64,000 nt of DNA from Nitrospinota bacterium. GTDB lineage: Bacteria > Nitrospinota > Nitrospinia > Nitrospinales > VA-1. Below are positions 1 through 64,000 of this stretch, in pieces. The notes under the pieces are model-generated. The model ran no database searches. It was not told the DNA's origin and saw only the letters and a program-made list of their open reading frames with translations. The translations under genes were made by a program, and so were the position numbers. The DNA lies in NCBI GenBank assembly GCA_027619975.1, contig JAQCGX010000016.1, positions 1 to 64,000 of the forward strand, written 5' to 3'. Positions within the stretch are counted from its first letter, which is position 1; every line of letters starts with the position of its first letter.

Positions 1-228
1 CTAAAACAAAGCCATCTCCTTAAATTAACGATTAGGAACATTTAGTCTATTTTTAGAGATGCCCTACAGTTATTTTCCCGGCCAAGAAATCTTTATTAAC
101 GGTAGTCGGGAGCTATAGAGAATTTGAAAACCCCCTCAGCAATCGTCCCCCAATTTTTACAAAACACCTAATAATGAGGTGTGCCATCTGCATTCAAATC
201 GTCCCACCGGTCGCCTGATTTATAATTT

Positions 229-681
229 TCAAAACTCCTTCACCATTTCCCCGGCCTTGACTACAATTTGATCCAACAGAACCCAGGGAACCTCGTAATC
301 TTTGGTGACCACTTTGAAGAGCAATACGTTTATATTTCCCGAAGGACTTTTTTCTTCCTTAAAGTACATGTCAATGGGGCCATTATCCGTTATATCCGTG
401 TCAAATCGTTCCAGGGTTAAAACCCAGATATCCCCTTCCTCCCGCCATTCCTTTTTATCCCTGATGGTGGAAAGAAACTGCCCGAAGGTTAAAAATTTCT
501 TGTCATGGAAAGAGACATAATATCCGGCAAACCCTGTATCAGAGGCCAGACTTTTATACACAACGAATCGATTTTCCCAGTTTTCAGGAGGCGTGGGCTT
601 CAAAGAACACGCGAAAGCGGAGATCGTTAAAATAATCGCCACCCTGCAGATTTTTGACTTCGATAAAAAGTTCAATTTCAC
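229..681 (-). CDS. Hypothetical small lipoprotein or exported protein
   Basis: This 150-residue protein has a basic N-terminus, a hydrophobic stretch (residues 14-24) and a Cys at residue 25 in the context A-F-A-C. That is a weak lipobox, so it is probably a lipoprotein or an exported protein. The start is GTG, with a GGGAAG-like ribosome site about 5 nt upstream. The mature part is rich in aromatic and charged residues and contains no family I recognise. It is transcribed alone on the minus strand, next to the pentapeptide-repeat gene. Nothing in the context indicates a function. Confidence 0.6.
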   Translation of the reverse strand: MKLNFLSKSKICRVAIILTISAFACSLKPTPPENWENRFVVYKSLASDTGFAGYYVSFHDKKFLTFGQFLSTIRDKKEWREEGDIWVLTLERFDTDITDNGPIDMYFKEEKSPSGNINVLLFKVVTKDYEVPWVLLDQIVVKAGEMVKEF

Positions 682-865
682 CTTCGCTTCCCGTATGGCG
701 ACACAAAACCCTGGGGTTTCAGGATTCGGAATAATAGGCCCCTCAATCCAGCCTATTTCAGCGGAAGAAAATTGTCAATTGATTGATTTTTATTTCGTTG
801 AAGAGATTTTTAAAAATCCTGGGTTTTCGGAAGGTAGCGGCGAGTTTATGCAAATACCCAGGAGC

Positions 866-1321
866 CTACAATCGGGTGCATTCAAACTGGTCATCGGAAA
901 GCCAACTGATATTTATATAATCCGGAAGCACCGTTTCCCGGTCTATCAAAGCAGAGTGCAATTGCTGACAAGAGAGTAAAATCGCTTCCCCAAGATCGGC
1001 TCCCCAAAGGTTGGCTCCAGACAGATTAGCTCTCCAGAGGTTGGCTTCTCGCAAGTTGGCTTGCGTCAGTTTAGCCATGCTCAAATTTGCCCCGATAAGA
1101 TCAGCTCTACTGAGGTTGGCCATCACCATATTGGCGCTCATAAAATCCGTTTCGTTAAGCTGAGCCTCTCTTAAATCGGCACTTATTAAATTAGCGCCGA
1201 TCAGCTTAGCGTTGTTAATTTTTGCCCAGCGGAGATTGGACTCTCTTAAATCAGCACAAGCCAGATTGACGTTACTCAGATTGGCCCCCCTCAAGTCCTT
1301 TCCACTTAATTTTGAACCCAC
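866..1321 (-). CDS. Pentapeptide-repeat protein, possibly 5'-truncated
   Basis: About 20 consecutive pentapeptides of the A(D/N)Lxx type run from residue 3 to about residue 112 (for example ADLRE, ANLSM, ANLWR, ADLGE). They should form a right-handed quadrilateral beta-helix. A short non-repeat C-terminus contains a tryptophan and a cysteine. The only available start is GTG at 1321, but the repeat pattern (KDLRG, RNLVG) continues upstream in the same frame for about 24 codons to a TAA at 1391-1393. Beyond that TAA the frame runs back to an ATG at 1435. The gene may therefore be the 3' part of a longer gene broken by a nonsense codon. Function of pentapeptide proteins varies and cannot be assigned here. 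Confidence 0.7.
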   Translation of the reverse strand: MGSKLSGKDLRGANLSNVNLACADLRESNLRWAKINNAKLIGANLISADLREAQLNETDFMSANMVMANLSRADLIGANLSMAKLTQANLREANLWRANLSGANLWGADLGEAILLSCQQLHSALIDRETVLPDYINISWLSDDQFECTRL

Positions 1322-1435
1322 CAGATTACGCCCCCGCAGGTCCTTATAACTCAGATCATCTTCAAATGAATAGCGCGTTTTTAATCGAGGTTAGGATTTT
1401 TCAACATGTATTGGGCTGTTTTTTATTAAATTCAT

Positions 1436-1925
1436 AGGTCTTCGTATAAAGAATATGGTTAATAAAATTGCTATCTGTCCAGGGAGGAGGAAGAAAACGG
1501 GCCGCCCTCCATCTCAACAAGTATAGGATTGAGAAGCCAAGGAACTGTGAAGCTCAAGTCACAATTTGGCAACACCGCAAGAAAGATGGAATGCTGGGTT
1601 TATGCAATCCGCAATCGAACAACCGTCCGTACAAAAAGGCCGATCAAAATCAATATAACCTGCAATTTTCACCTCAAAAATCATTTCAGAATATCCCTAC
1701 CTCATTGATTTATAGTCTATTCCCCGTAACAAATTTCCAGTTTCTCCAATCTTGACAAAGCCGTGACAATCCCGTGACCTATTTTTAACGATCCTTTGGC
1801 ACTCTGATCCAATCCCTCAATTTCTCACCATGAGGTGATTGCACAAAAAAAATCCGTCCAGAGGCGGCGATGAATGCAAAAGCTAATTTTGTCTAAATGA
1901 AATAAACCCGGCGGATCAAAAAGAC
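1436..1925. other. Intergenic stretch without a convincing gene
   Basis: This 490-bp gap lies between the divergent pentapeptide and transglycosylase genes. An open frame of 95 codons on the plus strand (1468-1755) has no ribosome site and low-complexity, non-protein-like composition, so I do not call it. A TTGACA sequence lies at 1752-1757 but has no good -10 at normal spacing. No tRNA-like or riboswitch-like fold was seen. Confidence 0.5.
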
Positions 1926-2630
1926 ATGTTTAAATCAAACCAGATAAAATACTTATTTCCCCTTTTGTCGGTATCCCTGTTTACCTTGGTTTTAATGGGC
2001 CAAACTTCCCAGCCTATTCATGGGCTCTCCCCTTACCATTCCGCAGCCATCCAATTCGAAGAAACAGTATTTGTAAAAATATTGGACCTGGCAAAGCGAA
2101 AGGAAGTTAAGGAGAAGGCGGCGCAAGTAAGTTTTCAACAAAGCTACGACAGGAAGATAAAAGAAAAAATTCGGAAAGTGATTTCAGAATACCAACGACG
2201 GATGGACCCTCAGCATTTTGAGGAAATCCCAGGAATGATTCTCGCGGAAAGCAAAATTTACGGGTATGACCCCATGTTCGTGACCGCTTTGATCATCACG
2301 GAAAGCTCATTCGACAACAAAGCTCGTTCAAACCGGGGAGCGATGGGCCTCATGCAGATTCTTCCCAGAACGGGAGTGGCGTTGGCATCGGAAAAAGAGA
2401 TGGAGTGGAAAGGAAGCCCTACTTTGTATAACCCAGAGATCAATATTGCTCTTGGCACTTATTACTTGAACAAGTTGGAGAACCGCTTCGGAGATCTGAA
2501 TTTAGCCCTTGAAGCGTACAATCACGGTCCTACCCGGTTGGACAAATATTTAAAACGCGGATATCAGCCCAAACGTTATTCAAAAAAGGTTTTCCAAATC
2601 TATGAAATGATAGATTTCGAGCTATCTTAG
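1926..2630 (+). CDS. Lytic transglycosylase, SLT domain
   Basis: The 234-residue protein starts with an uncleaved or cleaved signal segment (residues 9-26). A charged helical region follows, then a C-terminal SLT/goose-lysozyme-type domain from about residue 100 to the end. The catalytic Glu is in the motif ITESSF, followed by SNRGAMGLMQI and the AYNHGP motif, which are the three hallmark blocks of family 1 lytic transglycosylases. It should cleave peptidoglycan between MurNAc and GlcNAc in the periplasm. It is a single-gene unit whose last 4 bases overlap convergently with the DJ-1-like gene. No LysM or other wall-binding domain is present. Confidence 0.9.
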   Translation: MFKSNQIKYLFPLLSVSLFTLVLMGQTSQPIHGLSPYHSAAIQFEETVFVKILDLAKRKEVKEKAAQVSFQQSYDRKIKEKIRKVISEYQRRMDPQHFEEIPGMILAESKIYGYDPMFVTALIITESSFDNKARSNRGAMGLMQILPRTGVALASEKEMEWKGSPTLYNPEINIALGTYYLNKLENRFGDLNLALEAYNHGPTRLDKYLKRGYQPKRYSKKVFQIYEMIDFELS

Positions 2631-3190
2631 GATTTATCGACATCTTCCAGCAAAACCCTGGTGACGGCTTCGGCAAACTCCCGTGCGGCTTCTCCGCCTC
2701 TGGCGGTGACGATTCTTTCGTGGCAGGTGACGGGATCCTCTGAGTGATAACCTCCCCCGGCCTCCAGCTCCTGTAAAAAAACTGCATCCTCAGGCCCCGA
2801 TGCCGGTTTCTCATTTAAAAAGGAGGCCCTGGCCAATACAGCAACAGACAACCCGAGTGCGCCGACCACCCTGCCCGCGCGATAATGATCGGTCAAAATT
2901 TGCGGCAGAATCGTATCACTCCATAACGATTTCGGCGCTCCTTTCCCCCCAACCAGTAAAACAGCATCGTATTTACTGTGAATGCCTGCCTGTTTGTTCC
3001 AGTCGATGAGCATGCCCTGCGGCTGAAAACGGGTTTTATTCATCCCCACCGCTTCCTGGCCCTTCGGGGACAAAACGACGACCCGAGCGCCTTCCGCTTC
3101 CAAAAACTTGCGAGTTTCAAAAAGCTCATCCTCCGCAAATTGATTCTTTGGAATCACCATTAAAATATTTTTTCCGGACAGATTGCCCAT
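2627..3190 (-). CDS. DJ-1/PfpI-superfamily protein without the nucleophile Cys
   Basis: This 187-residue protein has the flavodoxin-like DJ-1/PfpI fold: KNILMVIPKNQFAEDE at the start, VVLSPKG, and YDAVLLVGGKGA. At the nucleophile elbow, where the family has A-x-C-H/A-G-P, the sequence reads ALGLSVAVLA, so the catalytic Cys is replaced. A downstream GGGYHSEDPV and VTARGG match the family C-terminus. Activity as a protease or glyoxalase is therefore unlikely; a structural, regulatory or sensing role is possible but is inference. It is transcribed alone, convergent with the transglycosylase gene and divergent from the ABM gene. Confidence 0.8.
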   Translation of the reverse strand: MGNLSGKNILMVIPKNQFAEDELFETRKFLEAEGARVVVLSPKGQEAVGMNKTRFQPQGMLIDWNKQAGIHSKYDAVLLVGGKGAPKSLWSDTILPQILTDHYRAGRVVGALGLSVAVLARASFLNEKPASGPEDAVFLQELEAGGGYHSEDPVTCHERIVTARGGEAAREFAEAVTRVLLEDVDKS

Positions 3191-3307
3191 AGTATCCCAC
3201 TACAATTAATCAAATCCACGATTTCATTATACCGATAGTAAAATCAGTTCCAAAACAAGTTAAATTCATGGGATAATTTTTGCTCAAAATAAAAAAGGAG
3301 AGGATTC

Positions 3308-3628
3308 ATGCCCATTTGCATCACCGCGCAATACGAAGTGCGCCCTGAATTCAGCAAAGAGTGCAAGAAGGTCGTCCAGGAACTGGTCAACTATGTAAAG
3401 TTAAACGAACCGGGAACTTTATTTTATCTGGCCCACCAGGATATTTTGAACCCCATGCGGTTTCATCATACCCTCATATTTGAAAATGAGGCCGCTCTGG
3501 CCATCCATCAAAGTTCCCCTGCCTCAAAACGGTTCGTGGATGCAGTGTACCCTAAAACCCTGAAACCTCTGGATTTTGGGGAACACCACATTGTGGCATT
3601 TAAAGCTACAGAGGACCACAACTTGTAA
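3308..3628 (+). CDS. Antibiotic-biosynthesis-monooxygenase (ABM) domain protein
   Basis: This 106-residue single-domain protein has the ABM ferredoxin-like dimeric fold pattern. An N-terminal strand (ITAQYEVRPE) is followed by a helix (KECKKVVQELVNYV), then EPGTLFY, FHHTLIFENEAALAIHQSS and a C-terminal strand. Such proteins act as cofactor-free monooxygenases, heme-degrading enzymes or small-molecule binding proteins, and the sequence does not tell which. A clear ribosome site (AAAGGAGAGG) precedes the ATG. It stands alone between unrelated genes. Confidence 0.75.
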   Translation: MPICITAQYEVRPEFSKECKKVVQELVNYVKLNEPGTLFYLAHQDILNPMRFHHTLIFENEAALAIHQSSPASKRFVDAVYPKTLKPLDFGEHHIVAFKATEDHNL

Positions 3629-3685
3629 GCGTTTTATAGTGTATTTAAAAAATAAAAATCAATTCCTAGCGCGGTGGAGACAGAA

Positions 3686-4312
3686 ATGGGAAAACTAAAA
3701 TCCATGATTAAACAACATACTCTAAAGTGGTTTTATTGTTGGGGTTTGTTTTTCTGCTCATTTTTATTGGTTTCTTCTATTGCGGAAGCCGAAGAGGTGA
3801 AATATTTTGGTAAGTTGCACTGTGGGATTTTTAAGTATGATGATAAATGTAAATTTTGGCAGGAAGTTGATAGCAGTGATTTAGCAAAAGCCTGGGGTTA
3901 TTATGAAGTTCATTATAAAGAAGGCAAGCAGACAAATGCAATTCGAGTTAATAAGCTTAAATTGGATGAGGAACCTCCACCCGTTGCAGAAAAATTAGAA
4001 TTTGATTGTAACGAGCGTATTATTCTTCATGAAGTGAATCTTCATGACCATTCTAGTTATGACCCTATACTGTACAAATGGAGTTACCACAAGCAGGCTT
4101 ATGACGTTCGGAGTTATGATAAAAAAGGGAAATTAATAGACAGGGAAAGTCATATTTATAAGGACAATATGCTGGTTAAACGCTCGTGGTATGATGAATC
4201 AGAAAAACTAATACAATATTCAATTTTTGACCACGACTTATTTATAGAAAAAGTTTTTACTTCTGACCATATATTCCTGAAAGAAAGAAGCATGCGTAGG
4301 TATTTTGATTAG
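3686..4312 (+). CDS. Exported protein of unknown function
   Basis: This 208-residue protein has a signal peptide (hydrophobic core about residues 10-28, then S-I-A-E-A-E). I chose the ATG at 3686 because GGAG lies 6 nt upstream; a GTG four codons earlier is in frame but lacks a ribosome site. The mature protein has several Cys residues and, near the C-terminus, repeated short units of the kind YDxxGKLI and YDESEKLI. These recall antiparallel MORN/YwqK-like strands. Coding AT content is higher than in neighbouring genes. I do not recognise a family. Confidence 0.6.
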   Translation: MGKLKSMIKQHTLKWFYCWGLFFCSFLLVSSIAEAEEVKYFGKLHCGIFKYDDKCKFWQEVDSSDLAKAWGYYEVHYKEGKQTNAIRVNKLKLDEEPPPVAEKLEFDCNERIILHEVNLHDHSSYDPILYKWSYHKQAYDVRSYDKKGKLIDRESHIYKDNMLVKRSWYDESEKLIQYSIFDHDLFIEKVFTSDHIFLKERSMRRYFD

Positions 4313-4318
4313 TCATCA

Positions 4319-4790
4319 ATGGTATTCATTCCTCCGCGCCGTTTAAGCCGCTACCCTGTAGGTGTTGCGGTGAAATCAAATCCCCCAGCCCCCTTCACCG
4401 CTGAGAACACCGGGAATCCTTTTTCAGCGCAAAGACGCAAAGATCGCAAAGAAAACAAAAACCCTCCGCAACGTCATTGCGAGTGTAACGAAGGCGTAAT
4501 ATTTTACCTAAGCTCTCGTGCCCCGAAGGGGTAAATCCAGAGACCCTGGATCGCCGCGCCTCTTTCAAAGGCTCGCGATGACGATCAAATACTAAACAGG
4601 ATGAACTGGATCGACAGGATAAATGCGGATACCCACCATCCCCTCACCTAACCTCTCCCCTCGAAGGGGCGAGGGATTTAGATCATCTGCTTTGGATTGA
4701 GGGTTCTCTGCGGCCTCTGCGTCTTTGCGGTGAGAAAAGGGGTTGGGATCATCCTGTCAATCCTGTCCGATTGGCTTTCCAGCTTTCCCC
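4319..4790. repeat. Mosaic of degenerate intergenic inverted repeats
   Basis: This gene-free 0.5 kb holds at least three nested inverted pairs. 'CGCAAAGACGCAAAG' near 4432-4447 faces 'CTCTGCGTCTTTGCGG' near 4714-4730. 'AACAGGATGAACTGGAT' near 4594-4611 faces 'ATCCTGTCAATCCTGT' near 4751-4767. 'CGTCATTGCGAG' near 4471-4483 faces 'CTCGCGATGACG' near 4573-4584. There is also a short hairpin (CTCCCCTCGAAGGGGCGAG). These are the kind of non-coding repeats found scattered between genes in many environmental genomes. The two short open frames across it are not credible genes. Confidence 0.6.
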
Positions 4791-4813
4791 GTATCCTCTG
4801 CGGTGAGAAAGGA

Positions 4814-5197
4814 TTATTGATTCAAGTCCTTGAGCAGGTCCGTCAATTGGGCCATTTGATTATCAAATTGCGGAGGTTTGGCAGGTAGACAGTCATCGTC
4901 TTCCGGAGCGCAAAGAGCGTCCTCTTCAAGCTCGGCCTCGTCATCCTGAGGAAAGGGTGATGGGGCGTCTCTTAGAACTTTTGGAGAAGTTTCATCCTGA
5001 AAATACTTCGCCAGTTGGAAATGCTTATCCAGCCGGGTCCATTTCACGCCATCCCCGGAAATAGCGTCCGTCCGCAGTAATTTTTTACCTTCAATATAGG
5101 GGACCAGCATTTTAGTGGGAATGCCCTTCACTACCCGGCTCCCCCGGCGGATCATCACCGTATACAACGGCTGATTGATATTTTCACTCTCGTTCAT
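4814..5197 (-). CDS. Hypothetical protein with GYF_2-like N-terminus and acidic C-terminus
   Basis: The start ATG overlaps the lgt stop as ATGA, so this 127-residue protein is translationally coupled to lgt. Residues 10-65 (YTVMIRRGSRVVKGIP, LLRTDAISGDGVKW, FQLAKYF) resemble the short beta/alpha GYF_2/DUF4339-type module: a glycine, a 'level/selector' helix, then a D-x-G-W-like turn. That is a pattern-based inference. Residues 75-110 are very acidic with two Cys (EEDALCAPEDDDCLPA), followed by a short C-terminal helix. It is probably cytoplasmic and its function is unknown. Confidence 0.6.
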   Translation of the reverse strand: MNESENINQPLYTVMIRRGSRVVKGIPTKMLVPYIEGKKLLRTDAISGDGVKWTRLDKHFQLAKYFQDETSPKVLRDAPSPFPQDDEAELEEDALCAPEDDDCLPAKPPQFDNQMAQLTDLLKDLNQ

Positions 5198-5976
5198 TTT
5201 TGAGATAGGGTGGGCCCGGTTCGATTTCGGCCCATAGCGATCAACATAAAAACGGAAATGCCAAAGATGAGTATACCTATGAACTGCGACGTGGAAAACA
5301 AACTCTCGACCGCAACCCCGCGGTCATCACCACGAAAATATTCGATGATGAATCGTCCGATCGAATATAGAACGCCATAGGTCCAGATAATTTGTCCGTC
5401 AAACGATTTGCGTTTCCTGAGCCACACCAAAATTGAAAAAATAACCACTGCGTTGATCGAAAGATAAATCTGCGTCGGATGCAATGGAATTCCCTGCGGC
5501 GCCAGCGAATTGGGGTCCGAAAAAACGATCGCCCACGGAACATCGGTTTTCACTCCATAACAGCAACCGGCAAAAAAACAACCCCAGCGACCAATGGCCT
5601 GCCCTATGGCAATAGAAGGCGCCAGAATGTCGGCCACCTGCCATAGTGGCATTTCCTTCTTTTTCAAATAAAGTACGGCCACGATCATGCCAAAAATCAA
5701 CCCGCCATAATAAACCAGGCCCCCCTTCCAGAACTTTAAAATTTCCAACGGATGCGCGACAAAATACTGGTACTCCACAATAACGTAAAGCAATCGCGCT
5801 CCCAGCAAGGAAGAGACCAGAATATAAAAACAAAGATCAATTATTTTCTGCGGGTCCAAGCCTTCCTTTTTGGCCTGGTGGGAGGCTAAAAGAATGGCGA
5901 CGAAAAAACCGGTCGCAACCAGCAAGCCATAAGTGAATATTTTAATGAAACCAAATTCCAAAAGGATGGGATGCAT
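5194..5976 (-). CDS. lgt: Prolipoprotein diacylglyceryl transferase
   Basis: Lgt transfers diacylglycerol from phosphatidylglycerol to the lipobox Cys of prolipoproteins in the inner membrane. The 260-residue length, seven hydrophobic segments, the signature IGQAIGRWGCFFAGCCYG (the Lgt Arg/Gly motif), HPTQIYLS and GRFIIEYFRGDDRG identify it. It lies in the minus-strand run M50-trpS-ileS-lspA-lgt, directly after lspA. The second enzyme of the same pathway is therefore made just before the first. It overlaps the next small gene by 4 bp. Confidence 0.95.
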   Translation of the reverse strand: MHPILLEFGFIKIFTYGLLVATGFFVAILLASHQAKKEGLDPQKIIDLCFYILVSSLLGARLLYVIVEYQYFVAHPLEILKFWKGGLVYYGGLIFGMIVAVLYLKKKEMPLWQVADILAPSIAIGQAIGRWGCFFAGCCYGVKTDVPWAIVFSDPNSLAPQGIPLHPTQIYLSINAVVIFSILVWLRKRKSFDGQIIWTYGVLYSIGRFIIEYFRGDDRGVAVESLFSTSQFIGILIFGISVFMLIAMGRNRTGPTLSQK

Positions 5977-6009
5977 AAGATCCTGGAAAAATAAATTTAG
6001 GAATGTTTG

Positions 6010-6537
6010 TTACTGCCTGTCGTCCAAGGATTCTTTCGTAGCATGGGAAGAAAGTAATTGCTTCGGATGTTTTTGAAAAAGATCCAGAATCATCAGTCCA
6101 ACTCCTATGGTAATACAGGAGTCTGCAAAATTAAAGGCAGGCCAATGATACCCCTCATAAAAAATATCAAGAAAATCGATGACTTCCTGATAAACAATCC
6201 GGTCGATGACATTGCCAATGGCTCCGCTGAGTATCAAAATTAGCGCGATCCGAACCATCCGGTGTTCTTTGGGAGTGTGATGGTAGATCACCAGAATCGC
6301 AATAATGGCTACTGTAGAAATGAAAACAAAGATCCAGGCCTTGTATTGCGATTCTAGTCCGGCGAATAAACCGAAAGCCACCCCAGGGTTACGAATGTGG
6401 GTGAGATTGAAAACACCCTCTATCACCTCGATGGAGTGATAAAGAGGCAGGTGCGTGATGACGAGAAATTTACTGTATTGATCCACCAGGATCAGGACAT
6501 TGGCAAGTAAAAATAAAGTCAGGTATTTAATTTTCAA
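6010..6537 (-). CDS. lspA: Signal peptidase II (lipoprotein signal peptidase)
   Basis: LspA is the inner-membrane aspartyl protease that removes the signal peptide after Lgt modification. The 175-residue protein has four membrane segments and both catalytic blocks: GNVIDRI with the first Asp and FNFADSCITIG with the second. NPGVAFG, near the first periplasmic loop, is also conserved. The gene starts 6 bp after the ileS stop; the ileS-lspA pair is a widespread arrangement. Confidence 0.95.
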   Translation of the reverse strand: MKIKYLTLFLLANVLILVDQYSKFLVITHLPLYHSIEVIEGVFNLTHIRNPGVAFGLFAGLESQYKAWIFVFISTVAIIAILVIYHHTPKEHRMVRIALILILSGAIGNVIDRIVYQEVIDFLDIFYEGYHWPAFNFADSCITIGVGLMILDLFQKHPKQLLSSHATKESLDDRQ

Positions 6538-6543
6538 AGGAAT

Positions 6544-9342
6544 CTATGCCACCGTTGCCTGGAGGTTTTTAATACAGCGGGGGCAAATGCTGGTATGTTC
6601 TGTTCCCTCGACAATTTCCAGAAAGTAATTCCAGCACCGTTCGCATTTTTGCCCACCCATGGGTTTAGGAAGCACCTGCACCCCTTCCAAAACATCACTT
6701 TTAGTAACACCGCTCTCATTATCCAGGCTATCCACAACCTCGACCTTGGAAACGATAAAAATAAATTTTAATTCCTCAAAATCGTTATTCAATAGCGTGC
6801 GAATATTTTTCGGCAAAACAAGTTGCACGACGGCATCCAGGGAATGACCGATGACTTTTTCCCGGCGGCAGTGTTCCAGTGCCTTGCTCACCTCCCCTTT
6901 CAAAACGACGAGCATCTCCCATTTACGGATCACATCATCCTCTAAATTCAACTCGGATGCATCGGGAAATAAACTCTGATGAACGCTTTTTTCGGTCACG
7001 CCCCCCGCTGGCATATAAGACCAGATCTCTTCCGCGGTGAAACTCAAAATCGGCGCCATCAACCGCGTCATGTCCCTGAGCAGAATATATAAAGCCGTCT
7101 GCCCCGACCGGCGCTCCCTGGAAGTTCGGGGATAGGTGTAAAGCCTGTCCTTGATGATATCCAGATAAAACGCGCTGAGGTCCACCACGCAAAAACTATA
7201 AAAGGATTGATAGAACACATGAAACTCGTATTCATCGTAAGCTTTCATTATTTTATCAACCAGCAACTTGAATCGGTGAAGAATATAGCGGTCGATCTCC
7301 ATCAGTTGCTCATGGGGAACCATATCTTTTTGAGGGTCAAAGTCACTCAAGTTGCCTAGCAAAAAACGGTAGGTGTTGCGGATTTTTCGATACGCCTCGG
7401 TCAGGCGTTTGAGAATTTCCTGTGAGAGACGAATATCTTCCCGGTAATTCTCGGACGCCACCCAGAGCCTGAGAACTTCGGCACCGAATTGATCGATAAT
7501 CTTCTGCGGAGCGATGACATTCCCCGCCGATTTGGACATTTTTTTACCCTTACCATCGACCACATAGCCGTGAGTCAGGGCCGTTTTATAGGGCTCCTTG
7601 CCACGCGTTCCGACGGACTCCAACAGGGAACTGTGAAACCAGCCGCGGTGCTGATCGCTGCCTTCAAGATATAGATCCGCCGGCCATTGCAGATCGGGAT
7701 TATTTTCCACAACCGCCGCATGGCTGACGCCGGAATCGAACCACACATCGAGAATATCGTTTTCCTTGACAAACTTTTCACCGCCGCAAGCACAGCGCAC
7801 GCCCGGTGGTAAAAGTTCATCGGCTTCTTTTTCAAACCAGAAATCCGCTCCGTGTTGTTCCACCAGATCGACGATATGTTTAAAAACTTCCTCGGAAAGC
7901 AGGATTTCTTCGCAGACGGAGCATGAAAAAATAGCAATGGGTACGCCCCACGCCCGTTGCCGGGACACACACCAGTCCGGGCGATTTTCAACCATGTTAT
8001 AGATTCGTTCCTTGCCCCATTTGGGAATCCACTTCACCCGCTGAATCGCCTCCAGAGCTTTTTCCCGAAGACCTTCTTTATCCATAGAGATGAACCATTG
8101 ACGAGTGGCGCGAAAAATAATCGGCTGGTGGCATCTCCAGCAGTGAGGATAGGAGTGATTGATGGTAAACGCCCCCACCAAAAAACCATCTTCACGCAGT
8201 TTTTCGATGATGGCCGGGTTGGCCTTGGCCACAAACTGACCGCCGAAATGCTCCACCTCAGGAACGAACACGCCTGCGTCATCCACCGGGTTGTAAGTTT
8301 CCAGTCCATATTTATTGCCCACCACATAATCTTCCTGACCATGACCGGGTGCTGTGTGAACGCATCCGGTTCCCTGTTCCAGAGTTACATGATCGCCCAG
8401 AATGACTAAAGAATCCCTGTCGATGAAAGGATGTCGGCACACGGCATTTTCAAGGTCCTTGCCTTCGCATGTAGCAAGTATTTTGTATTCCGCAATGTCC
8501 CATTCCAGAACCAGGGCCGGCAAACGGTCTTCGGCAACGATATAAATCTGCCCATCCACTGCCACCGCCACATATTGAAAGTCAGGATGCAGGCAGACGG
8601 CAAGGTTGGCGGGAAGCGTCCACGGGGTCGTCGTCCAGATAACGAAAAAGGTTTTATCCGCATCCAGTTCCGCAAACGGTGGCGGAAGCTTGGACTTTAA
8701 AGGAAATTTGACATAGATAGACGACGACGAACGGTCGGCGTATTCTACCTCCGCCTCGGCCAGCGCCGTTCTACACGAAGTACACCAGTGAACGGGTTTC
8801 ATGCCCTGGTAGACCTGCCCGCTCATCACAAATTTACCAAACTCCCGAACAATGGTCGCTTCATAGGAATAGTCCATGGTCAGGTAAGGCCGGTTCCAAT
8901 CGCCAAAGACTCCCAGCCGGACAAACTCTTCTTTTTGGCTCTGCACAAACCCAGCCGCATATTCCCGGCACAGTTTGCGGATTTCATTTTTACTCGGTGT
9001 TAACTTCTTCTCTTTTTGCGCCTTGGTCACCTGATGCTCGATGGGCAGACCATGACAATCCCATCCGGGAATGAAAGTCGCATCAAAACCCTGCATGGTC
9101 ATATACTTGACAATAAAATCCTTAAGGATCTTGTTGAGAGCGTGGCCCATGTGGATATGCCCGTTGGCATAGGGAGGTCCGTCGTGAAAAACAAACTTGG
9201 GTTTGCCCTTGAACTGCTTGCGGATCTCTCCATAGAGGTCTTCTTTTTCCCATTGCGCGAGAATCTCCGGCTCTCTCTGGGTGAGGTTGGCCTTCATTGG
9301 GAAATCGGTTTTGGGAAGGTTCAGCGTTTCTTTATAGTCCAT
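6544..9342 (-). CDS. ileS: Isoleucyl-tRNA synthetase
   Basis: Class I aminoacyl-tRNA synthetase of 932 residues, a typical bacterial length. It has PPYANGHIHMGH (the HIGH signature) near residue 57, the CP1 editing domain (TTTPWTLPANLA, and HTAPGHGQEDY), and GKKMSKSAGNV near residue 600. An anticodon-binding domain follows, then a C-terminal zinc finger with two CxxC pairs (CERCW and CPRC). It charges tRNA-Ile and edits misactivated valine. Transcribed with trpS upstream and lspA downstream. No T-box leader is seen in the 83-bp gap from trpS. Confidence 0.97.
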   Translation of the reverse strand: MDYKETLNLPKTDFPMKANLTQREPEILAQWEKEDLYGEIRKQFKGKPKFVFHDGPPYANGHIHMGHALNKILKDFIVKYMTMQGFDATFIPGWDCHGLPIEHQVTKAQKEKKLTPSKNEIRKLCREYAAGFVQSQKEEFVRLGVFGDWNRPYLTMDYSYEATIVREFGKFVMSGQVYQGMKPVHWCTSCRTALAEAEVEYADRSSSSIYVKFPLKSKLPPPFAELDADKTFFVIWTTTPWTLPANLAVCLHPDFQYVAVAVDGQIYIVAEDRLPALVLEWDIAEYKILATCEGKDLENAVCRHPFIDRDSLVILGDHVTLEQGTGCVHTAPGHGQEDYVVGNKYGLETYNPVDDAGVFVPEVEHFGGQFVAKANPAIIEKLREDGFLVGAFTINHSYPHCWRCHQPIIFRATRQWFISMDKEGLREKALEAIQRVKWIPKWGKERIYNMVENRPDWCVSRQRAWGVPIAIFSCSVCEEILLSEEVFKHIVDLVEQHGADFWFEKEADELLPPGVRCACGGEKFVKENDILDVWFDSGVSHAAVVENNPDLQWPADLYLEGSDQHRGWFHSSLLESVGTRGKEPYKTALTHGYVVDGKGKKMSKSAGNVIAPQKIIDQFGAEVLRLWVASENYREDIRLSQEILKRLTEAYRKIRNTYRFLLGNLSDFDPQKDMVPHEQLMEIDRYILHRFKLLVDKIMKAYDEYEFHVFYQSFYSFCVVDLSAFYLDIIKDRLYTYPRTSRERRSGQTALYILLRDMTRLMAPILSFTAEEIWSYMPAGGVTEKSVHQSLFPDASELNLEDDVIRKWEMLVVLKGEVSKALEHCRREKVIGHSLDAVVQLVLPKNIRTLLNNDFEELKFIFIVSKVEVVDSLDNESGVTKSDVLEGVQVLPKPMGGQKCERCWNYFLEIVEGTEHTSICPRCIKNLQATVA

Positions 9343-9425
9343 TTGATTTTTTTATAAGGTAAATTGTAGTTAAGAATAAAATAACATTCGATTGAGATGG
9401 ATTCGGCCTTAAGAAGTTTGCAAAA

Positions 9426-10412
9426 CTAAATCTTCATAACCTGCTTGACCTCTTGAAGAGTGGCATTGGCCACCTTGCCGGCTTTTTCCGTTCCGGCCCG
9501 CAATATTTCCTTCACTTCCTTGGGTTTGGCGACGACCTCCTGGCGTTTTTCCATGATGGGCCGCATTCCCGCGAGCATGGAATCGACCAGCTTCAACTTA
9601 CAGTCTCCACAACCGATTTGCGCGGTGCGACAGGCCGGGATGATTTCCTCCTGCATTTCCCTGGACGAATACAGTTTGTGGAAGGGAAACAGGTTGCAGA
9701 CGTCCGGGTCGCCGGGGTCCTCACGGCGGGCGCGTTGCGGATCGGTGAGCATGCCCTTTATTTTTTTGGCGATTTCCTTTTCAGTGTCCGACAAATAGAT
9801 GGCGTTATTATAACTCTTGCTCATCTTGCGTCCATCCACCCCATTGAGCTTGGGAATTTCCGAAATTTTAGCGGCAGGCTCCACAAACACCTTTTTTTTG
9901 TACAGGTTATGAAAGCGCCTAACGATTTCTCGGGAAAGTTCCAGGTGCGGCGCCTGATCGATTCCAACGGGAACAAAATCCGCCTTGTAGAGCACCACAT
10001 CCGCCGTCTGCAAAACGGGATACCCTAAAAACCCATAGGAACTCATGTCTACACTTTTGACCTCCACCTGTTTTTCTTTATAGGTAGGGTTGCGTTCCAG
10101 CCACGGGACCGGAACGATCATGGACAACAACAAATGCAGTTCTGCATGTGCGGGAATTTCCGATTGGACGAACAAGGTGCATTTTTCAGGGTCCAACCCG
10201 CAACTCAGCCAATCGACAGCCACATCGAGCGAAAACTGTTTGATGAGATGCGGCTCCTCATAAAGCGTGGTCAACGCATGCCAGTCGGCAATAAAATAAA
10301 AACAATCGTAATCATCCTGGAGGGTCAGCCAGTTTTTGAGGGCGCCATGATAGTTTCCCAGATGCAACCTGCCCGACGGTTGCATTCCACTTAGAATTCG
10401 TTTCCGCTTCAT
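9426..10412 (-). CDS. trpS: Tryptophanyl-tRNA synthetase
   Basis: Class I synthetase with the HIGH-like motif SGRLHLGNYHGAL near the start and GRKMSKSYNNAI in the middle; 328 residues from the chosen start, the normal size. The ATG at 10412 fits better than an in-frame TTG at 10430, because AGGTGA lies just upstream and family members begin a few residues before the SGMQPSG block. A Cys cluster (CRTAQIGCGDC) near residue 275 resembles that of some bacterial TrpRS. Co-transcribed with the M50 protease upstream and ileS downstream. Confidence 0.96.
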   Translation of the reverse strand: MKRKRILSGMQPSGRLHLGNYHGALKNWLTLQDDYDCFYFIADWHALTTLYEEPHLIKQFSLDVAVDWLSCGLDPEKCTLFVQSEIPAHAELHLLLSMIVPVPWLERNPTYKEKQVEVKSVDMSSYGFLGYPVLQTADVVLYKADFVPVGIDQAPHLELSREIVRRFHNLYKKKVFVEPAAKISEIPKLNGVDGRKMSKSYNNAIYLSDTEKEIAKKIKGMLTDPQRARREDPGDPDVCNLFPFHKLYSSREMQEEIIPACRTAQIGCGDCKLKLVDSMLAGMRPIMEKRQEVVAKPKEVKEILRAGTEKAGKVANATLQEVKQVMKI

Positions 10413-10433
10413 CGTCACCTGAATCGTCAATAA

Positions 10434-11090
10434 TCAGTTAAAACTGGCCATCAAAACCTGTTGCAATACAGGGAAAGCCTCCTGGGTCAAAAAGAGCACC
10501 GAATAGTTGATCGGCAGTCCCAGGATCGCGCCTAGAATACCGGTGTGGGCAAAATGATCCAGTAAAAAAATTCCCAGGATGACCACCGCTCCAAATCGGT
10601 CGTACCGGGAGATGGTTTCGGCCATATTATGAGAAACCAGCCCCTTGATAACGCTTCCTCCGTCCAGAGGCGCTACCGGTAACATGTTGAAAATAGCCAG
10701 AGCCACGTTCATATAAACTCCAAAACTGAGCAATACGAAGGCAATCACGTTTTCTTCCGGGGAGATCATGCGGATGAAAACACTGCAGACCACCGCCAGA
10801 GCAACATTAGACAGCGGGCCGGCAATCGCAACGTACATCATGTCCCGGCGGGGGTTTTCAAAATTTCGCCAATCGACAGGAACCGGCTTGGCCCATCCGA
10901 ATCCCACAAAATAGAAAAACAGAACGCCTACCATATCCAGATGTTTCAATGGGTTGAATGTCAATCTCCCCAGGCGTTTCGCCGTATCATCTCCCAGCAG
11001 GGAAGCCACCTTGCCGTGCGAATACTCATGCACCGTCAAGGACATCAAAATGACAGGGGTCATTAAAATCAACAATTGCGTCTTGGTCAA
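10434..11090 (-). CDS. Site-2-protease-family (M50) membrane metalloprotease
   Basis: The 218-residue protein consists almost entirely of membrane segments. It carries the zinc-binding HEYSH motif at residues 22-26, NPLKHLDMVG, and the second metal-binding motif PVAPLDGG near residue 157. There is no PDZ or CBS domain, so this is the short housekeeping-type M50 protein (YwhC-like) found commonly next to trpS in diverse bacteria, rather than RseP. It heads the minus-strand run with trpS and ileS. Its substrate is unknown. Confidence 0.88.
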   Translation of the reverse strand: MTKTQLLILMTPVILMSLTVHEYSHGKVASLLGDDTAKRLGRLTFNPLKHLDMVGVLFFYFVGFGWAKPVPVDWRNFENPRRDMMYVAIAGPLSNVALAVVCSVFIRMISPEENVIAFVLLSFGVYMNVALAIFNMLPVAPLDGGSVIKGLVSHNMAETISRYDRFGAVVILGIFLLDHFAHTGILGAILGLPINYSVLFLTQEAFPVLQQVLMASFN

Positions 11091-11313
11091 AACAACCTCT
11101 GGGAAATGGGTGAATTGGTTAATGATTAATTGAAATCGGGGTTGCAGTAGGCATCCCAGGAGGAACCAGGGAAGATAAAGAAAGGTAATTTCCTCAAAAA
11201 GACTGATCTACTTCAGCTTATTTTAGCGCAAATCCCATCTAATTCATAACCTTTAACGCCTCACCGAAGTAATTGTTCTGCCTGCAAAAACAGTTACACT
11301 CTCAAATTCAAAC

Positions 11314-12051
11314 TCAAATTTTCTTAGTCTTTGCGTATTTCAGATACGTATAAAAAGCCGCCGATAACGCCAGAAACATCCCCAAAAACCCCTCCCGAAA
11401 CCCCTGGCGCACAACGAAGTTTTTAAATAATGCCCACGGCGGACGCAAATAAAGATGGGTCCAGCTGGCTTCCCAGCCAGATTTCATCTTCTCTGCCGCA
11501 TAAATGGAGGAATAACGGTTCTGCCTGTCTATATAATCTTCAAAGCCTTGATAGGAGTAATGCAACAAAGGCTCGTGAATGACTCCAGAATCATCATCCG
11601 GGTCCAATTTTTCATGCACTTGCGACTCTTTGAAAGATACTTTGGTTTTATCGTAGAGCCTTGAAATTTTATCGGGATACCATCCACCAAAACGCACCCA
11701 GCGTCCGCCGAAAAAATTTTTCCTCGGAAACTGATAAACAGGATGCCCTGGCCCGGTTTGCAGTTCTTTTTGAATGGCTTGAGCGAATTCCGGGCTGACA
11801 ACTTCATCCGCATCAATATTCAATATCCAGCGGTGACTGGTTCGGGACGCGCAAAGGTTTTTTTGCCGGCCATATCCATGCCACTTTTCCTGAAACACCT
11901 TGTCGGTAAATTTTCTACAGAGTTCTACAGTCCGATCCGAACTGAAGGTATCCAGGACCACGATTTCATCAGCCCATTTCAGGCTTTGTAAACATCTTTC
12001 AATATTTTTTTCCTCATTGAGGGTAATGATCGTTACCGAAATTTTTTCCAT
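11314..12051 (-). CDS. Family 2 glycosyltransferase, WaaE/KdtX-like
   Basis: GT-A fold glycosyltransferase of about 245 residues. ISVTIITLNEEKNIERCL begins 3 residues after the chosen ATG, followed by ADEIVVLDTFSSDRT and the metal-binding D-A-D in LNIDADEV. The C-terminal half has the WGGRWVRFGGWYPD region and a hydrophobic tail typical of WaaE-like enzymes that decorate the LPS inner core. A 16-codon N-terminal extension to 12099 is open, but family members start at this Met. It lies 3' of the truncated GT4 gene on the same strand, suggesting an LPS or surface-glycan pair. The exact sugar is not predictable. Confidence 0.82.
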   Translation of the reverse strand: MEKISVTIITLNEEKNIERCLQSLKWADEIVVLDTFSSDRTVELCRKFTDKVFQEKWHGYGRQKNLCASRTSHRWILNIDADEVVSPEFAQAIQKELQTGPGHPVYQFPRKNFFGGRWVRFGGWYPDKISRLYDKTKVSFKESQVHEKLDPDDDSGVIHEPLLHYSYQGFEDYIDRQNRYSSIYAAEKMKSGWEASWTHLYLRPPWALFKNFVVRQGFREGFLGMFLALSAAFYTYLKYAKTKKI

Positions 12052-12169
12052 AAGATAACCAAAATCCCCCCAACCAGGACACCAGAAAAATAAAAGCATT
12101 TTACAGATTCATCCTTCTGACTCCAAGGGATTAATTTTTCTGCATTTTATTAGAATATGGTAATATAAT

Positions 12170-13099
12170 TCATTCAATTTCATGGCGAATGATTTCCCTC
12201 GGGCCACCGGGGCAATCGAAACTCAATACAGGAAGACCACAGGCCATGGCCTCTCCCAGAGAATTGACGAACCCTTCATAACGAGAAGACACCACAAACA
12301 GTTGGGATTTGCTCAATAATGGAAACGGATTTTTTAAGCGGCCAGGCATGACAACCTGGATTTCCAGATTCAAAGTTCTTCTTAGGTTCTCTAATTCCGG
12401 ACGAAGACTCCCCTCCCCCAAAATAATCAATTGCCAATCATTGTACTTGTTTGCAATTTTTTGAAAGGAGGATAACAAAAGATCGTACCCTTTTACATAA
12501 GTCAACCGCCCCATCGCAACCAGCCATTTTTTCTCAGGGTCAACGCCTTTGGGCACTTCAAATCCGTCTGTGTGCGCCCCCTGGGAAATAACCGGATTAG
12601 GAATGATGCGCCTTTTGTCCTTTGGCAGCCATTCAAAATAGTGGTCCGCAGATTGGGTAACACTCACAACCTTGGCTGCCAGGGGAAACGTCCATCGCCC
12701 CAGTTTATCCCAGATGCTGCCGTATAAATATTTATTGGGTTCACTCCGTTCGGAAACGATGATTGGCAGTCCAAGACCAATGGTTGAAACGAGTGTGTGA
12801 ATATTGATATCCACCAAAAAGGAAATGACGACTTGAGGATCGCTTTTTTTAATCGCACGCCGTAAAACCCAAAGCCGTTTAAAATTGTTCAGAAATCTTT
12901 GAATCGCAAAACGGGCCCGCCAATGAATGCTCAGCGGTGTATATTTTATGGAAGGATGAAGATCAAAAAATGAAGGAGCATCGGTAAAAGTCAGAATGGT
13001 AATATCCCATCCCTCTTCCGCCCAGTGATTGGCCAGGATGGAGAGAACCCGTTCCGCGCCTCCCGCCTCCATGGATGAAATCACAAATGTCAACTTCAT
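12170..13099 (-). CDS. Family 4 glycosyltransferase, C-terminally truncated
   Basis: The GT-B glycosyltransferase begins MKLTFVISSMEAGGAERVL and reaches the C-terminal Rossmann domain (AMGRLTYVKGYDLLL, IILGEGSLRPEL) and the donor-binding EGFVNSLGEAMACGLPVL. It ends abruptly after GGPREIIRHEIE, whereas relatives continue about 50-70 residues (typically DGLLVP...). No continuation is found in the other frames of the 70 bp before the GT2 gene. The donor-site Glu motif is retained, so some activity is conceivable, but truncation is likely. Probable role: LPS or capsule glycan synthesis. Confidence 0.8.
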   Translation of the reverse strand: MKLTFVISSMEAGGAERVLSILANHWAEEGWDITILTFTDAPSFFDLHPSIKYTPLSIHWRARFAIQRFLNNFKRLWVLRRAIKKSDPQVVISFLVDINIHTLVSTIGLGLPIIVSERSEPNKYLYGSIWDKLGRWTFPLAAKVVSVTQSADHYFEWLPKDKRRIIPNPVISQGAHTDGFEVPKGVDPEKKWLVAMGRLTYVKGYDLLLSSFQKIANKYNDWQLIILGEGSLRPELENLRRTLNLEIQVVMPGRLKNPFPLLSKSQLFVVSSRYEGFVNSLGEAMACGLPVLSFDCPGGPREIIRHEIE

Positions 13100-13190
13100 A
13101 ATATTGCCCTTTGTCGGTGTTTCAAATTATCTAAGGTAGAATAAATTCAAATCCTTATTATTTCCAGTAAACTTTTAATCTGACAACTTC

Positions 13191-14582
13191 ATGCCGGGCG
13201 CTCCCATTAAAAAATATTTACAGGTTCTTTCAGAGATTACTTCCAGAATCGGGCATGACCTTTACCTGGTCGGTGGAACCGTCAGGGATACTCTTTTAGG
13301 GAAGGAATGTTCCGATTTTGATTTTACCGGCAAAAATATTAAAAAAACCGCTCATCGGTTTGCCTCCGACACCCAATCTGCTTTTGTCAATCTAGACAGC
13401 ACCCCCGGTCGGGAAACCTTTCGCATTATCATCGAAAAACAATTCAATTTCGATTTCACCGAAATGCAAGGCGATTGCATCGAAGCAGACCTGGCTCAGA
13501 GGGATTTCACAATCAACGCCATGGCCATCCGCCTGAATGATTATCTGGAAGAAAGAGATACGTTCATTGACATCAATCGGGGCCGGTCGGACTTGAAAAG
13601 TAAAATAGTGCGTGTGCAACAAGGTCCAATTTTTTCTTCTGACCCTTGCCGTATGCTGAGAGCGTTTCGATTCGCCAGCACGCTCCATTTTGAAATCGAT
13701 GCGGACACTCTAAGCAAGATCGTAAATGAAAAGTCCAATCTCAAAAAAACCGCTCCAGAGCGCATCTATTATGAATGGATTCTCTTCCTTGGCGGTCAGC
13801 AGGTATTAAACCTGTTGCAGGTGATGGATCAGATCGGTCTCCTGGAATGCGTACTTCCTGAAACGGCGGAATTGCGAGAGCTTGACGCTGACCCGGCAAC
13901 CGCGTGGCACACTAGCCTGGATACTTTTAAAATTCTGGAAAGCCTATTACCGAATCCGGAAACAATCATTCCCGCCAACAGTCCTCTCAGCTTCCTGACA
14001 GGCAAACGAACGGCATTGTTGAAATTTTCCGGGCTTTTATATCGGCTGATGCCTTCGTCTTCCAATGGCCTTTCTCCGGAAAAAAGAAAACTGGAGGAAC
14101 AGTCCAAAATTATTTTGTTGCTTAAAAGGCTCCGCGCCAGCAACGCGGATATTCAATTTATTTACCGCACCATTCTCTGTCAACAGGAGGCCACGGATTC
14201 GAATCTGGATTTCGCCGGAGAAAAAATTGACGAATCGAAATTGTATCAATTCGTTAAAAATAATGAATCCGAATTGATGTCTGGCATCTTCCTCGCCTGC
14301 GCGATAAAATCTACTTTCGAGAACAGACCAAACACGGAAAATTTTTATCAAGCGGCGCACCGCATAGGCGAATTTTATTTTGAACGGTATTTACCGGCGA
14401 TGGATCGCAAGCCCCTTCTCGATGGAAAGGACCTGATCCAGAGTTTCAAACTGTCCCCCTCCCCTTTGTTCCAGATCATTCTGGACCGGGTAGAGGAAGC
14501 CAGGATTCTGGGAACGATCCAATCAAGAAGTGAAGCCGAAACGCTGGCGCAAAAAATCATCCAAACTCAACAGGTTCAATAG
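13191..14582 (+). CDS. CCA tRNA nucleotidyltransferase / poly(A) polymerase family protein
   Basis: Class II nucleotidyltransferase with the head motif LYLVGGTVRDTLLG and the catalytic carboxylates SDFDF near residue 44. The neck block RDFTINAMAI and DPCRMLRAFRFAS follow. At 463 residues it is longer than minimal CCA-adding enzymes, and the C-terminal half is helical without a clear HD hydrolase motif. It may add CCA to tRNAs; the tRNA-Gln in this window lacks an encoded CCA. It could be a split A- or CC-adding enzyme. The esterase gene follows 4 bp later. Confidence 0.85.
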   Translation: MPGAPIKKYLQVLSEITSRIGHDLYLVGGTVRDTLLGKECSDFDFTGKNIKKTAHRFASDTQSAFVNLDSTPGRETFRIIIEKQFNFDFTEMQGDCIEADLAQRDFTINAMAIRLNDYLEERDTFIDINRGRSDLKSKIVRVQQGPIFSSDPCRMLRAFRFASTLHFEIDADTLSKIVNEKSNLKKTAPERIYYEWILFLGGQQVLNLLQVMDQIGLLECVLPETAELRELDADPATAWHTSLDTFKILESLLPNPETIIPANSPLSFLTGKRTALLKFSGLLYRLMPSSSNGLSPEKRKLEEQSKIILLLKRLRASNADIQFIYRTILCQQEATDSNLDFAGEKIDESKLYQFVKNNESELMSGIFLACAIKSTFENRPNTENFYQAAHRIGEFYFERYLPAMDRKPLLDGKDLIQSFKLSPSPLFQIILDRVEEARILGTIQSRSEAETLAQKIIQTQQVQ

Positions 14583-14586
14583 CAAC

Positions 14587-15243
14587 ATGGCTGTAAATTA
14601 TAAAAATACCGAATGGCAGGGGGAAAAAGTCATCATTGGCGAAACCGAACTGGACATGGAGAAACCCATCAACCTTCTAATCGGTTTTCACGGCGCTGAT
14701 TCCACACCGGAGAATATGCTGATTCATGGCAACAGGCTGCAACTGAAAAATGCCTTGCTGGTCTATCCAGAAGGCCCGGTCGATGCCGGTAAGGGCTTGT
14801 GGAGCTGGTGGGAGGATGGCCCCCGGCAGAAACAAACCGTTACTGAATTTATAAAATATACCTCGCAAACAGTCGATGAAGCCCATCGGCACTTTTCCGA
14901 AAAAATACCAGAATCTTCCTTGAGAATCTGCCTGTGGGGGTTTTCTCAAGGAGGAGCCGCATCTCTGGTTTACACCCTTTTCGGGTCGCATCCCTTGCAC
15001 CGTGTGGCATCCATTTGCGGTTTTTTACCGGAACTCCCGGACGATACCGTCCTTCAACGTCCAGCTGTAGACATCCTTGGAATCTTTGGGGCCAATGATG
15101 AGGTCGTTCCATCCTTTCTGGCCGATTATGCCCTGGATGAAATGAAAGCCAAAGGCCATCAACTCACCGCTAAAGAGACCCAACAAGGTCACGAGATCAG
15201 TAAAGATAATCTTCAGGAGCTGACGGATTTTTTTAACAGCTAA
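14587..15243 (+). CDS. Phospholipase/carboxylesterase-type alpha/beta hydrolase
   Basis: The 218-residue alpha/beta hydrolase shows an oxyanion-region GFHGADST, the nucleophile elbow CLWGFSQGGA (Ser about residue 124), an acid residue in FGANDEVVP and a catalytic His in QQGHEIS. That is the full triad layout of the YpfH/EstB/phospholipase-carboxylesterase family. I chose the ATG at 14587 just after the upstream stop; a longer frame into the upstream gene is unlikely. It is a cytoplasmic hydrolase without a signal peptide, probably co-transcribed with the nucleotidyltransferase. The substrate is unknown. Confidence 0.85.
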   Translation: MAVNYKNTEWQGEKVIIGETELDMEKPINLLIGFHGADSTPENMLIHGNRLQLKNALLVYPEGPVDAGKGLWSWWEDGPRQKQTVTEFIKYTSQTVDEAHRHFSEKIPESSLRICLWGFSQGGAASLVYTLFGSHPLHRVASICGFLPELPDDTVLQRPAVDILGIFGANDEVVPSFLADYALDEMKAKGHQLTAKETQQGHEISKDNLQELTDFFNS

Positions 15244-15326
15244 ACTCACATTGACTGGCCAAACTTTTAAAAATTTCTTTCACTTTATTCGGCGCCGTGT
15301 TCTTTCCCGCGCTTAAAAGTAATTAA

Positions 15327-15354
15327 TTGACAGACCGCACAAGTCTGTTAAGAT
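15327..15354 (+). promoter_or_regulatory. Putative sigma-70 promoter of the first cobalamin operon
   Basis: A perfect TTGACA (15327-15332) is followed 16 bp later by TAAGAT (15349-15354, 4 of 6 to TATAAT). Transcription would start near 15361, about 20 nt before the conserved part of the cobalamin riboswitch. Confidence 0.55.
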
Positions 15355-15377
15355 TGAGCCAAATTTTCACAACACTA

Positions 15378-15522
15378 TTCAATGTTAAAGGGAAAACGGT
15401 TAAAAACCGTTGCGGACCCGCCGCTGTAACCGGGAACGAACCCTGTCGATACCACTGCTTGTTTTACAAGTGGGAAGGGACAGGAGGTAGGATGATCCGG
15501 GAGCCAGAACACCTGTTTGAAT
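15378..15522 (+). promoter_or_regulatory. Cobalamin riboswitch 1 (B12 element)
   Basis: The order of conserved elements matches the B12-element family. It has AAAGGGAA then CGGTTAAAAACCG, then GCGGACCCGCCGCTGTAA (the conserved CCCGCxACTGTxA core), and GGGAACGA. These are followed by CCACTG...CAAGTGGGAAGG, TAGGATGATCCGGGAGCCAGAACACCTG with the B12 box near 15500-15514. An intrinsic terminator follows 55 nt later, so binding of adenosylcobalamin or a related cobalamin probably causes transcription termination before btuF. Rfam RF00174-type search would confirm the boundaries. Confidence 0.95.
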
Positions 15523-15576
15523 AGTCCTTGCTAACTCTTCGTGGATTGAGGGGTAAAGGGGTTAAGTCACCCGATC

Positions 15577-15602
15577 CCATTCCTTACGGAATGGTTTTTT
15601 TT
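15577..15602 (+). terminator. Intrinsic terminator of riboswitch 1
   Basis: A 7-bp stem CCATTCC/GGAATGG with a TTAC loop is followed directly by eight T residues (15595-15602). It sits between the B12 box and the btuF start, so it is the likely expression platform of the riboswitch. Confidence 0.85.
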
Positions 15603-15636
15603 GCCCTTCTTCTCACTGGAACGAGGTTTTCCGGTG

Positions 15637-16632
15637 ATGGAAATAAATCATGCCTTTTTGCAGAAAGAAGCCAGCGGCTTCTATAGGGCTAATTTACGCC
15701 TGACGGTCCTCCTGCTTCGCTTTATTAGCGTATTCGTTCTTTCCTTGGTACTCTTTGCGAGCTTCCCTGTTCAGGGGTGGACCGAAATTAAAGACGACAC
15801 TCCACCCCAAAGAATCATCTCCCTATCACCGGGAGTCACCGAAATACTATTCGCCATTGGCGCGGGTGACCGGGTCGTCGGCGTCACCGAGTTTTGCAAT
15901 TATCCCGAAAAAGCCAAATCGCTCCCCAAGGTTGGTGGCCTGCTGAATCCCAGCTATGAAACGATCATCACCCTAAAACCCGACCTCATCATCCATCAAC
16001 CCAACAAACAAAAGATCAAAAATTTTGTTGAAAACCTCAGCATTCCCAATTTACCCATTGCGATGCTTTCTTTCGCCGAAATTTACCATTCCATTAGGGA
16101 AATAGGCAACGCGGTTCACAGGGAAAAGGCGGCGGACGAACTAATCCAGTCCATGCAAGAAAAGATTGATTACAACCGCAAACGACTGGCGGGTGTCTCG
16201 CAAAAATCGGTCTTACTGTTATTGGGAATCAGCAACGACGCGATGCGCGAACTATACGGAGTTGGACCAAAAACATTTTTGGGCGAAATGCTGGCCCTTG
16301 CGGGAGGGAAAAATATTCTTGCCGAAACGCAAGCGCAATACCCAAAAGTATCCAAAGAATTCATCATTCATGAATCTCCCGAGATCATCATTGAAATTGG
16401 CCGAACGGATATACTCACCGAGGAGTCGTCGGTAAAAAGGCGACAGGGGTGGCAAAAATTCTCCACCATTCGAGCGGTTAAAAACCAGAACATTCATATG
16501 ATCGGCGCCGATTATATTCTCATTCCCGGACCCCGGCTGGTAAATATCATCGAACTCTTCGTAAAAGCCATCCATCCGGAAGTAGCTTCAGACAAATCGC
16601 CCGTCGCCGAAAAAGTGGAGCACCCTCGATAA
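15637..16632 (+). CDS. btuF: Cobalamin ABC transporter periplasmic binding protein
   Basis: This periplasmic binding protein of the helical-backbone class has a signal peptide (hydrophobic core about residues 19-44). It continues with RIISLSPGVTEILFAIGAGDRVVGVTEFCNYP, the usual BtuF/FepB opening. I chose the ATG at 15637 rather than an upstream TTG at 15601, because that TTG lies in the terminator tail. The region around YGVGPKTFLGEMLALAGGKNI matches B12/siderophore binding proteins. The first gene after riboswitch 1, and the stop overlaps the btuD start as TAATG. B12 rather than iron is inferred from the riboswitch and neighbours. Confidence 0.88.
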   Translation: MEINHAFLQKEASGFYRANLRLTVLLLRFISVFVLSLVLFASFPVQGWTEIKDDTPPQRIISLSPGVTEILFAIGAGDRVVGVTEFCNYPEKAKSLPKVGGLLNPSYETIITLKPDLIIHQPNKQKIKNFVENLSIPNLPIAMLSFAEIYHSIREIGNAVHREKAADELIQSMQEKIDYNRKRLAGVSQKSVLLLLGISNDAMRELYGVGPKTFLGEMLALAGGKNILAETQAQYPKVSKEFIIHESPEIIIEIGRTDILTEESSVKRRQGWQKFSTIRAVKNQNIHMIGADYILIPGPRLVNIIELFVKAIHPEVASDKSPVAEKVEHPR

Positions 16633-17426
16633 TGACCCCTGCCATCCTGCAATTAAAAGACGTCTCCTTTGCTTACCACGAAGAACCCGTCGTTAAGTCC
16701 ATATCCCTGCAGGTGGAACCTGGGGAGTTTATCGGAGTCCTCGGACCCAATGGATCGGGCAAGTCCACGTTATTAAAATTGCTGGGCGGCATTCTTAAAC
16801 CAGATTCGGGAAACGTTTTGTTCCGCGATCAAGACCTTCATGATTATAAAAGAAAGATTCTCGCTCAATCGATCGCCTGGCTTCCGCAGGAACATGCGAT
16901 GGCATTTCCCTTTCGTGTCGCTGAAATTGTTTTGATGGGCCGTCATCCTTATCTCTCTCCCATGTCGTTTGAGAGTCAAAGGGATTTTGATATCGCAAAC
17001 CAGGCGATGCGGACCACGGAAACAACGCATTTATCCGAACGGCAATTCACCGATATCAGTGGCGGCGAAAAACAACGCGTGATGCTGGCTTGCGCCATCA
17101 CTCAGGAACCGAAGGTGATGTTGTTGGATGAGCCCACCACCGCGCTGGACATCAAATACCAATTGGAAATTATTAATATTTTGCATCGGCTCAATCGCAA
17201 TGAAGGCATGACGATGTTACTGGCCATGCACGATCTTCATCTGGCATCAAAGTATTGCCGCCGGTTGATTCTCATCGACAAGGGAAACATCGTCAAAGAC
17301 GGGACACCAGAGGAGGTCCTTCAAAAGGAAATCCTGGAAAGCGTCTACGGGGTGCAATTGAAAGTTATCCGCGACCCTGAGGATGGGAGCATCATGATAT
17401 CGCCGGAGGCGCCATGCATACGTTGA
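16632..17426 (+). CDS. btuD: Cobalamin ABC transporter ATPase
   Basis: ABC ATPase of 264 residues. It has Walker A GPNGSGKST, Q-loop LPQEH, the signature ISGGEKQRV, Walker B VMLLDEPTTALD and the switch His in AMHDLHLASKYC. It belongs to the FecE/BtuD family that energises vitamin B12 and siderophore import through the inner membrane. Translation is coupled to btuF (TAATG) and its 3' end overlaps btuC by 13 bp. It acts on the cytoplasmic side with BtuC. Confidence 0.9.
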   Translation: MTPAILQLKDVSFAYHEEPVVKSISLQVEPGEFIGVLGPNGSGKSTLLKLLGGILKPDSGNVLFRDQDLHDYKRKILAQSIAWLPQEHAMAFPFRVAEIVLMGRHPYLSPMSFESQRDFDIANQAMRTTETTHLSERQFTDISGGEKQRVMLACAITQEPKVMLLDEPTTALDIKYQLEIINILHRLNRNEGMTMLLAMHDLHLASKYCRRLILIDKGNIVKDGTPEEVLQKEILESVYGVQLKVIRDPEDGSIMISPEAPCIR

Positions 17427-18451
17427 GCCTGCCCATGTTAAACCGTAGAAGATATATTTCGACCCTGGCATGGTTCACGGTATTTTTCCTGGCAACACTG
17501 GCCATCGCCCCATTGATCGGAGCCACGCGGATCAGCCTAGAAAAAGCCTTATCAAATGAAATCAATTTTGCCGACAACATGGACGCCCACATTCTGTTTC
17601 TTGCACGTTTGCCAAGAATCCTGCTTGCGGCCATAACCGGCGCATCCCTTTCCGTGGCGGGTGCCGTGTTTCAGGCCATTTTGCGCAACGATCTCGCCGC
17701 CCCGATCACCTTGGGGGTTGCCAGCGGTGCAGCGTTCGGGGCGGTGTTAGCCATCAGTCTGGGCCTATCATTCACAGTATTAGGGTTCTCAAGCATTTCA
17801 TTCGCTGCCTTTTTAGGAGCCATGCTGGCGGTCACTCTGGTTTTCAATCTGGTGAAAACCCGGCAAGGGGAATTGCCAACATCCATCGTTCTTTTAGCTG
17901 GCGTCACGGTTAATTTCTTTTTCGCGGCTATGGTCATGCTCATTCACTACCTTTCAGATATAACTCAATCGTTCCAAATAGTCCGCTGGTTGATGGGCGG
18001 TTTGGACATCACCGATTACCAGACCGTATTTTCGGTCAGCCTCCCGGTGATATTAGGAAGCTTCATTCTGATGGTGATCGCCAGAGATTTGAATTTGATC
18101 AGCTCCGGGTCTCAGTCCGCCCTGAGTCGCGGGGTGGACGTGCCCAAGATTCAAAAAATCGGGTTGGTCAGCGCCTCACTGGTTACTGGCGCTGTGGTGG
18201 CGGTCAGTGGCCCCATCGGATTTGTCGGCCTGGTGGTCCCGCACATCGTCCGTTTGCTCATTGGGCCCGATCAAAGACTATTGATCCCCGCTTCCATGCT
18301 GTTCGGGGCGAGTTTTCTAATCATATGCGACACCGTGGCAAGGACCGTAATCGCCCCAACAGAAATTCCCGTAGGGGTCATCACTGCCATGATCGGTGGC
18401 CCGTTCTTTGTCTGGTTGCTCAAAAAGAAAGCGGCAGGTGTGAAAAGATGA
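17414..18451 (+). CDS. btuC: Cobalamin ABC transporter permease
   Basis: The 345-residue FecCD/BtuC-family permease has about ten membrane segments. It contains FLARLPRILLAAITGASLSVAGAVFQ near residue 57 and SGPIGFVGLVVPHIVRL near residue 258, both family signatures. It forms the B12 channel in the inner membrane with BtuD and receives substrate from BtuF. The ATG lies inside the btuD end and the stop overlaps cobQ as ATGA, so the genes are translated in series. Confidence 0.92.
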   Translation: MHTLSLPMLNRRRYISTLAWFTVFFLATLAIAPLIGATRISLEKALSNEINFADNMDAHILFLARLPRILLAAITGASLSVAGAVFQAILRNDLAAPITLGVASGAAFGAVLAISLGLSFTVLGFSSISFAAFLGAMLAVTLVFNLVKTRQGELPTSIVLLAGVTVNFFFAAMVMLIHYLSDITQSFQIVRWLMGGLDITDYQTVFSVSLPVILGSFILMVIARDLNLISSGSQSALSRGVDVPKIQKIGLVSASLVTGAVVAVSGPIGFVGLVVPHIVRLLIGPDQRLLIPASMLFGASFLIICDTVARTVIAPTEIPVGVITAMIGGPFFVWLLKKKAAGVKR

Positions 18452-19959
18452 CAGCAAAAACTTTAATGATTCAGGGAACCGGGTCCGGCGTTGGAAAAAG
18501 CATCATCACCGCAGGATTCTGCCGCCAGTTTTTTCTGGAAGGCTGGAAGGTGGCCCCCTTCAAAGCACAGAATATGTCGCTGAATTCCTTCGTCACCGAA
18601 GAAGGAGGCGAGCTCGGACGCGCCCAAGCCTACCAAGCGGAAGCCTGCGGCATCAAACCACACGTCAACATGAACCCGATTCTATTGAAACCTTCCGGTG
18701 ACAACATGTCTCAAGTAATCGTCATGGGGAAAGTTACCGAAAACCGCAACGCCAAAAATTACTACTCCCATCACAACAAGCATAAAGAGGAAGTGCAAAC
18801 CGCCTTCAATCATTTAAGCCGCGAATACGAACTGGTCGTTCTGGAGGGTGCGGGCAGTCCCGCCGAGATCAACCTGAAACAATGGGACCTCGTCAACATG
18901 CCCATGGCCAAAATGGCCAAGGCTCCCGTGCTCATCGTCGGAGACATCGACAGAGGCGGCGTGTTCGCCTGGATGAAGGGGACATATGACCTGTTAACAA
19001 AAGAGGAGCAGGATCGGGTGGCGGGATTCATCGTCAACAAATTTCGCGGCGATCTGGATCTATTGACACCCGGTCTGCGTCAGTTTGAAGATCTCGTGCA
19101 AAAACCGATACTCGGTGTCATCCCGTTTTGCCGAGACCTGTTCGTCGATGAAGAGGACGCGATTCCAGCCTGGAATCATCCGTCAACCGAAAATGGAAAG
19201 GACCAACTGGACGCCGCCGTTATCTGGTACCCACGAATTTCAAACTTTACGGATGTTTCACCGCTTGCCGCCGATCCTTCCGTTTCTCTGCGCTACGTGT
19301 CCAATCCGTCACAGTTGGGTAATCCCGATTTGATCATCTTGCCGGGAAGCAAGAACACCCTGGACGATTTAAAATTCATAAAAGCCAATGGGTTGGCGAA
19401 AGCCGTTTGCACACGTTACGAATCGGGAGCCATACTTCTAGGAATCTGCGGCGGGTTTCAAATCCTGGGGAAGACAGTAAAGGACCCGGAGAGCATGGAA
19501 AGTCGCCAAGCAGAAATTTCCGGTCTCTCAGTATTTAATATTGAAACAACCTTATTGAAAGAAAAAACGACGCGCCAGGTTCGACAGACCACATTAGCAA
19601 GCCCTGTATTTAAAGAAGGTCTTTCTGTTGAAGGTTACGAAATCCACATGGGCGTAACCGAGTTCAATGAAGAATATCTACCTCTCTTCAACATTTCCAA
19701 TGGAGACCATCCCCACCATCTGGGCGTCACAAACGAAAAAGGAACGGTAGTGGGAACTTATATACACGGGGTGCTGGATAACGAATTGTTAAGAAATTCG
19801 TTTCTCAATCACGTTCGAATTCTCCGAGGTCTGCCGACTCCGCACAAGAAGTTTAATTACCAGGAGTTTCGTCAACAACATCTCAACCGGCTGGCGAAAC
19901 TGGTGAATGATTCCATCGATATGAAACAAGTAAAAGAAATCGTCGATGGTGCGTGGTGA
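18448..19959 (+). CDS. cobQ: Cobyric acid synthase
   Basis: It amidates carboxylates b, d, e and g of adenosylcobyrinate a,c-diamide using glutamine and ATP. The N-terminal dethiobiotin-synthetase-like domain begins MIQGTGSGVGKS, with NMSLNSF and NPILLKPSGDN downstream. The C-terminal class I glutamine amidotransferase domain has ILLGICGGFQILG (nucleophile Cys about residue 334) and a late His in YIHGVLDN. I chose the ATG at 18448, which overlaps the btuC stop; an upstream in-frame ATG lies inside btuC. Length 503 is normal. The gene is called cbiP in anaerobic-pathway organisms. Confidence 0.95.
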   Translation: MTAKTLMIQGTGSGVGKSIITAGFCRQFFLEGWKVAPFKAQNMSLNSFVTEEGGELGRAQAYQAEACGIKPHVNMNPILLKPSGDNMSQVIVMGKVTENRNAKNYYSHHNKHKEEVQTAFNHLSREYELVVLEGAGSPAEINLKQWDLVNMPMAKMAKAPVLIVGDIDRGGVFAWMKGTYDLLTKEEQDRVAGFIVNKFRGDLDLLTPGLRQFEDLVQKPILGVIPFCRDLFVDEEDAIPAWNHPSTENGKDQLDAAVIWYPRISNFTDVSPLAADPSVSLRYVSNPSQLGNPDLIILPGSKNTLDDLKFIKANGLAKAVCTRYESGAILLGICGGFQILGKTVKDPESMESRQAEISGLSVFNIETTLLKEKTTRQVRQTTLASPVFKEGLSVEGYEIHMGVTEFNEEYLPLFNISNGDHPHHLGVTNEKGTVVGTYIHGVLDNELLRNSFLNHVRILRGLPTPHKKFNYQEFRQQHLNRLAKLVNDSIDMKQVKEIVDGAW

Positions 19960-20684
19960 ACTTTTTATCGGCTCTGGGGTTTTTAACCATCATCCCCATG
20001 CCTGCAAGAGCATTCAAAGTCGATGGCCGGCAGATCATGTACTTCCCGCTGGTGGGCCTTTTCATCGGAGCACTCCTTTATGGAGTGGACAAGTTGGGCG
20101 CTGTGTATGCGACTCAGGAAATCCGCATGGTCGCAGATGCCCTGTTTCTAGCGGTTATCAGCGGAGCGCTTCATCTGGACGGCTTAGCAGACAGTGCCGA
20201 CGGGCTATTTTCCCACCGCCCGAAACAACGCATTCTGGAGATCATGCAGGACTCCAGAATAGGGGTCATGGGAGCATTGGCGATCATTTTTTGTTTGCTG
20301 CTAAAAATGGCAGGATTTGCAAGTTTGAACCGACCCGGTTATGAAATCTGGTTGTTTGTGGCACCGGCGTTGGCGCGGACCAGCCAGGTCATCGGATTGG
20401 TCTTCATGGATTATGCGCGGGAGGAAGGTGGTAAATCGCAAATTTTCTTTCAGAAGAGAAAATATCATCTACTGGGGTTCGCGATATTCCCTATCGCCCT
20501 GCCCTTTTGGATCTCGATTGAAACCGGACTGATGGTTTTATTTTTATTCACTACAGGAACAGTTCTACTGCTCTGGTTTTTTCAAAAAGCGATTGGCGGC
20601 ATCACCGGGGACACTTTGGGCGCACAGACCGAATTATTAGAATCCGCCATTCTGATAACAGGCGCATTGGTCATTGGACATTAG
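19953..20684 (+). CDS. cobS: Adenosylcobinamide-GDP ribazoletransferase (cobalamin synthase)
   Basis: CobS joins alpha-ribazole (phosphate) to adenosylcobinamide-GDP in the inner membrane. The 243-residue polytopic protein shows FLTIIPMP, FPLVGLFIGALL, the metal-binding block LHLDGLADSADGLFS and RILEIMQDSRIGVMG, which are diagnostic. It starts at one of two tandem GTG codons (19953 or 19956) within the end of cobQ, implying translational coupling. It is the step just after the CobU activity encoded next. Confidence 0.95.
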   Translation: MVNFLSALGFLTIIPMPARAFKVDGRQIMYFPLVGLFIGALLYGVDKLGAVYATQEIRMVADALFLAVISGALHLDGLADSADGLFSHRPKQRILEIMQDSRIGVMGALAIIFCLLLKMAGFASLNRPGYEIWLFVAPALARTSQVIGLVFMDYAREEGGKSQIFFQKRKYHLLGFAIFPIALPFWISIETGLMVLFLFTTGTVLLLWFFQKAIGGITGDTLGAQTELLESAILITGALVIGH

Positions 20685-20733
20685 CAGACGTACAAAATAG
20701 GATTGAATCGTACCTACCTTAAAGGGTTTAGTC

Positions 20734-21978
20734 ATGCTGAAGAAAAATATTCTTATCACTGGAGGCTGTCGGAGCGGCAAAAGCCGGCAGGCTCTGTCCA
20801 TTGCGGATAAGTTCTCCGGTCGTAAAGTATTCATTGCCACCGCTGAGCCGCTGGACGATGAAATGAAAGAACGTATAACAAAGCATCAACAGGAACGCGG
20901 AAAAGACTGGATCACCCAGGAAGGCCCCCTCGATCCCGGTGCAATTATAAAGCGGGAAGGCAAAAAAGCCGCAATCATCGTCATGGACTGTCTGACTCTA
21001 TGGGTCAGCAATATGATGATGAAAAATATGGATCGGACCTCCATCCTGGAAAAAATGGAAGAGCTTATTACAGAATGCACGCGCGCTCATTGCACGGTCA
21101 TTCTAATCACCAATGAAGTGGGTGCCGGAATCGTTCCGGACAATAACCTCAGCCGAAGTTTTCGCGACATTGCCGGAGAAGCCAATCAAATCGCCGCATC
21201 TAAATTCGATCAGGTCGTGCACATGGTTTCAGGAATTCCAGTGACCATCAAATCCACATCGGGCGATACCGCCGAAAAACTTGCAGATGAATCAGCCCAT
21301 GAATTTTCACCTCAGAAAAAGCAGGGTCTGTATGAAGCGATTTATAAAAGAAGGGATATCCGCCATTTCAATTCCAGTCCCATCGACCCCGCTGTGTTGG
21401 GAAGAATTCTGGATGCGGCGCACCACGCCGGGTCGGTCGGATTCATGCAACCCTGGAATTTTTTGATCATTAATGATCAAAAACTAAAAGAGAAGGTCGC
21501 TTCCAATTTTAAAAATGCCAGCGCCACAGCCGCGAAAAAATTTTCTGGAGACCGGCAACAACTTTACAAGTCCTTAAAATTAGATGGGATACTGGACTCC
21601 CCAATCAACATCTGCGTCACCTGCGACAGCACCCGATTTGGCCCAAACGTTTTAGGGCGGGACACCATCAAGGAAACGGACCTTTTCAGCACTTGCTGTG
21701 CTATTCAAAATCTGTGGCTGGCGGCACGCGCTGAAGGCATGGCGGTGGGATGGGTTAGTATCTTATCTCAGGAACAGTTGAAAAAGGATCTAGAAATTCC
21801 CGATCACGTTTTCCCTGTCGCCTATCTGTGCCTGGGACATACGGATGAGTTTTATAAAGAACCCATGCTGGAAACAGCTGGATGGGCCAATAGAACGCCT
21901 CTTGACAGCCTCATTTACTACAACAAATGGAAGGGAAGCCCGAAAGGGTTCTCTGTCCAAATACCGCCTCAATCATGA
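20734..21978 (+). CDS. Fusion of adenosylcobinamide kinase/guanylyltransferase (CobU) and DMB synthase (BluB)
   Basis: Residues 1-172 are CobU: the P-loop GGCRSGKS (10-17), ITKHQQERGKDW with the guanylylated-His candidate His51, MDCLTLWVSN and TNEVGAGIVPDNNLSRSFRD. After a linker (173-193), residues 194-414 are BluB, the flavin-destroying 5,6-dimethylbenzimidazole synthase. This half has IYKRRDIRHF (with the Asp of the RRDxR motif), FMQPWNFLII and GMAVGWVSIL with a Ser at the position described as catalytic. One polypeptide thus activates cobinamide and makes the lower-ligand base, using FMNH2 and O2. The stop overlaps the next gene as ATGA. Confidence 0.92.
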   Translation: MLKKNILITGGCRSGKSRQALSIADKFSGRKVFIATAEPLDDEMKERITKHQQERGKDWITQEGPLDPGAIIKREGKKAAIIVMDCLTLWVSNMMMKNMDRTSILEKMEELITECTRAHCTVILITNEVGAGIVPDNNLSRSFRDIAGEANQIAASKFDQVVHMVSGIPVTIKSTSGDTAEKLADESAHEFSPQKKQGLYEAIYKRRDIRHFNSSPIDPAVLGRILDAAHHAGSVGFMQPWNFLIINDQKLKEKVASNFKNASATAAKKFSGDRQQLYKSLKLDGILDSPINICVTCDSTRFGPNVLGRDTIKETDLFSTCCAIQNLWLAARAEGMAVGWVSILSQEQLKKDLEIPDHVFPVAYLCLGHTDEFYKEPMLETAGWANRTPLDSLIYYNKWKGSPKGFSVQIPPQS

Positions 21979-23138
21979 AAACTGTAATCAACAACCGGTC
22001 CATAGATGCCAACTTGGATGAGACGGCAGGAGTTGAGGATCACTTTATGCACGCACCTCATGGGGGCAACCTGACAGCAGCGACCCGGACGACAGGTTTG
22101 GAACGGAGTGATCTTCTCGATTTCAGCGTCAACATCAACCCTCTGGGTCCTCCCAACTGTGTGCGGGATATCTGTTCTCAATCGCTGGACTTTCTCAAGG
22201 AATATCCAGATCCTCATTACGGAGAATTGAAAAAAAATTTAGCCGATGCTACAGGCGTATCGCCTGACTGGATCACTGTGGGAAATGGGTCGACGGAATT
22301 GATCTATCTACTGCCTCACTTAATAAACCGTGGCAAGGAAGTTCTCATAGCGGCTCCCTGTTTCTCCGAGTACGAACGAGCTTTCCAACAAGCCGGAATT
22401 TCAGTGCGCCACTTTAATCTGGACCCGGCCAATGGGTTTTCATTGCCCATAGACAAATTTCTTTTCCACCTCAAACAATATCCTGATTTAGGCGGCATTG
22501 TCATTGGGCATCCCAACAACCCGACAGGGACTCTATTGGATGAAGAATCTTTTAAAACACTCAGTAAGTTCTGTGCACGACAGGGGATTTTTCTATTTAT
22601 TGATGAAACGTTTATAGATTTTTCCACTCCAGACAAGTCGTTTTTAAAATATAGCGCAGCAAACAAGTATTTAATATTAATACACTCGATGACTAAATTC
22701 TATTCGCTTCCCGGCCTTCGCCTGGGATACGGAATAATGCATCCAGAGCGGGTCAGAAAAATTGAGGCGCACCAGCCTCCATGGTCCGTCAACGGCTTGG
22801 CCCAGGCGGTTGGTTCGGCTCTTACTCAGGACAAAATATTTTCGGAGCAATCAAGAAATTATATCCAGCTGGAAAATGATTTCTTATATGAAAATTTAAA
22901 AGAAATAACTGCTATCGAAGTATTTGCATCAGACGCAAATTTTATTCTCTTCCGCTTACCTGGAGAAAACGAAACTCAGGCCAAACACTTTTTTGAGACT
23001 CTCTTATTTCAAGGGATTGTGTTAAGAAATTGCGGAAATTTTATCGGGCTGGATCAAAGCTTCTTTCGCCTCGCGGTAAGGAATAGAAAGGACAATCAAT
23101 TATTACTATCCCGAGTGCACGAATACTTTCAACTCTAA
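21975..23138 (+). CDS. Threonine-phosphate decarboxylase-like aminotransferase-fold enzyme
   Basis: PLP enzyme of 387 residues in the CobD(Salmonella)/CobC family. It has the opening HGGNLTAATRTTGL and DFSVNINPLGPP, NGSTELIYLLP, HPNNPTGTLL, DETFIDFS, and SMTKFYSLPGLRLGY with the PLP Lys. It should decarboxylate L-threonine O-3-phosphate to (R)-1-aminopropan-2-ol phosphate, which CbiB attaches to cobyrate. The ATG at 21975 overlaps the upstream stop; a longer frame from 21927 is not needed. The name differs by nomenclature (cobD in Salmonella, cobC in Pseudomonas), so I leave the symbol empty. Confidence 0.93.
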   Translation: MKTVINNRSIDANLDETAGVEDHFMHAPHGGNLTAATRTTGLERSDLLDFSVNINPLGPPNCVRDICSQSLDFLKEYPDPHYGELKKNLADATGVSPDWITVGNGSTELIYLLPHLINRGKEVLIAAPCFSEYERAFQQAGISVRHFNLDPANGFSLPIDKFLFHLKQYPDLGGIVIGHPNNPTGTLLDEESFKTLSKFCARQGIFLFIDETFIDFSTPDKSFLKYSAANKYLILIHSMTKFYSLPGLRLGYGIMHPERVRKIEAHQPPWSVNGLAQAVGSALTQDKIFSEQSRNYIQLENDFLYENLKEITAIEVFASDANFILFRLPGENETQAKHFFETLLFQGIVLRNCGNFIGLDQSFFRLAVRNRKDNQLLLSRVHEYFQL

Positions 23139-23153
23139 GGGGCATGAAATTTC

Positions 23154-24104
23154 ATGGATTTGTCTGTCCAGATCCTTTTGGCATTTATCATGGATCTTTT
23201 GATTGGAGACCCCAAGGGTTATCCGCACCCGGTCAGGATCATAGGTTTCATTGCTAAACGCCTGGAAGAGCACACGCGAGAAATATTTTCAAATCAGATC
23301 GCAGCGGGAGCGGTGACGACAGCAACCGTGGTTTGCGGAACATATATTTTTGTATGGAGTTTACTTTGGGGGTTACAAAGCATTCACCCAACTGCTGAAA
23401 CAGCGGGATCGATTTTTTTAATATACACCTGTATTTCAGTGCGAAGTTTATACGATGAAAGTCGTCCGATTTTTCGCCATTTAGATACAGGCTGCATTGA
23501 TCTTGCGCGAATGAGCCTGGCAAGAATCGTCGGACGGGACACGGCGAATTTAAATAATAAGGAAATATCAAGAGCCACCGTTGAAACCATTGCCGAAAGC
23601 ACCGTGGACGGAATCATCGCGCCATTATTTTTTGCCTGTCTGGGGGGTGCGCCCTTAGCCCTGGCATACAAAGCGGTGAACACATTGGACTCCATGTTCG
23701 GATACAGGAACGAAACCTATATCCATTTTGGAAAGGTTCCGGCCCGGCTGGATGATGCGGCGAACTGGCTCCCAGCCCGGCTGGGCGGATTGTTCATGGC
23801 GATCGGAGCTGGACTCTGTGGCTTTAATGGCAAGCGTTCCTGGAATACAGTCAAACGCGATGGGGCCAACCATTTAAGTCCAAACTCTGGCATACCGGAG
23901 GCGGCAATGGCCGGGGCTTTGGGCATCCAATTGGGGGGAAACAGTTTTTACAACAATCAATTGGTCGAAAAACCCTATATAGGCAGCGCAGAAAACGAAA
24001 TCAACGCAATGGATATTATTCACAGTCACAAGATCATGTTTGCCTCTGCCGTTTTAAGTCTGCTGGCGTTAATTATTTTCAGGAGTTTTATCGAAAACAT
24101 TTAA
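23154..24104 (+). CDS. cbiB: Adenosylcobinamide-phosphate synthase
   Basis: Integral membrane protein of 316 residues. The opening is LLAFIMDLLIGDPKGYPHPVRIIG, with SRATVETIAESTVDGIIAPLFFA and AYKAVNTLDSMFGY further on; these three blocks define CbiB (CobD in Pseudomonas naming). It links cobyric acid to aminopropanol phosphate. AAGGGG precedes the ATG by about 12 nt. It is the last gene before the second riboswitch, so it probably ends the first operon, although no terminator is visible in the 30 bp before that riboswitch. Confidence 0.94.
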   Translation: MDLSVQILLAFIMDLLIGDPKGYPHPVRIIGFIAKRLEEHTREIFSNQIAAGAVTTATVVCGTYIFVWSLLWGLQSIHPTAETAGSIFLIYTCISVRSLYDESRPIFRHLDTGCIDLARMSLARIVGRDTANLNNKEISRATVETIAESTVDGIIAPLFFACLGGAPLALAYKAVNTLDSMFGYRNETYIHFGKVPARLDDAANWLPARLGGLFMAIGAGLCGFNGKRSWNTVKRDGANHLSPNSGIPEAAMAGALGIQLGGNSFYNNQLVEKPYIGSAENEINAMDIIHSHKIMFASAVLSLLALIIFRSFIENI

Positions 24105-24135
24105 AAACATTTTTAGTTGTAGAAAATTTAACCAA

Positions 24136-24280
24136 ACACGTTCCAGTTTAAGGGAAGCCCGGTGAAATTCCGGCACTGTCCCGCAACTGTAAAGGGAACG
24201 AAAACCGCATTAGTGCCACTTTCTAGCCGGAGGGGAAGGCGCGGTGAGTAGGACGCCCTAAGTCAGAAAACCTTGCTTGA
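24136..24280 (+). promoter_or_regulatory. Cobalamin riboswitch 2 (B12 element)
   Basis: All conserved elements are present in order: TTTAAGGGAAGCCCGGTGAAATTCCGG, CACTGTCCCGCAACTGTAAAGGG, AACGAAA, TGCCACTTTC...GGGGAAGG, GTGAGTAGGACGCCCTAAGTCAGAAAACCTTGC with the B12 box near 24259-24276. No intrinsic terminator follows. A small hairpin covering the ribosome site of btuB lies 26 nt downstream, so control of translation initiation is more likely here than termination. Confidence 0.95.
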
Positions 24281-24305
24281 ACGTAATTTTAAAATCCTTC
24301 GAGAG

Positions 24306-24321
24306 AAAAGGAATCCTTTTG
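24306..24321 (+). promoter_or_regulatory. Ribosome-site hairpin at the btuB start
   Basis: AAAAGG (24306-24311), AAT loop, CCTTTT (24315-24320) forms a perfect 6-bp stem. It hides the only Shine-Dalgarno-like AAGGA and touches the TTG start at 24319-24321. It is the likely OFF-state structure of riboswitch 2, or a local brake on btuB. Confidence 0.5.
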
Positions 24322-26190
24322 CATCGCACATATTTGCGCGTTACCTCATTATTTTGTCTTTTACTAATTTTTTCAGGCACCGCAACAGTTCATGCGGCAG
24401 ACGATACTGTGGAGTTAAAAACTTTATCGGTAACCACCACCAAATCATTGACTGCAGTTGAAGATATCCCTTCTTCCTTAACCATTATTTCGGAGAAAGA
24501 AATAAAAAAGAAACAGTATATTAATGTACTGAGCATTCTTAGAGAAGAACTTGGAATGGAGGTGGTTCAATCGGGGCCCTTGGGAACAGCGACAAGCGTT
24601 TTCATACGGGGAGCCGGGTCAAACTCCACACTGGTTCTCATTGATGGAGTGCAAGTCAATAGCAACACGACGGGGGCTTTTAGTTTTTCCGATCTCACTA
24701 CCGATAATATTGAAAAAATTGAAATTCTTCGAGGACCTCAAAGCACCCTTTGGGGGGCGGACGCCGTGGGTGGTGTCGTCAATATCATCACCAAGCGCGG
24801 AAAAGGAAAACCCACGCATTCGTTTTCATTTGAAGGAGGCAGTTTCGGCACTTTCAAGGAAACCTTAAACAGTGGGGGCGATCTTGATTTTATCGACTAT
24901 TCTGTTTCCGTTTCGCGCACAGACAGCGAGGGTTTCTCCGCCGCTAATGAAAGCCGGGGAAACTCAGAAAACGATGGCTATGAAAATACCACCGTGTCCA
25001 CCCGGTTTGGCCGCAACTTTTTGGATGATGGACGAGTGGATTTCATCGGGCGCTTTACAAGAGGAATTGTAGAGTTTGATGCATTCGGTTTCGTAGATGA
25101 AAAAGGGTTTAGTAAAACCGATTCTTTTTACATGGCACTCCCCATTCAAAAAGGGCTTTCCAGCAAATGGGATCTTAAAATTAACCCCACATATGCATAT
25201 GAATTTCTAAAAACTCTTGACCCTGGAGGGTCTACAAAAAGTTCCCACATTTTCAATCGAACTTACGGGGTGGATGTTCAAAATAATGTAGAACTGAACA
25301 AGTACTTTTCAACAACCTTTGGGTTTGAGCATGAAGTCCGAAACGGAGTCAATGAGTCAAGTGCTTTGCGTAGAACCATTAAGAATAATGGGTTCTATCT
25401 TCAACTCCAAGGTCGGTACGGCAAGCGGATCACTGCGACGGCGGGATTCCGTCATGATATCAATTCAGTATTCGAAGACCCTACAACCAGAAAGTTTGAG
25501 GCCGCCTACCGCATTCTTGAAACAAATACGAGAATTCGAGGTGCTTATGCTACGGGTTTTCGCGCTCCCACCCTTAACGAGCTGTTCTTTCCTGACTTTG
25601 GAACGCCTTCATTGAAACCGGAAAAAAGTAAAAGTTGGGAAGTAGGTCTGGATCAAAATCTACTGGACGATAAAGTAAAAATCGGTATTACCTACTTTCA
25701 TGTGAATTTTGAAAACCTCATCCAAACTGTCGATTTGGGAGGATATGTTTACCGTGCACAAAATGTTGCTAAAGCCACGACAGAAGGTGTGGAAACTTAC
25801 CTCAATATTATTTTACCGAAAAACTTCAGGCTTTCCTCCAATTACACCTGGCTGAAAGCAAGAGATGACGATGGAGCGCCCCTGATCCGCCGTGCCGAGC
25901 ATAATTTTTCCGCTAACTTGACCCACACTTGGAAAGAAAAGCTGGAAACATTGTTGGGGGTACGGGTACGAAGCAATACCCATTCAAACAGTACCGGAAC
26001 TAACAGAACCGGCGGCTTCACAACCATGCGTGCCGCAGTCAGCTATAAGGTCAACAAACATTTAAAATTGACTGCTAGAGGAGAAAATCTTTTTGACAAG
26101 GAATATGAAGAAAACTTTGGATTTGGAACTGCCGGTATATCCGGTTATGGCGGGTTCACCTGGTACTTCAACCCTGCGTCCAACAATTAA
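24319..26190 (+). CDS. btuB: TonB-dependent vitamin B12 receptor
   Basis: Outer-membrane beta-barrel receptor. A signal peptide (LFCLLLIFSGTATVHA) is followed by a TonB-box-like segment (LKTLSVTTTK). The plug domain contains SVFIRGAGSNSTLVLIDGVQVN and IEILRGPQSTLWGADAVGGVVNI. The barrel includes RGAYATGFRAPTLNELF and a C-terminal strand ending in an aromatic-rich FTWYFN motif. I chose TTG at 24319 (AAGGA upstream) rather than a TTG at 24277, which lies inside the riboswitch; that gives 623 residues. B12 specificity is inferred from the riboswitch and the surrounding genes. Confidence 0.9.
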   Translation: MHRTYLRVTSLFCLLLIFSGTATVHAADDTVELKTLSVTTTKSLTAVEDIPSSLTIISEKEIKKKQYINVLSILREELGMEVVQSGPLGTATSVFIRGAGSNSTLVLIDGVQVNSNTTGAFSFSDLTTDNIEKIEILRGPQSTLWGADAVGGVVNIITKRGKGKPTHSFSFEGGSFGTFKETLNSGGDLDFIDYSVSVSRTDSEGFSAANESRGNSENDGYENTTVSTRFGRNFLDDGRVDFIGRFTRGIVEFDAFGFVDEKGFSKTDSFYMALPIQKGLSSKWDLKINPTYAYEFLKTLDPGGSTKSSHIFNRTYGVDVQNNVELNKYFSTTFGFEHEVRNGVNESSALRRTIKNNGFYLQLQGRYGKRITATAGFRHDINSVFEDPTTRKFEAAYRILETNTRIRGAYATGFRAPTLNELFFPDFGTPSLKPEKSKSWEVGLDQNLLDDKVKIGITYFHVNFENLIQTVDLGGYVYRAQNVAKATTEGVETYLNIILPKNFRLSSNYTWLKARDDDGAPLIRRAEHNFSANLTHTWKEKLETLLGVRVRSNTHSNSTGTNRTGGFTTMRAAVSYKVNKHLKLTARGENLFDKEYEENFGFGTAGISGYGGFTWYFNPASNN

Positions 26191-26205
26191 ATAATGAGGA
26201 AAGTC

Positions 26206-26793
26206 ATGAATTCTAATACATCCTTTAAACTAAAACTCCTATTAGGATTGATTGTTTTAATGGTTTTGACGCGCTACATCCATTTTCGTCCACTCGGTCT
26301 CCCAAGTGCGACGTTGGCAATCTTCTTCATTGCCGGTATCTATCTGAGGGAATATATTTTCCCGGCATTGTTAATAGGTTGCGCGGGTCTCATCGATTAT
26401 TTTTCCGTCCAGAGAGAGCCCGCCTGGTGCATTACGTCGGCCTATGGCTTTTTAATCCCAACTTATCTGGCGTTGTGGTTTGGAGGACGGAGATTTCAAA
26501 CCCTTGAAATCACCCAATGGAACCAGGCGGCTTCAATGGCCATCACTTTAGCGATTTGCACCACTCTAGCTTTCGTGATTTCCAACGGAAGCTTTTACGC
26601 GCTTTCCGGTCATGAGGTTTATGAAAGTATGAATTTCATGGAATACGCTCAAAGGCAAATTTCCCGGTTTCCTGGTTATCTGATGAAGCCCTTCCTTTAT
26701 GTGAGCATTGGTTCTGCGCTTCTATATAAAGGGTGGTTGGAGCAGTTTATCAAATCAAGTTCAGCACGAACTTCTTTGGATATTTCTAAATAA
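26206..26793 (+). CDS. btuM: BtuM-type small cobalamin transporter (solitary ECF S-component-like)
   Basis: This 195-residue protein has about six membrane helices. The N-terminal HFRPLGLPSATLAIFFIAGIYLRE resembles the opening of small proteins often labelled 'cobalamin ABC transporter'. BtuM of Thiobacillus denitrificans is one of these; it imports B12 without an ECF module and binds cobalt through a Cys near residue 80 in loop 3. Here a Cys (REPAWCITSAYG) sits at residue 75, or 79 if the upstream ATG at 26194 is used. I prefer 26206, since GAGGAAA lies 5 nt upstream. Assignment rests on pattern and context between btuB and cobB, not on alignment. Confidence 0.75.
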   Translation: MNSNTSFKLKLLLGLIVLMVLTRYIHFRPLGLPSATLAIFFIAGIYLREYIFPALLIGCAGLIDYFSVQREPAWCITSAYGFLIPTYLALWFGGRRFQTLEITQWNQAASMAITLAICTTLAFVISNGSFYALSGHEVYESMNFMEYAQRQISRFPGYLMKPFLYVSIGSALLYKGWLEQFIKSSSARTSLDISK

Positions 26794-26803
26794 GGTTTTC
26801 TTC

Positions 26804-28213
26804 ATGACATTCCCTCATCAAAATGTTAAAGGCCTCATCATCGCCGGAACCCAATCCGATATTGGAAAGACTTCGGTTACCTTAGGCTTGATGCGTCTTT
26901 TGACCCGTAGAGGGCTTAACGTCAGTCCGTTTAAAGTTGGCCCGGATTATATTGATCCGGGCCATCATTCCCGTGCATGCGGACGACCCAGCTACAACCT
27001 GGATTCAGTCATGTGTCCTCCGAAATACGTTCGCAATCTTTTTTCCGAAGTTTCCCGAAAATCAGATATTGCGATTGCAGAAGGCGTGATGGGACTGTTT
27101 GATGGAGCCTCTCCAATTAAGGACAAAGGCTCCACCGCCGAAATAGCAAAACTCACAGGACTCCCAATTATTTTGATTTTCAATGGAGAGGCAACGGCAC
27201 GTTCTGCGGCGGCTCTGGTCCAGGGATTCGTCAATTTTGATCCAGCGCTAAATTTTTTAGGAGTGATCGCTAACCGGGTCAACCACCCCGGACACGCAAA
27301 TATAATAAAGGCCGCCATAGAGAAATACACCACAACCAAATTCCTGGGATATTTACCTAATAATCCAGAGTTGACCCTGCCTTCCCGGCATTTAGGTCTA
27401 TTTCAAAGTCATGAACAACAGGATAGTTTGTACGACAAATGGGCCGACCATTTAGAACAACATTTCAATATCCCAAAAATTCTAAAATCTATTAATGCAT
27501 CTAAAAAAAAACCCATTAGAGAAATTTTAAATCCGGTTCCCCGTTGGACAGGCAAACAAGCAAAAAAAACATTTAAAGTCGCCGTTGCCAGGGACGAGGC
27601 GTTTGCATTCTGTTATCAGGATACATTGGATGTTATCTCTCATTATGGAGGTGAGATTCATTTTTTTTCCCCCATAAAAGACAGACAGTTGCCCAAGAAT
27701 TGTGACTGGGTTTACCTTCCCGGTGGCTATCCAGAACTGCACCTCAAAAAGCTGAGTGCAAACAAAGCCATGATTCAATGCATAAGGGATTTTGGAAATT
27801 CCAGGAAAGTAATCGTCGGCGAATGCGGCGGCCTGATGTATTTGGGAAAAAGTATCCTGGATGAAAAAAATCACTCGTTCCCAATGGTTGGTCTTTTTGA
27901 TTTTTCAACAACCATGAATCCGAAAAAATTGACCCTGGGTTATCGCATTCTAAGTTTTAAACAAAAGAAAGAAATAAAAAAAGATTTGCTCATGAAAGGG
28001 CATGAATTTCATTATTCCAGTTTCGTTAATAATAACGAAACGCCTCGTATGCAATATTTAAATGGCAAAAAGAATGTCGAAGTTAAGGATGGCTATGTTT
28101 ACAAAAATTGTTTCGCATTTTACTCCCATATTTATATGGGAAGTTCCACCGAGTGGTTGAAATACATATTAAATAAAGTTGAATCCAGCTCAATAAAAGA
28201 ACCCAATTTATAG
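26804..28213 (+). CDS. cobB: Cobyrinate (or hydrogenobyrinate) a,c-diamide synthase
   Basis: Two-domain ATP/glutamine amidoligase of 469 residues. The P-loop domain has IIAGTQSDIGKTSVTLGLMR, VGPDYIDPGHH, EGVMGLFDG and the region DIAIAEG. The amidotransferase domain has YLPGGYPELH and VGECGGLMYLG (nucleophile Cys about residue 341), with a late His in FYSHIYMG. It amidates carboxylates a and c of the corrin. I chose the ATG at 26804, with AAGG 8 nt upstream, since the longer frame runs inside btuM. Whether it acts on cobalt-containing cobyrinate (CbiA) or the cobalt-free form (CobB) cannot be told without ring genes. Confidence 0.93.
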   Translation: MTFPHQNVKGLIIAGTQSDIGKTSVTLGLMRLLTRRGLNVSPFKVGPDYIDPGHHSRACGRPSYNLDSVMCPPKYVRNLFSEVSRKSDIAIAEGVMGLFDGASPIKDKGSTAEIAKLTGLPIILIFNGEATARSAAALVQGFVNFDPALNFLGVIANRVNHPGHANIIKAAIEKYTTTKFLGYLPNNPELTLPSRHLGLFQSHEQQDSLYDKWADHLEQHFNIPKILKSINASKKKPIREILNPVPRWTGKQAKKTFKVAVARDEAFAFCYQDTLDVISHYGGEIHFFSPIKDRQLPKNCDWVYLPGGYPELHLKKLSANKAMIQCIRDFGNSRKVIVGECGGLMYLGKSILDEKNHSFPMVGLFDFSTTMNPKKLTLGYRILSFKQKKEIKKDLLMKGHEFHYSSFVNNNETPRMQYLNGKKNVEVKDGYVYKNCFAFYSHIYMGSSTEWLKYILNKVESSSIKEPNL

Positions 28214-28221
28214 ATATATTT

Positions 28222-28776
28222 ATGAGAAAAATGCCTGCTTCAGACAAACGAAAAAGAAAAGGATTGATTATCGTCAATACGGGGGATGGTAAGGGAAAAT
28301 CCACTGCAGCTTTTGGAATTGCTCTTCGAGCCGCAGGCAACAAAATGAACGTTTTCATCATGCAATTTATGAAGGGGAAATGGAAAGCGGGAGAAAAAAA
28401 ATCGTTCGACCTTTTGAAACCCAACGTTGAAATGGTTTCAATGGGTGATGGCTTCACCTGGGACACTGAAAATCCTGAACAAGATCGAGAAACAGCTCGA
28501 AAGGCATGGGAAATTGCTTCTGAAAAATTGAATAGCGGGAAGTATAAAATGGTGATTCTGGACGAAATCAATTATGTCCTGCATTATAATTTTCTTCCCC
28601 ACAAGCTATTTATCGAAGCTCTCAAAAATAAACCCGCCGATGTCCATGTCGTTTGTACAGGACGAAACGCACCGGAGGAGCTGATTGAAATTGCTGATTT
28701 GGTGACAGAAATGCGCTGCATAAAGCATCCTTTCAAGGAACAGGGAATTCCTGCACAAAAAGGTATAGAATTTTAA
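28222..28776 (+). CDS. cobO: Corrinoid adenosyltransferase, CobA/CobO/BtuR type
   Basis: The 184-residue P-loop enzyme transfers the 5'-deoxyadenosyl group of ATP to cob(I)alamin or cob(I)yrinate a,c-diamide. It shows the family P-loop NTGDGKGKSTAAFGIALRA near residue 20, FIMQFMKGKWKAGE, and VILDEINYVLHYNF. It has the CobA-type fold, unrelated to PduO or EutT. Only 8 bp separate it from cobB, the preceding pathway step. Confidence 0.95.
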   Translation: MRKMPASDKRKRKGLIIVNTGDGKGKSTAAFGIALRAAGNKMNVFIMQFMKGKWKAGEKKSFDLLKPNVEMVSMGDGFTWDTENPEQDRETARKAWEIASEKLNSGKYKMVILDEINYVLHYNFLPHKLFIEALKNKPADVHVVCTGRNAPEELIEIADLVTEMRCIKHPFKEQGIPAQKGIEF

Positions 28777-28813
28777 AAATTCAAGAACTGAGAAAGCACT
28801 TTTAAAACAAATT

Positions 28814-30280
28814 ATGAACCTCACGGTATTTAAAAAATATTTTAAGGCCCACCCTCTTATACACACCATCGCCCTCTCGGCGACAGTGCATTTAATAGCC
28901 TTTTATTTTTTTCCCACCTGGGACAGCCCTTCCAAACTTGACAAAGACAATTTGATCAAAATAAAATATGTTTTGGAGAAAAAAATACCCTCTGAGGAGA
29001 AAGTTTCCCCAGAATCCAAAAAAATAGTTGAGCTAAAGAAGGTTGCGCCGCCCCCCACACACACAATGGTTAGCCCCAACCGAATACCGAAGTCTGCTAT
29101 AATAAAAAGCACAGAAGTTTTTCCACTCTCCCATTCTGCAAAAAGAAACCCTGTGCCGATTCGCAACTCAGAGAAACTATTGCAACCTGTGAATACGATT
29201 CTAAAACAAACTCCTGTTAATCACCCGGTTGCGGAATATAAGAGGACGACCCCGCTCGAGATTTCTCAGGCAATTCTACCGTCTCCCCGCATGATCCGGG
29301 AGGCCCATCCGAACCAGAACACACCCGTCCCTTTGACGCAACTGGCGATGCAGTCGAAGGATACGAATGATTCATTAATTAAACACTTCCAAAACAAATC
29401 TTTTCAGCCCGTTCCAAGGTTAATAAAGTCTTCCGCTTCCACTAAAGCAGCTTCCCTTAATTCAACCGTTCAAGCGAAAAGTTTTACGGAAGTGAAGTAT
29501 GAAAGTTCTCAAAAATTCACTTCCCTCGCTTCAGCCCAATTAAATATTGAAAATAGTTTCCTGCTAAAAACTACAGCCATCCAAAAACCTTTACCTGTTA
29601 CGCTTGTTGGAATGCCAACAACCCATCAACCGGTAGCTGGAATAAATAGTGTGTCTATTGCAGGGATACCAAACCCATCGACTGCCCTCAAGGTAATGAA
29701 ACCGCAAGTCTTGAATAAGCCGTGGCAAGCAGTGGGAACCCAGGCGCGGGCTTCAAAAAGTTTAGACTCGGAATCAGTCGCTCACTACCAGCCTTCAATT
29801 CCGATCGCCGCAAGCAATTTTTCCTCGCCGTTACAAAGCACCCGTCTTCTAAAGGAAGCCTTCATTCCTCCCGGTTTTTCCGAAGAAAAGCTCAACCAGG
29901 ATGAAGAGGTTAGTACCAGGCCAATTGAAAAGCTGGCCCGCCTCAGTGACGGAATCAGTGACCTTTCGTCTGCGTTGTTGAACCAAATTAAAAATGGGTT
30001 TTCCGCAAAGATTAGGAACCGGATCGCCCAGGTAAAATATTACCCGCGCATTGCCCGCAGTCGGGGGTTCGAGGGACAACCCGTGGTCGCGTTTACCTTG
30101 GGAAACGGAGGAGAACTGTTGGAACTTTCTATTGTGAACCCTTCCCCTTTTAAACTGTTGGATGAGGCCGCTCTGGACGCCGTTAAATCCGCGAGCCCCT
30201 ATCCCCCAATCCCAGAACTTCTAAAAATAAATTCCATGAAATTCAACTTACCGATTTCCTTTATGCTGGAGGAGCGATGA
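28814..30280 (+). CDS. tonB: TonB-family energy transducer
   Basis: The 488-residue protein has a single N-terminal membrane helix (about residues 15-33, LIHTIALSATVHLIAFYFF). A very long Pro/Lys/Ser-rich periplasmic linker (about 35-380) follows, and then a C-terminal TonB domain with KNGFSAKIRNRIAQVKYYPRIA-type start, GQPVVAFTL, and AALDAVKSASPYPPIP. It should couple the inner-membrane proton motive force to BtuB. It is about twice the length of E. coli TonB, mostly linker. No exbB or exbD lies in the window. The start of the next gene overlaps its stop. Confidence 0.88.
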   Translation: MNLTVFKKYFKAHPLIHTIALSATVHLIAFYFFPTWDSPSKLDKDNLIKIKYVLEKKIPSEEKVSPESKKIVELKKVAPPPTHTMVSPNRIPKSAIIKSTEVFPLSHSAKRNPVPIRNSEKLLQPVNTILKQTPVNHPVAEYKRTTPLEISQAILPSPRMIREAHPNQNTPVPLTQLAMQSKDTNDSLIKHFQNKSFQPVPRLIKSSASTKAASLNSTVQAKSFTEVKYESSQKFTSLASAQLNIENSFLLKTTAIQKPLPVTLVGMPTTHQPVAGINSVSIAGIPNPSTALKVMKPQVLNKPWQAVGTQARASKSLDSESVAHYQPSIPIAASNFSSPLQSTRLLKEAFIPPGFSEEKLNQDEEVSTRPIEKLARLSDGISDLSSALLNQIKNGFSAKIRNRIAQVKYYPRIARSRGFEGQPVVAFTLGNGGELLELSIVNPSPFKLLDEAALDAVKSASPYPPIPELLKINSMKFNLPISFMLEER

Positions 30281-31002
30281 AATCTAAAATACAGATTACA
30301 TTTTTCTTATTGCTGACGATTTTTACATCCAGCGCCTATGGCGAAATTCTTCAGATCGACGGTGATTTTGATGGCAAATTGGACCAATGGCACGAAATGT
30401 CCCAGGAAGGGAAATTGGTCAAAATTGAATACGACACCAATGGCGACGGAAAACTGGATCAGGTCGATATTTATGAGGGCCATAAAAAACCCGTCCTTGC
30501 CAAACTGGATCGCAATTTTGATGGAACGCTGGATCAGTTCCAATTTTATACCAAGGAGTTCACCTTGGAGCGGATCGAAAAAGATTCAAAGTTCAACGGT
30601 AAGGTGGACAGGAAAGAATTTTTCGATTCAAATCAAAAAATATCCCGCATTGAAATAGATGAAAATCAGGATGGCAATATGGATATTTTTCAATTTTTTA
30701 ATGATAACGAAAGTTTGGTTCGGATAGAGTATGATTCCAGCCATAGCGGTAAAATCGATCGTTGGGAATATTTTGCAGGAGAAAAATTGCTTCAGTCCGC
30801 CGCTTTCGATTCCAATGAAGACGGAAAACAGGATCAATGGCAATACTTTAAGGATTCCACGAAACCGGAAAAGGTTGAGTATGACACCAACTTTGACGGG
30901 AAGGCTGATCGCTTGGAATACTTTGAACCTGACGGCGGGCTGGTGCGTGTGGAGCTGGACAGAAATTACGACGGCATAACAGACTTGATCAAACGCAAAT
31001 AA
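30277..31002 (+). CDS. Exported protein of nine exact 25-residue DxDxDG repeats
   Basis: After a signal peptide (residues 1-22, ending SSAYG) the whole 241-residue protein is nine tandem units. The loop-initial Asp is at 28, 53, 78, 103, 128, 153, 178, 203 and 228, an unbroken period of 25. The consensus is D-x-N-x-D-G-K-x-D-x-W/F-x-Y-F...L-x-R-I-E-Y. The first half resembles EF-hand/dockerin or thrombospondin-3 type calcium loops (ligands at 1, 3, 5 and 9), but the twelfth-position Glu is mostly absent. Units 4 and 6 have lost one Asp. It overlaps the tonB stop as ATGA. It probably binds Ca2+ or another divalent ion in the periplasm; its role in B12 uptake is unknown. Confidence 0.85.
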   Translation: MKSKIQITFFLLLTIFTSSAYGEILQIDGDFDGKLDQWHEMSQEGKLVKIEYDTNGDGKLDQVDIYEGHKKPVLAKLDRNFDGTLDQFQFYTKEFTLERIEKDSKFNGKVDRKEFFDSNQKISRIEIDENQDGNMDIFQFFNDNESLVRIEYDSSHSGKIDRWEYFAGEKLLQSAAFDSNEDGKQDQWQYFKDSTKPEKVEYDTNFDGKADRLEYFEPDGGLVRVELDRNYDGITDLIKRK

Positions 31003-31014
31003 CGGGAGTTGATA

Positions 31015-31410
31015 ATGACAGTTTTTCGGGGGTTGATCTATTTTTTGATTCTATTCATTGCCTCCTGCGCGCCACAAGCCACCAAAGAGGTTCCGGCTGA
31101 GTTTCAACCAGGGCAGAAAATTTTCCATAAAGTTTGTTCCAATTGTCATGGGCCCGACGCTATGGGCAAGCACACCGAGGCCCCCCGGCTCATTGATGTT
31201 GAATATATTCAGGAAAGTTTTTCCGATGCTGATATTTTCCAAACCGTCGTTGCAGGTGACAATAAAATGCCTTCGCAAAGAAGCAAGGTATCGGATGAGG
31301 AAATAAAAGAAATCATCAAATACCTTCGTTACTCTCAGAAAGCTGCAAATCTCGTTGCTGAGGACGAAGGTGATGAAGAAAAAACCTTAGAAGAAGAGAG
31401 CCCTCAGTAA
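31015..31410 (+). CDS. Mono-heme cytochrome c lipoprotein
   Basis: This 131-residue protein has a signal peptide ending in a good lipobox (LFIASC). A class I cytochrome c domain follows: FHKVCSNCHGPDAMG (heme CxxCH), a distal Met in NKMPSQ and a C-terminal helix IKEIIKYLRYSQ. The tail is acidic (EDEGDEEKTLEEE). I chose the ATG at 31015, with GGGAG 6 nt upstream. It lies 12 bp after the repeat protein and 3 bp before cobT, so it belongs to the B12 operon. Its electron partner is unknown; a role in redox handling of cobalamin or in powering BluB is only a guess. Confidence 0.88.
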   Translation: MTVFRGLIYFLILFIASCAPQATKEVPAEFQPGQKIFHKVCSNCHGPDAMGKHTEAPRLIDVEYIQESFSDADIFQTVVAGDNKMPSQRSKVSDEEIKEIIKYLRYSQKAANLVAEDEGDEEKTLEEESPQ

Positions 31411-31413
31411 TTC

Positions 31414-32478
31414 ATGCCAGCATCGATCCAGAAAACCCTGGACCAAATCCTGCCTGTTGACGTCAGCGACCTGGATAAAGCCCAAAGACGGCTGGACTCC
31501 CTGACAAAGCCTCCGGGAAGCCTGGGACGACTGGAAGAACTGGCTCGTCGATATGTCGCCATCAAAGGCATCGACTCTCCCTCAATTACAAAGAAATGTG
31601 TTTTTATTTTTGCTGCGGATCATGGCATTGCCAAGGCAGGAGTCAGCGCCTATCCGCCTGAAGTGACGGCGCAAATGGTACAGAATTTTTTGCAAGGCGG
31701 CGCCGCCATTAATGTTCTGGCCAAACACGTCTCTGCAGAAATTGTGGTCGTCGATATCGGAGTGAACTTCGATTTTCAGAACTGCCCCGGATTGACTCAC
31801 AAAAAAATCGCTCCCGGCACGAAAGACATGTCTGCGGGGCCCGCTATGACCCGCCAGCAGGCGGAAGAGGCATTGCAGACAGGAATTGAGCTGGCACAAG
31901 ATTCGGCGGACAAAGGAACGGATGTTATCGCTTCTGGGGATATGGGAATCGGCAACACCACCCCCGCCGCCGCCATCATGTCCGTCTATGGCAACAAAAC
32001 ACCCCGGCAGGTTGCCGGAAACGGTACGGGCATTGATTCGGCGACCCTTGAAAAAAAGATCCACCTGATTGAACAGGCCATCAAAATAAACCATCCCAAT
32101 GCAAAGGACCCCATTGACGTTCTTGCCAAGTTGGGCGGATTCGAAATCGCAGGAATCGCCGGACTCATTCTTGGCGCCGCATCCAAAAGGACTCCCGTCA
32201 TCATCGACGGGCTGATTTCAGGAGCCGCCGCCATCATCGCCTATAAGCTGAATCCCATCGTTAAAGACTATATCTTCACCTCCCACCGATCCCAGGAACC
32301 CGGCCACGAGATTTTATTTCACCTGCTGGATCAACCGCCATTGTTTGATTTCGGCATGAGACTGGGAGAAGGAACCGGGGCCGTTTTAGCCATGAGCATC
32401 CTGGATGCCTCCATCAAAATCTATTCGCAAATGGCTACCTTTGAGGAAGCGGGGGTCTCCTCCAAAGTCGATTCTTGA
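31414..32478 (+). CDS. cobT: Nicotinate-nucleotide:dimethylbenzimidazole phosphoribosyltransferase
   Basis: CobT makes alpha-ribazole phosphate from DMB and nicotinate mononucleotide for CobS. The 354-residue protein has the opening LDSLTKPPGSLGRLEELA, IFAADHGIAKAGVSAYP, the phosphate-binding GDMGIGNTTPAAAI, and a late LGEGTGAVLAM with the catalytic Glu candidate. These match the family at normal length. It is the last gene of the second B12 operon and accepts the product of the BluB half of the fusion in the first operon. Confidence 0.96.
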   Translation: MPASIQKTLDQILPVDVSDLDKAQRRLDSLTKPPGSLGRLEELARRYVAIKGIDSPSITKKCVFIFAADHGIAKAGVSAYPPEVTAQMVQNFLQGGAAINVLAKHVSAEIVVVDIGVNFDFQNCPGLTHKKIAPGTKDMSAGPAMTRQQAEEALQTGIELAQDSADKGTDVIASGDMGIGNTTPAAAIMSVYGNKTPRQVAGNGTGIDSATLEKKIHLIEQAIKINHPNAKDPIDVLAKLGGFEIAGIAGLILGAASKRTPVIIDGLISGAAAIIAYKLNPIVKDYIFTSHRSQEPGHEILFHLLDQPPLFDFGMRLGEGTGAVLAMSILDASIKIYSQMATFEEAGVSSKVDS

Positions 32479-32602
32479 TAACAAGGTAATAATTCGGCCT
32501 TTCCTTGACACCAACCCCGTTTTTAGCTAAATTTGTTGGTTATATTCAAATTTCCTATTTTATTTCACCACTTCAATTTTTTGTATCTGGAGAGACAACA
32601 CC

Positions 32603-33844
32603 ATGTCGGACAATGAAAGTTATATTCAATCCCTTTTCGCCCAAAGGCTGGGCGGAGATCAATTTGGCAAAGATACAAAAATTTATAAATTCGAAAAAAT
32701 CAAACGCGCAAAACGGGCGGCACTGGATGAAAATCCAGGCAAGGATTTATTCGACATGGGTGTCGGCGAGCCGGACGAAAAGGCTTATCCGGGGGTGATC
32801 AAGACATTGCAGTTGGAAGCGGAGAAACCAGAAAATCGAGGTTATACCGACAATGGGATTCAGGAATTCAAGGATGCCGCCGTCACTTATATGGAAAACG
32901 TTTTCGGGGTGAAAGGCCTCGACCCAAACAAACACGTCAATCACACCATTGGTTCCAAACCCGGTCTGGCGATGGTTCCTGCAATTTATATCAATCCTGG
33001 AGATGTCACCCTGATGACCGTTCCCGGCTACCCCGTCATGGGCACCCACGCTTCCTATCTGGGTGGCGAAGTTGTCAACCTCCCATTGCTGGAGGAAAAT
33101 AATTTCCTCCCCGACTTGAAAAATATCGACCCCAAAATCGTCGAACGGACGAAACTGCTTTATCTCAACTACCCCAACAACCCGACCGGCGCCACGGCCA
33201 CCCGCGAGTTTTTTGAGGAAGTGGTCGAGTTCGCCAAAAGAAATCAGATTGTCGTTATCCAGGATGCGGCCTACGCGGCATTGTCCTTTAACAATGAACC
33301 GTTGAGTTTTCTTTCGGTTCCTGGAGCCATGGATGTCGGGGTCGAGTTTCATTCCCTTTCCAAGTCTTACAACATGACGGGTTGGCGCATTGCATTCATC
33401 GTCGGTAATGAACTGGTCGTTAAAGGCTTGGCCCACGTGAAGGACAACATCGATTCCGGGCAGTTTGCGGCCATCCAGAAAGCGGGAGTTTATGCCCTCA
33501 ACCATCCCGAGATCAGCCGTGAGATCCTGGAAAAATACCGCCGCCGATTGACCCTGATGGTGGAAGCCTTAAACTCCGTCGGGTTCAACGCAAAACTTCC
33601 TGGGGGTTCTTTTTTCCTTTACGTCAAAGCGCCAAAAGGAATCGAAGGCGGGCAGGAGTTTAAAACTGCTGAAGATTTTTCCCAGTTTATGATCAAAAAA
33701 ATGCTGATCTCCACCGTGCCCTGGGATGACGCCGGACATTATGTGCGTTTTTCAGCAACGTTTGCGGCCAAGGAATTGGCAGACGAAACCCGCATCATGA
33801 ATGAAATTAAAACCCGATTGTCATCGGTAAAATTTATTTTCTAA
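32603..33844 (+). CDS. dapL: LL-diaminopimelate aminotransferase
   Basis: Class I/II PLP aminotransferase of 413 residues. LFDMGVGEPDEKAYPGVI, NRGYTDNGIQEFKDAA, NHTIGSKPGLAMVPA, TVPGYPVMGTHASYLGG, NYPNNPTGA, and the PLP Lys in SLSKSYNMTGWRIAF match LL-DAP aminotransferase (DapL/YfdZ-type) rather than aspartate aminotransferase. It would convert tetrahydrodipicolinate directly to LL-diaminopimelate for lysine and peptidoglycan, bypassing the succinylase route. It is a single-gene unit, separated from cobT by 124 bp. An aminotransferase of other specificity is possible. Confidence 0.8.
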   Translation: MSDNESYIQSLFAQRLGGDQFGKDTKIYKFEKIKRAKRAALDENPGKDLFDMGVGEPDEKAYPGVIKTLQLEAEKPENRGYTDNGIQEFKDAAVTYMENVFGVKGLDPNKHVNHTIGSKPGLAMVPAIYINPGDVTLMTVPGYPVMGTHASYLGGEVVNLPLLEENNFLPDLKNIDPKIVERTKLLYLNYPNNPTGATATREFFEEVVEFAKRNQIVVIQDAAYAALSFNNEPLSFLSVPGAMDVGVEFHSLSKSYNMTGWRIAFIVGNELVVKGLAHVKDNIDSGQFAAIQKAGVYALNHPEISREILEKYRRRLTLMVEALNSVGFNAKLPGGSFFLYVKAPKGIEGGQEFKTAEDFSQFMIKKMLISTVPWDDAGHYVRFSATFAAKELADETRIMNEIKTRLSSVKFIF

Positions 33845-33879
33845 TTTTGGCCAAAGGGTAGGTAATGCGGATGATCTTT

Positions 33880-34069
33880 TAGCAGGTTGCTGAAAAAGAG
33901 AAAAATCCGTCAGCGGGTTAAGTTTTACAGGTTTTTGCTTTTAAGTGGCACAGCCTTTCCAGGCTGTGCGCACAGGCTGGAAAGCCTGTGCTACTGGTTT
34001 TCTTAAATTAACAGTAAACTTGAAATTAACATTTTAAGGTCCCAAAAGTAGTTTTTCAGCAACCTGTTA
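33880..34069. mobile_element. MITE-like element with 18-bp terminal inverted repeats
   Basis: TAGCAGGTTGCTGAAAAA at 33880-33897 faces TTTTTCAGCAACCTGTTA at 34052-34069, with 17 of 18 positions matching. The 190-bp element carries no gene and lies between dapL and folK. A twin-hairpin repeat is nested inside. Such ends (GGTTGCTGAAAAA) resemble small non-autonomous transposon derivatives, but no target-site duplication is clear. Confidence 0.6.
33944..33997. repeat. Twin-hairpin intergenic repeat, copy 1
   Basis: Two adjacent perfect hairpins lie here. CACAGCCT/AGGCTGTG has a TTCC loop (33949-33968), and CACAGGCT/AGCCTGTG has a GGAA loop (33971-33990). They are framed by AGTGG and CTACT. The same arrangement with compensating stem changes occurs at 51746-51798, so it is a dispersed repeat family in this genome. 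Confidence 0.75.
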
Positions 34070-34085
34070 GTATCGGTTCCCTTTC

Positions 34086-34583
34086 ATGAAAAACATCGCG
34101 TATATAGGGATGGGGTCCAATCTGGGTTCGCGTTTGGAAAATTGCCTGCAAGCCACGACCCGGCTTGCAGAGCATCCAGCCATTCATGTCATTGCCCGTT
34201 CTTCATTTTACGAAACAGAGCCCGTCGGAAAGACAGACCAAGGGTGGTTTTTCAATGCTGTGGTCCAGATAAGCACAGAACTGAAACCTGAGGCTCTGCT
34301 ACAATCGTTATTGGCCATTGAAGCGGCGATGGGCAGAATCCGCAATGAAAAATGGGGACCGCGAATCATTGATCTGGATCTTTTGCTGTATGAAGACCGG
34401 ATTTTAAAGACCCCTCGGTTGAAAGTCCCCCACCCCGAAATGACGCAAAGGCGTTTTGTGCTGTCGCCTTTATGTGAACTGGCTCCTGATACGATTCATC
34501 CCATCTCAAAAAAAACAATTCAACAACTTTTATCCGAGTTGCCGGAGGAAAACAAAGTTTTTAAAATTCACTCCGCAACCTGA
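34086..34583 (+). CDS. folK: 2-amino-4-hydroxy-6-hydroxymethyldihydropteridine pyrophosphokinase
   Basis: HPPK transfers pyrophosphate from ATP to hydroxymethyldihydropterin in folate synthesis. The 165-residue protein has AYIGMGSNLGSR at the start, SSFYETEPVG, RNEKWGPRIIDLDLLLY (the signature with metal-binding D-x-D) and VPHPEMTQRRFVL. It is a single gene directly after the MITE-like element, convergent with thiI, overlapping it by 16 bp. Confidence 0.96.
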   Translation: MKNIAYIGMGSNLGSRLENCLQATTRLAEHPAIHVIARSSFYETEPVGKTDQGWFFNAVVQISTELKPEALLQSLLAIEAAMGRIRNEKWGPRIIDLDLLLYEDRILKTPRLKVPHPEMTQRRFVLSPLCELAPDTIHPISKKTIQQLLSELPEENKVFKIHSAT

Positions 34584-35764
34584 CTGTCCAGCTTAACCAC
34601 TTCGGTTTTATCCATCGCCTCCTGCATCAGGTCCTTCCAGGGGAAAGAAGATTCATCTCTCTCCAGTTTTTTTTTCTTGCTTCGGGTAGCGGGCCGCGAA
34701 GGCATGAAAACCGAGCAACAATCCGGATGCTGCTCGATGCTTATCGGATAAGTTGCAATTTTTTTCGCCTCAGCAATGATGTACTGCTTGTCCAAGCCAA
34801 TCAGCGGCCTGAAAACACTGGTGGTCACGACAGAGGAAACGGCGGCCAGGTTTTCCAACGTCTGGGAAGCCACCTGCCCCAATGACTCTCCGGTCACAAG
34901 TCCAAGACATTTAATTTTTTCAGCCATTGCCTCACCGATGCGGTACATCATCCTGCGATACAGGACCACCCGGTTCTCCGGAGAACAATGACCGCGAATG
35001 GCCACCTGAATATCCTGAAAGGGAACCACATAAATTCTCCCCCGTGACTGATAGCGGTTGAGAATTTTTCCCAGCTTGAGAACTTTGTCGTGCCCTCCCC
35101 TGCCCAAAAATGGTTGATTGTCGAAAAATATAAAATGCACTCGGCATCCTCGGCGCATCATATAAAATGAGGCTACCGGACTGTCGATGCCCCCTGAAAG
35201 CAAGCTCAACACCTCGCCGGAACAGCCGACGGGCAGTCCCCTGATTCCAGGAATGCGATGGTCGAACAGAACCGTTTCCTTCTGCCCCATTTCAATTTCT
35301 ATCACCACTTCCGCTTCATTTAGACTGACAGTCAAGCCTTTATCAGAAAGGGCCGCCATGATACGAGACCCCACCTCAAAATTAATTTCTGGAGAGGTTT
35401 TAGGAAACAATTTATTGTTCCGTTGCGTCCGCACACAAAATTTAAACCCTTTACCGGCTTCCATACGGGTCTCGAGCCGTTGAATCCCCAAAGCCGCCAT
35501 CTCTTCAAAATCGGGATTCACCGGATAGCCAATGCTGAAAGAAGCAATGCCAGGAACAAAAGCAAGGCATTTAGAACATTCTTCTGCAAGTTCGGCAGTC
35601 GTATCGATCACGATGCGACCGCGGGGAACCCGGAAACGAAGCCCCTCCAGGCCCTGCAAAGCCTTCTTGATATTGTCAAGGAGACAGTTTTCAAAAAATT
35701 TTCTATTTCGCCCTTTCAGGCCAATCTCATCGTAGCGGATCAGCAGGGTTCTGGCTTCATTCAT
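34568..35764 (-). CDS. thiI: tRNA 4-thiouridine synthetase, rhodanese-less type
   Basis: ThiI activates U8 of tRNA with ATP and inserts sulfur. It can also serve thiazole synthesis. The order is N-terminal ferredoxin-like and THUMP domains (residues 1-165, including RYDEIGLKGRNRKFFE), then the PP-loop domain with SLLSGGIDSPVASF, and CLGLVTGESLGQVASQTLENL. At 398 residues it lacks the C-terminal rhodanese domain of E. coli ThiI, as in Bacillus. The adjacent upstream cysteine desulfurase overlaps by 4 bp and is the probable direct sulfur donor. Confidence 0.95.
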   Translation of the reverse strand: MNEARTLLIRYDEIGLKGRNRKFFENCLLDNIKKALQGLEGLRFRVPRGRIVIDTTAELAEECSKCLAFVPGIASFSIGYPVNPDFEEMAALGIQRLETRMEAGKGFKFCVRTQRNNKLFPKTSPEINFEVGSRIMAALSDKGLTVSLNEAEVVIEIEMGQKETVLFDHRIPGIRGLPVGCSGEVLSLLSGGIDSPVASFYMMRRGCRVHFIFFDNQPFLGRGGHDKVLKLGKILNRYQSRGRIYVVPFQDIQVAIRGHCSPENRVVLYRRMMYRIGEAMAEKIKCLGLVTGESLGQVASQTLENLAAVSSVVTTSVFRPLIGLDKQYIIAEAKKIATYPISIEQHPDCCSVFMPSRPATRSKKKKLERDESSFPWKDLMQEAMDKTEVVKLDSQVAE

Positions 35765-36975
35765 TTTTCCGCCGTTCTCTTCATTCTAAAAGTTGGATAA
35801 AGGTGTTCATAAGCATCGCCAAACTCACCGAGAAACCGATCGACCTCTTCAATGGTATTCTGGCGACCAAAGGATATTCTCAGGCTACAGCGGGCCTCTG
35901 CTTTCGTCCGGCCAATGCCGGTGAGGATTTTTGAAGGCTCTTTGGAGTGGGCACTGCACGCGCTTCCCAACCCCACATAAATATTTTTTTCTTCCAGATG
36001 ATGCAGTAGCACCTCTCCCTCAACGGGCAGAAAACTGAAATTGACTATTGACGGTGACTGCCGACTCACATCGTCACCAGCCAGGGAATTAAACCGAATG
36101 TTTAAATGCGGCACCCGTTCGGACAATGCCTGCAATCCATCAATCAGATGGCATCGTAGTTTTTTAAGGTGCAACTGAGTTTCCTGGACGCGTTCTACAG
36201 CGAGTTGGATGGCTTTCGCCAGCCCCAGAATTAAAGGCACTGGTAAGGTTCCCGAGCGCACACCAAACTGTTGCTTGCCCCCATGCATCTGGGGTTTCAA
36301 ATCTACCCGGGAATCGTAAACCAGCAAACCGATTCCTTTAGGTCCGTTAATTTTGTGACCCGAGATGGAATAACCAGAAAGGCCGGGCCAAATATCCGGT
36401 GACAGGACAAGCTTGCCAACGGCTTGAACTCCATCCAGAAAAATCCGGGTTTGAGGTGAGCCGCTTCTCACGGCCGCAATAAGATTAACCGGATCATGAA
36501 CCGTTCCCAGTTCATTATTGACATGCGACAAACAAAGAAGCCGAGCGCGGTTAGTTTTAAGCAGCGGGATTGCCCTGGGCAAATCCAGCCTTCCCTCTTT
36601 TTGCGCTTCCAATAAACAAAGAGGCTCGTTACTAAAATTTTCAAAATACTTCAACGTCTCCACAACGCTGGGATGTTCCAATCCCATATAGGCGGCCTTT
36701 TTATCGGGGAAGCAAAGCCCCTTGATAAAGAGGTTATTCGATTCCGTGCCTCCGCTGGTGAATACCAGACGATGCGTTGCAGGCACCCCAAGCGCCTCGG
36801 CAATTTCCTCCGACGCACTTTCGATGCGTTTTTTAGCGTCCAGGCCAAGCCGATACACAGCGCCCGAATTGGCAAAATCCAGCCGCATCGATTCTTCGAT
36901 GGCTTGGATCACCTCTGGGTCCATTGGGGTTGTGGCGGCGTTGTCCAGATAAATCATTTCAGCGCAAATATCCAT
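35761..36975 (-). CDS. Cysteine desulfurase, probably dedicated to ThiI (NifZ-like)
   Basis: Class V PLP enzyme of the NifS/IscS family. It has MIYLDNAATTPMDPEV, FTSGGTESNN, the PLP Lys in SGHKINGPKG, GGKQQFGVRSGT, and the persulfide Cys in GLGSACSAHSKEPS. Two starts are possible: ATG 36975, or ATG 36957, which begins at the conserved IYLDNAATT. The gene overlaps thiI by 4 bp, the arrangement in which a dedicated desulfurase (B. subtilis NifZ) feeds a rhodanese-less ThiI. It could also serve Fe-S assembly, but no isc or suf genes are nearby. Confidence 0.93.
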   Translation of the reverse strand: MDICAEMIYLDNAATTPMDPEVIQAIEESMRLDFANSGAVYRLGLDAKKRIESASEEIAEALGVPATHRLVFTSGGTESNNLFIKGLCFPDKKAAYMGLEHPSVVETLKYFENFSNEPLCLLEAQKEGRLDLPRAIPLLKTNRARLLCLSHVNNELGTVHDPVNLIAAVRSGSPQTRIFLDGVQAVGKLVLSPDIWPGLSGYSISGHKINGPKGIGLLVYDSRVDLKPQMHGGKQQFGVRSGTLPVPLILGLAKAIQLAVERVQETQLHLKKLRCHLIDGLQALSERVPHLNIRFNSLAGDDVSRQSPSIVNFSFLPVEGEVLLHHLEEKNIYVGLGSACSAHSKEPSKILTGIGRTKAEARCSLRISFGRQNTIEEVDRFLGEFGDAYEHLYPTFRMKRTAEK

Positions 36976-36980
36976 TCAAA

Positions 36981-37535
36981 TTATGAATCGTAGGGCCGCA
37001 CCAGATCCTGGGGCATGCCTATTTGATCCATGATCCTGGCAACGATGAAGTCGATCAGATCTTCCATGGATTTTTGGCCCTGGTAAAACCCTGGAGACGC
37101 CGGCAAAATCAATGCCCCTGCCTGATCCAAAGCCAGAAGATTTTTCAAATGGATAGTGCTGAAAGGAGTTTCTCTTGGAACCAGTATCAATTTTCTTTTT
37201 TCCTTCAGGGTCACATCCGCCACCCGCTCGATCAGGGTTTCTGAAACACCGGAGGCGATTCTGCCAATCGTGCCCATGCTGGCGGGAACAATCACCATCG
37301 CATCGCTCGGGAACGAACCACTGGCGATCGAGGTATTGATGCGGGAATTTTTGTTAACGGTGACATTCTCCTTTTCAAAATAAGAAACTTTCAAACCCAG
37401 CTCCAGGTTCAATAGCTCCGCTCCCCGCCCGGAAACGATGACATGCAATTCCGCCTTCGGTTGCAGACAATCGAACAAACGTTTGGCGTAGCATGCCCCG
37501 CTCGCTCCTGTTATTCCCAGCACAAACCGTTTCAT
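36981..37535 (-). CDS. ubiX: Flavin prenyltransferase
   Basis: UbiX attaches dimethylallyl to FMN to make the prenyl-FMN cofactor of UbiD-type decarboxylases. The 184-residue protein has LGITGASGACYAKRL, ASGSFPSDAMVIVPASMGTIGRIASGVS, RKLILVPRETPFSTIHL, and PASPGFYQGQKS, which are diagnostic. No ubiD is in the window. Because menaquinone here seems to come from the futalosine route (mqnA at 57 kb), the UbiD partner may act in that route. Overlaps the tmk stop by 4 bp. Confidence 0.95.
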   Translation of the reverse strand: MKRFVLGITGASGACYAKRLFDCLQPKAELHVIVSGRGAELLNLELGLKVSYFEKENVTVNKNSRINTSIASGSFPSDAMVIVPASMGTIGRIASGVSETLIERVADVTLKEKRKLILVPRETPFSTIHLKNLLALDQAGALILPASPGFYQGQKSMEDLIDFIVARIMDQIGMPQDLVRPYDS

Positions 37536-38152
37536 TCTTTACCTTTCAAAAGTAGCAAATCATCCACCTCGGTGCGTAATTTGGCATGCACCTCGTCTGG
37601 AGGCGGTGCTGTATCGATGCGGCGGATGATGGGATCAGAAAAAGAATCAAAGATTTCCTGGACCTTTTGCAGATAGTCCAGTTTTTCAAATGAAGATTTC
37701 TGCGATCGTGACGCCTCGATCCTTTGCAAACATTGCTCCGGGGAGGCGCTGAACAAAAACACCAGATCGGGCTTGGGGGCAAAGGCTTCATTTTCCCGGC
37801 AAATCCGCTCAGGGTCCAACCCTAATGCCCCTTGATAAGCCGCCGTCGAATAGTAATAGCGATCCAGAATAATGACTTTATTTTGATGCAGGGCGGGCTG
37901 GATATTTTTTTCCACATCCTCTTTACGATCATTGATAAACCAGGCCAACTCCTCCTCACGGCTTACCTCGCCCCTACCCTCCGTCAGGAGTTTGCGGATC
38001 TTCAGCCCCCAAGGGCCCTTGGTGGGTTCGAATAGTTTTAAAACGGACAATCCCCTGGCCACCAAATAGTCTGCCAGCAAACGGCAATGAGTGCTTTTCC
38101 CGGTGCCGTCGATGCCCTCAAAAACAATCAAATACCCTCGGCTGAGTTTCAA
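37532..38152 (-). CDS. tmk: Thymidylate kinase
   Basis: dTMP kinase of 206 residues. It has the P-loop IVFEGIDGTGKSTHCR, the DR-Y motif ILDRYYYSTAAYQGA, and a LID-region segment around RIEASRSQKSSFEK. It heads a tightly overlapping minus-strand run tmk-ubiX-desulfurase-thiI. Confidence 0.96.
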   Translation of the reverse strand: MKLSRGYLIVFEGIDGTGKSTHCRLLADYLVARGLSVLKLFEPTKGPWGLKIRKLLTEGRGEVSREEELAWFINDRKEDVEKNIQPALHQNKVIILDRYYYSTAAYQGALGLDPERICRENEAFAPKPDLVFLFSASPEQCLQRIEASRSQKSSFEKLDYLQKVQEIFDSFSDPIIRRIDTAPPPDEVHAKLRTEVDDLLLLKGKE

Positions 38153-38240
38153 TTTACCCTCATTTATCGATTAAATAGCTTATTTCAAATGAGTTTATTA
38201 GATAATCTCAACGGAAACAACCGGTAAAGGAGTGCTCAAA

Positions 38241-38273
38241 GAAAAAGCCGCCCACCTCATAAAGGTGGACGGC
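38241..38273 (-). terminator. Intrinsic terminator after the chemoreceptor gene
   Basis: On the minus strand an 11-bp stem with one mismatch (GCCGTCCACCT/AGGTGGGCGGC, loop TTATG) is followed by TTTTTCTTTG. It lies 40 bp past the chemoreceptor stop and before the tmk gene, separating the two units. Confidence 0.8.
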
Positions 38274-38313
38274 CTGCAAACCAGTTAATCTTTTAAACTA
38301 AAACTTCCAATAA

Positions 38314-40713
38314 TCAGTATTTAAACTGACTGACCAGCTTCTGCAAACTCACAGCCATCCGCGAGAGCTCAGTGGCCGCTTCCTGAGTTTGACCCACTCC
38401 AGTGGAAGTTTCCTGAGCGGCCCTGGCCACCCCGGAAATATTCTCAGAGATTTCCGCACTCCCTTTGGCAGTCTCATCGACGTTACGGCCAATTTCCGCT
38501 GTCGTCGCCGTCTGCTCTTCCACGGCACTGGCGATGGTGTTGGAAATATCGTTGATCTGATTGATGATTTGAGTGATTTCACCAATCGCATCGACGGAAC
38601 TTTTGGTATCCTGCTGAATGGCCTGGATTTTTCGACTGATATCCTCCGTGGCTTTGGCGGTTTGGTTCGCCAGTTCCTTGACCTCATTGGCCACAACGGC
38701 AAACCCTTTTCCCGCCTCGCCGGCACGAGCCGCCTCGATGGTGGCGTTCAGCGCCAGAAGGTTGGTCTGCTCCGCAATGGAGGTGATGACCTTGATCACC
38801 TGCCCGACCTCTGCGCTGCTAGCACCCAGTTTAGCGATAGTCGCATTGGTGGTTTCCGCCACGCTAACAGCGGATTTTGCCACTCGGGCCGCTTCGTTGG
38901 CGTTCTGGGCAATCTCCTTGATACTGGCGCTCATTTCATCCGCCCCGGTTGCCACCGTTTGCACGTTTCTGGTGATCTGCTCGGATGCCGCGGACACCAC
39001 ATTGGCCTGGGCGGACGTTTCTTCCGCATTTCCAGCCATGGTCTGGCTTACCGAGGTCAATTCTTCTGAAGAACTGCCCAGCGTCTGCGCCATATTCGCA
39101 ATCTCGGAGATATTGTTTCGCAGGTTCTTGAAGAACCCGGACAACCCTTCTCCCATCCGACCGATAGCATCCTCTCCCTTAACCAAGATCTCCTGGGTCA
39201 AGTCACCCTGGGAAGCCTGGCTCACAACCCCAAGAATGCTGTCGACCTTCTCACGCAATTCCTGGGTCTGTTTCTGATCTTGCTCTACCATTTCCTGAGT
39301 TTTTTTCTCATTGGCGACCTTTTCCGTTATAACTTCCCACGTCACCATCGGTCCCAGATAATTTTGATCCTTGTCATAAATTCCGGAGATCAACAAATCA
39401 AACAATTCCGGTCCTACCTGAATTGTTGCCTGATGCGGCAGATTTTTCGGGTCGGAAAGGATCTTGCGTACATTCGCCGGGTTCTTGTGAAAAATATCGA
39501 TGGATTTCCCAACCAGATCTTTCACCGGGGCAGAAAGATGCTGGCTCAGCCCGGAAAGGACTTTGGTTCCCGCTGGATTCACATATTGCAGGTTAAGATC
39601 CTTATCTGCGTACATCATGTTGCCTGGATTGTTTTCCACCATGCCAGCGACACGGGACATTCGGTTATCTGCTTCTATTTTCTCCGTCACGATTTCCCAG
39701 GAAACCATTGGCCCAAGATAATCATGATTCTGATCGTAGACAGCGCTAACGGCAAGATCTACCTTTTCCGGCCCCACATCAATCAATGTCTTGACGGGTA
39801 AGTTCTTCGGATCAGATACAATTCTGCGCTGATGATCCGGATTTTTGTGAAAGATATCGATAGATTTTCCGATGATACCTTCAGCATCCACCGGCAGGTA
39901 CTTCTCAAGCTTTTTCATAATTATTTTGGATTCTGCGTTCAGGTATTGAACCTTCCAATCCTTGTCAGCAAACATGGTCCCTTGCGGCGTATTTTCCATC
40001 ATCGAAACGATCTTAGCGGTTTCAGTTTCTGATCTTTTCATCGAACGCATGAACATCCAGACTCCAGCAACCATCAAACCCACCAGAATCAAACAGAATG
40101 CCGTGATTCCGATAACACTGTTCACCATGGAACTGTTTGCCGCCAGTTGCGCATCGATAGGAGATATGACTTCAAGAACGCCTCGCACGTCATTGAGTTT
40201 CCAGTCATTTTTCGGGGTATCGGCACGGGTATTGTGGCAATTGACACAGGCCTCGGCAACCAGTTTATCCGCCACCGCCACACGCACAACCTCCTGACCA
40301 CCCAGGTTTTCCTGTTTCACAAAGGGTTGGTCGGGATTGGTTTTAAAAAAAGCCAGCGCTTCCTGACCAAAACCGTCCAGTTTCCTGTTTGCACGGTTTG
40401 GAAATGGGTATTCGCTATAAAGTTTTAATTTGATTTTGTCATCGCCCTTTTCGCTCAACAACTCGCTCATATCATGGATCAAGGTTGCCGGCAGAGGAAT
40501 CGCATCCGGCATGGTTTTATGATCGTAGGAGATCTTCAAACCCGTATTATTGCCTTTTACCTTATTGATGACGCTTTTAACGTAATAGGCTCTCAGAGTT
40601 TTGAACTGATCAATGATTGACAAGGCATTCAGCTTGCTGCCTTCCTCGGTATTTTGGAGGCTCGCATTCGAAATGTAGATAATAAGGCCCAACAATACTG
40701 AAGGCCAGAACAC
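38314..40713 (-). CDS. Heme-domain methyl-accepting chemotaxis protein, apparent N-terminal frameshift
   Basis: The open frame starts at GTG 40713 in the middle of a membrane helix. An upstream ATG at 40768, with a GGAGAAGAG ribosome site, encodes MSEEFLKKHMAKMMFSVVG and would join this frame if one base were removed from the CCC run at 40688-40690. The periplasmic domain (about 20-190) has EACVNCHN, a c-type heme site typical of the Tll0287/DUF3365 sensor domain. A second membrane helix (about 196-222) and two near-duplicate PAS domains (each with GKSIDIFHKNP and YLGPMV) follow. The MCP signalling domain contains EQTNLLALNATIEAARAGE. It probably senses redox, O2 or NO. Confidence 0.88.
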   Translation of the reverse strand: MFWPSVLLGLIIYISNASLQNTEEGSKLNALSIIDQFKTLRAYYVKSVINKVKGNNTGLKISYDHKTMPDAIPLPATLIHDMSELLSEKGDDKIKLKLYSEYPFPNRANRKLDGFGQEALAFFKTNPDQPFVKQENLGGQEVVRVAVADKLVAEACVNCHNTRADTPKNDWKLNDVRGVLEVISPIDAQLAANSSMVNSVIGITAFCLILVGLMVAGVWMFMRSMKRSETETAKIVSMMENTPQGTMFADKDWKVQYLNAESKIIMKKLEKYLPVDAEGIIGKSIDIFHKNPDHQRRIVSDPKNLPVKTLIDVGPEKVDLAVSAVYDQNHDYLGPMVSWEIVTEKIEADNRMSRVAGMVENNPGNMMYADKDLNLQYVNPAGTKVLSGLSQHLSAPVKDLVGKSIDIFHKNPANVRKILSDPKNLPHQATIQVGPELFDLLISGIYDKDQNYLGPMVTWEVITEKVANEKKTQEMVEQDQKQTQELREKVDSILGVVSQASQGDLTQEILVKGEDAIGRMGEGLSGFFKNLRNNISEIANMAQTLGSSSEELTSVSQTMAGNAEETSAQANVVSAASEQITRNVQTVATGADEMSASIKEIAQNANEAARVAKSAVSVAETTNATIAKLGASSAEVGQVIKVITSIAEQTNLLALNATIEAARAGEAGKGFAVVANEVKELANQTAKATEDISRKIQAIQQDTKSSVDAIGEITQIINQINDISNTIASAVEEQTATTAEIGRNVDETAKGSAEISENISGVARAAQETSTGVGQTQEAATELSRMAVSLQKLVSQFKY

Positions 40714-40768
40714 CCACGACCGAAAACATCATTTTTGCCATGTGCTTCTTTAAAAACTCTTCGCTCAT

Positions 40769-41182
40769 TACTCTTCTCCATTTTGATAGAACTTGCCGGA
40801 AACCATTTTAAAAGTATATAGAATCACCTAAAGACGATTTTTGTACAAACGATAGCAACAGTTCAAATGACCATACCGAACACTTATATAATATTCGACC
40901 AATGTAATTCTGTAAATATAAATTATTGTTTTATAAGGGTATTACACGTTTTTGGGTTAATAAGATTTTAAAGGACTTCCAAATTTCCCAATAAATCTTT
41001 CTCCAGTCAATAATATTAACCTGTCAATCTTATCGACCAACCCGCCATATTTCGGTAGTTTTAACCGTTCGGGAATGATTTACCGATCGCCGATATTTTC
41101 AACTTAAAAATTGGCATTCCGAATATTTAAAAACCATTTTTTTATAGACCCTTCCTAAATTTTAAGGTAATAATATCAATAA
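40769..41182. other. AT-rich gene-free stretch
   Basis: Very AT-rich sequence between the chemoreceptor start and the long inverted repeat. There is no credible open frame or stable RNA fold. It would hold the promoter of the chemoreceptor gene, but no clear sigma-70 or sigma-28 site stood out. Confidence 0.4.
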
Positions 41183-41522
41183 TTTAATCAAAAGAATTCC
41201 TCGTAGCTCTGCTACGGGGTTTCCTTTCACATTCCCCTCCTTTGCAAGAAGAGCTTTGCATAAGTGGATATTTGCAAGAAGGCTATTGACATCCAGAGGA
41301 TGCCATTGGTTTTTGGTGGAAAAGAAGTTTCAGGAAAATCCCCCTAACCCCCTTTAAAAAGGGGGGAACCTGTGCTCCCCCTTCCATGAAGGGGGCCGGG
41401 GGGATTTATAAACTCTCGGCATTAACAAAGATGACCAGTGCTTATGCAAAGGTCTCCTTTGCAAGGAGGGGAATGTGAAAGGAAACCCCGTAGCAGAGCT
41501 ACGAGGAATTCTTTTGATTAAA
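41183..41522. repeat. 340-bp element with long inverted arms
   Basis: Arms of about 82 bp (41183-41264 and 41441-41522) are inverted copies; the outer 56 bp are identical and the inner part is diverged. Each arm holds its own small palindrome CGTAGC-TCT-GCTACG. The 176-bp centre contains a second inverted pair (AATCCCCCTAACCCCC facing GGGGGCCGGGGGGATT, about 41338-41406). No transposase is encoded; an 80-codon minus-strand frame across it is not gene-like. It could be a MITE or a source of a long hairpin RNA. Confidence 0.75.
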
Positions 41523-41713
41523 ATCCGCGAAATTTTACCCACCTTCGATAAAACTGTAAAAACTCTCCCCTCAAAAGGCTTGATTTTCCGCGACATAAAA
41601 AATTACATTGAAGCTTATTGTAAGACACTGGTACCATAAGTATATGTTTTTAAATTGGTTTTAGTTTCAACCCCAGCCAAAAACCCCTTGGACAGCTTAA
41701 GGACATAACGAAA

Positions 41714-42847
41714 GTGGAAAAATCTAAATTCTTCACTGCTATCACTCATTTTTGTAAAAACCTGAGACAAAGTCGAAGCTGTGTTTACATTATCAGTTCC
41801 TTGTTGGTTTTGGGGGTTATCGGGTGGTTAGGTTTTCGCGCCGTAGAATTGGAAATTAAACAAGGTATTCAAAATTCACTCGAAAGCACACTGGCAGCCA
41901 ATCTTCAATCCCTCGAAATCTGGATAGAAGATAAAAAACTGGACACACAGGTTTTAGCCGCCCAACCCGAAATTCGGAAAAACATGCTCTCCCTCATTAA
42001 ACTTTCCGATTCAAAAAATGTGTCAGCTGAAAGTTTGAAGCAATCCAGGGAGCTAAAATGGCTCCGCGAGCATTTGGGCGCCGCCTGTAAAAAATATGAC
42101 TACGTCGGATTTGTTCTTTTCAACAATACCGGGCTTCAGGTGGGAGCCTTACTGGAGGAACCCGTCGGGAAGCGACAGTTGGTGGGGCTGTCGGATTTCT
42201 TTTACCGATCCATGCAGGGAGACACCGTCCTGTCTCATCCCTTTATCAGCGAGGTCCCTCTTCCTGATGATAACGGAAACTGGCGGTCCAATTCCTCGAC
42301 GATATTTTCCTCAACTCCCATCCGCAATGATGATGGCGAGATCGCAGGTGTCCTGGGGCTTCGGATTCGACCCGAGAACAATTTTTCCCGGATATTGGAA
42401 ACAGGCCGAATTGGGGAAACAGGAGAAACCTATCTCTTTAACCGAGACGGACTCCTGATATCTTCCAGCAGATTCGAACATCAGCTGAGACAGGTTGGTC
42501 TCATTCCAAACCAACCCGACAGGCATGCCATTCTTAATATAGAGATCCGTGATCCGGGAGTCAACCTGACCGAGGGACTATCTCCCGCCCTGCCCAGCCA
42601 TCAGCAACCGTTCACCTTGATGGCCGCCAGCGCCATCAAAGGGGAGAGCGGATTCAATGTCGAAGGGTACAACGATTATCGAGGAATTCCGGTGGTTGGC
42701 GCCTGGAAATGGGTGCCGAAATATCACTTTGCCATCGCCACGGAAGTGGATGCCGCAGAAGCTTTCAAACCTTTGCGGTCGCTGACTCTGTGGTTTGGAT
42801 TGTTATTTGGTCTTCTAGTGTCCCGTGCGGTTAATGGGCTTAGTTAA
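41714..42847 (+). pseudogene. Truncated sensor protein with periplasmic dCache-like domain
   Basis: It has an N-terminal membrane helix (about residues 23-44) and a long periplasmic sensor domain. Its Cache-type motifs include GLQVGALLEEP, DFFYRSMQGD, IFSSTPIRNDDGEIAGVLGL, GRIGETGETYLFNRDGLLISSSR and GAWKWVPKYHFAIATEVD. The second membrane helix (LTLWFGLLFGLLV) is cut after residue 367. The last residues, SRAVNGLS, are encoded by the inserted IS end at 42816. Such proteins normally continue with HAMP and an MCP, kinase or GGDEF output domain, all missing here. GTG start. Confidence 0.85.
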
Positions 42848-43324
42848 TTTCTTGTTTTTTTTTGCCCTTGATACAGATTGCAAAATCGATCTTGCGGTCT
42901 TCTTCCAAATAAAAGGTTTCGCTGAATGCGCATTGTGAACTTTGATAAACCTCTTGATTTTATCTCGCAAGTCCTGGGTCGAAGTGAATATCCCTTGAGT
43001 GGCTTCTTTGGGGATTCTCTCCACCGTCATCCTCAAAACTTCGAGAACCTTTTTCTCCGACAACTTTTTAGGTTGCCCGGAACGAGGCCGGTCTTCCAAG
43101 CCCTCAACCCCCTCCATTCGAAACCGTTTGCGCCAATGGTAAACAGTTGGGACACAACAACATTCCGATTCGGCCACTTCCTGGGCAGAGTAACCCGATC
43201 CGCTCAAGAGGATTATGCGGGCGCGAAAAACAAGGTTTTGAGGAAGCCGTTGCCTTCGGAGAAGAGCTCTCAGTAAACTTTTTTCTTTGTTCGACGTTGT
43301 AAACTCTGCAATGGTTCGTGACAT
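42815..43324 (-). pseudogene. IS630-family transposase remnant, internal deletion
   Basis: The 169-residue frame begins MSRTIAEFTTSNKEK and carries the N-terminal helix-turn-helix of IS630 transposases (GYSAQEVAESECCCVPTVYHWRKRF, then GLEDRPRSGQPKKL). After RIPKEAT it jumps directly to the extreme C-terminus of the family (GIFTSTQDLRDKIKRFIKVHN and KPFIWKKTARSIL). About 150-200 residues including the DDE catalytic core are gone while the frame is kept. It cannot transpose by itself, but could be mobilised by a full copy or bind the ends. Confidence 0.85.
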
Positions 43325-43381
43325 AAAACCATTATAAAGCATCCTCTAATTAGACTAAATGACTAACCGCACGGGACACTA
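42816..43381. mobile_element. Internally deleted IS630-type element
   Basis: The 566-bp element has TA at both edges (42816-42817 and 43380-43381), the target duplication expected for the IS630/Tc1-mariner group. Its terminal inverted repeats are TAGTGTCCCGTGCGGTTA, with partial matches for another 15-20 bp. It contains a fused remnant of a transposase on the minus strand. Its left edge cuts the sensor gene and its right edge cuts the integrase gene. Confidence 0.88.
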
Positions 43382-44312
43382 GGTAGGATGCGGCTGAATG
43401 TCTCAGGTCATGAAATGTAAAATCTTCGACTTCTGCCCTCTTAACAGCGTTCACCCAGGCGGTACGGATGCAGATCGATTTATCTGGTTGGCCGAAATGG
43501 TGGAAGATAAAAGAATCTGATTCTTGGAAACCACGTTCAACGATACGCCTCACAAGTTCCATGGCAGGGCCCACAAGCGGGACCACCCTCCTCTCCCCGT
43601 TCTTGGTCTCTTGTATAACGATCCTTTTCCCCCTAAGGTCGACATCTTTTCGCATAAGCCCCAGTATCTCCCCTTTTCTCATCCCTGTCGACAACGCAAG
43701 AACCACTATGGTGAAGAGGTGGGGACTTCGGCTCTCTCTGCAAGCCTCCAGCAGTCGCGCTCTTTCCTCATCATCCAGAAACCTCACACGCCCTCTCGGT
43801 TCCTTAAGCTTCCTTATTTGCATCACGGGATTTCGGTCTGTCCACTGCCACTCTTTCCAAGCGACAGTAAATGCATGACTAAGTATTGCTAGGTATCGGT
43901 TGACCGTTGATGGGAGTCGTTTGGTTCCATAATGTGTCTTCCCTTGGGCCAGCTTGGTTCGGCACTCAACAATCATAGCGGGTGTAATTTGATCTAGGGG
44001 CAGATTCCCCATCTCCCTGTTCCACCACCTGAGTTGCTTTAACGGACATTGATCCTTTTTCTGGGGAAGAACTTCTAGAATGTATTTATCAATGAGGTTG
44101 GAGAGTGTGTGATTGTTAGGAAGGACGTCTGTGAAAGTCTTACCTAACTTGAGCCCGGCTTCCCTCTGCTGTGCCCATAGGACTGCATCAGATTTCTTGT
44201 GGAAAGTAGCGAACTGGGAAGGGTGACCTTTGATCCTGACAATGGCTCTGTAGCGAACCTTGCCGGTTGCTGTCGTGCGCTTCTGTATTGCAGCCAAAAG
44301 AAAATCCTCCAC
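43350..44312 (-). pseudogene. Tyrosine recombinase (phage/island integrase), 3' end lost
   Basis: It has an N-terminal arm-binding and SAM-like core-binding region (residues 1-165) and a catalytic domain. The first catalytic Arg is in LALSTGMRKGEILGL, a Lys in TKNGERRVVPL, and the H-x-x-R box in FHDLRHSAASYL. It is cut exactly there at the TA of the IS630 element; the second His/Trp and the nucleophile Tyr are missing, so it is inactive. A likely start is TTG 44297, with GGAGG 6 nt upstream, rather than GTG 44312. It lies just downstream of tRNA-Leu on the same strand, the usual place for an integrase of a tRNA-integrated island. Confidence 0.9.
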
Positions 44313-44415
44313 AAATGTACCAAGAGTGCACCATGAAGGATTTAATAAACTGATAACTGAAAATTTGATGAAAAATAGATCTAGGCTAAGAGCTTGTTAT
44401 AAAGCTCCTTAGAGA

Positions 44416-44502
44416 TGGTGCCGAAGAGAAGACTCGAACTTCCACATCCTTGCGGATACATGAACCTGAATCATGCGCGTCTACCAATTCCGCCACTTCG
44501 GC
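44416..44502 (-). tRNA. tRNA-Leu (anticodon CAG)
   Basis: The 87-nt gene on the minus strand begins GCCGAAGTGGCGGAATTGGT and has the anticodon stem-loop CATGA-TTCAGGT-TCATG. A long variable arm (TCCGCAAGGA), the T arm with TTCGAGT, the acceptor CTTCGGC, and an encoded ACCA end follow. All class II leucine features are present. Its 3' end faces the truncated integrase, so it is the probable attachment site of the lost island. Confidence 0.96.
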
Positions 44503-44562
44503 ATATCGGGGTTTGATCTTTTGGAGCATTATGAATTCTATCTCTTAAAATTTCAAGCCATA

Positions 44563-45618
44563 TTAACGCGGCGGCCCCGATCCCTCGACGATTTCTTCCC
44601 CTTCCTCCACCTTGACCAGAGTTTTTACCGACAAATGATCGTGCAGGACAAAATAAAACCCGGCAATCAGAATAACTCCGAAATTCACCGCCCAGACCAC
44701 CATGCCGAAACTCACTGCCGTCAACTCCGGCTCATGCATGATGTCGTGCAGTCCGATCAGTATCGCCGCATTGAAAGAACCCAAAAAAGCCGGTGTCGGC
44801 AGAACCACGATCAATATACACACCAGCACCGTGACCACCAGCACCGATTCCAGGGATTTGTTGGCCAGATCATAAGCAAAGTAAAACGGATAATAGCTCG
44901 CAACAATCGAAGCCCACACCAGAACCGTGTAAAGGGTGATCCTGAACAAGGCGGAAACATCCTTGGTGACCCTGCACCCGAGGCTGAACTCTTCGACCAG
45001 ATACTCGACCTTGTCATGCCATTTTGCAGGAAGGTGGCGGGTGAACCAGTGGATGAAGGTCATTAATTTTTGCTTGTGGGCAACCATCATATAAATAAAG
45101 CCGATCAGAGCCGCCACCAGAACCGCGCTCAACTCACCAAAGCGGACGGCCAGTGTTTGCAGGGAAACCCCGGATATGGCCGCATGGGAACCCAATAAAT
45201 CTGTATTGAAGCCAAAAACCCAGGCAAATAACAGCAGGATGGCAACGATGTCGAACAACCGCTCGACGACGATGGAGGCAAAAGCTCCAGAGAAAGGGAT
45301 GTCGTGTTTTTTTCCGAGAAGGTAAGCGCGGATGAATTCACCCGCCCGGGCGGGAACGATATTGGCCATATAGCCGACCATCAAAGGACCGAGCAACCCG
45401 GCAACCGGCACTTTTTTCATCGGCGCGACCAATAGCTGCCATCTCAGCGCGCGAAACATGAAACTCAACAGCAGGATGGCAACCGCCGGAATGAGGTAAA
45501 TATAGTCTACCGTTTTGAAGGAATCGGCCAGGTCCTTGAATGCAACATTGCGCAGAGTGTAGTACAGCGCCGCCGCTGTCAGGGCCAGTCCGATGATGAG
45601 GTTCCTGGCAGTTTTCAT
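44563..45618 (-). CDS. Flippase-like (LPG-synthase transmembrane-type) integral membrane protein
   Basis: The 351-residue protein has about eight membrane helices. It shows the UPF0104/LPG_synthase_TM blocks FRALRWQLLVAP, GYMANIVPARAGEFIRAYLLG and SIVVERLFDIVAILLLF. Relatives include AglD and the membrane half of MprF, and are thought to move or use lipid-linked substrates. The catalytic domain of MprF is absent. It overlaps the ribF stop by 4 bp; this pairing does not define its substrate. Confidence 0.85.
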   Translation of the reverse strand: MKTARNLIIGLALTAAALYYTLRNVAFKDLADSFKTVDYIYLIPAVAILLLSFMFRALRWQLLVAPMKKVPVAGLLGPLMVGYMANIVPARAGEFIRAYLLGKKHDIPFSGAFASIVVERLFDIVAILLLFAWVFGFNTDLLGSHAAISGVSLQTLAVRFGELSAVLVAALIGFIYMMVAHKQKLMTFIHWFTRHLPAKWHDKVEYLVEEFSLGCRVTKDVSALFRITLYTVLVWASIVASYYPFYFAYDLANKSLESVLVVTVLVCILIVVLPTPAFLGSFNAAILIGLHDIMHEPELTAVSFGMVVWAVNFGVILIAGFYFVLHDHLSVKTLVKVEEGEEIVEGSGPPR

Positions 45619-46544
45619 AGCTCTTCCTCCAAAATGGCTTTGGCGGTCTGGATGTCCTGTTTGATTTGCGCGACCAGTTCCTCCGCAGACTGAAAAGCCA
45701 TTTCACTGCGAATGCGGTCCACAAACGTCACCTCGACCTCTTTTCCGTAAATATTTTGATCGAAATCAAATATATGCACCTCGACGCTCAGCCGGTCGCG
45801 GTTAAAGGTCGGGTTGAAGCCGATATTCACCGCCCCCTGAAAGCTGTTGCCCTCAAAATGAATATGAACTGCGTACACCCCGGTTCCGGGAATCTGCATT
45901 TTGGTGGTGTCCAGATTGGCGGTGGGAAAGCCGATGGCTTGCCCTGTGTGATGCCCGTGCACCACCGGACCGCGAATGGAGTAATTCCTGCCCAAAAACC
46001 CCCTGGCCGCTTTCACATTGCCTTCTTCGATCAATTCGCGAACATGGGAACTGCTCACCAGATGATCGTTCAACTTGATAGGGTCCACCACGTGAACTTT
46101 GAAGTCAAACTCCTCTCCCATCTTTTTGAGATAGGGAATCGTTCCCTCGCGTCCGCGACCAAACGCATAGTCGAATCCGACGACAATTTCCCGGACGCCG
46201 ATGAGGCCCACGAGGACATCCTTGGCGAAATCTCTGGGTTGCTGGTCGGCGAACTGGCGGGTGAAATCGGCGCAGATCACCTGATCGATCCCACAGCCTT
46301 CGATCAATTCCATTTTCTGGCGAAAGGTGGTCAGAAGCGGCGGGACTCGTTCTGGAGCGATGATTTTCAAAGGATGTGGCTCGAAGGTGAAGACAATCGA
46401 AGTTCCTGTATTTTTTTGCGCTATTTCGGCGGTTTTACGGAAAATGATCTGGTGCCCCATATGGACTCCGTCAAAATTGCCAATCGCCACCACCGGGTAA
46501 GAAACAGGCTTGACGATATTTTTCGTTCCGCGAACAATTTTCAT
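45615..46544 (-). CDS. ribF: Bifunctional riboflavin kinase / FAD synthetase
   Basis: The N-terminal nucleotidyltransferase domain has VVAIGNFDGVHMGHQ (the GxFDGxHxGH signature), VFTFEPHP and GFDYAFGRGREGT. The C-terminal riboflavin kinase domain has GRNYSIRGPVVHGHHTGQAIGFPTANLD and GVYAVHI. The 309-residue length is normal. It makes FMN and FAD, used in this window by BluB, UbiX and Dus. Confidence 0.96.
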   Translation of the reverse strand: MKIVRGTKNIVKPVSYPVVAIGNFDGVHMGHQIIFRKTAEIAQKNTGTSIVFTFEPHPLKIIAPERVPPLLTTFRQKMELIEGCGIDQVICADFTRQFADQQPRDFAKDVLVGLIGVREIVVGFDYAFGRGREGTIPYLKKMGEEFDFKVHVVDPIKLNDHLVSSSHVRELIEEGNVKAARGFLGRNYSIRGPVVHGHHTGQAIGFPTANLDTTKMQIPGTGVYAVHIHFEGNSFQGAVNIGFNPTFNRDRLSVEVHIFDFDQNIYGKEVEVTFVDRIRSEMAFQSAEELVAQIKQDIQTAKAILEEEL

Positions 46545-46696
46545 ATTTAAACGACGTTTCCTGTCTGAGTAAAAAGGCGAGAGGTTAACTGGTGTGCTGC
46601 CTCAAAGTCAACCTCGGATCCTTGTAGAAATAAAGACTATTGTTTGCTAGAATCAATCCCAACCTTGCAATACTTTTCATTTCATGGAGCGTTCCC

Positions 46697-46987
46697 ATGT
46701 TCGACATAGGTTTTTTTGAGTTGATGATCATTATGGCCATTGCAGTGGTCGTGGTCGGCCCGAAAAATCTTCCAAAGTTAGCCAAGGCCATTGGCAAAGG
46801 CTGGGGAGAATTTCAGACCACATTCGGTAGCCTCAAGCAGGAAGTCATGGACGAGACAGAGGGCTTGAAACAAAGCATCAATATGGACGCCCTGGAGCAG
46901 GATGTGACCAGCGCCACCAAAGTCGATGTTGATGTCAACCTCGACCTTGACACAAAAGATTTCCAGGTCAACCGGGACAAGCTCTGA
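46697..46987 (+). CDS. Twin-arginine translocase TatA/TatB-family protein
   Basis: This 96-residue protein has the Tat signature: a short N-terminal helix MFDIGFFELMIIMAIAVVVV, the GPKNLPKLAKAIGKG hinge, and an amphipathic helix. The MFDIGFFEL start is TatB-like while the short length suits TatA, so I leave it at family level. I chose the ATG at 46697 (GGAGC 6 nt upstream). It is expressed alone, with tatC not in the window. Tat exports folded redox proteins. Confidence 0.9.
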   Translation: MFDIGFFELMIIMAIAVVVVGPKNLPKLAKAIGKGWGEFQTTFGSLKQEVMDETEGLKQSINMDALEQDVTSATKVDVDVNLDLDTKDFQVNRDKL

Positions 46988-47084
46988 AAACTCTCAACCT
47001 GGCACGAACCGGTAGCCCGCATGCGAGAGGTTACTAACTCATGAACGACGCCGCAGTCGTTTCTATTGCGTCTGCCTTCAGCGC

Positions 47085-47465
47085 ATGATCAGCTCCGTCT
47101 CCTTTCATCCATTTATATCTCATTTTCCCCCATCGTTGTTTGTGGCGGGCCTGGCTTTGTTATTCCTTGCCTGGAAAAAAGAACAACCGATATTCAAGGC
47201 GGCCGGGTCATTCAATTGGAGTCTGGGGTTGCTGGCGGTGGTTATGGCTGATTTTTCGGGAATGCTTTCCGCTGACCTGGGGTTGAAATCGACCGTCGAA
47301 ATTGAAGGGCATCAAGGCTACGCCTTCCTGTTCACCGTCCTTTACGGCTTTTGTGTGGGCTATTCTTATACCAAACCCTTCTCCCGCACGGCTTTCATTT
47401 TATACGGTTCGGGCCTCCTGGCAATGGGGGCCTCGCTGTATTCCGGGTATCTTCTGGTTTTTTAG
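47085..47465 (+). CDS. DUF2231-like small membrane protein A
   Basis: The 126-residue protein has about four hydrophobic helices. The opening FHPFISHFPPSLFVAGLALL matches the HP..VHFP.. motif of DUF2231-type proteins. ADFSGMLSADLG and EGHQGYAFLFTV lie in the middle. His residues in the first helix and in the EGHQG block could bind metal or heme, but this is inference. Its stop codon overlaps convergently the stop of the paralogous gene on the other strand. It follows tatA by about 100 bp. Confidence 0.65.
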   Translation: MISSVSFHPFISHFPPSLFVAGLALLFLAWKKEQPIFKAAGSFNWSLGLLAVVMADFSGMLSADLGLKSTVEIEGHQGYAFLFTVLYGFCVGYSYTKPFSRTAFILYGSGLLAMGASLYSGYLLVF

Positions 47466-47887
47466 GGAATCCCTTTGAGGGTGGAGACACCAAAGCGATG
47501 CACCATCTCGCCGCCAAAATATCCGGTTGCCAGAACACTCACCAGTCCCAAACCCAGAAAGACATAATACCCGCCCCGCAACCAACCCCTGCCAAACCGG
47601 GAGATCAACAACGCCGCGAGAAAGAAGACCAACGTCGCAAACACGCTGAGGATATGGTTGCCCAGAAATGCTTCGAATTTTTTCGTGTCCTCTAAACCGA
47701 GCATCCCCAGAAAACCCACGCCCGTGACCGGAAGCGCACACCAGAACCCGAGGCGAACATTGAACCTGCCCGCCACCCGCACCGCTTCTTCTTTGCCCAC
47801 CTTGCCATAGATTTCAAACAAAGCGCCACTGACCAGTAAACCGACGGGAAAGTGAACGATTAAGGGATGCAGTTTGGCAAAAAACAT
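47462..47887 (-). CDS. DUF2231-like small membrane protein B
   Basis: The 141-residue protein has about four membrane helices. It begins MFFAKLHPLIVHFPVGLLVSGALFEIYG, the clearest HPxxVHFPxGL signature of DUF2231 (conserved His in the first helix). GNHILSVFATLVFF and a C-terminal GGEMVHRFGV (a further conserved His) follow. It resembles its convergent neighbour in fold and motif. Family members are often near cytochromes and may bind heme, but the function is not established. Confidence 0.75.
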   Translation of the reverse strand: MFFAKLHPLIVHFPVGLLVSGALFEIYGKVGKEEAVRVAGRFNVRLGFWCALPVTGVGFLGMLGLEDTKKFEAFLGNHILSVFATLVFFLAALLISRFGRGWLRGGYYVFLGLGLVSVLATGYFGGEMVHRFGVSTLKGIP

Positions 47888-47911
47888 TCTGTTATCCGAA
47901 AATTAATTTCT

Positions 47912-48751
47912 TCATTTTCGGAGCTTGCTCTTTCTGCGATTCAACTCCGCCAGAATCACGCCTGTCGCGACAGATACATTAAGAGATTGCATGGCTCCCT
48001 GCCCCGGTATTTTTACCAGAAGATCGCAACGTTTTTTGACTTTTTCCGAGAGGCCATCCTTTTCGCTCCCCACAACCACCACACAGGGAAAAGTAATCTT
48101 TGCATCGTAGATAGAATGCTCGGCATCCATGTCCGCGCCCAGGACACAAACATCATTTTTTTTAAAATCCCGCAACGCCGAAGCCAGATCCGAACTTTGA
48201 TGCACCGGAACCGTTTCCAGGGCGCCCTCAGCCATCCTGGCGGCAGACGACGTGACCAGAGCCTGATCTTCGTGGGAGCCTATGATCATTCCCGCCACGC
48301 CAAAAAAAGCGCAGGATCGTAAAATAGCGCCCAGATTGTGCGTGTCCCCCACCCGGTCCAGAGCCACTATCACACTGTTCGGCGGCAGGGAGTTGCGGAT
48401 CAAACCATGCACCGGTTGCATGGTTTTGGGACGAACCACCATCACCGCACCCTCATGATGGGTGCTGGCCGCCACTTTATTCAAGGATTCCGTGTCAAGC
48501 TCCCGGTAGGGAAGCTTATGTTGTTGGCACCAGCGTTTCACAGCCGCCAGTCGTGGCGAACGCTCTTTGCTGAAAAATACCCGCCGGATATCGTCCGGCC
48601 GGTTTTCAAAGGCCGCGAGGCAGGCGTTCCAGCCATAAATCGTGAATTCCCGCTCGCGGGGCCGTCCAGGGCTGGTTTTCGGGGCGGGAGTTTCTTTTCT
48701 ATTATCGGTTCGTTTTAGCAAAAAAAATTTTCCGGCCACGGAGTGATTCAA
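47912..48751 (-). CDS. rlmB: SpoU/TrmH-family rRNA 2'-O-methyltransferase (RlmB-like)
   Basis: It has an N-terminal substrate-binding domain (FTIYGWNACLAAFENRPDDIRRVFFS) and a C-terminal knotted SPOUT domain. The latter has motif 1 ALDRVGDTHNLGAILRSCAFFGV, motif 2 VVVVGSEKDGLS and motif 3 IPGQGAMQSLNVSVATGVIL. This is the RlmB/TrmH group that methylates 2'-OH of rRNA (G2251 of 23S in E. coli) using AdoMet. The Lys/Pro/Arg-rich first 35 residues may be a flexible extension. It is transcribed towards the DUF2231-like gene, 24 bp away. Confidence 0.9.
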   Translation of the reverse strand: MNHSVAGKFFLLKRTDNRKETPAPKTSPGRPREREFTIYGWNACLAAFENRPDDIRRVFFSKERSPRLAAVKRWCQQHKLPYRELDTESLNKVAASTHHEGAVMVVRPKTMQPVHGLIRNSLPPNSVIVALDRVGDTHNLGAILRSCAFFGVAGMIIGSHEDQALVTSSAARMAEGALETVPVHQSSDLASALRDFKKNDVCVLGADMDAEHSIYDAKITFPCVVVVGSEKDGLSEKVKKRCDLLVKIPGQGAMQSLNVSVATGVILAELNRRKSKLRK

Positions 48752-49078
48752 AACACCGCAACCTGTCTGGTCATATTCATCAATGGATCGTTCATCACAT
48801 CCAACCGCTTGGACCGAAACTCAACCCATCTATTAATGGAACTTTTTTATAATAACAAAATAATCCCCCTAACTCCAATGGAATGGAAGTCGTCGGCTTA
48901 CAGTTGCCTGCAAGTATTGCCATGAAATCCGCACAAATAAACGAAGCGAATGGGTGAAAATCCGCCAGTTTTGGTTCCCCGGTTTGACCGGACCAATAGA
49001 AAGCCCCCAATTCACAGAGCATTTCATAAGCCTGTAAGAGGTTTTCTGTTTGGCAAGTATTTTGCTTTATATTTTCAT
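48752..49078. other. Intergenic stretch before the REC-REC-kinase gene
   Basis: About 330 bp between divergent genes. Short frames on both strands have no coding character or ribosome sites. It must hold the promoters of rlmB and of the kinase gene, but I could not identify a convincing -35/-10 pair. Confidence 0.4.
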
Positions 49079-50617
49079 ATGAAAATTTTAGTCGTCGATG
49101 ATAGTTCCACATTTAGAAAAATAGCCTGCGAGGAATTGAAAAAAGGGGGCTTTGAAGTTTTGGAAGCCAAAGATGGTCTGGAGGCTTTGGATGTCATCCG
49201 TGCCATGCCCGTTGACATGGTGACTCTGGATGTCGAAATGCCAAACCTCAATGGCTACGAAACCTGCAAACAACTCCGTTCCGATGAGTTTTCCGCCCTC
49301 ATCCCCAGAAAAGACGCCTCCGTACTGCCGGTCATATTTATTACCAGCAACGACACCTTGCAGGAACGGGAAAAAGGATTTCACGCCGGAGCCGGGGATT
49401 TTATCACCAAACCGTTTTTACCGGGAGAACTGCTGAGTTCTATCAATAGAATTCTCAAACCGGAAAACCGCTTTAAGGGCCTCAACGCGTTGGTCGTTGA
49501 TGACAGTTCGACCACCCGTCATATTGTCAAGCAAAGCCTCCACAAACAGGGAATGACGGTTTTTGAAGCCGAAAATGGTCAGGAAGCTTTGGATCTTCTC
49601 GCTTCCAAATTAAATGAAATCGATATCATCATCACCGACTTTTTCATGCCGGTGATGGATGGGAAAGAATTGTGTCGGCAGGTGAGAACCCAATTGAACC
49701 AGAAAGAAATTCCCATCCTTTTCCTGAGCACACTTTCGGAACAATCCTACATACTGGAATTGTTCAAAGCCGGTGCCTCCGATTACCTGATCAAACCTTT
49801 TACGCAGGAAGAACTGCTGGCCCGAATGCAGGTTCATCTCAACAATCGCCTTCTGAACAAAGAGCTCACCGGCAAAGTTCTGGAGCTGAAAAGATTGAGC
49901 CAGATGAAGGACAAGTTTCTGGCCATCTGTTCCCATGATTTGCGCTCTCCCTTGAACAGTATTTTAGGCTTCACTCAACTATTGATGACCTCATCCTTGA
50001 CGGATGAAGAAAAAAATGAGTCTCTGGACATCATCCAGTCTTCGGGCAATTTTTTGCTTTCACTGATCGACGATATTCTGGATTTGGGGCGCTTGCAATC
50101 CGCAACGGACGACCTGGAAATGGAACCGCTCTCGGTTCTCAGGGTCATTGAAACCTGCATACAGTCTTTCAATCAAATGTTTTCCATAAAAAACATCGAC
50201 AGTCAGATAAAAAGCGAAATCTCCGCTGAGGTAAAAGTAGATGGCAATGAAAATGCACTGATTCGCGTTTTTAACAATCTATTGTCCAACGCCATCAAAT
50301 TCACCCCCAAAGCCGGAAGCATCGAGGTATGGGTCGAGCTTTATGGAGAAAAGCAAGTCGCCCTGTCTATCATCGATTCGGGGATAGGCATCCCCCAGGA
50401 AAAAATCCCTTACCTTTTCGACATGTTTTCAAAAACCTCGCAATCAGGAACCGAAGGAGAAAAAGGCACCGGGCTAGGCTTATCTATAACGAAGCAAATT
50501 GTGGAAAAACATCAGGGAAAGATAGAAGTTGTCAGTGAGGAAGGCAAAGGCTCCACCTTTAAAATATTGCTCCCAACAATATCAAATGGAAACGGCCACT
50601 CAAAACCTCATCCATGA
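49079..50617 (+). CDS. Two-receiver histidine kinase (REC-REC-HisKA-HATPase)
   Basis: The 512-residue cytoplasmic protein has a first receiver at residues 1-125 (MKILVVDDSST, phospho-Asp in VTLDVEMPNLNG, Lys in ITKPF). A second receiver lies at about 135-258 (LNALVVDDSSTTRHIV, IITDFFMPVMDG, LIKPFTQEE). A coiled linker, the HisKA H-box in FLAICSHDLRSPLNSI, and an HATPase with N box NNLLSNAIKFT, G1 IIDSGIGIP and G2 GTGLGLSI follow. With no membrane segment, input probably comes from another kinase. I chose the ATG at 49079, where the first receiver starts exactly; a frame open to 48950 has no homologous content. Confidence 0.92.
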   Translation: MKILVVDDSSTFRKIACEELKKGGFEVLEAKDGLEALDVIRAMPVDMVTLDVEMPNLNGYETCKQLRSDEFSALIPRKDASVLPVIFITSNDTLQEREKGFHAGAGDFITKPFLPGELLSSINRILKPENRFKGLNALVVDDSSTTRHIVKQSLHKQGMTVFEAENGQEALDLLASKLNEIDIIITDFFMPVMDGKELCRQVRTQLNQKEIPILFLSTLSEQSYILELFKAGASDYLIKPFTQEELLARMQVHLNNRLLNKELTGKVLELKRLSQMKDKFLAICSHDLRSPLNSILGFTQLLMTSSLTDEEKNESLDIIQSSGNFLLSLIDDILDLGRLQSATDDLEMEPLSVLRVIETCIQSFNQMFSIKNIDSQIKSEISAEVKVDGNENALIRVFNNLLSNAIKFTPKAGSIEVWVELYGEKQVALSIIDSGIGIPQEKIPYLFDMFSKTSQSGTEGEKGTGLGLSITKQIVEKHQGKIEVVSEEGKGSTFKILLPTISNGNGHSKPHP

Positions 50618-51684
50618 CCACCCATCATGAAGGCTTCCGCTTCCTCAAACCGGGGGGGAGGGAGATGCGCGACGTTCTGGAAAAATGCGTCGGCGCAAGC
50701 CAGCACGTCCTGAACCGTGATCAATTCAAACATCGACCGCCTGAAAGCGGCGGCGCCGGGATAGCCAAAAGCCAGCCAGGTGCAAAACTTTCTCAGCAGA
50801 AGCAGGGTGATCCGGGTGTCGTAACACCTGCGCAGTTTTTCAAGGTACCTAAAAAGCAGTTCGTTTGCAGCTGAAGTCTTGCGGTCATAGCCTCCCTGGC
50901 ATTCCAGAAAAATCCAGGGGTTGCGCAAAGCGCCACGACCGATCATCACCGCATCCACACCGGACTCTTCAAGGCACTGTCTGGCTCGTGCCGCATCGCG
51001 GATGTCGCCGTTACCGATAATCGGAATCTTCGCACGGGCTTTCACTTCCCGGATGAGATCCCAGTCGGCAAGGCCCGCATAGCCTTGCGTACGGGTTCTG
51101 CCATGAATCGCCACCCACTCACAGCCGGCATTATAAGCGGCTTGCGTGCATTCATGAATCGTCAGCTCCTCATCACTCCAGCCGGTACGCATCTTGACCG
51201 TTAACGGCAACTCAATGCCCCGTTTGATCTTGTAAAGAAATTCTTCCAGGTACCCGGGGTCGCGCATCAACGCCGCGCCACAGCCTTTTTTCACAACTTT
51301 TTTAACAGGACATCCCATATTGAGATCGACAAAATCCGCGCCCTCTTCCTGCACCACGCGCGCGGCTGTGATGATGTCCTCCGCCGACTCACCAAACAGT
51401 TGAATGCCCACCAGCGTTCCCGGATGCGGATGGATACGCATCATCTGTCGAGTTTTTCCCGAGTTATAAAGCAAGCCCTTTGCCGATACCAATTCGGAAA
51501 TCAGGACACCCGCCCCATTTTCATCCATCAGTTCGCGAAACGCCACATCGGTGATGCCCGCCATCGGCGCAAGCCAGAACGGGCTTCTCGCTCGGCAGAT
51601 CAAACCCGACAAACGGGTGGACTCAGCGTTGCCCTCTTCTTTTTTCAACATGGAAGGGTGTGTCATCACATTCTCAACTGGCAT
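50608..51684 (-). CDS. dus: tRNA-dihydrouridine synthase
   Basis: FMN-dependent TIM-barrel enzyme reducing uridines in tRNA. It has WLAPMAGITDVAFREL, VGIQLFGE, the catalytic Cys in DLNMGCPVKKVVKKGCGAALM, VKMRTGW, AIHGRTRTQGYAG, and IIGNGDI with VDAVMIGRGAL. This is closest to the DusB-type pattern. The 358-residue length includes a loose N-terminal extension of about 30 residues, so the start may be the internal Met at residue 7 or 12. It converges with, and overlaps by 10 bp, the kinase gene. Confidence 0.94.
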   Translation of the reverse strand: MPVENVMTHPSMLKKEEGNAESTRLSGLICRARSPFWLAPMAGITDVAFRELMDENGAGVLISELVSAKGLLYNSGKTRQMMRIHPHPGTLVGIQLFGESAEDIITAARVVQEEGADFVDLNMGCPVKKVVKKGCGAALMRDPGYLEEFLYKIKRGIELPLTVKMRTGWSDEELTIHECTQAAYNAGCEWVAIHGRTRTQGYAGLADWDLIREVKARAKIPIIGNGDIRDAARARQCLEESGVDAVMIGRGALRNPWIFLECQGGYDRKTSAANELLFRYLEKLRRCYDTRITLLLLRKFCTWLAFGYPGAAAFRRSMFELITVQDVLACADAFFQNVAHLPPPRFEEAEAFMMGGHG

Positions 51685-51745
51685 TAGGCCGTCTCTAAAA
51701 ATTAGTTTTCACAGAAAATAGAATAATGTGCAAAAGTTTCTTATC

Positions 51746-51798
51746 AGTGGCACGGGCTTTCCAGCCCGTGCGGACAGGCAGGAAAGCCTGTCCTACTA
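51746..51798. repeat. Twin-hairpin intergenic repeat, copy 2
   Basis: CACGGGCT/AGCCCGTG with a TTCC loop (51751-51770) is followed by GACAGGC/GCCTGTC (51773-51792), framed by AGTGG and CTACT. It has the same design as 33944-33997, with stem changes that keep pairing, between dus and the pseudouridine synthase gene. Confidence 0.75.
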
Positions 51799-51847
51799 AA
51801 ACAAAAGACGCTTCTTTGAATTGGCGATTCGGTGCCATTGTTAATTT

Positions 51848-52747
51848 TTAGAAATGTCCATTATCAAAATACGAGTGAAAATGATCCGGGCAGGCGGCAG
51901 TCGCGTCTATCGAGAGATCAAAACATTTAAAGCGCATGCGGTGCGCGTGCAACGAAAACGGCAGATCCGTTGGCTTTCCATTCCCATAAATCTCATCGTT
52001 CACGATAGGAAGCCCCCGGCTTGCGAGATGAACTCGAATCTGATTGGTGCGCCCGGACAGCGGAAGAACTTTCAATAACGACCGTCCCTGAAAAGAACGA
52101 ACCCACTCAACCTCTGTTTCCGCCGGTTTGGAGCCTGCCAAAGTTTCCCCCACCCCGCGTTTGGAACCATCCAGTCTGCCGATAGGAGCGTCGATCGTAA
52201 ATTTTTTTTGTGCGGGAATGCCTTCAACGATGGCCATATATTCTTTCAACACCGTCTTGCCCTTAAACTCGTGCATCAGAAATCCCGCCGCTTGCCGCGT
52301 GCGGGCAAAGACGATCACGCCGGTGGTTCCAACATCCAGGCGCTGTACCGGGCGAGGGGTTTCTTCTGGATACACTTCCTTGAGAAGCTCGGTCATGCTG
52401 TTTTTAAAATATCGACCGCTCGGATGCACCGGGATGGGCGCGGCCTTATTGAATATCCTCAGATGCCTGTCTAAGTACAGGACTTCCAGATTACGGTTGG
52501 CCGCAGGCTCGGTGCGCATTCCGGCACGGGTAATAATTTGATCCTGTTCGCGGAGCACAGCTCCAGGCAGTACCGTCTTGCCATTGACCGTGATCTTGCC
52601 CGCACGGATTTCTGCGATCCATTGTTGTTCGGTCTGGTAACTGAAACGGGAAACAAAATATTTTTCTACGGGGTAGCCATCATATTTGGCGGGAACATGG
52701 GACGTGTATATTTGTTCCGACGGAGGAAATGTGTGTAGTCGAGTCAT
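51848..52747 (-). CDS. RluA-family 23S rRNA/tRNA pseudouridine synthase
   Basis: The N-terminal S4-like RNA-binding segment (KYFVSRFSYQTEQQWIAEIRAGKITVNG) is followed by the catalytic domain. This has PVQRLDVGTTGVIVFAR (catalytic Asp in R-L-D), KEYMAIVEG, and GRTNQIRVHLASRGLPIVNDEIYG. The 299-residue length fits the RluA/RluC/RluD group, but the target uridine cannot be told from sequence. It is a single gene between the twin-hairpin repeat and yqgE. Confidence 0.92.
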   Translation of the reverse strand: MTRLHTFPPSEQIYTSHVPAKYDGYPVEKYFVSRFSYQTEQQWIAEIRAGKITVNGKTVLPGAVLREQDQIITRAGMRTEPAANRNLEVLYLDRHLRIFNKAAPIPVHPSGRYFKNSMTELLKEVYPEETPRPVQRLDVGTTGVIVFARTRQAAGFLMHEFKGKTVLKEYMAIVEGIPAQKKFTIDAPIGRLDGSKRGVGETLAGSKPAETEVEWVRSFQGRSLLKVLPLSGRTNQIRVHLASRGLPIVNDEIYGNGKPTDLPFSLHAHRMRFKCFDLSIDATAACPDHFHSYFDNGHF

Positions 52748-52814
52748 TGAAAAAGAAAAGGTTCGGTGAAAAGAGTTTTGCTTAACCTGAGCATGAAGCC
52801 CTTTCGGACCACTA

Positions 52815-53378
52815 TCAATTCCACTGCGGGTTCACAGGCGCATGGATCAGGTACTCGTATTCCTTCCCCAAAGACTTCACAGCACCCGGCCAGATCCGGT
52901 CCAGATTATTTTCAAACACAAAATGCTCCGTGGCCTCGCAAGTCAGCCAACTGCGTTGTTCCATCTCACCTGCCAGCTGCCCCGCCGCCCAGCCGGAATA
53001 ACCCAGGAAAAAACGGATATTCTCTTCCGGGTTCGTAATGCGATTAAGAATATTTTCTAAAAAATTCCAGTCCATTCCCAAGTGGACTCCCTGGCAAATT
53101 TGATCCAGTTCGGGGATGGGTTCCTCGGACCGGCAAATATAAAACATCTGCGACTGAGAAACGGGTCCGCCAATATAGACCCGTCCCTTATAGGAACTGA
53201 GCAAATCCATACGGGAGAATATCTCAGCCGGGTCTAACTCTGCCGCCTTATTGACCACCAGGCCGAAAGACCCATGCTCGTCGTGATTGCAAAGCAAGAC
53301 CACCGTTCTGGAAAAATTGGGGTCCGGTAATACCGGGTTGGCAATCAAAAAATATCCCTTGCCGTAGTCGTCATTCAT
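52815..53378 (-). CDS. yqgE: YqgE/AlgH family protein (UPF0301)
   Basis: The 187-residue protein has the family hallmarks GYFLIANPVLPDPNFSRTVVLLCNHDEHGSFGLVVNKA, VYIGGPVSQSQMFYI, and FFLGYSGWAAGQLAGEMEQRSWL. Biochemical function of this widespread family is not settled; it is named after AlgH, linked to alginate regulation in Pseudomonas. It is monocistronic. Confidence 0.9.
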   Translation of the reverse strand: MNDDYGKGYFLIANPVLPDPNFSRTVVLLCNHDEHGSFGLVVNKAAELDPAEIFSRMDLLSSYKGRVYIGGPVSQSQMFYICRSEEPIPELDQICQGVHLGMDWNFLENILNRITNPEENIRFFLGYSGWAAGQLAGEMEQRSWLTCEATEHFVFENNLDRIWPGAVKSLGKEYEYLIHAPVNPQWN

Positions 53379-53454
53379 ACCGATTCACCCTGAAATGCGC
53401 GGGCCAGCAACCTGCCCTTAAAGTTTCTTGACCGTTCATGTGCAAGAACACATG

Positions 53455-54075
53455 CTACAGGTTCAAGGACTGCAACTTTTTAAAATTAGGCGCGTGCCGG
53501 GCCTCATCATTCGCTTCCGCTGAGGTGAAGTTATTGTCGAAATAAGCCGCCACCAGATTGGGAAACGCCTTGGAGTGAGCCAGCGCCAGAAGGCCTTTAT
53601 CAGCGATTTCATTTTGCGCCAGATCCATTTCCTCGATCTTTGCCAACTTGTTCTCCTCGGCCAAAACAACAGCGCCTTCATCCTTCAGAAAATTGCGGTA
53701 CAAATTGAGGGTTTTGACCTTGCCAAGCACTTTGGAGTTGACCAGAGCCTTGATGCCTCTCGCCCCAATGTCATTGCCCCCAAGCTCCAACCAGGTGACC
53801 TTGGAAAACAAGGACGCCTCCGCCAGAAGCTTCACCCCCTCGTCGCCAATGCGGTTGCCGCCAAGGTTCAAGCGCTTGACCTGTGCTACCCGGTCATCCA
53901 TGGTGATTACGCTCATGCCCTGACTGCCAACGCAATACCCCTTCAGGTTCAGCTCTTTTCCATCTTTGGAAAGGCATTCGACCACGATTCGGTCCATCGT
54001 TTCACGCAACTGCTCCCCGGTAAGGTTGCAAGGCTCTGCGGGCTTGTAAATATCAAAATGGGATATTGAAGGCAT
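53455..54075 (-). CDS. Leucine-rich-repeat protein, ribonuclease-inhibitor type
   Basis: The 206-residue protein contains about five LRR units of about 28 residues: RLNLGGNRIGDEGVKLL, WLELGGNDIGARGIKAL, TLNLYRNFLKDEGAVVL, EMDLAQNEIADKGLLAL and a degenerate last one. The pattern L-x-L-x-x-N-x-I-x-D-x-G is that of eukaryote-like RI repeats. There is no signal peptide, so it is a cytoplasmic interaction protein of unknown partner. GGGAGGA lies 4 nt before the ATG. Confidence 0.88.
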   Translation of the reverse strand: MPSISHFDIYKPAEPCNLTGEQLRETMDRIVVECLSKDGKELNLKGYCVGSQGMSVITMDDRVAQVKRLNLGGNRIGDEGVKLLAEASLFSKVTWLELGGNDIGARGIKALVNSKVLGKVKTLNLYRNFLKDEGAVVLAEENKLAKIEEMDLAQNEIADKGLLALAHSKAFPNLVAAYFDNNFTSAEANDEARHAPNFKKLQSLNL

Positions 54076-54099
54076 AAATCCTCCCTGGAAAGCAAATAA

Positions 54100-54123
54100 G
54101 GGGTTCCTCTACAGCGAACCCCC
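54100..54123 (-). promoter_or_regulatory. Hairpin in the leader of the LRR gene
   Basis: GGGGTTC (54100-54106) pairs with GAACCCC (54116-54122) around a 9-nt loop, 25 nt before the LRR start codon on the minus strand. A weak T-run follows, so it could be a leader hairpin or a poor terminator. Confidence 0.3.
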
Positions 54124-54258
54124 TGGTATCAATTAATTAAGGCCAAAAAAAATTATCGGCCCAAATGGTTTTCCTATACTATAGGCGGTATCAGGCTATT
54201 ATAAGGTTGACAGAAAATCAATTATAATTTAAATTTCCCAGTTTCACCAGGAGCAATC

Positions 54259-54630
54259 ATGAAGTTGGATTTTGACAAAATGGGGGGGTTGGTCCCCGCA
54301 ATCATTCAGGATGCCGAAACCGGGCAAGTGCTGATGCTCGCCTACATGAACCCCGTTGCCTGGGAAAAAACCCTGGAGACCGGAAAAGCCTGGTTTTATA
54401 GCCGGTCCCGCGACAAGCAATGGATGAAGGGCGAAGAAAGCGGAAATGTCCAAATCGTCAAGGAAGTATTTGTAGACTGCGATGACGACACCGTTCTCCT
54501 GAAAGTAGAACAAGTGGGCAAGGCCGCCTGCCACAAGGGGTACACGAGCTGTTTTTTCAGGAAAATTGACGGCGAAGTCCAGGTGGTCGAAGAACGAGTC
54601 TTTGACCCTGAAAAAGTTTACAAAAAATAA
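54259..54630 (+). CDS. hisI: Phosphoribosyl-AMP cyclohydrolase
   Basis: HisI opens the adenine ring of PR-AMP in histidine synthesis. The 123-residue protein has [50 protein letters not shown], the metal-binding [11 protein letters not shown] and the Cys-rich [12 protein letters not shown]. It is the monofunctional form, without the HisE pyrophosphohydrolase domain. GGAG lies 6 nt upstream of the ATG. hisG follows after 38 bp. Confidence 0.96.
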
Positions 54631-54668
54631 TCATAACTCAACTGCAAACCAGAAAAGAGTCGACCCCC

Positions 54669-55547
54669 ATGAGCGGCAAAGTGTTAAAGCTGGGAATACC
54701 CAAAGGAAGCCTGGAAGAAGCCACCGTCAAGCTGTTTGCGAAAGCGGGCTATAATATCACAATCTCAAGCCGGTCCTATTTCCCCAGCATCGATGACGAC
54801 GAAATCGAATGCATGCTGATCAGGGCCCAGGAAATTGCCCGCTATGTGGCCGATGGGGTTCTGGATGCTGGGCTCACAGGTAAAGACTGGGTCATGGAAA
54901 ACCGCGCCGATGTGGTCGAAATCGCCGATCTGATCTATTCCAAACAATCCTCAAAGCCGGTTCGATGGGTGCTCGCGGTTCCAAACGACTCTGACATTCA
55001 CTCGGTCAAAGATCTGCAGGGCAAACGCATCGCCACGGAGGCGGTCAACATGACCGTCGATTACCTAACAAAACACGGGGTCACGGCGCACGTTGAATTC
55101 TCCTGGGGAGCCACGGAAGTCAAACCGCCAAAGCTGGTGGACGCCATCGTCGAAATCACCGAAACCGGAAGTTCTCTCAGGGCCAATAACCTGAGGATCG
55201 TGGACACTCTCATGGAGTCCACCACCAAATTCATCATGAATAAGGATTCCCATCAGGATGAATGGAAACAGGACAAGGTCAACCGGCTGGTTCTCATGCT
55301 TAAAAGCGCCATGGCGGCCAATGGGCAGGTTGGGCTGATGATGAATGTCCCAAAATCCCAACTGGATGCGGTTATGAAAATTTTACCGCAAGGAAAAAAG
55401 CCGACGATCGCGGAATTGACCGATAAAGACTGGGTGGACCTGAGTATTATTATTGAAGAAAAGATGGTGCGTGAAATCGCTCCCGACTTGAAACGGGCCG
55501 GCGCCGAAGATATCGTTGAATACCCTCTCAATAAAATTATTCACTGA
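54669..55547 (+). CDS. hisG: ATP phosphoribosyltransferase, long form
   Basis: HisG catalyses the first committed step of histidine synthesis from ATP and PRPP. The 292-residue protein has [56 protein letters not shown], and a PRPP-site segment [19 protein letters not shown]. The C-terminal regulatory ACT-like domain (residues about 215-290) makes it the long, hexameric, histidine-inhibited type that does not need HisZ. PRPP is supplied by prs, also in this window. Confidence 0.95.
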
Positions 55548-55680
55548 CCAGAGGGCTGAAACCACCCGAACCCAATCCATCGGAACATTCGGCGTGCTGT
55601 TTCTCTGTATGTTTAATCCCGCTTGATTTATCGACAACGGACCGCTTTGATTCGGCCTGCCATACCACTGTGATATTGAT

Positions 55681-57009
55681 ATGACGAACAAAAGAAAAAA
55701 ATCCAAATCAAACGCCAAGCCAGCCGACCCTAAAAAAGACTCCCAACAGCAGGAACAAGAGAAACCCGGTTTGGAAGAAGTAACCGACCTGGAAAAATCC
55801 CCTGAACCTGCGGAAACTGCCGAAGAACAGGCCCAGCTAGCGAAAGAATCGCAACCGGACGATAGTGAAAAGAGCCCTGCCCAGGAAGAAACACCCGAAA
55901 CGAGCCAGGAAGAAGCATCACCTGAAATAGCCGCTCCACCCGCTGAGATAGAAAAGACTCTCGATGAAAAGGAATCTGATGCCCAAAAAGTCGGAGCATC
56001 GATTTCTTATCAGAAAGAGACCTATGGGGGAGAGACCGACGAAGAGTTGCAAACCACCAGCGCATCGAAGGCTTCCGAAGCAATCAAGGACGATATAGAA
56101 CCTGTTGGCACCGAAGAAGAGAAGCCCCTGGAGCAGAAAAAATCCGCTTTCCGTTTTGTCGGCCTTATATTATTCCTGCTACTCGCAGGCACCGCAGTTG
56201 CTATATTTAATCTGACCCAACAAGAGAAACAACCTTCCAGCCGCCCAACAACTGCGACGACACCCAGTAAAATACCGACTCCACCTGCCGCTCCTGTAGA
56301 GATCGCTGAAGCTCCAGAGCCTCCTCCTGCTGAAGATGCAAAAACACCGGAAAAAGACATCAGTGAGCCCGCTTCTGAACCTGCTGAGGGCGAAGCACCG
56401 GAAGAAAATCATGTCAGTGGCGCTACGGATGACACTGAAGAGGAAGCTCCTGCGAACCACGTCAGCGGAACCGGGGAGCCAAAAGAAGAAGAAACAACCG
56501 GCGAACATATCAGCGGAGCCGGCGCTGAAACCGAAATGGCCGCAGAAGTTGACGATTCCAAAATCGCCCAGGCTCCTGCGAAAGAAGCGGAAGCCGATCA
56601 TGAGGAAGAAGCTGCTCAGGAGGAGCCCGTCGAACCCCCTGTAGAGGAAGAGACCGCTCATGAGAAGGAGGCCGCTGAGGATGAACCTGCCGAAACTCAT
56701 GCTGAAGAAACACCTGAAGCGGAAGTCGCCCATGCCCCGGCAGAAGAACCTGAAGACGTTCATGAGGAAGAACCCGTGCATGAAGCTCCTGCGGAGCCTG
56801 CCGAAGAGGAAATGACTGAAGAAGCACCCGTTGAAGTCGCTGAAGTGGTAGAACCGGCTCAAGAGGAACACAAAGCCCCCAAAGCGAAGCGGTCGGAGGC
56901 GGTTCAGAAATATCTGAATTTCATCGAGACCTCTGCCGAGACAATTTGGGAATTCATCAAGTCAGCAGTCAGAAAATCCGGCGACACCCTGAAAGATGTG
57001 CTGGGTTAA
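55681..57009 (+). CDS. Very acidic, Pro/Ala/Glu-rich membrane-anchored protein
   Basis: The 442-residue protein begins with a Lys-rich tip (NKRKKSKSNAKPADPKK). Residues 20-150 are acidic and low in complexity, one membrane helix (about 156-176, FVGLILFLLLAGTAVAIF) follows, and about 200 residues of Glu/Ala/Pro-rich repeats come next. These include three HVSG/HISG units (ENHVSGA, ANHVSGT, GEHISGA) and many EEE-A-x-E units. The last 40 residues (AVQKYLNFIETSAETIWEFIKSAVRKSG) look like an amphipathic helix. No enzyme domain is visible. It may be an envelope spacer or scaffold; the function is unknown. Confidence 0.7.
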   Translation: MTNKRKKSKSNAKPADPKKDSQQQEQEKPGLEEVTDLEKSPEPAETAEEQAQLAKESQPDDSEKSPAQEETPETSQEEASPEIAAPPAEIEKTLDEKESDAQKVGASISYQKETYGGETDEELQTTSASKASEAIKDDIEPVGTEEEKPLEQKKSAFRFVGLILFLLLAGTAVAIFNLTQQEKQPSSRPTTATTPSKIPTPPAAPVEIAEAPEPPPAEDAKTPEKDISEPASEPAEGEAPEENHVSGATDDTEEEAPANHVSGTGEPKEEETTGEHISGAGAETEMAAEVDDSKIAQAPAKEAEADHEEEAAQEEPVEPPVEEETAHEKEAAEDEPAETHAEETPEAEVAHAPAEEPEDVHEEEPVHEAPAEPAEEEMTEEAPVEVAEVVEPAQEEHKAPKAKRSEAVQKYLNFIETSAETIWEFIKSAVRKSGDTLKDVLG

Positions 57010-57045
57010 GAACAGGCCTGCAATACCAGCATCGTTTCCCGATGT

Positions 57046-57858
57046 TCAATCCCCAACAAACTGGCATCGGTATTTCTCAGCGATCAAACCCTGCTCGTAA
57101 CACAATTGCTGAAAAAGCGTCATCCCTTCCAGTTCCTCTTGCCCTAAATCATAAATGATTTTATTCCGCAGATAGTCTTCGCATATTGCTGAATCCAAAC
57201 CCTTGGACCCGGCGAAATTGCTCGCAATGAATGCCAGATTTAAGAGTCCCTCCCGCCTTGCGGACTGGATGGCGTCGCAAATATTCTTCCCCAAAGTCAC
57301 CCCTTCCCGAACCGCAAGAACGGCGTGAACAAATGTTTTTCCCGTCTTTTGGAACCATTCTTCACTGAGATCATAGATTTCGATTCCATTTGGCAGGGTC
57401 GGCAGAGAAAAATTCTGGTCACCGATGATAAGCGCCGCATCGTGAGTCTTGAGCATAGCCGCCGGATCTGGAGGCGAGGGATCAAACGCAATCTCAGGGC
57501 TGAATCTTTTTGCAAATAATATTTTAAGAAGCGCCACCGAGGTCCGGGAACGCTCGTCCAAAGCCAGGGACTTGATATCCTCAACAGGAACTTTTGAAAT
57601 TAATAAAACCGTCGCCACTCGATTTCGCGATGCAATACAGACACCCGCCAGGCGGTAACGGTCCGCCTCCTTCAGGTATTCGACCGTTGGGATCATGGCC
57701 AGATCCAAACTTCCAGCTTTCAGCATTTCCGCCAGTTGGGAGGGAACATCGATCACCATTTCCAGGCCGGTTTCTTCCGCAATGTTGAGCAGGGGTACGA
57801 GTAGCGGCTGGGCATTGAGAAATTCATGCAACCCGAAACGCAGGATTTTTTGGGACAT
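57046..57858 (-). CDS. mqnA: Chorismate dehydratase (futalosine menaquinone pathway)
   Basis: The 270-residue protein has the periplasmic-binding-protein-like fold of MqnA. It shows FGLHEFLNAQPLLVPLL at the start, VPSQLAEMLKAGSLDLAMIPTVEYL, LDERSRTSVALLKILF, and HDAALIIGDQNFS. MqnA converts chorismate to 3-enolpyruvyl-benzoate. Relatives MqnD share the fold, but the N-terminal asparagine-containing block fits MqnA better. It is a single gene, convergent with the acidic-protein gene. Confidence 0.88.
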   Translation of the reverse strand: MSQKILRFGLHEFLNAQPLLVPLLNIAEETGLEMVIDVPSQLAEMLKAGSLDLAMIPTVEYLKEADRYRLAGVCIASRNRVATVLLISKVPVEDIKSLALDERSRTSVALLKILFAKRFSPEIAFDPSPPDPAAMLKTHDAALIIGDQNFSLPTLPNGIEIYDLSEEWFQKTGKTFVHAVLAVREGVTLGKNICDAIQSARREGLLNLAFIASNFAGSKGLDSAICEDYLRNKIIYDLGQEELEGMTLFQQLCYEQGLIAEKYRCQFVGD

Positions 57859-57935
57859 GACAGAACCTTAAAGCGGCGGAAACAACCTGGGGCTGGCTTG
57901 CAAGGATATCCCGCACATGGAATTCAGTAGAAAAT

Positions 57936-57970
57936 AAAAAAGGGATGGGGGCTTACCCCATCCCTTTTTA
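57936..57970 (-). terminator. Intrinsic terminator after hppA
   Basis: A 14-bp perfect stem (AAAAAGGGATGGGG at 57937-57950 facing CCCCATCCCTTTTT at 57956-57969) has a 5-nt loop and flanking A/T runs. It lies 19 bp past the hppA stop. Because both sides carry T or A runs it could work in both directions. Confidence 0.88.
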
Positions 57971-57988
57971 AATGAAACTCTAAAACTA

Positions 57989-60064
57989 TCAGAGAAACAA
58001 TGGAGCCATCACCAAAGAAATGATGGACATCAGTTTGATGAGAATGTTCATCGCAGGGCCAGAGGTATCCTTGAGAGGGTCACCAACCGTGTCACCCACG
58101 ACCGTGGCATGATGCGCCGGAGAACCTTTGCCGCCAAGGTTGCCCGCTTCGACATACTTTTTGGCATTGTCCCAGGCGCCGCCGCCGTTGGACATAAACA
58201 GCGCCAGCAAAACTCCCGTAAGTGTGGAGCCCACCAGCATGCCGCCCAGCGCTTCTGCGCCAAATATAGAACCAATCAACAGAGGCATCATGAAGGCCAC
58301 CACACCCGGAGCGATCATTTCTTTCAACGCCGCCTGGGTGCTGATATCAATACAACGGGCACTGTCCGGTTTTCCGGTGCCTTCCATGAGTCCAGGAATT
58401 TCCCGAAACTGGCGGCGAATTTCTTCCACCATTTCCATGGCCGCCTTGCCGACAGAGGTCATGGTGAGAGCCGCTACATAAAAGGGAATCACCCCACCTA
58501 TCAGCACGCCTATAATAACCGTGGTCTTGGTGATATCGATGGATTCAATCCCTGCCGCCTGGGTGAAGGCGGAAAACAACGCCAGCGCAGTCAAGGCCGC
58601 AGAGCCGATCGCGAAGCCCTTGCCGATTGCCGCAGTGGTGTTCCCCACTTGATCCAGACCGTCGGTGATCTTGCGGGTTTCTTCTCCCAGACCGGCCATC
58701 TCAGATATGCCGCCGGCATTATCGGCGATGGGGCCATAAGCGTCCACCGACATGGTGATGCCGACCGTGGCCAGCATGCCGACCGCAGCCAGTGCCACGC
58801 CATACAACCCGGCAAATTCCGCTCCGAAGAAAATAGCGGCGGAAATGATGAGAACAGGAAGCACGGTGCTTTCCATAGCTATCGCCAGTCCTGTGATCAT
58901 GACCGTGGCGACACCTGTCGCGCTGGATTCAGCGATTTTCGTGACCGGTGAACCCGCTGTGTAATATTCCGTAATCAAACCGATTCCGATTCCTGCAATA
59001 CATCCGAACAACAGCGCAACAAAAACTCCAGAGGGAAGGCCCATGATTTTGACAACAAAGAAAGCCACAAACAACATGGCGCCAGCGCTGATGAAGGTGC
59101 AGTTTCTAAGAGCCGTTGCCGGGTCCTGATCTTCCAGGTTGTTCATGGCCCGAATTCCCACAATGGAGGCGATCAAACCGACCATGGCAACGATCACCGG
59201 GAGCGCCATATACTCAAACCGCATGGTGGACATACCCGCCGCAATCGCGATGGTAGCGATCATGGAGCCGACATAAGACTCGAAAATATCTGCGCCCAAA
59301 CCTGCGGTATCTCCCACGCAGTCGCCGACATTATCGGCGATGACACCGGGGTTTCTTGGATCGTCTTCCGGAATTCCCGCTTCTACCTTACCAACCAAAT
59401 CGGAGCCTACATCTGCGGTTTTGGTGTAAATACCGCCACCCACACGGGCGAACAGGGCAATGGAGCTTGCGCCCATTGCAAATCCGCTGATGACACTCAC
59501 CGAATCTCCACGCGCAAATAACAGAAACAATCCACCCACACCCACCAGGCCCAAGCTGGCAACACACAAGCCCATCACCGCTCCGCCATTGAAAGCAATA
59601 TTCAAGGCTTTTGCCTGACCGCCATCGTTGGCGGCCTGCGAGGTGCGAACATTAGCGGTGGTCGCCGCGTTCATGCCAAAAAAACCTGCCAGCATCGAGC
59701 ACCCGGCTCCAGCCGCATAGGCGACGCCGGTCCAGAAACCAATCCAGATGCCTTTTTGGGTGGAAATAATGATGATGAGAAGAAAAAATACAACGCCAAC
59801 GAAATAACCTAAAATTTTATATTCTCGAGCAAGAAATACCATCGCCCCCTCATGAATGGCATCGGCGATTTCCGTCATTTTTTCGTTGCCCGCAGGTTGA
59901 TCGTCCAGATTTTCAAATATTTTCCAGGCGATAACCAGACCAAAAAGTCCAAATACAACCCCCAGATAGGCAAAGTTTGGCGATGCGTCAAAGGTGGCCA
60001 TTAACAAATAGATCACCATGGAAATGCTGACGAATATCAGCTCTCCTGTGTATTCCTTTAACAT
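57989..60064 (-). CDS. hppA: Membrane pyrophosphatase (ion-translocating), K+-dependent type
   Basis: The 691-residue protein has about 16 membrane helices and couples PPi hydrolysis to H+ or Na+ pumping. The substrate site has [47 protein letters not shown]. In the K+-dependence motif the sequence is [16 protein letters not shown]; Ala rather than Lys after NTT marks the K+-dependent subfamily. [18 protein letters not shown] near the end is also conserved. Whether it moves H+ or Na+ cannot be decided by eye. It has its own terminator and lies downstream of pth. Confidence 0.95.
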
Positions 60065-60081
60065 TCCGATTATCCCTCCGT

Positions 60082-60627
60082 TTATAGTGTTCTGTTGCTC
60101 AATTCCGAAAGCATGGATTCAATCAGCCCCATTGCCTGTTCAATCACATCATTAAATTGCTGGATCTCTTCCTCCTCAAAGGAAGATAAAACATAATCAA
60201 CGATATCATCCTGATGCTCCGGTCTGCCGACCCCTATCCGCACACGGTGAAATTCTTTCGTGCGCAAGGTTTCGGCAATCGAGCGCAAACCCCGTTGGCC
60301 GCCATCTCCGCCCTTGCTCTTGGTTTTAACCTTGCCAAGCGGCAGATCAATATCGTCATGAACGACGATGACCCGGTCCGGGGTTATATTTAACGCGGAA
60401 AGAATGGCTTTCGCCGATTTTCCACTCTCGTTCATGTAAGTCATGGGTTTCGCCACCATGACCCGCACACCGCAAACTTCCCCTTCCCCATACTGACAAC
60501 GATACTTGTGATGGGTCAATGGAATCCGATGCTTATCCGCCAGATTGTCAACGACAATAAACCCGGCGTTATGGCGCGTCAGCTCATAACGGGGTCCGGG
60601 ATTGCCGAGGCCCAAAATAAGAAACAC
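60082..60627 (-). CDS. pth: Peptidyl-tRNA hydrolase
   Basis: Recycles tRNA from prematurely released peptidyl-tRNA. The 181-residue protein has [19 protein letters not shown] with the catalytic His, [38 protein letters not shown], and RIGVGRP. All Pth signatures are present at normal length. It follows rplY by 18 bp. Confidence 0.97.
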
Positions 60628-60645
60628 GGCGGGGATATCAATCCT

Positions 60646-61290
60646 TTATTTGGCGGCCGCTGGTTTTTCTTGCTTCGCCGCCGGAGACGCCGCACCCTCA
60701 GCTCCTTCAACTTCCCCAGTAGCTTTTTCTTTCACCTTCTCGACATAAACGCTGACGACGGCATTGCCGGGATCACCCATAATTTCCAGTTTATCGGAAA
60801 GTTTCAGATCGCTGACGTGAACCACTTCTCCCAATTTAACGTCCGGCATATTGATCTCAATCACGTCGGGGATATCTCCTGGCAGACATTCCACTTCGAT
60901 TTCCTTGATAGCGTGATTGACCATTCCGCCCTGTTTTTCGCCAGGGGAATGACCCACCAGTTTGACGGGAACAAGAACTCGCGTCTTTTTGTGCATGTCT
61001 ATTTCAAGAAAATCGACATGCAGCCAGTCCGTTTGCAACGGATGTCTTTGATAGTCCTTCACAATGACCTGACGCTGTTGCGTGCTGTCGCCCTCGATGG
61101 TCAAAGCGATCAGCACGTTATGGCCATGCTTTTCCATGACTTTACCAAGTTCTTTCTGGTTCACTTTAAGGGAAACGTTGTCCTTCAAACCATAAAGAAC
61201 GGCGGGAAGAGATGCCTCTCGCCGGATCTTGCGGGCGTCAGATTTACTACCCTGCACTCTAATTTGTCCATTTAATGTTGCTGAGGCCAT
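60646..61290 (-). CDS. rplY: 50S ribosomal protein L25/TL5 (CTC family)
   Basis: The 214-residue protein is the long general-stress-protein CTC form: an N-terminal 5S-rRNA-binding domain (KSDARKIRREASLPAVLYGLKDNVSLKVNQ), then the TL5 C-terminal domain (VKLVGHSPGEKQGGMVNHAIKEIEVECLPGDIPD). An Ala/Lys-rich tail ends it. It lies between prs and pth, a conserved order in many bacteria. Confidence 0.95.
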   Translation of the reverse strand: MASATLNGQIRVQGSKSDARKIRREASLPAVLYGLKDNVSLKVNQKELGKVMEKHGHNVLIALTIEGDSTQQRQVIVKDYQRHPLQTDWLHVDFLEIDMHKKTRVLVPVKLVGHSPGEKQGGMVNHAIKEIEVECLPGDIPDVIEINMPDVKLGEVVHVSDLKLSDKLEIMGDPGNAVVSVYVEKVKEKATGEVEGAEGAASPAAKQEKPAAAK

Positions 61291-61306
61291 GATGCCAAAC
61301 TCCCAA

Positions 61307-62260
61307 TCAATCGAATAATGAACTTACCGATGTCTCACGGTGAATTCTGATAATAGCCTCCCCCAGAAGAGGGGCGACGGATAAAATTTTTACTTTTGAA
61401 TTATTTTTTAATGCCTCGGGCAAAGGGATCGAATTTGTGGTAACAATGCTTTTAATGGGCGACCCGCCGATTCTCTCCGCTGCCGGCCCGGAAAACACCG
61501 GATGCGAGCAACAGGCATGGACCTCTTTAGCGCCTTTTCCCAGCAAGGCGTTGGTCGCTTCCATCAACGTCCCGGCGGTATCGATCATATCATCCACGAT
61601 AAACGCCACTTTGCCCTTAACGTCACCGATAATATTCATCGCTTTTGCCTCGTTGGCCACTTCCCGGCGCTTGTCGATAATCGCCAGCGAGGTATCCAGC
61701 CGCTTGGCAAACGCTCGCGCCCGTTCCACCCCTCCGGCATCGGGAGAAATAACGATTAAATTCTCCAGATTGAGCCCCCTAATATATTTGACCATCACGT
61801 TCATGGCAAATAAATCATCCACAGGGACATTAAAAAATCCCTGGATTTGCCCCGCATGCAAATCGACGGTCAGCACCCGGTCGGTTCCTGCCGCCTCTAA
61901 CATTTTTGCTACCAGCTTGGCTGTGATGGGCACTCTTGGCTCGACTTTTCGATCTTGCCTTGCATACCCGTAATAGGGAATCACGGCCGTGATTCGCTTG
62001 GCGGATGAGCGCCTGAGCGCATCTATCATGATGAGCATTTCCATCAGATTGGTATTTCCGGGATTACAGGTCGATTGAATCACAAAAACGTCTCCACCCC
62101 GGACGTTTTCGTCGATTTTCACAAAAATCTCATTATCCGCAAAATCGCGGGTCATGCAGCGCCCCAGAGGAACATCCATATACCCGCATATATCTTTCGC
62201 CAACTCCGGGTTAGACCTGCCGGAAAAGACCAAAACCTTGCCGTTGCCATTATCACTCAT
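61307..62260 (-). CDS. prs: Ribose-phosphate pyrophosphokinase (PRPP synthetase)
   Basis: Makes PRPP for nucleotide, histidine (HisG here) and NAD synthesis. The 317-residue class I enzyme has [14 protein letters not shown], the DNEIFVKI region, [40 protein letters not shown], and the PRPP loop [11 protein letters not shown]. It is transcribed after tRNA-Gln and before rplY-pth. Confidence 0.97.
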
Positions 62261-62284
62261 ACGATTTCACACTCAAGAAATGAA

Positions 62285-62355
62285 CTGGGGCGGGAGGATT
62301 CGAACCTCCGTTGCAGGAATCAAAATCCTGTGACTAGCCTCTTGTCGACGCCCCA
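62285..62355 (-). tRNA. tRNA-Gln (anticodon TTG)
   Basis: The 71-nt gene on the minus strand has acceptor TGGGGCG/CGCCCCA, D arm GAC...GTC and anticodon stem-loop CAGGA-TTTTGAT-TCCTG. The T arm is GGAGG-TTCGAAT-CCTCC and the discriminator G. CCA is not encoded, so it must be added after transcription. It lies between ispE and prs, the place it often has in bacterial genomes. Confidence 0.95.
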
Positions 62356-62556
62356 AAAATCACCTTACCCCAATTATTATAATGCCTTACTCTGCCCACT
62401 CACTGCCAACTCTTTCCTGACTCTGGGAGAAAAGTCCTGTCCAGATGAAACCTAGGTTGATTGAATACTGAAATGAAGCGGAAACTGAATATCGGGGAGG
62501 GGTTTAGATTATCACGATAAGATCAAACTCAATTTATTAACAGGGTCTTCCTTACC

Positions 62557-63459
62557 TTACCTTAAGGCGTAACTCAACATCTCCTGCGGCCAAAACTCGG
62601 AAAAACTCGACACGGTTTCCGTAAGAAATACTTCCCCGCTCCCTTTGTTTACTTTGGCGTATGCGTTTTTTGCGCGATCAGGGTTATCAAAAATAGCAAA
62701 GACTGTTGAGCCACTTCCAGACAAAAGACTACCGTTGGCCCCCAAATCAGACAGGCCTTCCTTGAGCGCCAGAATCTCAGGGTACCTTTTAAAAACAACG
62801 GGTTCCAAGTCGTTCCCCAAACACTTCCCCAAACAGGCAACCTGTGATTCCAATAAAAATTTTTTTAAGATGCTAATATTATTTGTCCGCTTTGTCAACT
62901 TCAAATTTAGGTTCTGGTAAACCCAGGATGTGGCAATGGAAATCCCTGGGTTAACGAGTAAAACATGAAATTTAGCAGTGGTTTGGAGGGGTGACACCTC
63001 GTCGCCGCGACCCTTTCCAAACGCACAGGGAGCGGTAAGGAAGAAGGGGACGTCCGCGCCGAGTTTTCGGGCCAGAGGCACCAGATCCTCCCGGCCCAAT
63101 TTCATATCCCAAAGCACGTTCAACCCCATGAGAACCCCCGCCGCATTGCCGCTGCCTCCGCCCAACCCTGCACCGGAAGGAATATTTTTTTTTAAGCTTA
63201 TTCGTACGCCACGGCTTTTTTCCGGATAGGCGTTCTTAAGAAACTGCGCCGCCCGCACCACCAGATTGGTGTGGTCCTTTGGGATGCCCGGCTCATCACA
63301 TTCTAACTCGATTCCCGAGGGAAGGGTTTCAAGGTCAATATGGTCGTACAGGGAAACCATCTGCAACACGGTTTCAAGCTCGTGATACCCGTCTTCCCGT
63401 TTATGGTGAATGTGAAGCGCCAGATTAATTTTCGCGGGGGTTTTAAAGGACAGTTTCAT
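62557..63459 (-). CDS. ispE: 4-diphosphocytidyl-2-C-methyl-D-erythritol kinase
   Basis: GHMP kinase of the MEP isoprenoid pathway. The 300-residue protein begins FKTPAKINLALHIHHKREDGYHELETVLQMVSLYD. It has the ATP-binding loop PSGAGLGGGSGNAAGVL and a C-terminal LLSGSGSTVFAIFD. Length and motifs are normal. It lies 8 bp after the LolB-like gene. Confidence 0.96.
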   Translation of the reverse strand: MKLSFKTPAKINLALHIHHKREDGYHELETVLQMVSLYDHIDLETLPSGIELECDEPGIPKDHTNLVVRAAQFLKNAYPEKSRGVRISLKKNIPSGAGLGGGSGNAAGVLMGLNVLWDMKLGREDLVPLARKLGADVPFFLTAPCAFGKGRGDEVSPLQTTAKFHVLLVNPGISIATSWVYQNLNLKLTKRTNNISILKKFLLESQVACLGKCLGNDLEPVVFKRYPEILALKEGLSDLGANGSLLSGSGSTVFAIFDNPDRAKNAYAKVNKGSGEVFLTETVSSFSEFWPQEMLSYALR

Positions 63460-63467
63460 GCAATCTG

Positions 63468-64000
63468 CTAATTTTGCGACAAGGAAACATTATTACTGAC
63501 AGGAGAAAGTTGAAAAGTATCGTCCGAAATTCCGGCATTAATGACCGGGTCATTATAGACAAGAGTCAAGCGCTCACCCTTGGAAGGAAACTCGATAATG
63601 ATTTGATGAGGAAAATCGCGGCCCTGAACTTCACGATAGTCCTGCCACTTTACACGAATGGTTTTTCCATTTATCAAGGTACGGGTAATTTGGTTGGGGA
63701 AAAGCGTGTACGCATCGATTTCAATTTCCATGCGGCTTTTATCCACCGGGTCCACCCCCGTCAAAAAATAGACGGTTCCCTCTTTGCTCAGGGCGCCGCT
63801 CGTCATTTCCAGAAATTCGAGCCGGGGAATATTTCCGTAAAACACGCTGATGTATTCTCCCAACGCAATATCCATTCCGAGAGTCTGCAGCAGCGCTTCC
63901 CGAACCTCCTTGCCCAGAAGAATCTGTTTGCGACGCAGATCATATAGGATCGAACGATGGCCTTCCACGTTCCTGCCATTGAAAATATAAACTCCCAGCG
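63468..64000 (-). CDS. LolB/DUF4292-like lipoprotein, partial (5' end outside window)
   Basis: The reading frame stays open to the window edge (GVYIFNGRNVEGHRSI upstream of an internal GTG at 63968), so this is the C-terminal 177 residues of a larger protein. The pattern of alternating beta strands (RSILYDLRRKQILLGKEVREALLQTLG, MEIEIDAYTLFPNQITRTL, HQIIIEFPSKGERLTLVYNDPVINAGISDDTF) fits the LolA/LolB-like beta-sheet fold of DUF4292-type lipoproteins. The position next to ispE, where lolB sits in many Gram-negatives, supports this. It is probably an outer-membrane lipoprotein acceptor; that role is inferred. Confidence 0.7.
   Translation of the reverse strand, partial: LGVYIFNGRNVEGHRSILYDLRRKQILLGKEVREALLQTLGMDIALGEYISVFYGNIPRLEFLEMTSGALSKEGTVYFLTGVDPVDKSRMEIEIDAYTLFPNQITRTLINGKTIRVKWQDYREVQGRDFPHQIIIEFPSKGERLTLVYNDPVINAGISDDTFQLSPVSNNVSLSQN

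What the first reader, a model, noticed from the sequence alone, without database searches (positions are those of the whole stretch)
30277..31002. Exported protein made of nine perfectly periodic 25-residue DxDxDG units, coupled to tonB
Loop-initial Asp residues occur at 28 + 25n for n = 0 to 8 without one insertion or deletion (75-bp DNA period), although the units have diverged in sequence. That means strong structural selection for an exact solenoid. The ATGA overlap with tonB and position in a B12 operon point to a new accessory factor, possibly a Ca2+- or corrinoid-binding periplasmic rod bridging TonB and BtuB.
Basis: partly seen in the sequence, partly recalled or inferred. Interest (0 to 1): 0.65.

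Follow-up and report, generated by a model that had tools for sequence, protein, structure and literature searches.

The report
Calcium-loop repeat protein paired with TonB
Next to the gene for TonB, the protein that powers nutrient uptake through the outer membrane, this bacterium carries a gene for a secreted strip of nine calcium-binding-type hairpins; the pairing recurs with several different uptake systems and in two bacterial phyla, so it looks like an undescribed TonB partner and not a vitamin B12 factor.

Summary
ORF 30277-31002 encodes a 241-aa exported protein with nine units exactly 25 residues apart (D28+25n). It overlaps tonB by ATGA inside a cobalamin-riboswitch/btuB operon. Seven of nine loops fit Dx[DN]xDGxxD; the unit-4 loop is non-canonical in nearly all relatives. 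AlphaFold predicts an 18-strand single-layer antiparallel beta-meander (pLDDT 88), closest to OspA and YD/RHS sheets, not a helical solenoid.

The B12 reading is not supported. The family (nine units in all 67 relatives aligned) occurs in all 28 good genomes of the order (Nitrospinales, my naming). It lies in B12 clusters, but also in two exbB-exbD-exbD-tonB arrangements and with a siderophore-type receptor plus PepSY protein. Some btuB-tonB loci lack it; some B12 clusters keep it without btuB or tonB. TonB is the recurring neighbour: TonB_C in 49 of 65 upstream genes, -4 overlap in 14 loci, matching deep groups in both trees. In a second, deltaproteobacterial phylum, ~1000-aa versions directly follow a TonB-domain gene in 29 of 30 loci.

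Best explanation: a dedicated periplasmic, calcium-stabilised partner of particular TonB lineages, independent of substrate. Pairing is well supported; Ca2+ binding and contact with TonB are inferred. No description was found in papers searched.

The parts
24127..24294 (+). cobalamin riboswitch in front of the operon
   Evidence: Rfam RF00174, 77.9 bits vs gathering 31.5
24277..26190 (+). btuB-like TonB-dependent receptor (the true start is probably downstream of the listed TTG)
   Evidence: Pfam TonB_dep_Rec_b-barrel and Plug; best NCBIfam TonB-B12 TIGR01779, 290 bits, below its 599.7 cut-off
28222..28776 (+). btuR/cobO corrinoid adenosyltransferase
   Evidence: Pfam PF02572 6.5e-69
28814..30280 (+). 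tonB (488 aa, TonB_C at residues 408-484), overlapping the repeat gene by ATGA
   Evidence: Pfam TonB_C 53.6 bits vs 24.6; overlap read from sequence
30277..31002 (+). the finding: exported 241-aa protein of nine 25-residue Dx[DN]xDGxxD hairpin units
   Evidence: homologues; model
30277..30342 (+). putative Sec signal peptide (residues 1-22, AYG|E)
   Evidence: read from sequence; low-confidence N-terminus in the model
30358..30384 (+). loop 1 DGDFDGKLD; canonical in 67/67 relatives
30433..30459 (+). loop 2 DTNGDGKLD (canonical)
30508..30534 (+). loop 3 DRNFDGTLD (canonical)
30583..30609 (+). loop 4 DSKFNGKVD; non-canonical in all 32 B12-type, 24 Exb-type and 3 PepSY-type relatives
30658..30684 (+). 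loop 5 DENQDGNMD (canonical)
30733..30759 (+). loop 6 DSSHSGKID (degenerate here, variable in relatives)
30808..30834 (+). loop 7 DSNEDGKQD (canonical)
30883..30909 (+). loop 8 DTNFDGKAD (canonical)
30958..30984 (+). loop 9 DRNYDGITD; canonical in 67/67 relatives
31009..31410 (+). small c-type cytochrome, next gene in all 33 B12-type loci
   Evidence: Pfam Cytochrome_CBB3 1.2e-13; synteny
31414..32478 (+). cobT (NaMN:DMB phosphoribosyltransferase)
   Evidence: Pfam PF02277 1.9e-138

Best explanation
The gene encodes a Sec-exported, calcium-stabilised beta-hairpin strip that works as a dedicated partner of the TonB encoded just upstream. Shown: it is linked to, translationally overlapping with and co-inherited with particular TonB lineages, whatever substrate the linked receptor handles, and the same gene order recurs in a second phylum. 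Inferred: Ca2+ occupies the Dx[DN]xDGxxD loops on one edge of an antiparallel beta-meander and stiffens it in the periplasm. Also inferred: the strip contacts TonB (its long linker or C-terminal domain) and guides, stabilises or positions it under its receptors. Its place next to tonB recalls TtpD2, the TPR protein of the Vibrio TonB2 operon. In this genome one copy serves the B12-regulated TonB and a second serves the exbBDD-tonB operon.
For: TonB_C domain in 49 of 65 genes directly upstream. By similarity a tonB lies upstream in 53 of 70 loci: 24/33 B12-type, 25/25 ExbB-containing, 3/3 PepSY-type. A -4 overlap with the upstream gene occurs in 14 loci of several genera. Architectures: tonB-REP-cytc-(cobT); receptor-BNR-exbB-exbD-exbD-tonB-REP; receptor-BNR-tonB-REP-exbB-exbD-exbD; receptor-PepSY_TM-tonB-REP. 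The REP and TonB_C trees show the same main groups, with the PepSY-type pair nested inside B12-type in both, while three sampled TonBs without the gene form a separate long branch. Present in 28/28 genomes over 90% complete of the order (28 of 31 in the phylum, the other three belonging to other orders). A deltaproteobacterial phylum has ~1000-aa repeat proteins directly after a TonB-domain gene in 29/30 loci, Pfam TonB_2 over cut-off in 7 of 10 tested, with exbB and exbD beside them in the three loci examined. Precedent for extra essential Ton proteins: TtpB2 and TtpD2 (PMC6957404).
Against: No physical or genetic interaction is shown. Nine of 33 B12-type loci and most of the TlpA/porin-type loci have no adjacent tonB yet keep the gene. 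Most sampled genomes of the order also have a TonB without the gene. Three genomes keep btuB-tonB in the B12 cluster without it. Repeat number differs greatly (9, 12, dozens), which argues against a fixed-length ruler. TonBs with and without the gene both have basic, proline-containing linkers, so charge complementarity is not specific.
Confidence: 0.52

Rival explanations
1. Metal-handling periplasmic protein: the acidic Dx[DN]xDG array buffers or hands on metal (Ca2+, lanthanide, iron) that comes in through the linked receptors, as lanmodulin does beside the lut receptor system.
For: Acidic (pI about 4.5-4.7); weak motif-level hits to lanmodulin; linked receptors are metal-chelate types (B12, siderophore).
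Against: Loops sit in a predicted beta-meander, not EF-hands. Several of the nine loops are often degenerate. The linkage follows tonB, not one substrate. Lanmodulin scores far below its cut-off (20 vs 135 bits).
Confidence: 0.2
2. Dedicated B12-uptake factor: it binds corrinoid or bridges TonB and BtuB.
For: Lies in a cobalamin-riboswitch operon between tonB and cytc-cobT; the B12-type clade occurs across families.
Against: Homologues in non-B12 Ton operons. Of 39 genomes, 9 have the clade-A gene without a btuB orthologue, 6 have btuB without the clade-A gene, 24 have both and none neither: no positive association. G042 and G048 have btuB-tonB-cytc with no room for the gene.
Confidence: 0.06
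3. Partner of a redox or envelope process of the cluster (the adjacent cytochrome c or, elsewhere, a TlpA-like thioredoxin), with tonB linkage secondary.
For: The cytochrome c follows in all 33 B12-type loci, more often than tonB precedes; TlpA/porin linkage in another clade.
Against: No cytochrome found in the ExbB or PepSY contexts; no cysteines or haem motif in the protein; the cytochrome stays when the gene is lost.
Confidence: 0.1
4. Generic exported calcium-stabilised repeat filler whose operon position carries no functional meaning.
For: Similar repeats occur as lipoproteins away from tonB (L047, L155) and in families such as DUF6802 and Lsa25.6.
Against: Recurrent tonB adjacency in several architectures, parallel trees, purifying selection, second phylum.
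Confidence: 0.1

Closest known systems
TtpB2/TtpC2/TtpD2 accessory proteins of the Vibrio TonB2 system (PMC6957404)
   Same: Extra proteins encoded with exbB-exbD-tonB; TtpB2 and TtpD2 are needed for that TonB's function and TtpD2 is a repeat (TPR) protein
   Different: TPR or leucine-zipper proteins; no Dx[DN]xDG hairpin array
TolB / CpoB of Tol-Pal (PMC12204202)
   Same: Periplasmic proteins encoded in the operon of a TonB-related force transducer
   Different: TolB is a Rossmann plus six-bladed beta-propeller protein that mobilises Pal; this genome has a separate TolB_N/PD40 gene beside an ExbB-type and a TonB_2 gene
Dx[DN]xDG calcium-binding motif proteins (PMC3123361), incl. integrin-type calcium blades
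   Same: Same liganding pattern in a loop between beta-strands
   Different: Predicted fold is an open meander, not a propeller; nine in-register units
OspA single-layer beta-sheet and YD/RHS/teneurin sheets
   Same: Best PDB fold matches to the model (2fkj TMq 0.53; RHS shells E about 1e-5)
   Different: About 10-13% identity only; calcium loops of this kind are not a feature of those families (from general knowledge)
Lsa25.6 family (NF050087) and DUF6802 (PF20615)
   Same: Best sequence-profile matches; repeat-level similarity
   Different: Window protein is below both curated cut-offs (34 vs 150 bits; 26.5 vs 27)
Lanmodulin LanM
   Same: Periplasmic metal-binding protein with similar Asp-rich loops, linked to a TonB-dependent receptor system (PMC9260416 abstract)
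   Different: Helical EF-hand protein of about 130 aa; weak motif-only hit

Membership tests
EF-hand / lanmodulin | Helix-loop-helix around the loop | tested here: not met
   Model is all beta, 18 strands; EF-hand and LanM profiles below cut-off
Dockerin type I | Match to PF00404 over its cut-off | tested here: not met
   21.9 vs 22.9 bits, no stretch significant on its own
Lsa25.6 family adhesin (NF050087) | Equivalog cut-off 150 bits | tested here: not met
   34.3 bits, 35.8-58.9 in paralogues
DUF6802 (PF20615) | Gathering score 27 | tested here: not met
   26.5 bits for the window protein; a second-phylum long protein reaches 32.4
Dx[DN]xDG calcium-binding motif (structural motif) | Asp1, Asp/Asn3, Asp5, Gly6, acidic 9 | tested here: met
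   7 of 9 loops here; loops 1 and 9 in 67/67 relatives
Dx[DN]xDG calcium-binding motif (structural motif) | Bound Ca2+ | not testable with these tools
   Needs calorimetry or crystallography
Ton-system component | Encoded with tonB/exbB/exbD across lineages | tested here: met
Ton-system component | Required for TonB-dependent uptake or bound to TonB | not testable with these tools
   Needs mutants and pull-downs
B12 uptake factor | Confined to or co-occurring with btuB/B12 loci | tested here: not met
Beta-helix solenoid | Parallel stacked coils | tested here: not met
   Best fold matches are antiparallel single-layer sheets, on a confident but single-method model

The most novel reading that the evidence does not exclude
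A so far undescribed, cross-phylum class of Ton-type force-transduction machines contains a dedicated calcium-loaded beta-hairpin array as a working subunit beside TonB. It is short (nine units) in Nitrospinota and about 1000 residues long in the second phylum, so TonB action there would be coupled to a calcium-dependent periplasmic scaffold.
Probability: 0.35. Interest if true: 0.8.

Novelty: new variant of a known kind. Interest (0 to 1): 0.58.

Why it matters
How TonB crosses the periplasm and passes force to receptors is still debated, and the standard ExbB-ExbD-TonB set is treated as sufficient outside a few cases such as Vibrio TonB2. A calcium-loop repeat protein that travels with TonB in marine Nitrospina kin and in deltaproteobacteria would be a new accessory part, and its genetics could be tested in a culturable relative. 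It also offers a function for genes that lie in conserved operons but reach no curated family cut-off.

Tried and rejected
EF-hand, dockerin and lanmodulin membership: profiles below cut-off and an all-beta model. Corrinoid/BtuB bridge: no positive co-occurrence with btuB, natural losses. Electrostatic pairing of an acidic strip with a basic TonB linker: TonBs without the gene have similar linker charge, so it is not diagnostic. Fixed-length periplasmic ruler: nine units are the rule in the order, but L104 has 12 in-phase positions and the second phylum has dozens. Recent tandem duplication: TRF finds nothing, and unit i of clade A matches unit i of clade B best in six of eight cases, so the array predates the paralogue split. 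Paper searches found no description of the family, but only open-licence papers are searched.

Full report
Observation. The ORF at 30277-31002 is real and has the stated regularity: nine Asp at 28+25n, with Gly at loop position 6 and Asp at loop position 9 also 9/9. Self-similarity at lags 25, 50, 75 and 100 is at least 15 times the largest value in 1000 shuffles. Units are only about 31% identical and no DNA tandem array is detected, so this is an ancient array held by protein-level selection. Relatives show dN/dS of about 0.04-0.2. The loop is Dx[DN]xDGxxD; seven of nine fit here. The gene starts inside the tonB stop (ATGA) and lies in a run of co-directional genes after a cobalamin riboswitch.

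What the protein is. No curated family reaches its cut-off; the nearest are DUF6802 (26.5 vs 27 bits) and Lsa25.6 (34 vs 150). AlphaFold2 with a 17-sequence alignment gives an all-beta model (18 strands, pLDDT 88.3, pTM 0.76). Foldseek's best whole-length match is engineered OspA (TMq 0.53), among RHS/teneurin YD-repeat sheets. I read this as a single-layer antiparallel meander with a calcium-type loop at every second turn. The liganding pattern is that of the Dx[DN]xDG motif of PMC3123361. Ca2+ binding itself is inferred. Across 67 aligned relatives loops 1 and 9 are always canonical.

Distribution. The genome belongs to Nitrospinota (named relatives); the order name Nitrospinales is mine. 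The family is in 52 of 77 genomes of the phylum and in 28 of the 31 that are at least 90% complete and at most 5% contaminated; the three without it belong to other orders, so every good genome of this order has it. Positive genomes hold one to four matches. A tree shows two old groups, B12-type (A) and Exb-type (B), each spanning several families, with a PepSY-type clade inside A. Nine units are kept in all 67 aligned; 33 of 536 steps deviate from 25 by 1-2 residues.

Context. I read flanks of 70 loci. A tonB lies upstream in 53. Pfam finds TonB_C in 49 of the 65 genes taken as directly upstream. The contexts are B12-type tonB-REP-cytc-(cobT)-dapL-folK, two exbB-exbD-exbD-tonB arrangements with a TonB-dependent receptor and a BNR protein, and a siderophore-type receptor (TIGR01783, 229.8 vs 223.5 bits) with a PepSY_TM protein. 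A smaller clade sits by a TlpA-like thioredoxin and a porin, mostly without tonB. The -4 overlap recurs in 14 loci. The TonB_C tree shows the same deep groups as the REP tree, while three sampled TonBs without the gene form a separate long branch; the TonB_C tree has few columns and many weakly supported forks, and two rows labelled A_REPlost in it (L057, L104) do have the gene and were only outside the length filter.

Against a B12 role. G042 and G048 have btuB-tonB-cytc-dapL-folK with no room for the gene, and in G044 btuB and tonB adjoin on a contig without it. Nine of 39 genomes, two of them 97-98% complete, keep the clade-A gene but have no btuB orthologue at E<=1e-60; six have btuB without the clade-A gene. 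In nine B12-type loci tonB is missing next to the gene. So neither btuB nor B12 explains its distribution.

A second phylum. A weaker hit in a deltaproteobacterial MAG (L047) led to its phylum. There, 43 of 284 genomes carry a related repeat protein, about 1000 aa long where full-length. In 29 of 30 loci examined a TonB-like C-terminal domain gene ends directly upstream on the same strand; the exception lies at a contig edge. The search profile was seeded partly with three of these loci. Pfam's own TonB_2 model is over cut-off in 7 of 10 tested, and exbB and exbD adjoin in the three loci examined. Two shorter lipoproteins there are not next to tonB.

Interpretation. The simplest account is a dedicated partner of particular TonB proteins, independent of substrate. 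Adjacency, overlap, parallel duplication and the cross-phylum recurrence are shown. Location in the periplasm, Ca2+ occupancy and contact with TonB are inferred. Vibrio TonB2, where the TPR protein TtpD2 and TtpB2 are essential (PMC6957404), shows that such extra Ton parts exist. A metal-buffering role is the main rival.

Noticed in passing
window 15344-15534: A second cobalamin riboswitch (RF00174, 96.8 bits), about 9 kb upstream of the btuB one.
   Followed up: no
window 26194-26793: A 199-aa membrane-type protein between btuB and cobB without any good Pfam or NCBIfam match, conserved next to btuB in G008 and G014; a candidate inner-membrane B12 or cobalt transport part.
   Followed up: partly
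L152, L153, L154 and L156-L185: Second-phylum loci with a TonB-domain gene followed by a roughly 1000-aa Dx[DN]xDG hairpin-array protein (exbB-exbD beside it in L152-L154); repeat protein present in 43 of 284 genomes searched.
   Followed up: partly
L104 around 8001 (minus strand): A B12-type relative with 12 in-phase repeat positions, beside a 645-aa TonB, the longest one seen.
   Followed up: no
L048 3586-4887: A BNR_2-like protein sits between the TonB-dependent receptor and the exb/tonB genes in most Exb-type loci; function unknown, possibly part of the same uptake system.
   Followed up: no
L106, L107, L108: In one genus the repeat gene follows a porin-like and a TlpA-like thioredoxin gene, with no tonB nearby.
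   Followed up: partly
window 31009-31410: A small c-type cytochrome follows the repeat gene in all 33 B12-type loci and stays after tonB when the repeat gene is lost; its role in a cobalamin cluster is unclear.
   Followed up: no
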